The notes under the pieces: generated by a model
What the model was told of the DNA's origin: nothing
Database searches by the model: none
Seen by the model: the letters and a program-made list of their open reading frames with translations, nothing else
Shown here: in pieces, positions 1-34,036 of the stretch
Position numbering within the stretch: the first letter of the stretch is position 1
Layout: every line of letters begins with the position of its first letter
Program-made: the position numbers and the translations under genes
Origin: a virus
DNA length: 34,036 nucleotides
Virus record (IMG/VR): IMGVR_UViG_3300005748_000166
Span: 1 to 34,036 of that record
Strand: one strand, 5' to 3'

Positions 1-50
1 AAAAGGCAATAAGTTAAGCACCGAACGCTTATTTATTTATTGTGGGTAAC
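1..50. repeat. Terminal direct repeat, left copy (circular junction)
   Basis: These 50 bases are identical to the last 50 bases of the window (33987-34036). They carry the end of the methyltransferase gene, including its stop codon at 47-49. The simplest reading is that the contig is a closed circle printed with a 50-base overlap. A real short terminal repeat is the alternative. Confidence 0.97.
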
Positions 51-82
51 AAGCGGCTATATGTACTTCCAAATTTGTAACC

Positions 83-322
83 ATGAATAACTTTAGAAAT
101 CAACTACTTAGCATCGAGAATGATACATATACCCAAATCCAATTGGTTCAAATTTTAGAACTAGCCGCGAGCAAATTAGAAATAAACACTATTTCCGAAA
201 TGGCAAGAATGGAGGGTAAATCACCAAACGGTATAAAAAACTCAAAAGCCTATTTAAAAATCAAAATCGGCAAACAATCATTTGCTGTTAAAGGAGTAAG
301 AGATAATAATTTACCATTTTAA
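83..322 (+). CDS. Small protein with SSB-like C-terminal tip (79 aa)
   Basis: I do not recognise a named family. The middle (about residues 35-70) reads like a short helix-turn-helix or targeting domain (SEMARMEGKSPNGIKNSKAY). The last residues, RDNNLPF, closely match the acidic tip of the SSB encoded two genes downstream (VNDLPF). In SSB that tip recruits replication and repair proteins, so this protein may bind the same partners or compete with SSB for them; that role is inferred. It is the first complete gene after the circle junction and starts 33 nt after the methyltransferase stop codon. Confidence 0.8.
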   Translation: MNNFRNQLLSIENDTYTQIQLVQILELAASKLEINTISEMARMEGKSPNGIKNSKAYLKIKIGKQSFAVKGVRDNNLPF

Positions 323-328
323 ACAAAC

Positions 329-496
329 ATGGAAACAAGCTACGAAACAAATGTCCCTAAAAGAATAGAAGAGGCAGCTAAAAGATGCATTGAACAAATA
401 AAATCGAGCATAAAAGCCTTGGAAGAATTACAGGGAATTGCAGATGATGCAGGATTAAAATTAGATAAAAACACAGGTAAAATAACAAACAAATGA
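329..496 (+). CDS. Small hypothetical protein (55 aa)
   Basis: This short gene starts 6 nt after the previous stop and ends TGA at 494-496, overlapping the ssb start (493) in an ATGA junction. That tight packing is the main support for it. The product is mostly helical and charged (RIEEAAKRCIEQIKSSIKAL) and has no membrane segment. Function unknown; its place between the SSB-tip protein and ssb suggests a role in DNA metabolism. Confidence 0.75.
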   Translation: METSYETNVPKRIEEAAKRCIEQIKSSIKALEELQGIADDAGLKLDKNTGKITNK

Positions 497-861
497 TAAA
501 CAAACAAATCATACTCGGAAGAGTAGGCAAAGACGCTGAAACTAAAACTATCGGCAACGGACAAGTAACTAACTTCTCAATAGCGACATCAGAAAGCTAC
601 AAAGACAAAGAAGGTAACTGGCAAGAAAAAACAGAATGGCACAATATAACCGCTTACGGTAAGCAAGCCGAATATGCTGGCAAGATCAAAAAGGGAGATT
701 TAATATATTTAGAAGGTAAAAAATCAACTCGACAATACGAATCTAACGGAGCAACTAAATACCATGTTGAAACTATTATAAATCACTTTAGAAAGATTAA
801 TGCAGGAACAACAGCACAACCAGCGGTTAAAGATGATGACGTAAACGATTTACCATTTTGA
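493..861 (+). CDS. ssb: Single-stranded DNA-binding protein
   Basis: The protein coats single-stranded DNA during phage replication and recombination. Residues 1-105 read as an SSB OB-fold: MINKQIILGRVGKDAE at the N-terminus, then the conserved stretch around GNWQEKTEWHNITAYGKQAE and the strand region GDLIYLEGKKSTRQYES. A short linker leads to the acidic tip DDDVNDLPF, the usual protein-interaction tail of Bacteroidetes SSBs. At 122 aa it is short for the family because the linker is reduced. It overlaps the genes on both sides by 4 nt. Together with the NinB-like, Rad52-like and RusA genes it makes a phage recombination set. Confidence 0.96.
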   Translation: MINKQIILGRVGKDAETKTIGNGQVTNFSIATSESYKDKEGNWQEKTEWHNITAYGKQAEYAGKIKKGDLIYLEGKKSTRQYESNGATKYHVETIINHFRKINAGTTAQPAVKDDDVNDLPF

Positions 862-1286
862 TTTACAAACCAGCAGACATAGAAAAAGCAGTAGCATACG
901 TTACTAAGTGCTTAAACAATGGTCACAACATAGAAGTGAAGCGCAAAACATCGCGCTCACTTTCTCAAAACAAGTACTTACACGTTATTTTAGGAGGTTT
1001 TGCAATGGAGTATGGGGAAACTATCGAATACACCAAACAAATCATTTTTAAGCGGCTTGTTAATCCTCAAATATTCCAAACTAAGCACATCAATAAAAAG
1101 CGTGAAGAAACTAGAATAGAATGGCGAAGCACCGCAGACCTAACAACTGAAGAAACAACGCAGTCTATTGAGAGATTTAGGACTTATTCCAGTAAGGAAT
1201 TTGGGATATACTTACCGGAACCACATGAAAAGGAAATTATTGAAGAAATAGAATACCAAATAAGCAAACAACAAGAATATCTATGA
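858..1286 (+). CDS. ninB: NinB-like recombination protein (lambda Orf family)
   Basis: NinB/Orf proteins bind single-stranded DNA and SSB and act as recombination mediators. The match rests on two conserved stretches: SRSLSQNKYLHVILGGFA (residues about 32-49), where the family has a QN-x-x-LH pattern, and RSTADLTTEETTQSIERF with SKEFGIYLPEP near the C-terminus. The length, 142 aa, is normal for the family. The start is TTG at 858-860, overlapping the SSB stop as TTGA; the first in-frame ATG lies about 50 codons in and would remove the QN motif. The location right after ssb fits an SSB partner. Confidence 0.85.
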   Translation: MIYKPADIEKAVAYVTKCLNNGHNIEVKRKTSRSLSQNKYLHVILGGFAMEYGETIEYTKQIIFKRLVNPQIFQTKHINKKREETRIEWRSTADLTTEETTQSIERFRTYSSKEFGIYLPEPHEKEIIEEIEYQISKQQEYL

Positions 1287-1621
1287 GTACATTGAAACAA
1301 AGCGGACATCTTCTAACTTTACTAATATCATCACAAGTATTTTTAGAATCACATGATGAATTAGAGGGAACAAATCAATTCAAGCAAAACGAAAAAAGAA
1401 TTATAGGAAGGGCATTAGAAGTAATTGAAAAACGATTAAGCGATAACGGTTGGAGATTACACCAAGCAGATGATAAGATGTTTTCAGAAGAAACAGAACT
1501 ATTTGAAGATATTGTAAAGATACTTGGTAAGATGCACCCGGGTCACATGGAAGTATTCAGAGATACTGCCAAAGACATTCTTTTAAACCCTAAATTAGCT
1601 TTAGATGCAGAAGCACATTAA
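1283..1621 (+). CDS. Hypothetical protein (112 aa)
   Basis: The start ATG overlaps the NinB stop (ATGA). The product is helical and acidic with no membrane segment, cysteine cluster or motif I can assign. The stretch NQFKQNEKRIIGRALEVIEKRL looks like an amphipathic helix. Coding is supported by the tight packing between the NinB-like and HNH genes. Function unknown. Confidence 0.75.
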   Translation: MSTLKQSGHLLTLLISSQVFLESHDELEGTNQFKQNEKRIIGRALEVIEKRLSDNGWRLHQADDKMFSEETELFEDIVKILGKMHPGHMEVFRDTAKDILLNPKLALDAEAH

Positions 1622-1859
1622 GAACTATCTAAATCATTTTAAATACTCAGAAACAGACGTTATTCAATGTGAGGTTTGCCATAACAAAGCGGTTGACATT
1701 CATCATATTTACCCAAGATCATCATTTGGAAACAAAAGAAAGGACGAACAAGATGAGGTAAGCAACTTAATAGCATTGTGTAGAAATTGCCATGAAAAGG
1801 CACACGACAACATGAAAGAAAGCAGAATTTATTTAACCGATATTGTAAACAAAAGATAA
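1605..1859 (+). CDS. HNH endonuclease-like protein (84 aa)
   Basis: This is a compact beta-beta-alpha-metal nuclease domain. The metal site is formed by two cysteine pairs, C22-x2-C25 and C59-x2-C62, and the catalytic segment is DIHHIYPRSSFG (H33, H34). The family asparagine (N54 in VSNLIALC) and the final NCHEKAH segment follow. The start overlaps the upstream gene by 17 nt. Such small HNH proteins often assist DNA packaging next to terminase; here it is 2 kb away in the recombination cluster, so a role in DNA processing or as a free-standing nuclease is equally possible. Confidence 0.88.
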   Translation: MQKHIKNYLNHFKYSETDVIQCEVCHNKAVDIHHIYPRSSFGNKRKDEQDEVSNLIALCRNCHEKAHDNMKESRIYLTDIVNKR

Positions 1860-1862
1860 GCT

Positions 1863-2222
1863 ATGTTTAGAAAACTAAGAAAAGCACAATTACAAGAAAA
1901 AGTAAAATCACAAATAAACACCATTGAAGTGTTAGAGAATGCCAATAATGATAAAATAGTTGAGATTAATAAACTTAATGATCATGTTGATTTACTGAAT
2001 AGAACAATCAAAGAATTAAGAACGGATATAGCTTCTTTAGATAAGAGATTAAATTTATCAAAAGAAATATCTAAGTTAGAATCTAAAATGAACAATATAA
2101 TTGACGAGTTTGTTCATGATAATGACATACAGGAATTTAGTGTATCTGTTCATCTTAATGATGAATTAGGGCAGTCAGGTAAATATTTTAAGAAAGCTAT
2201 GACAATAATTAAAGCAGAATAA
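1863..2222 (+). CDS. Coiled-coil hypothetical protein (119 aa)
   Basis: Residues about 5-90 form a long heptad-like coiled coil (EKVKSQINTIEVLENANNDK, then NDHVDLLNRTIKELRTDIAS). It ends in a short mixed domain, DIQEFSVSVHLNDELGQSGKYF. There is no signal peptide and no membrane segment. It is the last gene before the gene-free region and sits 3 nt after the HNH gene. Function unknown. Confidence 0.75.
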   Translation: MFRKLRKAQLQEKVKSQINTIEVLENANNDKIVEINKLNDHVDLLNRTIKELRTDIASLDKRLNLSKEISKLESKMNNIIDEFVHDNDIQEFSVSVHLNDELGQSGKYFKKAMTIIKAE

Positions 2223-2233
2223 AAAAAATCAAT

Positions 2234-2241
2234 TACCTTTG
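2234..2241 (+). promoter_or_regulatory. TAccTTTG promoter -7 motif A
   Basis: This matches the Bacteroidetes -7 consensus TAnnTTTG and lies 12 bp after the last stop codon. No clear TTTG -33 element is visible at the expected distance. A perfect 6-bp dyad (GTGATG 2241-2246 / CATCAC 2255-2260) overlaps the expected start of transcription. An intrinsic terminator follows at 2293-2340, so the transcript would be about 90 nt. Confidence 0.45.
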
Positions 2242-2292
2242 TGATGGCTAAATACATCACTTAAAGGAAACATAAAAAGATTATTCAAAATC

Positions 2293-2340
2293 GCCCCGCC
2301 TTTTTGTGAGTTTAGCCGCTACTTAAAATGGGGCTTTTTT
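2293..2340 (+). terminator. Intrinsic terminator A
   Basis: GCCCC (2293-2297) pairs with GGGGC (2330-2334) and is followed directly by six T (2335-2340). The loop is long (32 nt), so the stem is weaker than the other terminators here. It would end the early operon, and also any transcript begun at motif A. Confidence 0.6.
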
Positions 2341-2632
2341 GTGCCCAGTCTTTTGCAAGGTGTTATTCTCTAATAAACTTGCTCAACCAGTTGTAATAGC
2401 CCTGGTAGTGGTGTTTGCACTTTAGATTAGTATGGCTAAAGCAGGCTAAGCACCACAAGAAAAAAAACAAGATTAAATGATAGGTAAGGACGAAACACTT
2501 TCCTCTATCAGCCTAAACTAAATGACCGACCGACCGATTGTGTTATTAAGGTTCTTCAATAGGTTTTAATATTTAAGTATGTTAAACACTTATTGAACCT
2601 TACACATTCCCTCCCTCTCTCTTGTGTTATAT
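2341..2632. other. Gene-free region with four consecutive imperfect hairpins
   Basis: No open reading frame of useful size is present. Four dyads follow one another. (a) GCAAG 2355-2359 and TTATT 2363-2367 with AATAA 2372-2376 and CTTGC 2378-2382. (b) GTGGTG 2408-2413, TGC 2416-2418 and TTTAG 2421-2425 with CTAAA 2436-2440, GCA 2441-2443 and CACCAC 2451-2456. (c) GATAG 2479-2483 and AGGA 2487-2490 with TCCT 2501-2504 and CTATC 2505-2509. (d) AAGGTT 2548-2553 and CAATA 2557-2561 with TATTG 2591-2595 and AACCTT 2596-2601. Each has a 2-3 nt bulge in its 5' arm. It could be a structured RNA, a packaging or replication site, or a regulatory leader. Confidence 0.55.
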
Positions 2633-2662
2633 TTTGAATATCAAATATATTCTGTATATTGC
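2633..2662 (+). promoter_or_regulatory. Promoter with operator-like dyad upstream of the RHH gene
   Basis: TTTG (2633-2636), an 18-bp spacer, then TATATTGC (2655-2662), a near match to TAnnTTTG. The spacer holds a perfect inverted repeat, GAATAT (2636-2641) / ATATTC (2647-2652), a good size for a ribbon-helix-helix dimer. The RHH gene starts 22 nt downstream, so autorepression is likely but inferred. Confidence 0.6.
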
Positions 2663-2683
2663 ACTACATTAAAAACATAAAAT

Positions 2684-2986
2684 ATGAGAAAACTAATTGA
2701 CATTCCAGATTATGCTCTAAAAGATTTGAAGATTTTGGCAGTTAAAAGTGATACTGACTTAAAGAACTACATTCAAGATTTACTTATAAATCACTATGAG
2801 TTATCAAAAGTAACAGACTTGGCTCTTGATATTGCAAATGATAAAGACCAAATACAAAGAGCAATAATGAACTTCCTTACCCATACTTATACTTCATTAA
2901 AAGATGAGGGTATGGATTATGAGTATTTATTGGATGAAATAATAGCAGGGTGTAAACAACTTAAAGCAACTAATGAAGATGAGTAG
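2684..2986 (+). CDS. Ribbon-helix-helix (CopG/Arc-type) regulator (100 aa)
   Basis: The N-terminal 36 residues fit a ribbon-helix-helix DNA-binding fold: a short beta strand (KLIDIP), helix A (YALKDLKILAVKSD), and helix B after DLKNYIQDLL. RHH proteins bind as dimers to short palindromes with the strand in the major groove. The remaining 60 residues are acidic and helical and may mediate oligomerisation. It is the first gene after the gene-free region and lies just behind a promoter with a 6-bp dyad in the spacer, so it may control its own operon or the late operon. The exact target is not shown by sequence. Confidence 0.7.
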   Translation: MRKLIDIPDYALKDLKILAVKSDTDLKNYIQDLLINHYELSKVTDLALDIANDKDQIQRAIMNFLTHTYTSLKDEGMDYEYLLDEIIAGCKQLKATNEDE

Positions 2987-3158
2987 GTATTTTGTGATAA
3001 CTGGAACTATGGGGGATATTTGGACTACTGTTTGGATTGGGTGGATAGAAGAAACATGGAATAAGGACGACTTCTTAAAAGAAATGCCTGAAGATTTTTA
3101 TTTCTTATCCGTAAAAGAACTTTCAAAAGAAGATTACTACAAGTGGAGAGAGGAATAG
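2979..3158 (+). CDS. Hypothetical protein (59 aa)
   Basis: A small protein rich in aromatic residues (RYFVITGTMGDIWTTVWIGW) with an acidic, lysine-rich C-terminus. It is not clearly membrane-spanning. Two in-frame ATGs exist, at 2973 and 2979. I chose 2979 because it gives the 8-nt ATGnnTAG overlap with the upstream stop that recurs elsewhere in this genome (21034, 27406). Function unknown. Confidence 0.7.
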   Translation: MSRYFVITGTMGDIWTTVWIGWIEETWNKDDFLKEMPEDFYFLSVKELSKEDYYKWREE

Positions 3159-3184
3159 ATGTTGTTATTTAACTAACAAATGAT

Positions 3185-3505
3185 ATGAGCGCAGCCTTTA
3201 AACTAACACCACAATATTCAAGAATAGTTAACTACTGTTTAGAATTAGGAATATTAGACCAATTAGCAACGTTTCAATGTTTTGCCGATAGTATATTCAA
3301 CTACTCTATAAAAGATGAAAAAACTATGGTAATATTTGAATTTTGTGCTGACGATTCCCTAATACCACAAATGGAAGTTTCATGGTTGCTGGATCTAAAA
3401 AGAGTAACCTATTTCCATTGTTCTATATTTGAGATTGAAGAAGATGAATGGGTAGAAATACATTCAGAATTATTTAGCCACTATTCGGATGAAATGTTAA
3501 ATTGA
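3185..3505 (+). CDS. Hypothetical protein (106 aa)
   Basis: The product is acidic (pI clearly low), with alternating hydrophobic strands and several cysteines, but no recognisable motif or membrane helix. It is the last gene before the late-operon leader: its stop is followed immediately by promoter motif B and a strong terminator. Function unknown. Confidence 0.72.
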   Translation: MSAAFKLTPQYSRIVNYCLELGILDQLATFQCFADSIFNYSIKDEKTMVIFEFCADDSLIPQMEVSWLLDLKRVTYFHCSIFEIEEDEWVEIHSELFSHYSDEMLN

Positions 3506-3506
3506 C

Positions 3507-3514
3507 TATATTTG
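3507..3514 (+). promoter_or_regulatory. TAtaTTTG promoter -7 motif B
   Basis: A perfect match to TAnnTTTG beginning 2 nt after the stop codon of the upstream gene. No good -33 element is seen. A transcript from here would run about 80 nt through two hairpins and end at 3598. Confidence 0.45.
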
Positions 3515-3536
3515 TAATGTTTCATGTCATAGATGT

Positions 3537-3598
3537 AAAAGCGGTTTTGAGAAGTTTACGCTTTTAGCCCCCTATCATTAATTTGGTAGGGGTTTTTT
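3537..3598 (+). terminator. Two tandem hairpins ending in a strong intrinsic terminator
   Basis: The first hairpin pairs AAAAGCG (3537-3543) with CGCTTTT (3559-3565), 7 bp without mismatch. The second pairs CCCCTATCA (3569-3577) with TGGTAGGGG (3584-3592), 9 bp with one GU pair and a 6-nt loop, followed by six T (3593-3598). The second is a textbook terminator separating early from late genes. The extra upstream hairpin makes the module look like a small structured RNA or an attenuated leader. Confidence 0.82.
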
Positions 3599-3608
3599 AT
3601 GCCAAATA

Positions 3609-3666
3609 TTATTTTGTACTTTTGATGTTGAACAACTAAAAACTTGTTTATTCAAGTTATTTCAAG
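3609..3666 (+). promoter_or_regulatory. Late-operon promoter motif and leader dyad
   Basis: TACTTTTG at 3617-3624 matches TAnnTTTG and lies between terminator B and the terminase gene, so it is the best candidate for the late promoter. The short leader contains a perfect dyad, AACTTG (3641-3646) / CAAGTT (3653-3658), and a direct repeat TTCAAG (3651, 3661), ending 1 nt before the ATG at 3667. The dyad could be a protein-binding site or hide the ribosome site. Confidence 0.55.
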
Positions 3667-3942
3667 ATGTCAAAACACGGAGGTAAAAGAAAAGGGGCTG
3701 GAAGGCCAGCTAAAGCAGATGAGGTAAAACTCATTGAGAACATGGACGCCGTTCTTGCGCCAACAGAGGTGTGGGAAAAGTTAGCTGCAAAGGTTATGGA
3801 GAAAGACACTAGCGCAATTAAAACTTGGTTAGAATATAGGTACGGTAAACCAAAGCAAACCATTGAAAACGATATTAACGTAAAGACTAAAGGAAACGTA
3901 CCTATTTCAAAATGGTTGGACGATGCTACAAGTACCGACTAA
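3667..3942 (+). CDS. terS: Terminase small subunit (91 aa)
   Basis: The small subunit recognises phage DNA and hands it to the large subunit for packaging. The N-terminus GGKRKGAGRPAKAD is the basic GAGRP arm common in phage small terminases. The middle is a short helical region, and the C-terminal WLEYRYGKPKQTIE is also a familiar small-terminase stretch. At 91 aa it is short for the family. It overlaps the large subunit gene by 20 nt, which strongly supports the call. It is the first gene of the late operon. Confidence 0.85.
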   Translation: MSKHGGKRKGAGRPAKADEVKLIENMDAVLAPTEVWEKLAAKVMEKDTSAIKTWLEYRYGKPKQTIENDINVKTKGNVPISKWLDDATSTD

Positions 3943-5122
3943 ATATAAACATCTATACACAACTGATAAGCCTATAATATTAGTAACTGGAGGACGTGGA
4001 AGCGCAAAGTCTTTTAACACATCTCTATTCATTAAAAGGCTATCATACGAGGAAAATCATATAATGCTCTATTCACGTTATACTATGGATAGTGCTGAAA
4101 AATCTGTTATTCCTGAATTTCAAGAAAAGATAGACTTAGAAGGAGATAACGATCACTTCAAAGTAAACTCCAAAGAAATACTCAACACACGTAGTGATAG
4201 TAAAATTCTATTTAGTGGGATAAAGACATCTTCAGGAAATCAAACTGCAAAGCTTAAAGGTATTCAGGGGTTAGATACTTTTATTGTAGATGAAGCTGAA
4301 GAATGGCAAAGTGATGAAGAGTTTGACAAGATTAGACTATCAATTAGAAAGGTAGATATTCAGAATAGGGTTATTGTGATAATGAACCCAAGCAATTCAG
4401 AACACTTTATTTACAAGAAGTACATCAAGAATACAAATAAGGTAATTGAAATAGATGGCGTTCAAATACCTATAAGCACACACCCCGAAGTTTGTCACAT
4501 ACATACAACCTACTTAGATAATATTGAACATCTTTCTGCTGACTTCCTTAGAGAAGTTGAGTACATGAAAGAACACAATAGAGAAAAGTACAACCATATT
4601 ATACTTGGTGCATGGCAAACAAGAAAATCAGGAGCAATATACACACGTTGGAAAAAAGGGCAATTCAACCACTCCCTACCTTATGCCTTTGGTTTAGACT
4701 TCGGGTTTACCCACCCAACCGCATTGGTTAAAGTAGCAGTTGACCATGATAAGCGTATTATCTACGCAAAGCAAATGATATACGGAGCAGGAATAACACC
4801 TACTCAACTTTACAAGCAAATAGCAAACCAAGTTAAAGAAGATGAACTTATTGTTGCTGATGGTTCCTCAAGTGGTTTAGATAAGATAAACGAACTACGT
4901 CAAATAGGTTACAACTGCATACCAGCAGCGAAAGGTCAGGGTTCTGTTCTTCATGGGATAACCAAAATACAAGATTACCTTATAGTGATAGAAGATTCGC
5001 CTGACATTGAACACGAACTAAACAATTATATTTGGCTTGATGGGCGAAGTGAAACACCAAAGAAGGAATTTGATGATGCATTAGATGCATTAAAATATGC
5101 TTTTATTAAACTAACCGAATAA
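3923..5122 (+). CDS. terL: Terminase large subunit
   Basis: This is the packaging motor: an ATPase pumps DNA into the prohead and a nuclease cuts it. The ATPase half has Walker A GGRGSAKS (residues 23-30), Walker B TFIVDEAEEW (D123, E124) and a coupling motif around MNPSN (154-158). The RNase H-like nuclease half has GLDFGFTHP (D259), VADGSSSG (D313) and DDALDAL (D384/D388). The order and motifs fit the Terminase_3/PBSX type, and 399 aa is a normal length. It overlaps the small subunit and is followed 21 nt later by the portal gene. Confidence 0.96.
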   Translation: MLQVPTKYKHLYTTDKPIILVTGGRGSAKSFNTSLFIKRLSYEENHIMLYSRYTMDSAEKSVIPEFQEKIDLEGDNDHFKVNSKEILNTRSDSKILFSGIKTSSGNQTAKLKGIQGLDTFIVDEAEEWQSDEEFDKIRLSIRKVDIQNRVIVIMNPSNSEHFIYKKYIKNTNKVIEIDGVQIPISTHPEVCHIHTTYLDNIEHLSADFLREVEYMKEHNREKYNHIILGAWQTRKSGAIYTRWKKGQFNHSLPYAFGLDFGFTHPTALVKVAVDHDKRIIYAKQMIYGAGITPTQLYKQIANQVKEDELIVADGSSSGLDKINELRQIGYNCIPAAKGQGSVLHGITKIQDYLIVIEDSPDIEHELNNYIWLDGRSETPKKEFDDALDALKYAFIKLTE

Positions 5123-5131
5123 AATTTTGTA

Positions 5132-5139
5132 TAACTTTG
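5132..5139 (+). promoter_or_regulatory. TAacTTTG promoter -7 motif before the portal gene
   Basis: A perfect TAnnTTTG match between the terL stop (5122) and the portal ATG (5144), in an intergenic gap of only 21 bp. A start site 5-8 nt downstream would fall on or inside the ATG, giving a leaderless message. No convincing -33 element is seen. Confidence 0.4.
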
Positions 5140-5143
5140 CATT

Positions 5144-6400
5144 ATGGGATTGTTTTCGCCTTTCGCTGAATGGACTAAAGGACTTAGAAATAAGGTTCAA
5201 ACGTCTAGTTTCTTCTACTTATTAAACGGCTTCACATCGGACAACCGAGAGAGTGAACAAGCCATTATTGAGGGTGCATACATTCGCAATGCTACCGCTT
5301 ATTCTATTGTTTCAAAGCTTTCTAAACTAACCGCACGTTTACCATTTCATTTTGAATATAAAGACACTCCTTTAGAAGAAGGGGAGTTTGTTGAGTTTTG
5401 GAGAGCACCAAATGCAGATTTAAGATTCAGGGATTATGTTTACCAGGCGTCAACATATCTTTATTTACTTGGAGATTTTTACGCTAAGATAGATGAAGAA
5501 GCAGTTGGATTTAATGACATTGAGTTGATTCCACTACCTCCACAGTTGGTTAATTGCGTTAAAGAGAATGAAGGAACTGTATTAAGTAAGGTTAAATACT
5601 ACCAATTAAATGATGGTGCTATTAACCAAAGGATAGAATGTGAAAATATAATCCATTGTAAGCACTTTGACCCATCATTAGAAGGGTTGAGGTTAAATAA
5701 TGGGTTAAGCCCTTTTCAAGCTGGTTCTTTAACAGTAAGAGCAAGTAACAACGCAAACATAGCAGAAGCCACAACATTTGAAAATGGAGCAGTAAGCCAT
5801 TTAATATTTAGTAAGAAAGGTGGGGTAACACTATCTAAACAGGATAAAGAAACTATTGATGGCGCTAATAGGGATAGATTTGGTGGCGCACATAAGACGG
5901 GGAGCACTTACACAGTAACAGGAGAAGCACAATCTTTAAAGATAGGAAGCACACCAAAAGAATTGGGTATTCCTGAAGAAAGGGTAGCACTACTTAGAGA
6001 GATGTGCAACTTACTTGGTGTTAATAGTGCCGAGTTTAACGACCCAGCAAACAAGACATTTGCCAACGCTAAAGAAGCAAGAAGAGCAATGTATGCTGAC
6101 GTTGTTATACCACAGTTTGAACTTATAATGGAAGAGCATATTTATAAGTTAGCTGAAAGGTATGGACTTGACCCAAATGAATTAAAGGTAGTTGTTGATA
6201 CTGAAAAGATTGACGCCATGAATCCTGAACCATTAGAAGTTAGAAAGCAAGATGTTCAGGAGTATAAAGATGGATTGATTAGCAGAGAATACTTTACAGA
6301 GAAATATAATATTGAGGACAATGGACAAACATTTGCAAACAACCAAGAAGAGATTATTGAAGTTGAAGAGGGCGAGGGAGAAAGCATTGAAGAACAATAA
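5144..6400 (+). CDS. Portal protein (HK97-type)
   Basis: The portal forms the dodecameric ring at the capsid vertex through which DNA passes. The order of features fits HK97-type portals: N-terminal YIRNATAYSIVSKLSKLTA, the wing region with a GDFYAKID segment, clip and stem around HLIFSKKGGVTLSKQDKE, and the C-terminal crown beginning near LLGVNSAEFNDPANKTFANA with ARRAMYADVVIP. The length, 418 aa, is typical. The C-terminus is very acidic (EEGEGESIEEQ). Gene order terS-terL-portal-protease-capsid is classic. Confidence 0.93.
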   Translation: MGLFSPFAEWTKGLRNKVQTSSFFYLLNGFTSDNRESEQAIIEGAYIRNATAYSIVSKLSKLTARLPFHFEYKDTPLEEGEFVEFWRAPNADLRFRDYVYQASTYLYLLGDFYAKIDEEAVGFNDIELIPLPPQLVNCVKENEGTVLSKVKYYQLNDGAINQRIECENIIHCKHFDPSLEGLRLNNGLSPFQAGSLTVRASNNANIAEATTFENGAVSHLIFSKKGGVTLSKQDKETIDGANRDRFGGAHKTGSTYTVTGEAQSLKIGSTPKELGIPEERVALLREMCNLLGVNSAEFNDPANKTFANAKEARRAMYADVVIPQFELIMEEHIYKLAERYGLDPNELKVVVDTEKIDAMNPEPLEVRKQDVQEYKDGLISREYFTEKYNIEDNGQTFANNQEEIIEVEEGEGESIEEQ

Positions 6401-6412
6401 AACTGTTACAAA

Positions 6413-7231
6413 ATGATTAGATGCGAAATACTAAATAAAGACTTTGCTTGCCGTAAGTCAATGCTAAAAGAGTTGGTATCTAATAAAGAGCAGATAATCA
6501 ACTTGAAGAAAGCCACAATTAAAAACTCAAGCGGTGTTAGTTTGAAGTTTTTTGATACTGATAAAGGAGAAGCAACCAAAGAAGTAAAAGGCTTAGAAGA
6601 TGGTTTTATTTATCCAGTAATCAGCAATACCAATTACATAGATAGTCACAAAGACGTTCACTTGAATGGCTCCATGACTAAGACTATAAACGAGCAACAA
6701 GGGAAAGTACATTACATAGTTAACCACGATCTAAGCATAGGTAAAGTAATAGCCTATCCTAAAGATGTGGAAATGCTTCTTAAAAGTGTTTCATGGAAAG
6801 ACTTAGGCAAAAAAATGGAAGGTAATACAGAAGTGTTACTATTCAAGACTAAGTTATATGACTACTCAAATGATGATGCTCGCAAGGTAATTGAGAATAA
6901 GTTACCTGCTGAAAACTCTATTCGCATGCAATACCTGAAGATTGAAATGGGTGTTATGGATAGAGATGAAGATTTCAAAGAAGAGAATACTATTTGGGAT
7001 AAATACATTGGCCAAGTAGCAAACAGAAAGGAAGCTGAGAAAGATGGCTATGCCTTTTTTGTTAAGGAACTAAAGATAGTACAGGAAGGAAGTATGGTAT
7101 TATTAGGAAGTAATGATGCCACTCCTATTCTACATAAAGAAATTGAGCCGTTGAAAGACACTCAAACAACCGAGCCGACGCAAGTCACTCAAGAAAGTAA
7201 ATTAAGTTATTTCCAAATTTTAACAAGATGA
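6413..7231 (+). CDS. Prohead protease (HK97 S78-like)
   Basis: It cleaves the scaffolding part of the capsid protein during prohead maturation. The motif IDSHKDVHLNGS and the catalytic-type histidine in HYIVNHDLSIGKV (H105) match the HK97 protease fold. A serine after the AENSIRMQYLK stretch (S169) is a plausible nucleophile. At 272 aa it is longer than the usual 180-220 aa, with an N-terminal extension of about 60 residues and a Thr/Gln-rich tail after residue 245. It overlaps the capsid gene by 4 nt. Position between portal and capsid gives most of the confidence. Confidence 0.85.
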   Translation: MIRCEILNKDFACRKSMLKELVSNKEQIINLKKATIKNSSGVSLKFFDTDKGEATKEVKGLEDGFIYPVISNTNYIDSHKDVHLNGSMTKTINEQQGKVHYIVNHDLSIGKVIAYPKDVEMLLKSVSWKDLGKKMEGNTEVLLFKTKLYDYSNDDARKVIENKLPAENSIRMQYLKIEMGVMDRDEDFKEENTIWDKYIGQVANRKEAEKDGYAFFVKELKIVQEGSMVLLGSNDATPILHKEIEPLKDTQTTEPTQVTQESKLSYFQILTR

Positions 7232-8514
7232 AAAAAACATTCAATGAATGGCTAACGACTGATAAGAACGTAGCCAAAGAAGCGTTTGCGGAAATGTCAG
7301 CAGACGAACAAGCGGGGTTATACAATGAGTATAACGCAATCAAAGAAAAAGCAATTGACGAAGCAATTAATGCTAAAGCATCAGCAGAAGAAGTTGAAGC
7401 ATTAAAGCAAGAGTTGAATACAATCAAAGGAGAGCAATACGACACTTTGAAGTCAATTCTAAAGCAGCAAGGTATTGCATTAAAGAAGTTGCAAGATGGT
7501 CAAGCTTCAAGTATTTCTCACAAATCTGTTAAAGATGCTTTAATTGAGAATAAAGAAGTGCTTACTAAGATGGCACAAGGGGAACGCGGTTCTTTCGCTA
7601 TCAAGGTTGCAGGCGATATGTCTATCGACAACAATGTAACTGGTCAAGTTCCACAAGCAGAAAGAATCCCAGGACTTAACACTATTGCATCAAGACAAAT
7701 CAGATTACTTGATATTGTAAACAAAGGTGTTATTGGTTCTAACTTAGTAGAGTGGGTTTACCAAGCGAATAAAGATGGTTCTGCTGGATCAACTGCTGAA
7801 GGCGCTGCTAAGAATCAAATTGATTTTGATTTATTGGTTGGTTCTCAAAAGGTTGAGAAAGTTACTGCATACATCAAGGCTACTACTGAAATGTTGAATG
7901 ACATTGAGTGGATGGAGCAAGAGATTCGTAACGAGTTGATGCGTGAGTTGATGAAAGCAGTTGAAGCTGGTATTTATGAGGGAGATGGTAACTCGCCTAA
8001 TCTAAATGGTTATAGAACAGTATCTACTGCATTTACTGGTGGTTCTGCTGCTGGTACAGTTGATTCTGCTAACGAAGTAGATGTATTGGCTGCTGCGGTT
8101 CTTCAAATTGAGGAAGCTGACCAACCAATGCCTAACTACCACTTAGTACACCCTTCTACATTGTACGCTATTAAGTCTTTAAAAGTATCTACTTCTGATA
8201 GAAGATATGTAGAGTACAATAGCCGTATTCAGTTTGATGGAATGGGTAGAGTAACTTTAGATGGTATTCCAATCATCTCAACTACGTTAGTAACTGCTGG
8301 CGATTATTTAACTGGTCACTTCGAGTATGCTAAATTGCTTACTAAAGATGGTGGTGTTAATGTATCTATTGGTTTAGATTCTGATGACTTCACTAAGAAC
8401 TTTAGAACAATCTTAGCAGAATGGAGAGGTGTTTCTTTCATTAAGAACAATGACCGTACAGCTTTTGTAGCAGGTGACTTCGCTACTGATAAAGCAGTTT
8501 TAGAAACTACTTGA
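7228..8514 (+). CDS. Major capsid protein (HK97 fold, with delta domain)
   Basis: Residues about 1-115 are a helical, acidic, coiled-coil scaffold (delta) domain, presumably removed by the upstream protease. The shell domain starts near MAQGERGSFAIKVAGDMSID and includes the HK97 stretches ASRQIRLLDIVNKGVIGSN (N-arm/E-loop region) and ELMKAVEAGIYEGDGNSPN, followed by the P-domain YHLVHPSTLYAIKSLK and the C-terminal strand NNDRTAFVAGDF. At 428 aa this is a standard length. The 3' two-thirds uses many T-ending codons (GCT, GGT, TCT), unlike its neighbours, which fits very high expression. Confidence 0.95.
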   Translation: MKKTFNEWLTTDKNVAKEAFAEMSADEQAGLYNEYNAIKEKAIDEAINAKASAEEVEALKQELNTIKGEQYDTLKSILKQQGIALKKLQDGQASSISHKSVKDALIENKEVLTKMAQGERGSFAIKVAGDMSIDNNVTGQVPQAERIPGLNTIASRQIRLLDIVNKGVIGSNLVEWVYQANKDGSAGSTAEGAAKNQIDFDLLVGSQKVEKVTAYIKATTEMLNDIEWMEQEIRNELMRELMKAVEAGIYEGDGNSPNLNGYRTVSTAFTGGSAAGTVDSANEVDVLAAAVLQIEEADQPMPNYHLVHPSTLYAIKSLKVSTSDRRYVEYNSRIQFDGMGRVTLDGIPIISTTLVTAGDYLTGHFEYAKLLTKDGGVNVSIGLDSDDFTKNFRTILAEWRGVSFIKNNDRTAFVAGDFATDKAVLETT

Positions 8515-8524
8515 TAACTATTAG

Positions 8525-9409
8525 ATGAATTTAGCCCTCGTAATAGCAGTTTGGAAACGCCACGATCTTGAGCGTATTGTCATTGATAACTTCAAAAGGC
8601 AATCGGCTAAGTATGGCTTTCAAATTATAATTGCTGGTAGCGAGGGCGATTCTTCAAAAGCATTAGCAGAGGGATGCCACTATTTAGAAGTACCAAACAA
8701 GCCAGTATCTAACAAGCACTTGAAGTTATCTGAAAAGGCAAAGGAGTTAGATGTTGACGGGGTTGTGCTAATGGGGAGTGATGACATTGTTAATGATGAA
8801 TATTGGGATTTCATTTATAGCCTTAGTGCTGATGAAGAAAGCCTAATAGGATTAAAAGACTTTTATTTCTACGATGTAGAGAGCAAAGAACTTGCATATT
8901 GGGGTGGTTACAGAAATGGTAAACAAACCGCAGGAGCAGGTAGATTCTTTAGTAGAAAGGTTCTTGAACAAGTTGATTGGAAGTTATGGAGAAGAGGTTT
9001 AAACAAGGGTTTAGATAGTTCTACTAACAAGATTCTAAAGGCTAAAGAGATAGGGGAAAAGTCTTATACAATGGATGAAACTAATGCTTTTTTAGTAGAT
9101 GTTAAACACACACATAGCATAACATCAAAAGCAATTATTGGTGCTTGCAATGTGGTAAATAGTGAAATAATGGCTAAGAAATTAGGAAACAAAGTAGTTG
9201 AAGAACTTGACAAATTAGAGCAGCCAAAGCCAAGAGCAAAGAGGGCGCCTAAGAAAGTTAAGATTGAAAAAGTTTCTCTTGACTATTCAAAGGAGTATGT
9301 ATTTATCGCCAACAATGTAAGTAAGCATTTGAAAAGCGGAAAAGAGTATAACTTGGATGGACGTAAAGCAGAGATTCTAATAAACAAAGGCTACGGAAAA
9401 CTAAAATAA
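8525..9409 (+). CDS. GT-A glycosyltransferase with phage-specific C-terminal domain
   Basis: The N-terminal 200 residues resemble a GT-A (family 2-like) glycosyltransferase: a Rossmann start (MNLALVIAVWKRHDLERIV), then VVLMGSDDIVND (residues about 84-95), where SDD is a DxD-like metal and sugar-nucleotide site. A basic linker (KPRAKRAPKKVKIEK) leads to a 45-aa C-terminal domain with the pattern HLKSGKEYNLDGRKAEILI, similar to small phage head proteins. Its place directly after the capsid gene in the late operon suggests that it sugars the capsid or is carried in the virion; this is inference. Donor and acceptor are unknown. Confidence 0.8.
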   Translation: MNLALVIAVWKRHDLERIVIDNFKRQSAKYGFQIIIAGSEGDSSKALAEGCHYLEVPNKPVSNKHLKLSEKAKELDVDGVVLMGSDDIVNDEYWDFIYSLSADEESLIGLKDFYFYDVESKELAYWGGYRNGKQTAGAGRFFSRKVLEQVDWKLWRRGLNKGLDSSTNKILKAKEIGEKSYTMDETNAFLVDVKHTHSITSKAIIGACNVVNSEIMAKKLGNKVVEELDKLEQPKPRAKRAPKKVKIEKVSLDYSKEYVFIANNVSKHLKSGKEYNLDGRKAEILINKGYGKLK

Positions 9410-9630
9410 TGGGAAATCTAAAGGAAATAAAAACAACGGCAATCGGCTTAGTTCTATTCTTACTACCAGTATTGTATTTAGGTGCAAACTTTGATAGGTG
9501 GCATGAATATGGCGTTGCTGATGCTTCACTTCCTTTGATACTAATATTGTTGGGAATAGGCTTTATGCTTGCTCCTGATAGAATACTTAATTCAATTCTA
9601 AATAGGTTTAAGAATGGCTCTAACGATTAG
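9409..9630 (+). CDS. Small two-helix membrane protein (73 aa)
   Basis: Two hydrophobic helices (residues about 10-26 and 41-55) are separated by a short polar loop (NFDRWHEYGVADAS), with a basic C-terminus (NRFKNG). Size and topology would suit a class II holin, but it lies inside the head gene block, far from the endolysin. It shares the TAATG junction with the glycosyltransferase gene. A role in membrane-associated assembly or as a holin is possible; neither is shown. Confidence 0.78.
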   Translation: MGNLKEIKTTAIGLVLFLLPVLYLGANFDRWHEYGVADASLPLILILLGIGFMLAPDRILNSILNRFKNGSND

Positions 9631-10108
9631 CGATAGCGACTTTGTAGGAAAGTATGAGATAAGCACTAACCAATTCTCAAACCTTGATGCTTTTTTAACT
9701 GATGCTGATGAAGCTAAGTTAATTAAACAAGTGTTAGGGGTAACAGAAGGGCAGGCGTTTATTGACGACTTAGACGGCAACGGAGAACCGCAAACCGCTA
9801 AGTATGTAACCATATTTAACCCTATTGACTTTGATGTTTACGGTAGTCCTGAACATACGGATGGATTAAAGCAAATACTGATACAGTTGTTTTACTCTTA
9901 CTATACAAGTGAACAAATGATTTTTAACATGACCGAGGGAAACTCTACTATTGCAGCAGAAGCAGCCCAAGCGAATGATACTAAACAGATTGTTGTTTAC
10001 AATAGAGGAGTTGACAATATCAATAGTTTGCAATGCTACATTCAAATGAATAGGGATACCTATACAGATTATAACGGTAAGTGCTTTGAACCAATGACTT
10101 TAATATGA
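9614..10108 (+). CDS. Putative head-tail connector protein (164 aa)
   Basis: Position after the capsid genes and before the tail tube is where HK97-like phages encode head-completion adaptors. The protein starts MALTISDSDFVGKYEIS and has a helical core (LKQILIQLFYSYYTSEQMIF) that resembles gp6-type connectors and the small adaptor proteins of Bacteroidetes phages. It overlaps the membrane protein gene by 17 nt and the next gene by 4 nt. Confidence in it being a real structural or assembly protein is high, but the exact connector class is a guess. Confidence 0.65.
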   Translation: MALTISDSDFVGKYEISTNQFSNLDAFLTDADEAKLIKQVLGVTEGQAFIDDLDGNGEPQTAKYVTIFNPIDFDVYGSPEHTDGLKQILIQLFYSYYTSEQMIFNMTEGNSTIAAEAAQANDTKQIVVYNRGVDNINSLQCYIQMNRDTYTDYNGKCFEPMTLI

Positions 10109-10791
10109 TTCAGGTAGTAGATAAAGTAAGAGAGATAGTAAATTCTAAACCGTGGACTGTAAACGTTAAGAGCGTAACGGATCATGGCGATGGAACATTT
10201 ACTATTTACACTTGCAATACTTCTTATTTGAACACAAGAATGAAAGTTGAAATTGATTCTGTTGAATATACGGTTGTTTCTTTTGTCTATAACGAAAGTG
10301 TGACATTAAGCGGAACACCAGTATTACCGATAGGATTAAACACCTTACCAACTCCATACTTCACACATGGTAAGTATTCGGCGGTTAATAAGGAACTTGG
10401 AAGAATAACCAACCACAATACATGGAATCCACTTATTTGGCTTTTAGAATTAACAACCCGTGATATTTCATCGGATTACGATTCAAAGTTTGATAGTGAA
10501 GGAAGTGTAATGTTGTTTTTTATGTCAACAAGTGACTGGAAGAACTACGATACAAGCGACCATTATACCGAAGTAATAAAGCCTATGAGTAATGTAGTAG
10601 ATAACTTCATAGCATTATCAAAAAGGCATTTGGGGGTTAAGGATTTGGGGTATAGTTCAACTAACCACGCAAAGTTTACCACGGGAGGTAGTGGCGTTCA
10701 AGTTAGTGGGAATAAAGTATTACCTGATACACAAAGCGGAATAGAATTGAGTTTGAGTTTACCAATAATTAAAGAAAGCTGTAATTGTTAA
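10105..10791 (+). CDS. Putative neck / tail-completion protein (228 aa)
   Basis: The N-terminal 90 residues are beta-rich (GDGTFTIYTCNTSYLNTRMKV looks like a small beta barrel). The middle, WNPLIWLLELTTRDIS, followed by a conserved-looking MLFFMSTSDWKNYDTSDHY region, is seen in my recollection in neck proteins of Bacteroidetes phages. It ends CNC, like the next protein's N-terminal cysteine-rich start. Gene order supports a role in joining head and tail. I cannot assign a named family with certainty. Confidence 0.6.
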   Translation: MIQVVDKVREIVNSKPWTVNVKSVTDHGDGTFTIYTCNTSYLNTRMKVEIDSVEYTVVSFVYNESVTLSGTPVLPIGLNTLPTPYFTHGKYSAVNKELGRITNHNTWNPLIWLLELTTRDISSDYDSKFDSEGSVMLFFMSTSDWKNYDTSDHYTEVIKPMSNVVDNFIALSKRHLGVKDLGYSSTNHAKFTTGGSGVQVSGNKVLPDTQSGIELSLSLPIIKESCNC

Positions 10792-10808
10792 TTTAAAAAA
10801 TAGAAAAA

Positions 10809-11729
10809 ATGGCAGTATGTACTTGCACAAGCACACTTAGCAACATTGGGATAGGAGGTTGTGCGCCTACACAGGATGTTGCTTATTCGCTAATCTTCGT
10901 AAAGTTACGAGATGGAAGCGGTAATTTAAATAGAATTGATTTGTCAAGCATTCCTGACGCTTCGGGAATATCTGATTTAATCAATGAAGCAGACCCAACA
11001 AAAAGATGGTATCCAACACCTGAATTAAAGAATGTTGAGGACGTAAGAGCAGATTCAGAATTTGAGAACTTTAACGATGGAACAAAAGCAAAGATTAGGC
11101 TTGGTATTCGTTCTTTCAGCGGATTTGTAGTCTCTCAAGATTCAAGATTCTATGAAAAGGTGTTACCATTTCAATGTCAAAAAGAATTTGGTGCTTACGT
11201 TGTTGATGTTAATGGGGCGTTGCACGGTGATGCATCTGTTGATGGTTATTTAGCACCTGCACCAATTCAAGCGTCAAGCATGGATAATATCTATGTAAAA
11301 GCTACTGATACAACTGTATCTAAAGTGAACATTCGTTTTGATTGGAAAAACACATTTGGAGATGAGAATTTAGGAATGTTAGTTGCTTCTGATTTCGCTT
11401 CTGATGTTGATTTAACTTCACTAAATGGTTTGCTTTCAGTAACTGGAACTGCTTCTGCAATTACAACTACTGGATTTACAATGGCTATTACCGACTACTA
11501 CGGAAGCGTATTAGGTACACCAGTAAAAGGATTAGTTGCTGCTGATTTCAGCTTATACAATGCAACTGATGCTGCAAGTGTTACCATTTCAACAGTAACC
11601 GAAAGCCCTGAAGGAACTTATGCGTTCACGTTTAGTGCAGAAGATTCGTCAGATGTATTGAATTTGAGCATTGTTGCAGATGGTTATGATGACGCAGCCC
11701 TTGAAGCCGTTGATATTACTGTACCATAA
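10809..11729 (+). CDS. Major tail tube protein with C-terminal Ig-like domain
   Basis: Tail tube subunits stack into the tail's inner tube. Residues about 1-205 are beta-rich and end in the tube domain (RFDWKNTFGDENLGML). From about 230 a separate domain starts, VKGLVAADFSLYNATDAAS, and runs to EAVDITVP. It looks like the Ig-like or invasin-type domains often appended to tail tubes. The N-terminus is cysteine-rich (MAVCTCTSTLSNIGIGGCAP), which is unusual for a tube subunit. T-rich codon choice suggests strong expression. A 43-aa gene and a strong hairpin terminator follow, which would set the tube apart from the less abundant downstream proteins. Confidence 0.75.
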   Translation: MAVCTCTSTLSNIGIGGCAPTQDVAYSLIFVKLRDGSGNLNRIDLSSIPDASGISDLINEADPTKRWYPTPELKNVEDVRADSEFENFNDGTKAKIRLGIRSFSGFVVSQDSRFYEKVLPFQCQKEFGAYVVDVNGALHGDASVDGYLAPAPIQASSMDNIYVKATDTTVSKVNIRFDWKNTFGDENLGMLVASDFASDVDLTSLNGLLSVTGTASAITTTGFTMAITDYYGSVLGTPVKGLVAADFSLYNATDAASVTISTVTESPEGTYAFTFSAEDSSDVLNLSIVADGYDDAALEAVDITVP

Positions 11730-11860
11730 TGCAATTTGGTAAGGTTTTTATAGCTAAAAGGTTATTCAAGTACAATCAAAAGAAGTCCTTTTTCAAAATA
11801 CTTAAAGACGGCAAGTATAGAGGGAACTTTGAAGAAGCTTGGAAAGAATACCGAAAATGA
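11729..11860 (+). CDS. Very small basic protein (43 aa)
   Basis: The ATG overlaps the tail tube stop (TAATG), and the stop at 11858-11860 is 4 nt before the terminator stem. The product is strongly basic (RLFKYNQKKSFFKILKDGKY) and ends EAWKEYRK. It has no membrane segment. Its position as the last gene before the attenuator supports translation. It might bind nucleic acid or a tail component; function unknown. Confidence 0.65.
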   Translation: MQFGKVFIAKRLFKYNQKKSFFKILKDGKYRGNFEEAWKEYRK

Positions 11861-11864
11861 CAAT

Positions 11865-11898
11865 AAAAGCCCTTATCAATGAGATAGGGGCTTTTTTT
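11865..11898 (+). terminator. Intrinsic terminator / attenuator after the tail tube genes
   Basis: AAAAGCCCTTATC (11865-11877) pairs with GATAGGGGCTTTT (11883-11895): 13 bp with one GU, loop of 5 nt, and a run of seven T (11892-11898). The next start codon is at 11906, only 7 nt on. No TAnnTTTG motif lies in between, so downstream tail genes probably depend on read-through, giving a step-down in expression after the abundant capsid and tube proteins. Confidence 0.85.
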
Positions 11899-11905
11899 AC
11901 ACTCG

Positions 11906-12352
11906 ATGGAAAGATTGTTTCAAATAATAAAGAATACAAAGGCACTAAGTAACGGAATGTTATTTCATGCAATCTTCACGCAAGAGGTGGTACAGAATTA
12001 TATTGTGGAATTAAACACAGAAGGGCAATTAAAATTTGGTATTTTGTCAGATGGCGATATATTACCTAACTATTCTGAAGTTTCACAAGATTTATTTGGG
12101 AAAGAAGATATACCTATTCAGTTATTTGACACGGGGGCATTTTGGAAAAGCTTCGATGTTTTTAACGTAACAAATACAGAGTTCTTTATTGATGCCGATG
12201 ATGAAAAGACTGATGAGAATGGAGATACAACTTACCTATTTGAAAGATATGGAGAGGATGTTGCGGGGTTAACGCCTAAAAGTATTGAACTACTAACCAA
12301 ATTTGTAATACCTAAGATACAACAATATGTCATCGCCAAAATTTTACAGTAG
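11906..12352 (+). CDS. Putative tail assembly protein (148 aa)
   Basis: The central stretch PIQLFDTGAFWKSFDVF resembles the TG-x-x-x-S region of HK97 gp10-like and Mu gpG-like tail completion proteins. The C-terminal part, ELLTKFVIPKIQQYVIAKIL, is helical. It lies in the slot between tail tube and tape measure, where tail completion proteins or chaperones are found. The similarity is limited, so the name is tentative. It overlaps the next gene by 26 nt in a different frame. Confidence 0.5.
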   Translation: MERLFQIIKNTKALSNGMLFHAIFTQEVVQNYIVELNTEGQLKFGILSDGDILPNYSEVSQDLFGKEDIPIQLFDTGAFWKSFDVFNVTNTEFFIDADDEKTDENGDTTYLFERYGEDVAGLTPKSIELLTKFVIPKIQQYVIAKILQ

Positions 12353-12764
12353 TATAGAAGATTTGCCGGTATTTAATTATTGGAAGATACTTGAAACGGG
12401 CAGTTTAGATTGGTTGGTTTACGAAGGTGGTAATCCAAGTGAGGAGGAATTGGCTTATACCTGGAATAATATTCAGGTTGAGGTAATAGAAGTAATGCTA
12501 ACACATAAAGACTATGTAAAGGCATTGGAGGGCAAAAGGCGAGAAGCATTAAGAAAGGCAAAGGCTTACATCAACAATGATACTGCTCAAAAGCACATGA
12601 TAGAGTTGCAGGAAGCGGAGGAGAAATTGAAAGAAACGGGGCAGGCTGATTTGTATCAAGTTATCGACTACATAGAGAGGGATAGAGGATACACAATAAA
12701 CGAAAAGACACTAAGCACTAAAAAGTATTTGATGTACTTAAAATCAATGAAAGACAATGGCTAA
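12327..12764 (+). CDS. Putative tail assembly chaperone-like protein (145 aa)
   Basis: The N-terminus, MSSPKFYSSIEDLPVFNYWK, is followed by an acidic helical middle with ELQEAEEKLKETGQADLYQV. It sits directly before the tape measure gene and overlaps it by 8 nt, the usual chaperone slot. I found no good slippery heptamer in the 26-nt overlap with the upstream gene, so the classic frameshifted chaperone pair is not supported. The role is inferred from position only. Confidence 0.5.
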   Translation: MSSPKFYSSIEDLPVFNYWKILETGSLDWLVYEGGNPSEEELAYTWNNIQVEVIEVMLTHKDYVKALEGKRREALRKAKAYINNDTAQKHMIELQEAEEKLKETGQADLYQVIDYIERDRGYTINEKTLSTKKYLMYLKSMKDNG

Positions 12765-15507
12765 AAAGGTAACCAATAAGGACATATTTAGTGGGGATTT
12801 ATTTAATGAAGCCATTGCTAAAGCTGAAAAGCTAAATGATATTTTAAAAGCTGAAATAGACTTAAATAAAGAACTATTAAAGCAGTCAAAAGAAAGGCTA
12901 AAGGTTCTTAAAATTGATGTTGATGGTGTTAAGGAATTAGAGAAAGCCGTATCTGATGTAAATAAGGTAGTCGAGAAAAACAAGAAGTTAGAGGAAGCAT
13001 CAAGAAAAATAAGTGCTGAAACGACTAAAATAAGGCAAGAGAAAGCTAAGGCATTAACTGCAGAAGAAAAAGCATTAGAAAGGCTTGAAAAGGCTCAAAG
13101 TGATGAAGGTAAGAGAATAGCTGAAATAAATCTTCAAATACAAGAGCAGAACAAGCAAAATAAGGAGTTAGCAAAAGAAAAGTTAAAGCTAATAGATACC
13201 TATACTAAAGAAAGTAAGCGTTTGAATGCTTTGCGCAAGGAGTTGAAAAACGTCACTTTAGAACAAGGTAAAGGTAGTAAAGAGGCAAAGCGTCTGCGTA
13301 AGGAAGTTGAGCGATTAGATGCTGAATTGAAAGACGTAGATGCTTCTGCTGGTCAATTTCAAAGAAATGTAGGTAATTATCCTGAATCATTAGGCAAAGG
13401 AACAAAGGCTATTTTAGGAATGGCAGCTGCAGCCGCTGGTCTTTCTGTAAGTTTAGATAGTGTAAAAACTGCTTTAAACTCAACAGATGATGGTGCTGAC
13501 GAATTAGCTGAAGCAGGCGGGTTTTTAGAAGGTGTTTTTACTTCTTTAAGACAAAAGGCAGGACAATTCACAAGTGGATTGATTGACCTTGTTAGAGGTG
13601 GGCAAGGCATAGCGGGTATAGGTCGTGCTTTTGATAAAATTGGCGGTTCTCTTGAAAATGTTGTTGATGATGCTTTAAAATCAGGAGATGCTTTTACTAA
13701 AGCGGCAGCAGATGCAAGGGAATTGGAAAAGGAGTTAGTTCTATTAGACCAAGCTGTACAAGATTTAACAAGTCAAATAAACATTCAGAACCAAATTGCA
13801 GGCGATAGCACAAAATCATTTGATGAAATTGCAGAAGCGGCTAAAAATGCCACAAGGTTAGAGGTTGAAAGGTCTTTAATATTAGTAGATGTTAAGCAGC
13901 GGGAATTAGATATTATAAACGCCAAAATAGCCGCTATTGGAGAAGAGGGAAATACATTAGCGTTACAACAAGAAGCAACACAAAAAAGCATTGAATTAAG
14001 CCAATTACAAAATGAATTAGAATTAGCAAGGTTAGAGAATAACAAGATCATTCAAGAAGTAGAACGTGATAGATTTGAAAGGCAGTTAGACTTTGCTATT
14101 GATGCTTTTGATGCTGAAAAAACAGTAAATGAAAGAATAATTGCAGACCAAAATAAGACTTTAAAGGAAAGGGGGGCTTTATTTTCTGAAACAGTAAGAC
14201 TTGCAAACTCTTCTTACCAAAGCCAAATTGATTTAGTTGAAGATTACACAAAGCAGAAGATAAATTTTGATGAATTAGTAAATGAAAGTGATGAAAAGGT
14301 AATTCGCCAAAAGTTAGAATCGGTTGCTACTGATGATATTGTTTTAGGTAGAATTTTAGAAATAATAAGAGAAAGAAAATTAGCCTTACAAGACTTAGCA
14401 GAAGCAGAAAGAGATTTAATTGAAGAAAGTAAAGAAAATGCAGCAGAAAGGGTTGAGTTCATTAACCAATTAGAACAATCTGAAATAGAAGGAAGAATTG
14501 AAGGTTTAGAACGCGTAAGAGAAGCTTTAATTGCTAATGGGGAAGATACGCAACAGATAAATGAAGAAATATTTGAGTTAAGACGTAGGCAATTAATTGA
14601 CCAAGCGGAGTTTGAGATTAGTTTAGAGGGTAAAACAGCAGAAGAAATTGAACTTATACGCCAAAACTTAGCAAATGAATTAGCAAGACTTGGAGATGAA
14701 GAGCAAGAAAGAGAGTTAGCGAGGTTAGAAGAATTAGAAAAAAAGAGGGAAGAAAGCATAGACAAAGCGATAGCTAATGTAAATAGGCTATTTGAGGTTT
14801 TAGAAATGCTATCTGAAAAGGAGATAGAAGATATAAATGATAAAATAAGTGCTAATGATAAGGCTTTAGAAGTTCAAGAGCGAAGAGCAGAGCAAGGTTT
14901 AGATAATGAATTAGCATTTAGACAACAAAGACGTGCTGAATTAGAGAGAGAGCAAGAAGAAGCGCAGAAAAAAGCAGAAAGAAGAGCAAAGATATTAGCC
15001 TACTTCAATTTAGTTGCGGAATATGCTAAGGAGAATCCAAACACAGCACCAGTAAAAGCATTTGCACAAGCAGCGATAGCAGAAGCCATTGCAGGGTCAT
15101 TTATCGAAGGAACAAAAGACACAGTAGAGGGAGATTTAGGCGGTGGAGCGAAGTTTACTAATACTGGTGTAGATGATTACTTAGGGCAAACGAAAAGCGG
15201 TAAACTATTCAAATTTGATGGTGCCGAAAAGATATTTAACCCTGAACAATCTAGGTTAATAGGAAACTTAGATAACGATACAGTTGCACAATTAGCATTT
15301 AGACACCGACAAGGCAAAACAAACACCACAGTAGTGCCAGTATTCAATGATAATAACATTGTGGCTAAACTAAACGATGTAGAGAAGAAGTTGGAAAATA
15401 TAGGCTTTCACGTTAGTTGGGATGAACAAGGCAGGGTAGTTGAAAAGACGGTACATAATGGAATGAAAAAGACGATTAAGCACTTAAATACTCGCCCAAG
15501 AATATGA
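12757..15507 (+). CDS. Tail tape measure protein (916 aa)
   Basis: The tape measure sets tail length and is often ejected ahead of the DNA. Residues about 1-205 are a nearly continuous coiled coil (KLNDILKAEIDLNKELLKQS). A short hydrophobic stretch AILGMAAAAAGLSVSLDSV (about 219-237) follows, then another long Glu/Lys/Leu coiled coil (about 330-745), and a globular C-terminus with GAKFTNTGVDDYLGQTK. The size suggests a tail of roughly 130-140 nm by the usual 1.5 Angstrom per residue rule. It overlaps both neighbours (8 and 4 nt). Confidence 0.93.
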   Translation: MAKKVTNKDIFSGDLFNEAIAKAEKLNDILKAEIDLNKELLKQSKERLKVLKIDVDGVKELEKAVSDVNKVVEKNKKLEEASRKISAETTKIRQEKAKALTAEEKALERLEKAQSDEGKRIAEINLQIQEQNKQNKELAKEKLKLIDTYTKESKRLNALRKELKNVTLEQGKGSKEAKRLRKEVERLDAELKDVDASAGQFQRNVGNYPESLGKGTKAILGMAAAAAGLSVSLDSVKTALNSTDDGADELAEAGGFLEGVFTSLRQKAGQFTSGLIDLVRGGQGIAGIGRAFDKIGGSLENVVDDALKSGDAFTKAAADARELEKELVLLDQAVQDLTSQINIQNQIAGDSTKSFDEIAEAAKNATRLEVERSLILVDVKQRELDIINAKIAAIGEEGNTLALQQEATQKSIELSQLQNELELARLENNKIIQEVERDRFERQLDFAIDAFDAEKTVNERIIADQNKTLKERGALFSETVRLANSSYQSQIDLVEDYTKQKINFDELVNESDEKVIRQKLESVATDDIVLGRILEIIRERKLALQDLAEAERDLIEESKENAAERVEFINQLEQSEIEGRIEGLERVREALIANGEDTQQINEEIFELRRRQLIDQAEFEISLEGKTAEEIELIRQNLANELARLGDEEQERELARLEELEKKREESIDKAIANVNRLFEVLEMLSEKEIEDINDKISANDKALEVQERRAEQGLDNELAFRQQRRAELEREQEEAQKKAERRAKILAYFNLVAEYAKENPNTAPVKAFAQAAIAEAIAGSFIEGTKDTVEGDLGGGAKFTNTGVDDYLGQTKSGKLFKFDGAEKIFNPEQSRLIGNLDNDTVAQLAFRHRQGKTNTTVVPVFNDNNIVAKLNDVEKKLENIGFHVSWDEQGRVVEKTVHNGMKKTIKHLNTRPRI

Positions 15508-17351
15508 TTAACGAGCAACATAATATAGATGGCCAAGATGTATTCCCACCAGTAAATGCTGATGATATTACTATTGAGTTAAAGTTTGATGATGACCAAC
15601 TAAATAGTGAGGGTCGAAGTGAAACAGTTAGCGTTACTGAATTTGATTGGAGGAAAGGCGAAGCGGCTATACTCAAAGCTATAAAAGATAGCGGTACAAC
15701 GGGCGGTGCTGGTGTATTTAGAGGTATTCCTCACATTCTTACTATTTCAGATGGGGTTAACAACAAGGTGTTTAATCTTCAAATAAACCTTAAAACGGCA
15801 ACTTTTGGCGATAACCAAGTATTGGCAGAAAGCAGACCAAAACAAGGGGGAGATTGGCTTAATGATGTTGCCGATGGAATAACATTTGAAAGGCTTTATG
15901 CAGAAGGTAAAATAACCAAATCGGATTTTGTGTTTATCCCTTATATCAAATCTGATATTCCTGATTATCGTGAAGCGTTCATGGTAACATTGGCATTTGC
16001 TTTGATTGCTATTGAGTTGAATAATGTAATAACGCAAGTAACTGCAAAGGGTACTGAATCTGCTTCATTCATTGATTCTTTAGGTGGTATTATCAATCTA
16101 ATTGCGCTAATTGTTTACATCATATTGCTTATTGTAATACTGATAGACTTAATATTAGATATTGCTGATTTGATTATTCAGAAAGTGAAGTACATACCTG
16201 GAATGTATGTAAACGACTTAATGCGAATTGCATGCAATGAATTAGGGATAACTTATGAAAGCCCTTTATTATCTTCTAACGAGGGGCAAAGAATGGTAAT
16301 CATTCCTGAAAGTCTTAACCCTGCAAGGAATATTGAGGACAATAGAATATTAGGTGCTTTTTCAAGCCAGGAAAGTGATGCAACAGGGTTTTATAGACAA
16401 ACATTTGGTCAGTTATTACGCGATCTAAAAGAAACATTTGCGCTAAGAATACTACCAAGTGAGGGGAAAATAAAATTGTTACCTATTAATTACATTCCCG
16501 ACACGGCTACATTTCAACTTCCTGATGTTGACCAACAAGACATCACAACCAATGCAAGTGAGTTGTTTAGCCAATTCAATTATACATTTCAGTATGATAA
16601 CAATGAATTAAACACCATTCGCCCGTGGATAGGTAATAACGTAGATGTAACGATAACACACCCATCACTTCCAAAAGATGATACCAATTTATTCAAATTA
16701 GGTAAGTTGGTTAATAGTCCATTTGCAAGAGGAAAGATAAAAGAAGATTTAACGCAAATAGAAAAGTTAGTTGATTTCCTATTCGGAACAGTAGAAGCCT
16801 TATTTACAGGCGTAACAGTAGGAACTAACATAGTTGTAGATAGTGTAAACTTCATTATTAGAACTATAAACAAGACATTAAGCCCAATTTTTAGATTGTT
16901 AGGTTTAAAGGATGGTATTCCAACAGTTCCAAGAGTAAAAGCCTTAGATATAAGCGGTATAATCGACAACAGAATAGGAATGTTGTTGCTTGAAAAGGAC
17001 ACTATAAGCGTTCAAAAGCTGATACTTATTGACCAAGCGAGTAACGAAAAGAACACTAAAGTATCACAAGACAACCAAACCTTTATCAATGCTAAGTACA
17101 TTTATGAGAATTTCTACAAGCAGACTAACCAACAATTTCATATTAAGGAGTTAACCAATATTGAAATGAATATGAGTGACGTTCTGAATGTTGCAAATGA
17201 AGGTGCGGTTAAGTTAGCAAGTGGAGAGGTTGTAAAAGTAGTATCTTGTAAATGGCAAAGAAGCACGCAATTAGCTACCTTTGTAATAGCAGAGCCAAGA
17301 GATTATATCAATAACTTAGTTGAACAAATAACTGAACCTGATGGACGATAA
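15504..17351 (+). CDS. Distal tail protein with internal membrane segment (615 aa)
   Basis: The gene directly after the tape measure usually encodes a distal tail or baseplate hub protein. The N-terminal 140 residues are beta-rich with a FDWRKGEAAILKAI start. Residues about 195-218 are very hydrophobic (IINLIALIVYIILLIVILI) and a weaker stretch lies at 159-172. The rest is mixed alpha/beta with IRPWIGNNVDVTITHPSLP and a second amphipathic stretch near 430-460. A transmembrane-like segment in a tail protein suggests that it touches or enters the host envelope during DNA ejection; that is inference. Confidence 0.7.
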   Translation: MINEQHNIDGQDVFPPVNADDITIELKFDDDQLNSEGRSETVSVTEFDWRKGEAAILKAIKDSGTTGGAGVFRGIPHILTISDGVNNKVFNLQINLKTATFGDNQVLAESRPKQGGDWLNDVADGITFERLYAEGKITKSDFVFIPYIKSDIPDYREAFMVTLAFALIAIELNNVITQVTAKGTESASFIDSLGGIINLIALIVYIILLIVILIDLILDIADLIIQKVKYIPGMYVNDLMRIACNELGITYESPLLSSNEGQRMVIIPESLNPARNIEDNRILGAFSSQESDATGFYRQTFGQLLRDLKETFALRILPSEGKIKLLPINYIPDTATFQLPDVDQQDITTNASELFSQFNYTFQYDNNELNTIRPWIGNNVDVTITHPSLPKDDTNLFKLGKLVNSPFARGKIKEDLTQIEKLVDFLFGTVEALFTGVTVGTNIVVDSVNFIIRTINKTLSPIFRLLGLKDGIPTVPRVKALDISGIIDNRIGMLLLEKDTISVQKLILIDQASNEKNTKVSQDNQTFINAKYIYENFYKQTNQQFHIKELTNIEMNMSDVLNVANEGAVKLASGEVVKVVSCKWQRSTQLATFVIAEPRDYINNLVEQITEPDGR

Positions 17352-17592
17352 GGAAATACGAAATGCAGTAAAAGGTATTATGCAAGGCGTTGACTATTTG
17401 GGCGAGCGTTTGCAGTCAGAATTAAAGAAGGCAAATGAAATGGCTGGCAATGATGATTTAACTTCTGAAGAAAAGAAAAAGGTTGAAGAAACATTTGGCA
17501 ATTCTCCATTTATGCAGCAAGTAAAATATGCTCAAAAAAAGAGAGATGAAGCAGCTGAACATATAAACAAGACTTTCGGGAAATGGCAATAA
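17341..17592 (+). CDS. Small helical tail-region protein (83 aa)
   Basis: A small charged helical protein (QGVDYLGERLQSELKKANEM and QQVKYAQKKRDEAAEHINKT) overlapping the upstream gene by 11 nt and the downstream one by 10 nt. No motif is recognised. It lies among tail genes, so a minor tail or assembly role is likely by context only. Confidence 0.7.
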   Translation: MDDKEIRNAVKGIMQGVDYLGERLQSELKKANEMAGNDDLTSEEKKKVEETFGNSPFMQQVKYAQKKRDEAAEHINKTFGKWQ

Positions 17593-20500
17593 TATTAACA
17601 AGGCAACCACAGTTTACAAGGGATAATATCAGCGGTAATGTTGATTATTTGAATGGATCTTTCTTTACCAAATATGTAGTAAACATTGAATTTAGGGTTG
17701 AAACATTTGTAAAGCCAACGCCTGACAATGTATTCACATTTGGAGATAATGCCTACCAAACAGATGACTTCATAAGCAATTCAATAGGTGGATTTGCTGA
17801 ATTTAATGTTGGGGATGAAATAGAAATAGACGGTTGTACTGGTGTTACTGATGGTAATTACATAATAGTAGAAAAACCAAGCGATAACACAGTAAGGGTA
17901 ACAGATGATTTAGGCGGCGCGGTAAACTTTGGCTTCAATGTACTTGTTGAGGATGGTATTATTAGGTCGTTAGTTGAGCCTTTAGCCATACGTTATGACT
18001 TTGGTTTAATTGAAAACGATGCACCATTCAACTTTAAGTCATTAGTTGATGGTCAAGAGCAGTATTACGATTACACACACCCCACTCAAATACCTACTTC
18101 ATTCCAAGACATGACGCCAAATGGTAAGTTGTCATGGCAAGTAGGGTTAAGCGATGGAGCGCAAGTAAAGAGGGTAAGTAGTGATGCAACTACTGGAAAT
18201 TATGTATTTCAAGTTGAGCACACCTTTTTTATTGTTCCTTTCTTCTTACCTAACCAACTATTAAAACTTAGAAAATCGACTCCTGAACCGCCTAACTATT
18301 ACGATTTAGAGAAATGTTTAAAGCAAGTATTTAGATTAAGGAGTTTTGCCACGGCAAGTGAACCAAATGTATTTCAAGAATTAGAAGTAACAGATAAACT
18401 TGGCGATACTGGTTGGGCAGAAGAAATAAGAAACGGCAAGCAGCCCGAATATTCTTTAGCTTCTATTAGTTATGATACAAATAGCATAGGACAATTAATT
18501 GTTGGAGATGCTAATGATATTACAATTGAAATTGATGAATTAAATGGTGTTGCTGGTGCTTATGTTACTTTGAACTTTATAGCGCTTCCTGAACAAGATG
18601 AAGATTATAGGGATATTAACTTTTACATGTATCAAAACTATGTTTTTGATCGTGCTGAAATAACAGTAGGAGGTGCAACAGTACAGGGAGAAACACAAGG
18701 TACAGGATGGCAAGTTTTAACCGATTGTAGCGCAACAACTGCAGCAAATGTAACAACCATAAGCGCAACTATTGATTTTGGTGCTGATGCTATCACTAAG
18801 CTTGGAACGTTAAGCGATAAGCGTTATTTGATAGTTGCTGAAGTAATGGGTGCAACTCAAACTGCAGGAGATGATAATATGACGCCTGTAATTTGCGATG
18901 TTAACCAAACGGGAATAGAAATAGCAGATGCGACTATTGATGTAACAACTAATTTCTTGCCCCATAATGTTAATTCATATACAACGGGAGGAAGCCAAGA
19001 CATTATTTTAAGCAGGGATGAAGTTGTTGGCGATACTATTTTAAAAGTAGATAAGACGTTATTTACATCATGCTTATTAGATGAAGTAACTATTCAGTTG
19101 ATAGCAAAAGATGCTGATGAAGTAGCGGTATTATCTGAAAGGATAATAGACATAAGCGGCAACCAAGAAATAAACGGGGCAAGATTTGTTGACTTGTTAG
19201 AGCCGTTAGCGTACAATGTACTTCCAACAGAAATACGCAAGAATGTTCAAATGATAAGGCGTACTGATTTAGACGATAGCACTTATAATGTTTATCAAAT
19301 TTCATTCCCTTTCATGTTTAGATGGGAATATTGGAAGCAGTTAGTGTTAGCGCAGTTGCCTACTGATTTCTTAGATACTTCACAAGACTTTAACGGGTAT
19401 AACCATGAGTGGGATAGGCTTGGAGATTTCAGCGGATGGGGGATTTATTATAGGCTTGTAACCAAATTAACTTGTGACGGCAAGCAAGGTACAATAACCA
19501 CAGATAAGGAAATTACACATTATACCTATGATGAAAATACTGATTGGACGTTAAAGGAAATTAAACTTTTTGATGATACTACTGAACTAACTTATTCAGG
19601 TCAATACTACATTAAAGATGGCATAAACACTAAAGTAGTTGCAACCTTTGAGAACGCTAATAGTATTGATTTTAGCGAATATTACATGGAGTTTATTCTC
19701 TCTCCAAAGGAAATAGGCGACCAATTCAGCATAACAACGTTTAGTAGTGTTTACGATAGAAGCAGTATTTCACAATTTACAAGTAATGATGATACTGGAA
19801 AGATATTAATTGAGCAAGTCGATGCTACCACAATTAAAGGAACTGCTTATATTGATGATACTAAGTTCAACAAGAATTATGGGGAATACACAATATCAGC
19901 AAGGGTAAAGAGCAAGATTACACCGATACCATTTGTAAGTACTTGGAATACTGAAAACCTAAGTACTGGTTCAAGCGCAACAAGCCAAGTAAAACTACCT
20001 TTGTTGAGTAGTGGAACTTATGACTTTGAGGTTGATTGGGGTGATGGTAATACCGATACGATTACTGTATGGAATCAAAGCGAGGTAACACATACTTATT
20101 CAAGCACGGGGGATTATACTATTACTATTTTAGGTCAATGTCATGGGTGGAATTTCCAAAATGCAGGAGATAGAAATAAGATAACTACTATAACTCAATG
20201 GGGTAATGGGTTGCGCTTTGGTAGTGCTACTGATGTGTTTGAGGATTGCGAATATTTAACTCATGTAATTGCAGAAGATTATCCTGATTTGTCGGATACA
20301 ATTAGTTTAAAGTCTTACTTCCAGGGCTGCGATAGATTAGAGGTATTAATAGCTAATAATTGGCAAGTTGGACATATTATATCATTAAGGGAGTTCTTAG
20401 CGACTGATGCTGTTAGCGTATTAACAAGGCTTGAGTGGAAGGGTTGGGATACTTCAAGTGTTATTAATAGATTTAGAATGTTGTATAATGTATTAATACT

Positions 20501-21041
20501 CCCATCTGTGGACATTCGCGATCATGACTATTCAAAAACAAGTGATTTAGAGAGGGCTTTTTACAGAACACTACCAACTGGCGATTTAAAAGGTATAGCC
20601 GACATAAATATATCAAGCTTAACTAAAGCTGCTCAAATGTTAAATTTCACAACATTAGATACTTCAACATTCAGCAATTTGTATTTTAAATGGTCAAGCC
20701 AAGCGCCAAATATTCAAAGTAATGTACCTTTTGATGGCGGTGGAAGTAAGTACTTTGCTGATGAAGTAGATAGCGGTACTGCAAGTGGTACAAATCCAAA
20801 TGAGTTGATTGATGGCAGTAAAGACTTTACAAATACTGTAACTATTGGAGATGTAGTATTTAATGATACTAACAACACTTATGCAAGAGTAACGAATGTA
20901 ACCGCTACTGTTTTAACCTTAGATATTGATATAATGACAAGTGGCGAAGATTACTCTATACAGTCAAGTAACGCGGCTAAAGGAAAGGCTAAATTGATAA
21001 TTGATTACAGTTGGACAATAGATGACGGAGGTTATGAATAG
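17583..21041 (+). CDS. Large tail/fibre protein with PKD and BspA-like domains (1152 aa)
   Basis: This is the largest gene. Residues about 1-260 are beta-rich tail-type sequence (GDEIEIDGCTGVTDGNYIIV, likely an adhesin/OB-like module). From about 780 a PKD-like domain appears (YDFEVDWGDGNTDTITVW, then THTYSSTGDYTITI). It leads into repeats such as GDRNKITTITQWG, SLKSYFQGCDRLEVL and TFSNLYFKWSS, which look like the DUF285/BspA-type leucine-rich repeats of secreted proteins in Bacteroidetes. These domains bind surfaces or glycans in bacteria. The protein probably sits at the tail tip and helps host binding. Confidence 0.8.
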   Translation: MAIILTRQPQFTRDNISGNVDYLNGSFFTKYVVNIEFRVETFVKPTPDNVFTFGDNAYQTDDFISNSIGGFAEFNVGDEIEIDGCTGVTDGNYIIVEKPSDNTVRVTDDLGGAVNFGFNVLVEDGIIRSLVEPLAIRYDFGLIENDAPFNFKSLVDGQEQYYDYTHPTQIPTSFQDMTPNGKLSWQVGLSDGAQVKRVSSDATTGNYVFQVEHTFFIVPFFLPNQLLKLRKSTPEPPNYYDLEKCLKQVFRLRSFATASEPNVFQELEVTDKLGDTGWAEEIRNGKQPEYSLASISYDTNSIGQLIVGDANDITIEIDELNGVAGAYVTLNFIALPEQDEDYRDINFYMYQNYVFDRAEITVGGATVQGETQGTGWQVLTDCSATTAANVTTISATIDFGADAITKLGTLSDKRYLIVAEVMGATQTAGDDNMTPVICDVNQTGIEIADATIDVTTNFLPHNVNSYTTGGSQDIILSRDEVVGDTILKVDKTLFTSCLLDEVTIQLIAKDADEVAVLSERIIDISGNQEINGARFVDLLEPLAYNVLPTEIRKNVQMIRRTDLDDSTYNVYQISFPFMFRWEYWKQLVLAQLPTDFLDTSQDFNGYNHEWDRLGDFSGWGIYYRLVTKLTCDGKQGTITTDKEITHYTYDENTDWTLKEIKLFDDTTELTYSGQYYIKDGINTKVVATFENANSIDFSEYYMEFILSPKEIGDQFSITTFSSVYDRSSISQFTSNDDTGKILIEQVDATTIKGTAYIDDTKFNKNYGEYTISARVKSKITPIPFVSTWNTENLSTGSSATSQVKLPLLSSGTYDFEVDWGDGNTDTITVWNQSEVTHTYSSTGDYTITILGQCHGWNFQNAGDRNKITTITQWGNGLRFGSATDVFEDCEYLTHVIAEDYPDLSDTISLKSYFQGCDRLEVLIANNWQVGHIISLREFLATDAVSVLTRLEWKGWDTSSVINRFRMLYNVLILPSVDIRDHDYSKTSDLERAFYRTLPTGDLKGIADINISSLTKAAQMLNFTTLDTSTFSNLYFKWSSQAPNIQSNVPFDGGGSKYFADEVDSGTASGTNPNELIDGSKDFTNTVTIGDVVFNDTNNTYARVTNVTATVLTLDIDIMTSGEDYSIQSSNAAKGKAKLIIDYSWTIDDGGYE

Positions 21042-21234
21042 TTTTGGATTAAAAGCAGAAGAGCAGATATTGTACTACATCGTTTTTAAAAAAGATGGTG
21101 TAATACATAGGGGAACTTTAAACATTGGTAAGGTACATTCATGCACTTACGAATCTTCGCAGCCGCCTCCTGAAGTGTTTACAGATGAGCAAGAGTATTT
21201 GGATAGGCTAACCGAATTAAATATTGAACTATGA
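21034..21234 (+). CDS. Hypothetical protein in tail region (66 aa)
   Basis: Short acidic protein, start chosen at the ATG that overlaps the upstream stop in the recurring 8-nt ATGAATAG junction; an in-frame ATG at 21022 would add four residues. It has a compact beta pattern (QILYYIVFKKDGVIHRGTLN) and a proline pair. It overlaps the next gene by 4 nt. Function unknown; possibly a tail accessory protein. Confidence 0.7.
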   Translation: MNSFGLKAEEQILYYIVFKKDGVIHRGTLNIGKVHSCTYESSQPPPEVFTDEQEYLDRLTELNIEL

Positions 21235-22130
21235 GTTGGGGCGAGGTAACTAAAATAGATGTGTTATTCATTAAGGACTTCTTAGGAAATCCTACACCAC
21301 CTGATTTGGGGGGTAATAACTTCAATGTATGTTGTTCTACTATTTGCGCTTTGGCAGATACAAGCGATTCAGACCCATTGAAGAATGATTACTATGCTTT
21401 TGCCGAGTTCTTTCCAGTAACTTTTAATGTAGTAATGACATTACAGAAGTTGGTAAGTGGAACGTGGACAGACCAAGCAACTTTGGTAGATGATACTTAC
21501 GGCACATTGCACGATTTTAACCCAAGAAACAACGTTAAATGCCACGCTTATACAATAGAATGGAGAGAGGTGTTAGATGCTTTTGATAGTGGTAAGTATA
21601 GAGTGAACTTTGACTATGGTGCAGCAGCTATAAATAGCTTTGAATTTTGCTTAGATTACTATTCTACTGATTTAGCCGATGGAACAGTTAGAGCAACTTA
21701 TACAAGAAATTCGGTAATTGGTTCTGTATTGCAGAACGTAACGAGGGATTTTGTAGGTACTAATTTGGCAAGTCAATTTAGGTTTTGCGATGCCATATTT
21801 GGAGGAAGAAAATCTACTATTGAAACAGAAAGCCATAGGTTGAATGGAGGTAAGGAAAGAACGTATTTAAAGCGATTTAAAGAGGAATACTCTTTAACAG
21901 TTAGGAACTTACATTATCAATTCCATCCTATATTGTTGTATGATATAATGCAAGCAGATGACATTAGTTTTACTGACTACAATAGCATAAATACAACAGG
22001 TACTTATGTAGATGTAGAAGTTGAGGTAAATGGAAACTTTGAGCCAAATTATAGAAGCGGAAACAATGAAAGCAGTATAGAGATTGCCTTTGTAGATAAG
22101 TGGGACAACAGACGTAAAATGTATAGTTAA
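21231..22130 (+). CDS. Minor tail protein candidate (299 aa)
   Basis: The protein is beta-rich throughout, with a cysteine-rich start (NNFNVCCSTICALAD) and a basic middle (RLNGGKERTYLKRFKEEYSL). It sits between the large tail protein and the endolysin and overlaps both neighbours (4 and 1 nt), which argues for a tail component. No named family is recognised. Confidence 0.65.
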   Translation: MSWGEVTKIDVLFIKDFLGNPTPPDLGGNNFNVCCSTICALADTSDSDPLKNDYYAFAEFFPVTFNVVMTLQKLVSGTWTDQATLVDDTYGTLHDFNPRNNVKCHAYTIEWREVLDAFDSGKYRVNFDYGAAAINSFEFCLDYYSTDLADGTVRATYTRNSVIGSVLQNVTRDFVGTNLASQFRFCDAIFGGRKSTIETESHRLNGGKERTYLKRFKEEYSLTVRNLHYQFHPILLYDIMQADDISFTDYNSINTTGTYVDVEVEVNGNFEPNYRSGNNESSIEIAFVDKWDNRRKMYS

Positions 22131-22594
22131 TGAGAAATATAAGTAAACATATTACATACAAAGAAGCTACTAAAAGCCGAACTGCTGAAGCAAAAGGGAT
22201 AAGTAATGAGCCAAGTTCAGAAGAATTGAAAGCTATGGAGAACATTGCTGAAAATATATTTGAGCCATTAAGAGCAGCGTTAGGCGGTAATCCTTTAGCA
22301 ATAACATCTTTTTATAGAGGAAAGGAATTAAACAAAGTAATAGGTGGTAGTAGCAGAAGCCAACATTGTAAAGGCGAAGCTATGGATATTGATGCTGATG
22401 TTTACAATAAGGTAACTAACAAACAAGTGTTTGAATACATACGTGCTAATTTAGAATTTGACCAACTTATTTGGGAGTTTGGTAATGATTCAAACCCAAG
22501 TTGGGTTCATGTTTCTTTGAAGAATAAAAACAATAGAGGCATGGTATTACGTGCCGCAAGAACTAACGGTAAAACAAATTACACTTTGATTTAA
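22130..22594 (+). CDS. M15 peptidase endolysin
   Basis: This is a zinc peptidase of the D-Ala-D-Ala carboxypeptidase type (Peptidase_M15_3) that cuts peptidoglycan cross-bridges. The zinc and active-site pattern is visible: SRSQHCKGEAMDID supplies H79 and D86, and WVHVS supplies H127. The helix before it (NIAENIFEPLRAALGG) and the stretch ITSFYRGKELNKVIGGS are also characteristic. At 154 aa it is a single-domain enzyme with no signal peptide, so it would need a holin to reach the wall. It lies between two tail genes, so it may also be a virion-associated lysin. Confidence 0.92.
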   Translation: MRNISKHITYKEATKSRTAEAKGISNEPSSEELKAMENIAENIFEPLRAALGGNPLAITSFYRGKELNKVIGGSSRSQHCKGEAMDIDADVYNKVTNKQVFEYIRANLEFDQLIWEFGNDSNPSWVHVSLKNKNNRGMVLRAARTNGKTNYTLI

Positions 22595-25104
22595 TGGCAT
22601 TTCCTTATCTATACACGGGTGGCGATAATATCCAAGTTGATATTATAAAGACTGATGGCAATATTCAAGTAGAGAATTTAGCCGTTATGTTTGATCCTTC
22701 AGATGGAGTAGTAAAAGCATGGGACACTACTGATACCGATAATATTCAATACTTCTTAGGTGTTGTATGGGGTTATACCAATAGTCAAATAAACATTGCT
22801 ACTGGTGGTAGTATTCCAACATCATTATCAGATGGTACGTACTACGCAAATGGCAGCGGTGTATTAAGCACAACATTAGGAGGTAGTAGTTTTGATCATA
22901 AGGTTTGCGAAGTAGTAAATGGGCAAATGTATGTTGTGCCAACGGGTGGCGTGTATAGTAGCAGTTCAACTGTTAATTGGGGAGATATTGGAGGTACTTT
23001 ATCCGACCAATCAGATTTACAAAGTGCTTTAGATTCTAAGTTAGAGAGTGGGGACAACGTAAGCGAGTTAGTAAACGATGCTGGATATATTACTTCTGCA
23101 TCTATTCCAACCAACACAAGCGATTTAATTAACGATGGAGCAGATAATACCTCAACATACGTAGAACACGATGAGATTGGAGCAGTAGCCACATCTAATG
23201 ATTATAACGACCTTGATAATTTACCTACTTTAGATTTTTTAGAGAGTGGCGATAATGTATCTGAATTAGTTAATGATGCTGGATATTTGACATCAGTTGA
23301 TTCAGACGATGTTTCCGTAGACGATACTGATTTTGTAGTAGTTAATTCACCTACTGATTTACAAGACTATTTAAACCAAGCAGATGCAGCCTTAACGGTT
23401 GCAATGAATACGGGAGTTAAATTCGGTGGTATACCTTCGGTTGATGGTGGGATTGGTGTTGGTAATACAGTAAGCGTAACAGCAGGAGAAGGTAGTATTT
23501 TAGATATTACCGATGCTGAAAACCCAACTTACACAACTATTACTTGGGGTGCGCAAAGCACAATAGCATTAGACAATACTTCTCCAAATATTACTTATTG
23601 GTATTTCGATGATAATAGCGGGGTAATTAAGCAAACAACTACGCGCCCAACATTTCCTGAGCGTAAAGGAGCTGTATATTTATTTAGAACTGTTTACAAT
23701 GCAGGTGTTATAAGTGCATTAGGTTCTGAGATTACTCAACTACAACATACTGCTACGGCAATTTCTGCAATATCTGAGGTACTTGGACCAGTAAATCTAT
23801 TCGGTAATGAGCCGACAAATAGTAGCACTAATTTAAAGTTAAAGATTACAAGTGGTAAAGTGTACGATTATGGTGCTAATTACTTCAATTCTTACATAGA
23901 CCCACACGCAGTATCATTTGCAACATTCGACACGGGTGTTTCTGATACGTTTAGATACGCTATTCAAAGTGGTACTATTGCAGTAGATGAAACTGATATA
24001 GATGTAGGTAATTACAATAATAGCGGTGTTGTAACAGCAATACCTGGTAGTTCAATGAGAGTAGGTATTCACTTTGTTTTCAGATTTAGTGATACGGGGA
24101 ATATAAGGCTTGGATATGGAGACGATTGGTATCAAAATACAACAGATGCGTTAGAAGCAATATCAAGTTTAGATCCGAGAGATACTGTTCCTGATGCATT
24201 TTCACAAGCGCAATTGTTAGGTGCTATTATAGTAAGGAAAAGCGAAACAGATTTAAGCAATGCTACTTTTATAACAGCTAATAAATTTGGTGAACTTGGG
24301 AGTGGTTCAATATCAAGTAGCGGCGGAGGTTCTTATTTAGAAATAGCAAATAACCTATCAGATTTAGCAAGCGCATCAACAGCACGTACTAATTTAGATG
24401 TTTATAGCACGGGTGAAGTAGATGCTTTATTAGTACCTAAATTAGAAACGGTTGCAACAGATGCAACGATAACGGGCGATGGTACAAGTGGAAGTCCGTT
24501 GAGTGTAGTAGCATCTGACAATAGTCCTATTGGGAGTGTTGTTGGATACAGATTTAGTTCTATTCCTGCTGGTTATTTATTACTTGATGGCTCTACTTAT
24601 AATGTAGATGACTATCCCACTTTAGGTGCTTTGTATGGTGGTATTGGTGGCGGCACTTTCGATGTTGATGATTGGAGTGATTTGCCGTTGTGGGGTACAG
24701 GCGTAAATAGCGAGGGTGATATTGTTGGAAGTGATACAGTAGATTTAAGCCATACACACAGCACAACGGGTACAGCTGCAAGTAACGGAGCGCATACGCA
24801 CACAACAACCGGCACGACAAATACAACTGGTTCGCATACTCACGATGGAACAACGGGTAACGATAGTTCAGGAAGTTCAAAGTTTATATTGAGTATATTG
24901 GGTTCTGCTGCATCAGATAGCCCGCATACGCACGATTTCACAACTGATAGTGATGGAGATCATAGCCATACAACAAGCGGCACGGCTGCAAGCAATGGCG
25001 CACATACACATACAACAAGCGGCACAACAGATAGCAAACTAAGCGCAACAACAGATAAAAAGCCACGTAGAGCGCACGTTAACTGGATAATAAAAGCACT
25101 ATGA
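22594..25104 (+). CDS. Tail fibre with collar domain and HxH metal motifs (836 aa)
   Basis: Residues about 150-230 contain two copies of LESGDNVSELVNDAGY, a repeat common in phage fibres. The C-terminus has a collar (short-tail-fibre) domain, SPIGSVVGYRFSSIPAGYLL (about 645-664), followed by a Thr/Ser/Gly-rich head with six HxH motifs (SHTH, AHTH, SHTH, PHTH, HSH, AHTH). In T4-type fibres, such GxHxH motifs hold iron ions in a needle-like tip. A trimeric receptor-binding fibre is likely. It ends NWIIKAL, as many collar fibres do. It overlaps the next small gene by 4 nt. Confidence 0.9.
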   Translation: MAFPYLYTGGDNIQVDIIKTDGNIQVENLAVMFDPSDGVVKAWDTTDTDNIQYFLGVVWGYTNSQINIATGGSIPTSLSDGTYYANGSGVLSTTLGGSSFDHKVCEVVNGQMYVVPTGGVYSSSSTVNWGDIGGTLSDQSDLQSALDSKLESGDNVSELVNDAGYITSASIPTNTSDLINDGADNTSTYVEHDEIGAVATSNDYNDLDNLPTLDFLESGDNVSELVNDAGYLTSVDSDDVSVDDTDFVVVNSPTDLQDYLNQADAALTVAMNTGVKFGGIPSVDGGIGVGNTVSVTAGEGSILDITDAENPTYTTITWGAQSTIALDNTSPNITYWYFDDNSGVIKQTTTRPTFPERKGAVYLFRTVYNAGVISALGSEITQLQHTATAISAISEVLGPVNLFGNEPTNSSTNLKLKITSGKVYDYGANYFNSYIDPHAVSFATFDTGVSDTFRYAIQSGTIAVDETDIDVGNYNNSGVVTAIPGSSMRVGIHFVFRFSDTGNIRLGYGDDWYQNTTDALEAISSLDPRDTVPDAFSQAQLLGAIIVRKSETDLSNATFITANKFGELGSGSISSSGGGSYLEIANNLSDLASASTARTNLDVYSTGEVDALLVPKLETVATDATITGDGTSGSPLSVVASDNSPIGSVVGYRFSSIPAGYLLLDGSTYNVDDYPTLGALYGGIGGGTFDVDDWSDLPLWGTGVNSEGDIVGSDTVDLSHTHSTTGTAASNGAHTHTTTGTTNTTGSHTHDGTTGNDSSGSSKFILSILGSAASDSPHTHDFTTDSDGDHSHTTSGTAASNGAHTHTTSGTTDSKLSATTDKKPRRAHVNWIIKAL

Positions 25105-25274
25105 TAGTTCAATTGATATTAGTAAGAGATAGCGACAACAAGACTTTAGAAAGCCCAAAATGGGAAATAAACGATAGTAATGAGGCGCAATCTAAGCAAG
25201 AGATAGAATTATATTTGTCGAATAACCCAAGTCACTATATTATATTTGGTCAGAAATGGGTTGATAATTCGTAA
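25101..25274 (+). CDS. Small protein after the tail fibre (57 aa)
   Basis: The start overlaps the fibre stop as ATGA, and the stop codon TAA (25272-25274) is itself part of a TAACTTTG promoter motif. The sequence is acidic with a hydrophobic start (MIVQLILVRDSDN) and a C-terminal SHYIIFGQKWVDNS. Small genes directly after a fibre often encode fibre-assembly chaperones; here that is only positional inference. Confidence 0.68.
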   Translation: MIVQLILVRDSDNKTLESPKWEINDSNEAQSKQEIELYLSNNPSHYIIFGQKWVDNS

Positions 25275-25279
25275 CTTTG
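25272..25279 (+). promoter_or_regulatory. TAacTTTG promoter -7 motif before lysis genes
   Basis: A perfect TAnnTTTG match whose TAA is the stop codon of the preceding gene. A TTTG at 25245-25248 lies 23 bp upstream, slightly farther than the usual spacing. The first gene of the lysis region starts at 25296. Confidence 0.45.
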
Positions 25280-25295
25280 TATAAATTAGGGAAAT

Positions 25296-25532
25296 ATGGA
25301 TTATAGCTCAACTATACAACTTGTTTTTGCCGCTCTTGTTAGTGGCTCGGTAGCTTGGATATTCAAGCGCGAACAAAAAATGAACGACGATATTAACTCT
25401 TTAAGGGAAAAGGTTGTATCAATAGAGAAAGACACCGACAAGAATAGGGAGTTGTTGGAGCAGAAAATTGGGCATATAGAACAAAGTATCATTAGAATGG
25501 AAGCATTGCTTAACCAAATTCTAAATAGGTGA
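25296..25532 (+). CDS. Membrane-anchored coiled-coil protein, holin or spanin candidate (78 aa)
   Basis: One N-terminal membrane helix (TIQLVFAALVSGSVAWIF, residues 6-23) is followed by a coiled coil to the end (REKVVSIEKDTDKNRELLEQ). The topology resembles an inner-membrane spanin (Rz type) or a one-helix holin accessory. It has its own promoter motif and starts a group of membrane proteins after the endolysin and fibre genes. The lysis role is inferred from topology and place. Confidence 0.75.
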   Translation: MDYSSTIQLVFAALVSGSVAWIFKREQKMNDDINSLREKVVSIEKDTDKNRELLEQKIGHIEQSIIRMEALLNQILNR

Positions 25533-26569
25533 GCAAAAAACAATATCGAAAGCGCAATAGCAGAATGTATGTTACCGATGAAGAGAAAGGAATCTTCATG
25601 GGAATACAAAAGGCATGTGATAACAACAACGTAAATGTATCAGATGTTAAGCATGGTTGGCTAAAAGATAAGAAGTCAAGTATATTTTTTAAGAATCCAT
25701 TATTCAAAGAAGGTAGTTCAAAGACTTACGACCAGTTAAGGGATGAACTTTGGAAAGAAGCCACCAAGTATGCGCCACAATATCCAACCATAAAAAGAAA
25801 GATATATTCTGATTCTCATTTATTAGTAGTTGACCCTGCAGATATTCACATAGGTAAATTAGCCACTGCTATTGAAACAGGAGATGCTTACGATAGTAAC
25901 ATAGCAGTTCAAAGAGTAAAAGAGGGAGTTTTAGGAATACTTCAAAAGGTACAAACCTTCAATATTGATAAGATAGTTTTTATAGGTGGTAATGATATAC
26001 TTCACATAGATACTCCTAAAAGAACAACAACCAGTGGAACACCACAAGATACTGACGGCATGTGGTACGATAATTACTTAACCGCTAAAAAGCTATACAT
26101 CGAAGTATTAGAAATGCTTATAGGTGTTGCAGATGTTCATTTTGTATTTTGCCCAAGCAATCACGATTACATGAGTGGATTCTTCTTGGCTGATAGCATT
26201 AATGCATGGTTTAGAAACTGCGACAACATTACATTTGATGTATCAATAGCACATAGAAAGTATTTAACCTACGGAAACAATTTAATAAGCGCAACGCATG
26301 GAGATGGTGCAAAGATGCAAGATTTACCCCTTTTAATGGCTAATGAAAGCAAAGACTGGAGCAGTTGCAAGCACAAGTACATTTACACGCATCATATTCA
26401 TCATAAAGTTTCTAAAGACTTTGGTTATGTTACAGTCGAGAGTTTGCGAAGTCCAAGCGGAACGGATAGTTGGCACAAAAAAGCTGGGTACATATCTTTG
26501 AAAGCAATCGAAGGATTTTTGCACCATAAAGATCATGGGCAAATTGCCCGAATAACGCACTTATTTTGA
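25529..26569 (+). CDS. Calcineurin-like metallophosphoesterase (346 aa)
   Basis: All five metal-binding blocks of the calcineurin/Mre11 superfamily are present: DIH (D105, H107), GGND (153-156), SNHD (N211, H212), HGDG (257-260) and THHIHH (H289/H291). The fold acts on phosphate esters: nucleic acids, nucleotides or proteins. The N-terminal 90 residues are a basic helical region that might bind DNA. The start codon is GTG (25529), overlapping the upstream stop as GTGA. It sits between membrane-protein genes of the lysis region, an odd location for a DNA-processing enzyme. The substrate is not predictable from sequence. Confidence 0.88.
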   Translation: MSKKQYRKRNSRMYVTDEEKGIFMGIQKACDNNNVNVSDVKHGWLKDKKSSIFFKNPLFKEGSSKTYDQLRDELWKEATKYAPQYPTIKRKIYSDSHLLVVDPADIHIGKLATAIETGDAYDSNIAVQRVKEGVLGILQKVQTFNIDKIVFIGGNDILHIDTPKRTTTSGTPQDTDGMWYDNYLTAKKLYIEVLEMLIGVADVHFVFCPSNHDYMSGFFLADSINAWFRNCDNITFDVSIAHRKYLTYGNNLISATHGDGAKMQDLPLLMANESKDWSSCKHKYIYTHHIHHKVSKDFGYVTVESLRSPSGTDSWHKKAGYISLKAIEGFLHHKDHGQIARITHLF

Positions 26570-26847
26570 GAGATAGTATTTACATTTTCGTTATCTTAAT
26601 GTTGTCGGTTGTTTTACTTCACTATTGTAATAGAAAGCCAATAGAAGAAGATAATGTACTGCAAGAGGTACAAGATAGCTTAGACTATTACAAGGCTAAA
26701 AGCGATAGTTTAGAAGCATTAGAGCCTGAAATAATAATCATAAGAGAAAAAGCCAAAGCAAATGAAACCAGTATTGATTCTTTCCGTGCTATTTATGGCA
26801 GCTTTACCGACATATACTATCAGATCACAAACGATAGTATTAGATAG
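26566..26847 (+). CDS. Membrane/lipoprotein-like coiled-coil protein, spanin candidate (93 aa)
   Basis: The TTG start overlaps the phosphoesterase stop (TTGA). Residues 5-20 are hydrophobic (IYIFVILMLSVVLLHY), directly followed by Cys21, which is either a poor lipobox or the end of a membrane anchor. The rest is an acidic coiled coil (EEDNVLQEVQDSLDYYKAKS). The 3' 86 bases also encode the start of the next protein in another frame, the arrangement seen for nested Rz/Rz1 genes. A spanin role is likely but unproven. Confidence 0.65.
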   Translation: MRDSIYIFVILMLSVVLLHYCNRKPIEEDNVLQEVQDSLDYYKAKSDSLEALEPEIIIIREKAKANETSIDSFRAIYGSFTDIYYQITNDSIR

Positions 26848-27106
26848 TGCTTACTTTGTGGGCATTGTTAAAATGGGAGTTGCTTTGGAGCAGCAAATAG
26901 AATATAAAGACCAGTTACTAAGGCATTGTGAAACATCGCGGTTAATCGAAAAGAATAGAGTTCAACTACTCATGCGAAAGCAAGATATTGTAATTGATAA
27001 CCACGATAAAGAAGTTAAAGAACTGAAAAAGCAAAAGCAAAAATCATTTATTGGTGGATTATTAGTTGGTTTTCCAGTGGCTTTGTTATTGATATTACTA
27101 CTTTAA
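26762..27106 (+). CDS. Signal-peptide and C-terminal TM protein, spanin candidate (114 aa)
   Basis: The N-terminus looks like a signal peptide (MKPVLILSVLFMAALPTYT) with no cysteine for lipid attachment. The middle is a basic helical region with KEVKELKKQKQKS. The C-terminus is a membrane helix (FIGGLLVGFPVALLLILLL). A secreted N-terminus joined to a C-terminal TM is the layout of one-piece spanins, except for the missing lipobox. It overlaps the preceding gene by 86 nt in a different frame. Confidence 0.65.
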   Translation: MKPVLILSVLFMAALPTYTIRSQTIVLDSAYFVGIVKMGVALEQQIEYKDQLLRHCETSRLIEKNRVQLLMRKQDIVIDNHDKEVKELKKQKQKSFIGGLLVGFPVALLLILLL

Positions 27107-27109
27107 TAT

Positions 27110-27117
27110 TACCTTTG
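27110..27117 (+). promoter_or_regulatory. TAccTTTG promoter -7 motif C
   Basis: A perfect TAnnTTTG match 4 bp after the last lysis gene. TTTG at 27082-27085 is 24 bp upstream, a loose fit. A short dyad CATCT (27121-27125) / AGATG (27136-27140) follows, then a terminator at 27160-27190. Confidence 0.42.
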
Positions 27118-27159
27118 AAGCATCTTCATTTTTGTAGATGTTCTGTTAGTTGTGAATTA

Positions 27160-27190
27160 GGGGGTGTTGCCATGAGCGCCCCCTTTTTTT
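27160..27190 (+). terminator. Intrinsic terminator C (end of late/lysis operon)
   Basis: GGGGGTG (27160-27166) pairs with CGCCCCC (27177-27183), 7 bp with one GU and a 10-nt loop, followed by seven T (27184-27190). It closes the late transcript before the early operon. Confidence 0.85.
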
Positions 27191-27221
27191 GTGCTAAATT
27201 TTAAAATTTTATTGCGTTTAT

Positions 27222-27251
27222 TTTGTTATTTGAAAATAAGTAGTAATTTAG
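27222..27251 (+). promoter_or_regulatory. Early promoter with dyad in the spacer
   Basis: TTTG (27222-27225), 18-bp spacer, then TAATTTAG (27244-27251), one mismatch from TAnnTTTG. The spacer contains TTATTT (27226-27231) / AAATAA (27234-27239), a perfect dyad with a 2-bp centre. The same layout, with much of the same sequence, occurs at 32215-32244. It should drive 27276 and the replication genes, and the Cro/CI-like protein encoded just downstream could bind the dyad. Confidence 0.62.
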
Positions 27252-27275
27252 CAGAGCAAACTAACAATTTAAAAC

Positions 27276-27413
27276 ATGGAAGATTTAAGCAATTTTGAAT
27301 TTGCTCTTTACTTTTTCGGCTCAATTTTTATTGCGGGTTCGTTAGCGTCAGGAGTATTTTTTACAATTATGAAATGGATTTCAGAAAAAAACAAAAACGA
27401 CTATTATGAATAG
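27276..27413 (+). CDS. Small single-helix membrane protein (45 aa)
   Basis: The product has one clear membrane helix (ALYFFGSIFIAGSLASGVFF, residues 10-29) with an acidic N-terminus (MEDLSNFE) and a basic C-terminal end (MKWISEKNKNDYYE), a probable N-out single-pass topology. It is the first gene behind the early promoter and overlaps the regulator gene by 8 nt (ATGAATAG). First-expressed small membrane proteins are often superinfection-exclusion or host-takeover factors; here this is only inferred. Confidence 0.7.
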   Translation: MEDLSNFEFALYFFGSIFIAGSLASGVFFTIMKWISEKNKNDYYE

Positions 27414-27651
27414 ACTATACATTGAAGAGTGTTTAAAATGGTATAGGGCGGTAACAGGCCAAAAGATGTTGAAGCAAGAATTAGCCAAGATAGTATTTGA
27501 AGATAGTAACTTGGCAATGCAGACAAAGCAAAGCATGATAAGTAACTGGAATACTGGTGCTAACTTTTCAGGATTCAAATTGAAATACCTAAGAAGATTA
27601 AAAGAGGTATTAGGAGTGAGTTACGATATGTTATTAGAAGGAAAAGTATAA
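27406..27651 (+). CDS. Cro/CI-like helix-turn-helix regulator (81 aa)
   Basis: The residue pattern KQELAKIVFEDSNLAMQTKQ followed by SMISNWNTGANFSGFKLKYL fits an XRE-type helix-turn-helix in which SMISNWNTG is the recognition helix, and VLGVSYDMLLEG is the usual dimerisation tail. At 81 aa it is the size of a Cro-like repressor rather than a full CI. It lies behind the early promoter with a spacer dyad, so autoregulation is likely. With no integrase seen, a lytic timing switch is more probable than a lysogeny switch. Confidence 0.78.
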   Translation: MNRLYIEECLKWYRAVTGQKMLKQELAKIVFEDSNLAMQTKQSMISNWNTGANFSGFKLKYLRRLKEVLGVSYDMLLEGKV

Positions 27652-27655
27652 AGAT

Positions 27656-28315
27656 ATGACAACAGAAGAATTTACAAAAGCGGTAGATAAATTCACACTA
27701 CCATTATCGCCAAGCGAAATAGTTTGGAAGATACAGAGCAACAATAAAAACACAACAGTAGTTCCATACATAGACAACAGGGCAGTAATGCAAAGGTTAG
27801 ACGATTGTTTTGGATCGCACAACTGGAAGAATGAGTTTGACAGATGGGGTAATTCTAAGGGCGTTAAATGTGGTATTTCAATCAACATAGAAGGTAATTG
27901 GATAACGAAGTTTGACGGAGCAGATGAAAGCCATATTGAGCCAACAAAGGGAGGTTTTAGCGATAGTATGAAAAGGGCATCAACTCAATGGGGTTTAGGA
28001 AGGGATTTATACGACTACCCTAGAGTAATGTTTAAAGGAAAGGTTGAGCATTTAAAGGAAGAACACCTTAACAAGTTGGGAATGATTGCAAATGGAATAT
28101 TTGGAAAGCAAGAAAATAGAGAGTTTATCTTTATTGACTTGGAACAACAACAACCGGCAAAGCCACAACAAAAGCCAGTGTTAAAAGAGGGTACAAAAGA
28201 CTGGGATAATGTGGTTAAATACCTAAAGACACCTGACTCCGAAATGGCAAAGGTTGAGGGGAAATTTACAATACCAAACGAATTAAAAATCAAGTTGCTT
28301 GATGCAGCTATTTAA
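27656..28315 (+). CDS. Rad52/22-like single-strand annealing protein (219 aa)
   Basis: Phage Rad52-type proteins anneal complementary single strands during recombination and repair. The diagnostic stretch is VVPYIDNRAVMQRLDDCFG followed by HNWKNEFDRWG, then KCGISINIEGNWITKFDGA and the conserved GGFSDSMKRASTQWGLGRDL, which is the annealing-core pattern. The C-terminal 60 residues are variable. Its partners here are SSB, NinB-like and RusA. It starts 4 nt after the regulator stop. Confidence 0.9.
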   Translation: MTTEEFTKAVDKFTLPLSPSEIVWKIQSNNKNTTVVPYIDNRAVMQRLDDCFGSHNWKNEFDRWGNSKGVKCGISINIEGNWITKFDGADESHIEPTKGGFSDSMKRASTQWGLGRDLYDYPRVMFKGKVEHLKEEHLNKLGMIANGIFGKQENREFIFIDLEQQQPAKPQQKPVLKEGTKDWDNVVKYLKTPDSEMAKVEGKFTIPNELKIKLLDAAI

Positions 28316-28341
28316 TAAACAAACAACTAAAAAAAACACAA

Positions 28342-28767
28342 ATGAAAGAACTAACAACACAAGAAAACTCATTTATAGCGCATATTACAAATGAGTTAAG
28401 AGTGGGTAACTTAAACCCAGCAGAAGTAACAATAATGGCTAATATCTTCTTTAAACAGATTAAAGAGTTGCAAGATGAAGCTAAAGATTTACTTCTTGAA
28501 CAAATGGAGAAAGACGGCAATGCTCCTATCAAACTAAATGGCTATGAAATTACCCGTGTAAATGGTCGTAAAACGTACAAATTCGACCATATCCAGGACT
28601 ACAAAGAAGCTAAGAAAGGGCTAAAGGAAATGGAAGAGAAGTACAAGCAAGCAGCCGACATGACCACAAAAGGACTAATGGCAGTTGCTGAAGGTGGCGA
28701 AATAGTAGAAGCCGCTAAAATAGAATTTGCAAAGGATACAGTAAGAATCACTAAATCTAAAAAGTAA
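28342..28767 (+). CDS. Helical protein next to the annealing protein (141 aa)
   Basis: Mostly helical and charged, with QIKELQDEAKDLLLEQMEKD and a KTYKFDHIQDYKEAKKGLKE stretch, then an acidic VAEGGEIVEAAKIE region. No motif is recognised. Such proteins often accompany phage annealing proteins. It shares a TAATG-type 1-nt overlap with the next gene. Function unknown. Confidence 0.75.
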   Translation: MKELTTQENSFIAHITNELRVGNLNPAEVTIMANIFFKQIKELQDEAKDLLLEQMEKDGNAPIKLNGYEITRVNGRKTYKFDHIQDYKEAKKGLKEMEEKYKQAADMTTKGLMAVAEGGEIVEAAKIEFAKDTVRITKSKK

Positions 28768-29045
28768 TGGGAATCACATTTATGATGCAGGCCAGAATGA
28801 AGCGCCTAAGAAGAATAACACACAGAATTGAAGTGTTGCAAAAAGAAAATGAGCAGTTAACCAAAGAACTAACTAAGGCAATTAAAGAGCCATTTGAAGT
28901 ATTCAACAAGATAGCAAACAAGATTGCTAATAATAGTGCAGACATTTCATCTTTGAAGTATAGGCAGAAGAATCTAAGGCGCGGACTTCCTGAAAATGGA
29001 AAGACAATAGGTAATCATTTAGACGGTTTTCCAATGGTATTATGA
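28767..29045 (+). CDS. Basic coiled-coil protein (92 aa)
   Basis: An Arg/Lys-rich N-terminus (QARMKRLRRITHRIEVLQKE) leads into a helical region (NKIANKIANNSADISSLKYR) and a basic RQKNLRRGL patch. Possibly a nucleic-acid binder, but no motif is recognised. An internal ATG at residue 6 or 7 could also serve as the start. It ends at a promoter/terminator module. Confidence 0.68.
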   Translation: MGITFMMQARMKRLRRITHRIEVLQKENEQLTKELTKAIKEPFEVFNKIANKIANNSADISSLKYRQKNLRRGLPENGKTIGNHLDGFPMVL

Positions 29046-29056
29046 TGTAATAGAAA

Positions 29057-29064
29057 TATCTTTG
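29057..29064 (+). promoter_or_regulatory. TAtcTTTG promoter -7 motif D
   Basis: A perfect TAnnTTTG match 11 bp after the previous stop, embedded in a GAAAT/ATTTC dyad. The terminator at 29083-29113 begins only 18 bp downstream, so a transcript would be about 40 nt. No good -33 element is visible. Confidence 0.4.
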
Positions 29065-29082
29065 TAATGATTTCATACGATT

Positions 29083-29113
29083 AGGGGACGCGATTAATTT
29101 TGCTCCCCTTTTT
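29083..29113 (+). terminator. Intrinsic terminator D
   Basis: AGGGGA (29083-29088) pairs with TCCCCT (29104-29109), 6 bp with a 15-nt loop, followed by a T run (29109-29113). It separates the annealing operon from the KilA-N gene. Confidence 0.72.
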
Positions 29114-29143
29114 GATTTTATATAACATTTATTTCTATATTTG
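29111..29143 (+). promoter_or_regulatory. Promoter before the KilA-N gene (possibly leaderless)
   Basis: TTTG (29111-29114), 21-bp spacer, TATATTTG (29136-29143): the best full match to the Bacteroidetes consensus in this genome. The ATG is at 29148, so a transcription start 5-7 nt after the element would fall at the start codon. The -33 overlaps the T run of terminator D. A palindrome TTATATAA (29118-29125) lies in the spacer. Confidence 0.65.
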
Positions 29144-29147
29144 TTAA

Positions 29148-29864
29148 ATGAAATCGAACGTTATAGTAAGTAGCACAGATAGGGAGTTATTTGGTGTTAC
29201 AATTCGGCAGGAGTCAAAGACTCAATTTCTAAATCTTTCTGATTTGCAAGATGCATACGATTCAGTAAAGCATCAAAAGGGATGGGCAAAAGATAGAACT
29301 GTAATAAAGACTTTGATGTCAAAGGATAATCATGAGAGGATTTATTATTTACTTGAAAAACAAGGTTTTATAAAAGGCGATATTCTACCTTTTATAGAAG
29401 AGATGAAAAACCCAACTAAACACCTAAAGAAAATAAAGGCGTATAAAACAACTGGTGCAAGGCATACTAAAACAACATGGTGTAATCCTTACCTATGGGT
29501 TCTGATAGCAATGGAAATGAACCCTGAATTGTACGCAAGTGTTGTAATGTGGTTGGGTGATAAATTAATTTTGAATCGCATAGAAGCTGGCAACCTTTAC
29601 AGGGGTTTTTCTGAAGCCATATCAAAGTTTAATCCTGACTATCGAGAAACTGCGAAAGCCCTTAATTACATAGTATTTGATAAGCATAAAAACGGAATCA
29701 GAAACGAAGCAACACAAGAACAATTATCTGACCTTATAGATGTTCAGAAACAATTAGCATTTGCAGTAAATATGGGTTACATAAATACCTATAAAGAGTT
29801 AATGGAATCAATGCGTAAAATGTGGAACAATAATCATAACAAAGGAGGTGTATATGTGCGTTAA
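29148..29864 (+). CDS. KilA-N domain protein (238 aa)
   Basis: KilA-N is a DNA-binding domain common in phages and viruses. The pattern is seen in NLSDLQDAYDSVKHQKGWAK followed by the helical core, and in the characteristic ARHTKTTWCNPYLWVLIAME, MNPELYASVVMWLGDK region (about residues 102-145). The C-terminal 90 residues are helical and may form a separate effector domain. It has its own promoter and may act as an antirepressor or regulator. It overlaps the next gene by 11 nt, whose ribosome site lies inside its 3' end. Confidence 0.85.
   Translation: MKSNVIVSSTDRELFGVTIRQESKTQFLNLSDLQDAYDSVKHQKGWAKDRTVIKTLMSKDNHERIYYLLEKQGFIKGDILPFIEEMKNPTKHLKKIKAYKTTGARHTKTTWCNPYLWVLIAMEMNPELYASVVMWLGDKLILNRIEAGNLYRGFSEAISKFNPDYRETAKALNYIVFDKHKNGIRNEATQEQLSDLIDVQKQLAFAVNMGYINTYKELMESMRKMWNNNHNKGGVYVR
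29841..29850 (+). promoter_or_regulatory. Perfect Shine-Dalgarno site for the zinc ribbon gene
   Basis: AAAGGAGGTG is fully complementary to the usual 16S rRNA tail and lies 3-5 nt before the ATG at 29854. This decides that start over an in-frame GTG at 29848, which is within the site itself. Confidence 0.75.
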
Positions 29865-30042
29865 ATACAATTTTAAATGCTCAAAATGCAGCTACAAAGA
29901 GGTGTTGACGGATAAAGACCATGAAATAAAATGGACTGAAAATAATACCTTTTACTTCAAGTGTTATAGATGCAGCAAACCATATTCATTTACTGTAAAT
30001 AGCAGTAAAGAATTATCTATAAAGGAGGTGCTTAATGGATAA
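29854..30042 (+). CDS. Zinc-ribbon protein (62 aa)
   Basis: Two CxxC knuckles, CSKCSYK (near residue 9) and CYRCSKPY (near residue 39), form a four-cysteine zinc ribbon. Such small ribbons bind nucleic acid or help polymerase and replication complexes. It starts from a perfect Shine-Dalgarno site and overlaps the replication initiator gene by 8 nt (ATGGATAA). The role is inferred from neighbours. Confidence 0.8.
   Translation: MCVKYNFKCSKCSYKEVLTDKDHEIKWTENNTFYFKCYRCSKPYSFTVNSSKELSIKEVLNG
30021..30030 (+). promoter_or_regulatory. Perfect Shine-Dalgarno site for the replication initiator
   Basis: A second exact copy of AAAGGAGGTG, 4 nt before the ATG at 30035. A third, weaker site (AAAGGGGG, 30780-30787) precedes the helicase loader. 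Most other genes here have no such site. Confidence 0.72.
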
Positions 30043-30796
30043 TCTACAATGGTTCAAATTCTCTTTTTCTCATTGGCGAATGGGGAAAATACAAAGATGC
30101 CCTGAAGTTACTCAAGCAAGGTTTATCAATCTTTGTTGTCTATACTGGTCAAAAGAATGTGTTTTGTCATATGAAGATGCAGAGATTGAGATTGACGAAG
30201 AACATTTGAATATTCTCATTAAGAAGAAAGTAATAACAAACACAGATAATCATATTAACATATCTTTCTTAGACGAGCAATTTAAAGAAATTGAATCTGT
30301 AAAGGATGAAAGGAGTAAGTCAGGTGTAATAGGCAATCTAAAACGTTGGCATCCAAAGGTATTCAAGAGGTATAGCAATAAAGAAATAAGCTTAGATGAA
30401 GCCTTAAATATTATCACTACCCTATCGCTACCCGATGGCAGTACGATTGCTAACCCATCGCAAAACATCGCAGATAAGAGAAGAGAAGAGAAGATAAGAA
30501 AAGATAAGAATAGAGTAAATAATATTGAAGCTCGTAAAGCGGATTTTAAAAAATCCTTATTCCCATATTTAGAAAGACTAGGAAAGGAAGAATTAAAAAG
30601 TTTTTACGAATATTGGACTGAACACGGAGAGCGTGACAGAAAAATGAGATTTGAAAAAGAAAAGTCATTCTCAATAGAAAGAAGAATTACAACATGGGAA
30701 AAAAACTCAAATAGATTTAACAAAAAAGAAGATTCAGAAAAACAAAACAACTTAACAGCATTACAAAAACTACAAAAGCAAAGGGGGTTATTATGA
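30035..30796 (+). CDS. Replication initiation protein (O/DnaT-like, 253 aa)
   Basis: The N-terminal 85 residues (WFKFSFSHWRMGKIQRCPEV with RFINLCCLYWSKECVLSYED) look like the winged-helix-type domain of phage replisome organisers. A charged linker rich in K, R and E follows (ADKRREEKIRKDKNR). The C-terminal domain has LKSFYEYWTEHGERDRKMRF and SIERRITTWEKNS, a pattern also found in replisome organisers. The gene directly precedes a DnaC-like loader with a 4-nt overlap, as in lambda O-P. The linker codons contain a 10-bp tandem repeat that may be the origin. Origin binding is inferred. Confidence 0.82.
   Translation: MDNLQWFKFSFSHWRMGKIQRCPEVTQARFINLCCLYWSKECVLSYEDAEIEIDEEHLNILIKKKVITNTDNHINISFLDEQFKEIESVKDERSKSGVIGNLKRWHPKVFKRYSNKEISLDEALNIITTLSLPDGSTIANPSQNIADKRREEKIRKDKNRVNNIEARKADFKKSLFPYLERLGKEELKSFYEYWTEHGERDRKMRFEKEKSFSIERRITTWEKNSNRFNKKEDSEKQNNLTALQKLQKQRGLL
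30472..30511. repeat. Four 10-bp tandem repeats, candidate replication origin iterons
   Basis: AGATAAGA occurs at 30472, 30492 and 30502, with a one-mismatch copy AGAGAAGA at 30482, so the period is exactly 10 bp. It lies in the charged linker of the replication initiator gene, which is where lambda-type phages carry their origin. The purine bias may come only from Lys/Arg/Glu codons, so this is tentative. Confidence 0.5.
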
Positions 30797-31662
30797 AATC
30801 AGAAGAAATCAACTGGAACAGCATCAAGACAATTAGTGAAGAAATAAAAGGAGAATCAACACCTTATGTTGGAAGGCATCAGTATAACGATATAATGCGA
30901 AAGCCAGAAAGCGAATGGACGCCACGAGAGAAACAAAAAGTTGCGGTATATCTATCACAACAAGAAGTATCAGAAGAAGCAAAAAAAAGGCGTCAAAAGT
31001 ATGCTGAAGAAGTAAGCCGAAAGCCTGAAAAGAAATACATTGAGCATACATACAGGTCAGCATTAAACCTATTTAAGCACAATTTTTTAGAGGTAAACGG
31101 CAAAGAATTAGTATTAGATGATTTAAGCAACACTCTTATCCATACTATTATTTACTACATGATTGGAAACAAAAAGAGATTCATGGCCAGTCCTTTATTA
31201 TCTAAAGTAACAGATCCACACATGACCAAAGGTCTTTTAATTATTGGAGATTATGGAGTAGGTAAATCCAGCATAATGAAAGCCATGCAAAAGACAATGT
31301 TATGCACAAAGAACCACTTTGCTTTTAGGGCTGCTAATGATATTGTAGGAGAGTTTGAGGGTATTGAGGGAGCAGATAGAAAAGATGTTTTTTGGAAAAC
31401 TTACACCAGCGGCACAAAGTTATTTGATGACTTAACAACCGAGAGGGTGGCAAACAACTATGGAAAGGTAGAAGTATTCAAAGACATTTTAGAAATGCGA
31501 TATAATAATGGGGAAAAAACTCATGTTGTTATGAATTTCAATGGTGATAGTGTTGATTCTACTATGTCACATTTAGGTAATAGGTATGGAACAAGAGTTT
31601 ACGATAGACTTTTTGAGATGTTTAATGTTATTGAAGTAAAAGGACAAAGCAAAAGAAGATGA
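30793..31662 (+). CDS. dnaC: DnaC-like helicase loader ATPase (289 aa)
   Basis: The loader puts the replicative helicase on the origin. The AAA+ core has Walker A GDYGVGKSS (152-160), Walker B TKLFDDL (208-214), a sensor-1 asparagine in VVMNFNG, and the C-terminal GTRVYDRLFEMF region with EVKGQSKRR, which fit DnaC/IstB-type ATPases. The first 90 residues are a charged N-terminal region that would contact the helicase. No phage helicase was seen, so the host DnaB is the likely partner. It overlaps both neighbours by 4 nt. Confidence 0.9.
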   Translation: MKSEEINWNSIKTISEEIKGESTPYVGRHQYNDIMRKPESEWTPREKQKVAVYLSQQEVSEEAKKRRQKYAEEVSRKPEKKYIEHTYRSALNLFKHNFLEVNGKELVLDDLSNTLIHTIIYYMIGNKKRFMASPLLSKVTDPHMTKGLLIIGDYGVGKSSIMKAMQKTMLCTKNHFAFRAANDIVGEFEGIEGADRKDVFWKTYTSGTKLFDDLTTERVANNYGKVEVFKDILEMRYNNGEKTHVVMNFNGDSVDSTMSHLGNRYGTRVYDRLFEMFNVIEVKGQSKRR

Positions 31663-32030
31663 AAAAGCTATTTATTAAGCCAATAGGCAAGCCAAGAATG
31701 ACCCAACGGGATAAGTGGCTAAAACCGCCACGTAAATGCGTTGCAGATTATTGGAACTACAAAGACAAAGTTCAAGAGTTCATCAAAGAGCATAACCTTA
31801 ATTTCTCAAAAGGTATTTTGGGAATATACTTTGTAATAGAAATGCCAAAATCATGGAGCGATAAGAAGAAAGCAAGAATGGTAAATACTCCACATCAACA
31901 ACGCCCTGACCTTGACAACATGATAAAAGCATTTAAAGATGCAGCGTTAAAAGAAGATAGCCACATTTGGAAATACTCACCAGCACCATTTAAAGTATGG
32001 GGTTACAGAAATGAAATAGTAATACTATGA
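31659..32030 (+). CDS. rusA: RusA-type Holliday junction resolvase (123 aa)
   Basis: RusA cuts four-way junctions. The acidic catalytic pattern RPDLDNMIKAFKDA supplies D84 and D86, and EDSHIW supplies D100. The N-terminal KPIGKPRMTQRDKW and the PKSWSDKKKARM strand-helix region are also typical. The length, 123 aa, is normal. It overlaps the loader and the next gene by 4 nt each. It would resolve junctions made by the Rad52-like protein. Confidence 0.93.
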   Translation: MKKLFIKPIGKPRMTQRDKWLKPPRKCVADYWNYKDKVQEFIKEHNLNFSKGILGIYFVIEMPKSWSDKKKARMVNTPHQQRPDLDNMIKAFKDAALKEDSHIWKYSPAPFKVWGYRNEIVIL

Positions 32031-32203
32031 ATTTAACAGAAAGAGAAATAAGCCTGATAACAAGATCATTAAGAGTAGCAGAAAGGCAAATGACTATCAA
32101 CATGGAGAACTTCAAAGAGAATAAAAATCTTATTGAAATACTCCAAAAAGACAAAGAAGAAGTAAAAGAACTTGCATTGAAATTGAGTAAGACAAAAAAA
32201 TAA
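32027..32203 (+). CDS. Small helical hypothetical protein (58 aa)
   Basis: Starts in an ATGA overlap with rusA. Almost entirely helical and charged (NLTEREISLITRSLRVAERQ and KEEVKELALKLSK), a likely coiled coil. It is the last gene before the promoter at 32215. Function unknown. Confidence 0.68.
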   Translation: MNLTEREISLITRSLRVAERQMTINMENFKENKNLIEILQKDKEEVKELALKLSKTKK

Positions 32204-32214
32204 TTGCAGTTTAT

Positions 32215-32244
32215 TTTGTTATATTGAAATTATGTGTAATTTAG
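32215..32244 (+). promoter_or_regulatory. Promoter before 32267, same type as 27222
   Basis: TTTG (32215-32218), 18-bp spacer, TAATTTAG (32237-32244). Eight bases before the spacer (TTATTTTG) and ten after it (TAATTTAGCA) are identical to the early promoter at 27218-27253, and 11 of 18 spacer bases also match. The two are probably co-regulated. Confidence 0.62.
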
Positions 32245-32266
32245 CATCATAATTAAACGTAACGAC

Positions 32267-32557
32267 ATGAGCATTTTCAAAGATTATTCAGAGCCAACTT
32301 GCATAGTTTTAAATCCAACTTCTAATGTAGAATTAGAAATAGATTTGAATGATAAAGAGGTTGTAGTTAATTTCCATAACAAAGATTTGATTCTTGTTTA
32401 TGACTTCTCTATTAAAGATGAATACCAGGAAATAATTGAAATTTCTTTAAAAGAGGTAATAAACGAATCTGCTACAATTTATCCATTCTGCTTATTAACT
32501 AGGTTTACTAAAATCTACGAAACACAAATAACAACTAACATTCAAAAATATTTGTAA
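32267..32557 (+). CDS. Hypothetical protein (96 aa)
   Basis: Beta-rich and acidic in the first 60 residues (VELEIDLNDKEVVVNFHNKD), then a helical end. It is the first gene behind the 32215 promoter and shares a 1-nt TAATG junction with the next gene. No motif recognised. Confidence 0.72.
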   Translation: MSIFKDYSEPTCIVLNPTSNVELEIDLNDKEVVVNFHNKDLILVYDFSIKDEYQEIIEISLKEVINESATIYPFCLLTRFTKIYETQITTNIQKYL

Positions 32558-32763
32558 TGAACATAGAACAACTAATAAATCTACATGCGTTAAAGTCAGA
32601 TATTTTAAACGAAATAAAGTATCTGCTTAATGAAAAAAATAATCTTGAAGCAACTCTAAACAGATCAACTGGGAAGATAGAATCAGTAAAAGTTAGATGT
32701 GAAAAGCGAATAGAGGAAATAAAAGAAGAGGTTTCAAAACTTTACAAAGAATATCAGGCATGA
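32557..32763 (+). CDS. Coiled-coil hypothetical protein (68 aa)
   Basis: Nearly all helical: LLNEKNNLEATLNRSTGKIE followed by RIEEIKEEVSKLYKEY, a probable coiled coil. It overlaps the next small gene by 4 nt (ATGA). Function unknown. Confidence 0.7.
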   Translation: MNIEQLINLHALKSDILNEIKYLLNEKNNLEATLNRSTGKIESVKVRCEKRIEEIKEEVSKLYKEYQA

Positions 32764-32864
32764 AAAATTCAAGAATAATAACGCTATTTGCTTTAGCTGT
32801 TGCGTCAATTTACACTATCAACTACATATTTTGGAATATCCTTTATTGGATGATTACTTTTTAA
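32760..32864 (+). CDS. Very small membrane protein (34 aa)
   Basis: The ATG overlaps the upstream stop (ATGA). A short basic start (MKNSR) is followed by a hydrophobic stretch rich in aromatic residues (LFALAVASIYTINYIFWNIL) to the end. It would be a single-pass membrane peptide. The overlap supports translation, but nothing else does. Function unknown. Confidence 0.6.
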   Translation: MKNSRIITLFALAVASIYTINYIFWNILYWMITF

Positions 32865-32869
32865 TAAAA

Positions 32870-32938
32870 TAACGCTTAGTGTATGATTAAGCGAAGCGAC
32901 CCGAAGGGTTAATTATAAACATTGTTATTAATAGTAAA
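32870..32938. repeat. Intergenic repeat, copy 1
   Basis: It begins TAACG..AGTGTATGAT and ends with a 27-base block containing ACATTGTTA and GTAAA. Both ends recur in the next gap (33137-33270), with 21 of 27 bases matching at the tail. It contains a 6-bp hairpin CGCTTA (32873-32878) / TAAGCG (32888-32893) and a small ACCC/GGGT hairpin (32899-32909). The look is that of gene-cassette spacers. Confidence 0.5.
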
Positions 32939-32941
32939 ATT

Positions 32942-33124
32942 ATGATTGAAAATATAGAAAATACAATAGAAGATTTAGTGTCTGACTTTCTTTATTATGA
33001 CAGAAAAGAAGACGAAGATTTGCCAAGAGGTGCAATACAAAAAGCAGTAAAAGATGGTTTAATAACCAAAGAACAAATAATAAAGAAATTTGCAGAAAGT
33101 TTGAATGAAGGACTAAGTGAATAA
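32942..33124 (+). CDS. Small acidic hypothetical protein (60 aa)
   Basis: A helical, acidic protein (NIENTIEDLVSDFLYYDRKE, then GLITKEQIIKKFAESLNEGL). It stands alone between the two copies of an intergenic repeat, which is unlike the tightly overlapping genes elsewhere. That isolation suggests it was acquired as a separate unit. Function unknown. Confidence 0.68.
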   Translation: MIENIENTIEDLVSDFLYYDRKEDEDLPRGAIQKAVKDGLITKEQIIKKFAESLNEGLSE

Positions 33125-33136
33125 TTTTATTATTTA

Positions 33137-33270
33137 TAACGGACGAGTGTATGATACGTTGCGTTTAGATACGCTAAAACTTTGAATAAAACAGAAACGA
33201 AATAAATATTAACAGACCTTTGAAATAGCAGTAAACAGCAATGGATTATACACATTGTTACCCACTGTAA
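33137..33270. repeat. Intergenic repeat, copy 2 (expanded)
   Basis: It begins TAACG..AGTGTATGAT and ends with the block containing ACATTGTTA (about 33244-33270), as in copy 1, with about 95 extra bases between. It holds a small hairpin GCGT (33161-33164) / ACGC (33171-33174). It lies upstream of the methyltransferase gene. Confidence 0.5.
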
Positions 33271-33305
33271 ATAAATAAGGCAAATAAGCACAGACCTATG
33301 AAATA
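33212..33305 (+). repeat. 16-bp direct repeat around the methyltransferase start
   Basis: ACAGACCTTTGAAATA (33212-33227) and ACAGACCTATGAAATA (33290-33305) differ at one base. The second copy includes the ATG of the methyltransferase gene (33298). Such a pair could be an operator for autorepression or the scar of a local duplication. Confidence 0.6.
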
Positions 33306-34035
33306 TATGGGAAGCAAAAATAGATTTGCGAAAGAATTACTACCAATTATATTAAAAGACCGAAAGCCTGAACAATGGTATGTTGAGCCATTTGCTGGTG
33401 GAATGAACTTAATTGATAAAGTAGAGGGAAACCGAATAGCAAACGACAATAACAAGTACTTAATAGCCTTATGTAAAGGACTGCAAACTAATAAAAGCAG
33501 ACCAACCGAAATAAGCAAAGAATTTTATAGCGATGTAAGAGATTGTTTTAATGGCAAAAACTCTAAATACGATGACTTTACGATAGGTTGGGTTGGTTTT
33601 ATGGGTAGTGCAAACGGACGTTTCTTTGAGGGTGGTTATAGCGGAAAATCAAATACCAAAATTGGCACAGTAAGAGATTATATTGCAGAGAGTATTCGCA
33701 ATATACAAAAGCAAATACCAAACTTAAAAGACGTTGACTTTAGATGTGGTGATTATAGACAATTAGAAATACCTAAAAACAGCATTGTATATTGTGATAT
33801 ACCTTATGAGGGAACTAAACAATACTCGACAAGCAAAGGTTTTAATCATAGCCAATTTTGGGATTGGGTAAGAAGTACTACACTTAAAGGAAACCAAGTC
33901 TTTGTAAGTGAGTACAAAGCACCCGAAGATTTCGTTTGCGTATGGGAAAAGGAAGCAAAAAGTAGTTTGAAAGCAAATGGCGTTATAAAAGGCAATAAGT
34001 TAAGCACCGAACGCTTATTTATTTATTGTGGGTAA
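33298..34035 (+). CDS. dam: Dam-type DNA adenine methyltransferase (245 aa)
   Basis: The enzyme methylates adenine in DNA, likely to guard the phage genome against host restriction. The D12-class motifs are YMGSKNRFAKELLP (residues 3-16), the SAM-binding VEPFAGGMNLID (29-40) and the catalytic VYCDIPYEGTKQY, where DIPY (167-170) replaces the usual DPPY. The length of 245 aa is typical. It ends TAA at 34033-34035 and its last bases are repeated at 1-49, so the gene spans the circle junction without a break. The target site cannot be read from sequence; GATC is only the family's commonest site. Confidence 0.92.
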   Translation: MKYMGSKNRFAKELLPIILKDRKPEQWYVEPFAGGMNLIDKVEGNRIANDNNKYLIALCKGLQTNKSRPTEISKEFYSDVRDCFNGKNSKYDDFTIGWVGFMGSANGRFFEGGYSGKSNTKIGTVRDYIAESIRNIQKQIPNLKDVDFRCGDYRQLEIPKNSIVYCDIPYEGTKQYSTSKGFNHSQFWDWVRSTTLKGNQVFVSEYKAPEDFVCVWEKEAKSSLKANGVIKGNKLSTERLFIYCG

Positions 34036-34036
34036 C
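33987..34036. repeat. Terminal direct repeat, right copy
   Basis: Identical over 50 bases to positions 1-50. See the left copy. Confidence 0.97.

Follow-up and report, generated by a model that had tools for sequence, protein, structure and literature searches.

The longest gene-free gap of the window (the whole stretch of DNA analysed here, an IMG/VR virus record of 34,036 bases) may be a transcription-control junction of two operons, a reading that we hold to be evenly balanced between right and wrong. On this reading, the upstream part of the gap, positions 2234–2340, would be a terminator unit of a type that we call a "kissing-loop terminator", and the downstream part, which contains four hairpins, H1–H4, would be an untranslated read-through tract. 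The name is coined here and denotes a box, a hairpin (P1), and a terminator having a loop complementary to the P1 loop.

A structured unit at the start of the gap

The terminal 50 bases of the record are identical (1–50 and 33987–34036), so the assembly is probably circular. The record is a tailed-phage genome of the Bacteroidota type; its large terminase is 52% identical to that of a Pedobacter prophage and 49% identical to those of Riemerella phages, and its genes are carried on the + strand. The gap extends from 2223 to 2683 (461 nt) and is the longest stretch without a gene in the record, in agreement with the original prediction, which had placed a row of hairpins in "the only large gene-free region". 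An SSB / NinB / HNH operon precedes the gap, and a small operon led by a ribbon-helix-helix-like gene follows it, towards the terminase genes. Folding of the full gap gives a z of −3.8 on the + strand (0 of 100 shuffles as good) and −1.8 on the − strand; the + strand value is more striking than that for 2341–2632, the range covered by the original prediction, because the segment upstream of that range is also structured. The features of the gap and its downstream flank are as follows:

2234–2241, + strand: match to the sigma-A −7 box, TACCTTTG, fitting flavobacterial TAnnTTTG, 12 nt past the stop codon of the upstream gene
2241–2260, + strand: P1 hairpin, GTGATG-GCTAAATA-CATCAC (fold of 2240–2262, z −6.3, 0 of 500 shuffles as good)
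2246–2252, + strand: kissing segment GGCTAAA, complement of TTTAGCC in the terminator loop
2293–2340, + strand: intrinsic terminator, with arms GCCCC (2293–2297) and GGGGC (2330–2334), a 32-nt loop, and a U-run (2335–2340)
2311–2317, + strand: loop segment TTTAGCC, 7-nt complement of GGCTAAA at 2246–2252
2355–2382, + strand: H1, z −2.7 (500 shuffles), modest
2408–2456, + strand: H2, z −2.9 (500 shuffles), 7th among the local hairpins of the record's + strand
about 2479–2509 (2478–2510), + strand: H3, z −0.7 (109 of 500 shuffles as good), −1.5 when extended, within chance
2539–2606, + strand: H4, with core 2548–2601 and an outer TGTGT/ACACA extension; core z −5.1 (0 of 500 shuffles as good), 9th of the local hairpins
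2632–2662, + strand: promoter-like TTTTG-N18-TATATTGC, ahead of the ribbon-helix-helix-like gene at 2684
2684–2986, + strand: ribbon-helix-helix-like gene, first of the next operon, named from sequence appearance (ORF and relatives)

The unit at the start of the gap measures ~105 nt from box to terminator, and its 5' end is able to pair with the terminator loop. It shows the layout that we define below for other phages: a TAnnTTTG box, a small hairpin, and, no more than about 130 nt on, an intrinsic terminator, with a complement between P1 loop and terminator loop of 7 nt, the rule being at least 6 nt. Several points count against the junction reading: the 7-nt complement GGCTAAA/TTTAGCC alone has a p of 0.09 relative to shuffled loops, the stem core of the terminator is only 5 bp, the terminator hairpin alone has a z of −1.1, and no clear −33 box lies ahead of the box at 2234. 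The best match in the record of covariance model R3, which represents the GTCGT subfamily described below, falls on 2241–2339, at a score (14.7 bits, E 0.41) that is not significant. We hold it likely that the unit at 2234–2340 belongs to the kissing-loop terminator layout.

The flavobacterial sigma-A −7 box, TAnnTTTG, lies at −12 to −5 (PMC9723704), and the same spacing predicts a transcription start at 2246. The P1 5' strand is 2241–2246; a start at 2246 would remove it, so that the kiss would join the very 5' end of the RNA, not a hairpin loop, to the terminator loop. The same 5'-end-to-loop pairing may also apply to a Riemerella phage unit (locus L172, 13712). This predicted start and the lack of a gene behind the terminator set the unit at 2234–2340 apart from the layout, and both count against the junction reading.

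The sequences, their complementarity, the wide occurrence of the layout, the covariation in the related GTCGT subfamily, and the position ahead of start codons are observed; from the layout we infer how transcription, termination, attenuation, any trigger, and H1–H4 might be connected. Transcription would begin behind the TAnnTTTG box and yield a short RNA; the GGCUAAA at its 5' end would bind UUUAGCC in the terminator loop, and the majority of transcripts would stop at 2335–2340. In most other phage units a gene lies right behind the terminator, which suggests an attenuator that is closed by default and has to be opened in some way. Here no gene start lies behind the unit (no ATG frame of at least 25 codons within 150 nt), and H1–H4 fill the position held by a gene in most other units and end just ahead of the ribbon-helix-helix promoter; read-through RNA would enter H1–H4 and continue to the ribbon-helix-helix-like operon, with H2 and H4 serving at most as stability or processing hairpins. 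Of the functions offered in the original prediction, a structured regulatory RNA has support in this gap, though at 2234–2340, just upstream of the range that it covered, and not in the H1–H4 row.

Candidate kissing-loop terminators in other phages

Across 142 phage loci, intrinsic terminators have the box 40–99 nt upstream more often than expected (20 occurrences vs. ~4 predicted from farther positions), and permuted motifs in the same test gave 2–8. The enrichment was repeated in six previously unused isolate phages (10 vs. 2.2; control motifs, 0–6). In five of seven long-loop units, the 5' segment and the loop are complementary over 7–14 nt. Two of the units, one in a Flavobacterium phage and one in an uncultured phage, have GTAG-NGTCGTNG-CTAC in common; BLAST added Polaribacter phages. 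Cultured phages with the layout include Flavobacterium phage hattifnatt and Polaribacter phage P12002L. Scanning of IMG/VR with the pattern GTAGNGTCGTNGCTAC returned at least 120 stretches, and, among the matches listed, the box stands directly before GTAGNGTCGTNGCTAC in 60 of the 84 examined, nearly all 60 with a terminator.

The layout recurs in phage sequences of the Bacteroidota type: a structural rule without a fixed kissing sequence identified 109 units, 88 of them GTCGT, in 2.56 Mb of loci that include the listed GTAGNGTCGTNGCTAC matches, and the same rule with reversed, complement-only, and direct matching as controls identified 1, 5, and 3 units. Since complementarity is built into the rule, it cannot itself serve as evidence; what counts is the excess over the controls. 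Kissing sequences other than GTCGT occur in 21 units, that at 2234–2340 among them (for example, GGTCAGA/TCTGACC, CATCCAC/GTGGATG, and CTCTCAC/GTGAGAG), and, to judge from the controls, roughly one in ten of the rule's calls outside the GTCGT subfamily would be wrong. Short-loop units B, C, and D were considered as kissing type and set aside, their terminator loops being too short. Riemerella phages (L172, 13712–13870; L177–L180) carry a related unit in which 5' end and terminator loop are complementary over 14 nt; it is present, at 72–100% identity, in about 19 phage records, one of which is labelled as a Shigella phage but matches the Riemerella phages.

Alignment of 42 GTCGT units, taken from the matches listed, shows that all four helices are kept in 96–100% of cells. 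Most kissing columns of the alignment are fixed by the search pattern and hence are uninformative; the one free kissing column covaries without exception, with 31 C-G, 11 A-U, and no mismatch. Double changes occur at six of six terminator-stem pairs and at three of four inner-helix pairs in the same 42 units, and sliding the partner columns by 1–3 lowers pairing from 98.6% to 30–56%. A start codon lies no more than 15 nt past the U-run in 75 of 83 GTCGT units among the matches listed. Many of the genes behind GTCGT units resemble NUMOD4-HNH or GIY-YIG endonucleases (judged by eye; by record annotation for L171), and other units stand before helicase-like, methyltransferase-like, and unknown genes. 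Conserved predicted leader RNAs directly before the start codons of endonuclease-like and other phage genes occur in L182–L301 (GTAGNGTCGTNGCTAC units), L171 (13299), L176 (1511), and L056 (3211). Model R3 found no match in 247 Bacteroidota genomes, in a search that lacked a positive control and the empty result of which is therefore uninformative.

Known systems resemble these units in part. Transcription attenuators, and riboswitches whose expression platform is an intrinsic terminator, likewise have a terminator-containing leader between promoter and start codon; the kissing-loop unit differs in showing no ligand pocket or leader peptide and in the pairing of its 5' segment to the loop of the terminator, which should favour, rather than prevent, the terminator hairpin. 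Leaders of T4-type intergenic homing endonucleases are similar in position, many GTCGT units standing directly before HNH- or GIY-YIG-like endonuclease genes. In the T4 leaders the ribosome site is hidden in a hairpin, whereas kissing-loop units place a terminator ahead of the start codon. The Rfam RNAs of Bacteroidetes (6S-flavo, Flavo-1, Bacteroides-1, Bacteroidales-1, and Bacteroid-trp; PMC2864571) are structured RNAs from the same phylum, but neither the record nor four loci with related units have an Rfam 15 match. We found no description of kissing-loop terminators in the open-licence literature and, as far as these tools reach, regard the class as so far undescribed and best filed under transcription attenuators.

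A bolder version of this reading, which we consider a long shot, is that the units make up a class of phage RNA switch not described before: interchangeable kissing sequences would keep endonuclease genes, among others, silent until some trans factor undoes the pairing, and the switch in this phage would control a noncoding RNA, H1–H4, where others control a gene.

If the attenuator reading itself is right, phages of Bacteroidota-type hosts would share a common, compact RNA attenuator with a 7-nt loop-pairing address that varies by unit; the silencing of mobile endonucleases and other genes behind such units would be explained; and annotation would gain a new RNA family and a set of small, mutually independent terminator switches.

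The H1–H4 tract

All four inverted repeats that the original prediction had described are present in the sequence, and two of them, H2 and H4, stand out clearly above chance. The shared architecture that it had attributed to them, two stems plus a 5'-arm bulge of 2–3 nt, is seen in H3 and H4 only. It does not apply to H1, with its 1x2 internal loop, or to H2, with a 1x3 internal loop and a 1-nt bulge; the internal loops of these two are heavier on the 3' side. The real fold contains three two-stem hairpins, a number matched by 32 of 400 shuffles, and two 5'-bulged two-stem hairpins, matched by 6 of 400. Comparison of 2341–2632 with shuffled sequence does give better folding on the + strand (z about −2.1 to −2.5; −2.14 with 5 of 200 shuffles as good) than on the − strand (−0.86), but at a level that is not unusual in this genome, where 22 of 116 windows have a z of −2.14 or lower (25 shuffles each, hence noisy).

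The main rival to the junction reading is that H1–H4 have no function, being chance hairpins of a spacer or the decayed remnant of a gene once behind the terminator. We judge this possible and clearly less probable than the junction. It is favoured by the z of 2341–2632, which is inside the range of the genome's own windows, by H3, which is at chance level, by the lack of a layout shared by all four hairpins, and by the presence of a gene at this position in other units. It is further favoured by the searches for homologs, in which no source yielded one. Searches with blastn of phages, fetched viral loci, 47 related virus records, and 395 Bacteroidota genomes gave only chance matches of 20–30 nt to the gap; an 18-mer of H2 had no match in IMG/VR; single-sequence covariance models of H1–H3 and of H4 had no significant match in 76 sources, nor did that of H1–H3 in 296 genomes; and the best outside covariance-model match for H1–H4 (L025, 1457–1591) had an E of 0.23. 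Across the 34,036-base record no Rfam 15 family reached the gathering score, and the best sub-threshold match of the gap, a miRNA model on H4, is by chance. Against chance or decay stand the z of H4 (−5.1), the place of H2 in the top ten local hairpins, and the G+C content of the tract, 37% vs. 24–31% for most other gaps. A lost gene was also sought in the tract, with six-frame reads in which stops were entered as X; Pfam gave no match of note, and the absence of a recognisable protein, or remnant of one, likewise weighs against decay.

Next among the rivals, and in our view improbable, is that H1–H4 are transcribed from a promoter of their own as a discrete noncoding RNA. A candidate promoter is present (TTTTG at 2351–2355, N18, and TAAACTTG at 2374–2381, with one mismatch to TAnnTTTG), the + strand folds better than the − strand, and the pairing of H4 is likewise stronger in + strand RNA. 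However, no terminator lies behind H4, the candidate box sits within H1 itself, and no homolog was found.

A DNA site for packaging or replication, which the original prediction had also offered, is very improbable. The tract is gene-free and about 1.1 kb upstream of a candidate small terminase gene, but three genes intervene, iterons and clustered long direct repeats are absent, the best hairpin has its stronger fold in + strand RNA, and relatives have no comparable row at that place. Nothing shown here makes the H1–H4 row, taken alone, new biology, and it carries little weight until homologs turn up.

The promoter-like stretch downstream and other elements of the record

The promoter-like stretch at 2632–2662 may be compared with the TAnnTTGY promoter type (PMC9723704), and stretches similar to it precede the gene in several of the closest homologs (L025–L029, L042, and L046). 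An AT-rich promoter with repeated TATA-type half sites (2625–2665; L025–L029, L042, L046) stands before ribbon-helix-helix-like genes of otherwise different phages. The stretch is present in only some of 33 loci and is a possible autoregulatory operator. The gene at 2684–2986 has no Pfam or PHROG match.

Inverted repeats of 57–136 nt, TAACG-N3-5-GTGTATG...ATACAC-ATTGTTA, are found in the record at 32871–32931 and 33139–33262, the latter preceding a DNA methyltransferase gene, and, several per locus with cassette-like spacing, in L030, L033, L034, L043, L045, L057, and L079. By sequence they resemble integron attC sites. Phage examples of such sites have been described, among them methyltransferase cassettes of Polaribacter phage P12002L (PMC9892861). 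A tyrosine recombinase was found in 3 of 12 related records and was not found in the 34,036-base record. H4 was considered as a decayed site of this kind and rejected, the outer TAAC/GTTA arms being absent.

Promoter-like stretches that resemble one another, TTTATTTTGTTAT(T/A)TTGAAA...GTAATTTAGCA, lie before genes in the replication half (27211–27256 and 32211–32250). Three further box-to-terminator units, at 3507–3598 (TATATTTG), 27110–27190 (TACCTTTG), and 29057–29113 (TATCTTTG), are about 50–90 nt long, lie directly past stop codons, and have short terminator loops, usually with a second promoter behind; they are candidate small RNAs. Near the predicted 5' end of several such short units, TTTCAT or TTCAT is seen by eye (3515–3525 and 29065–29075; also L027, L028, and L002) and, as the complement of ATGAA at gene starts, could serve as an antisense seed.
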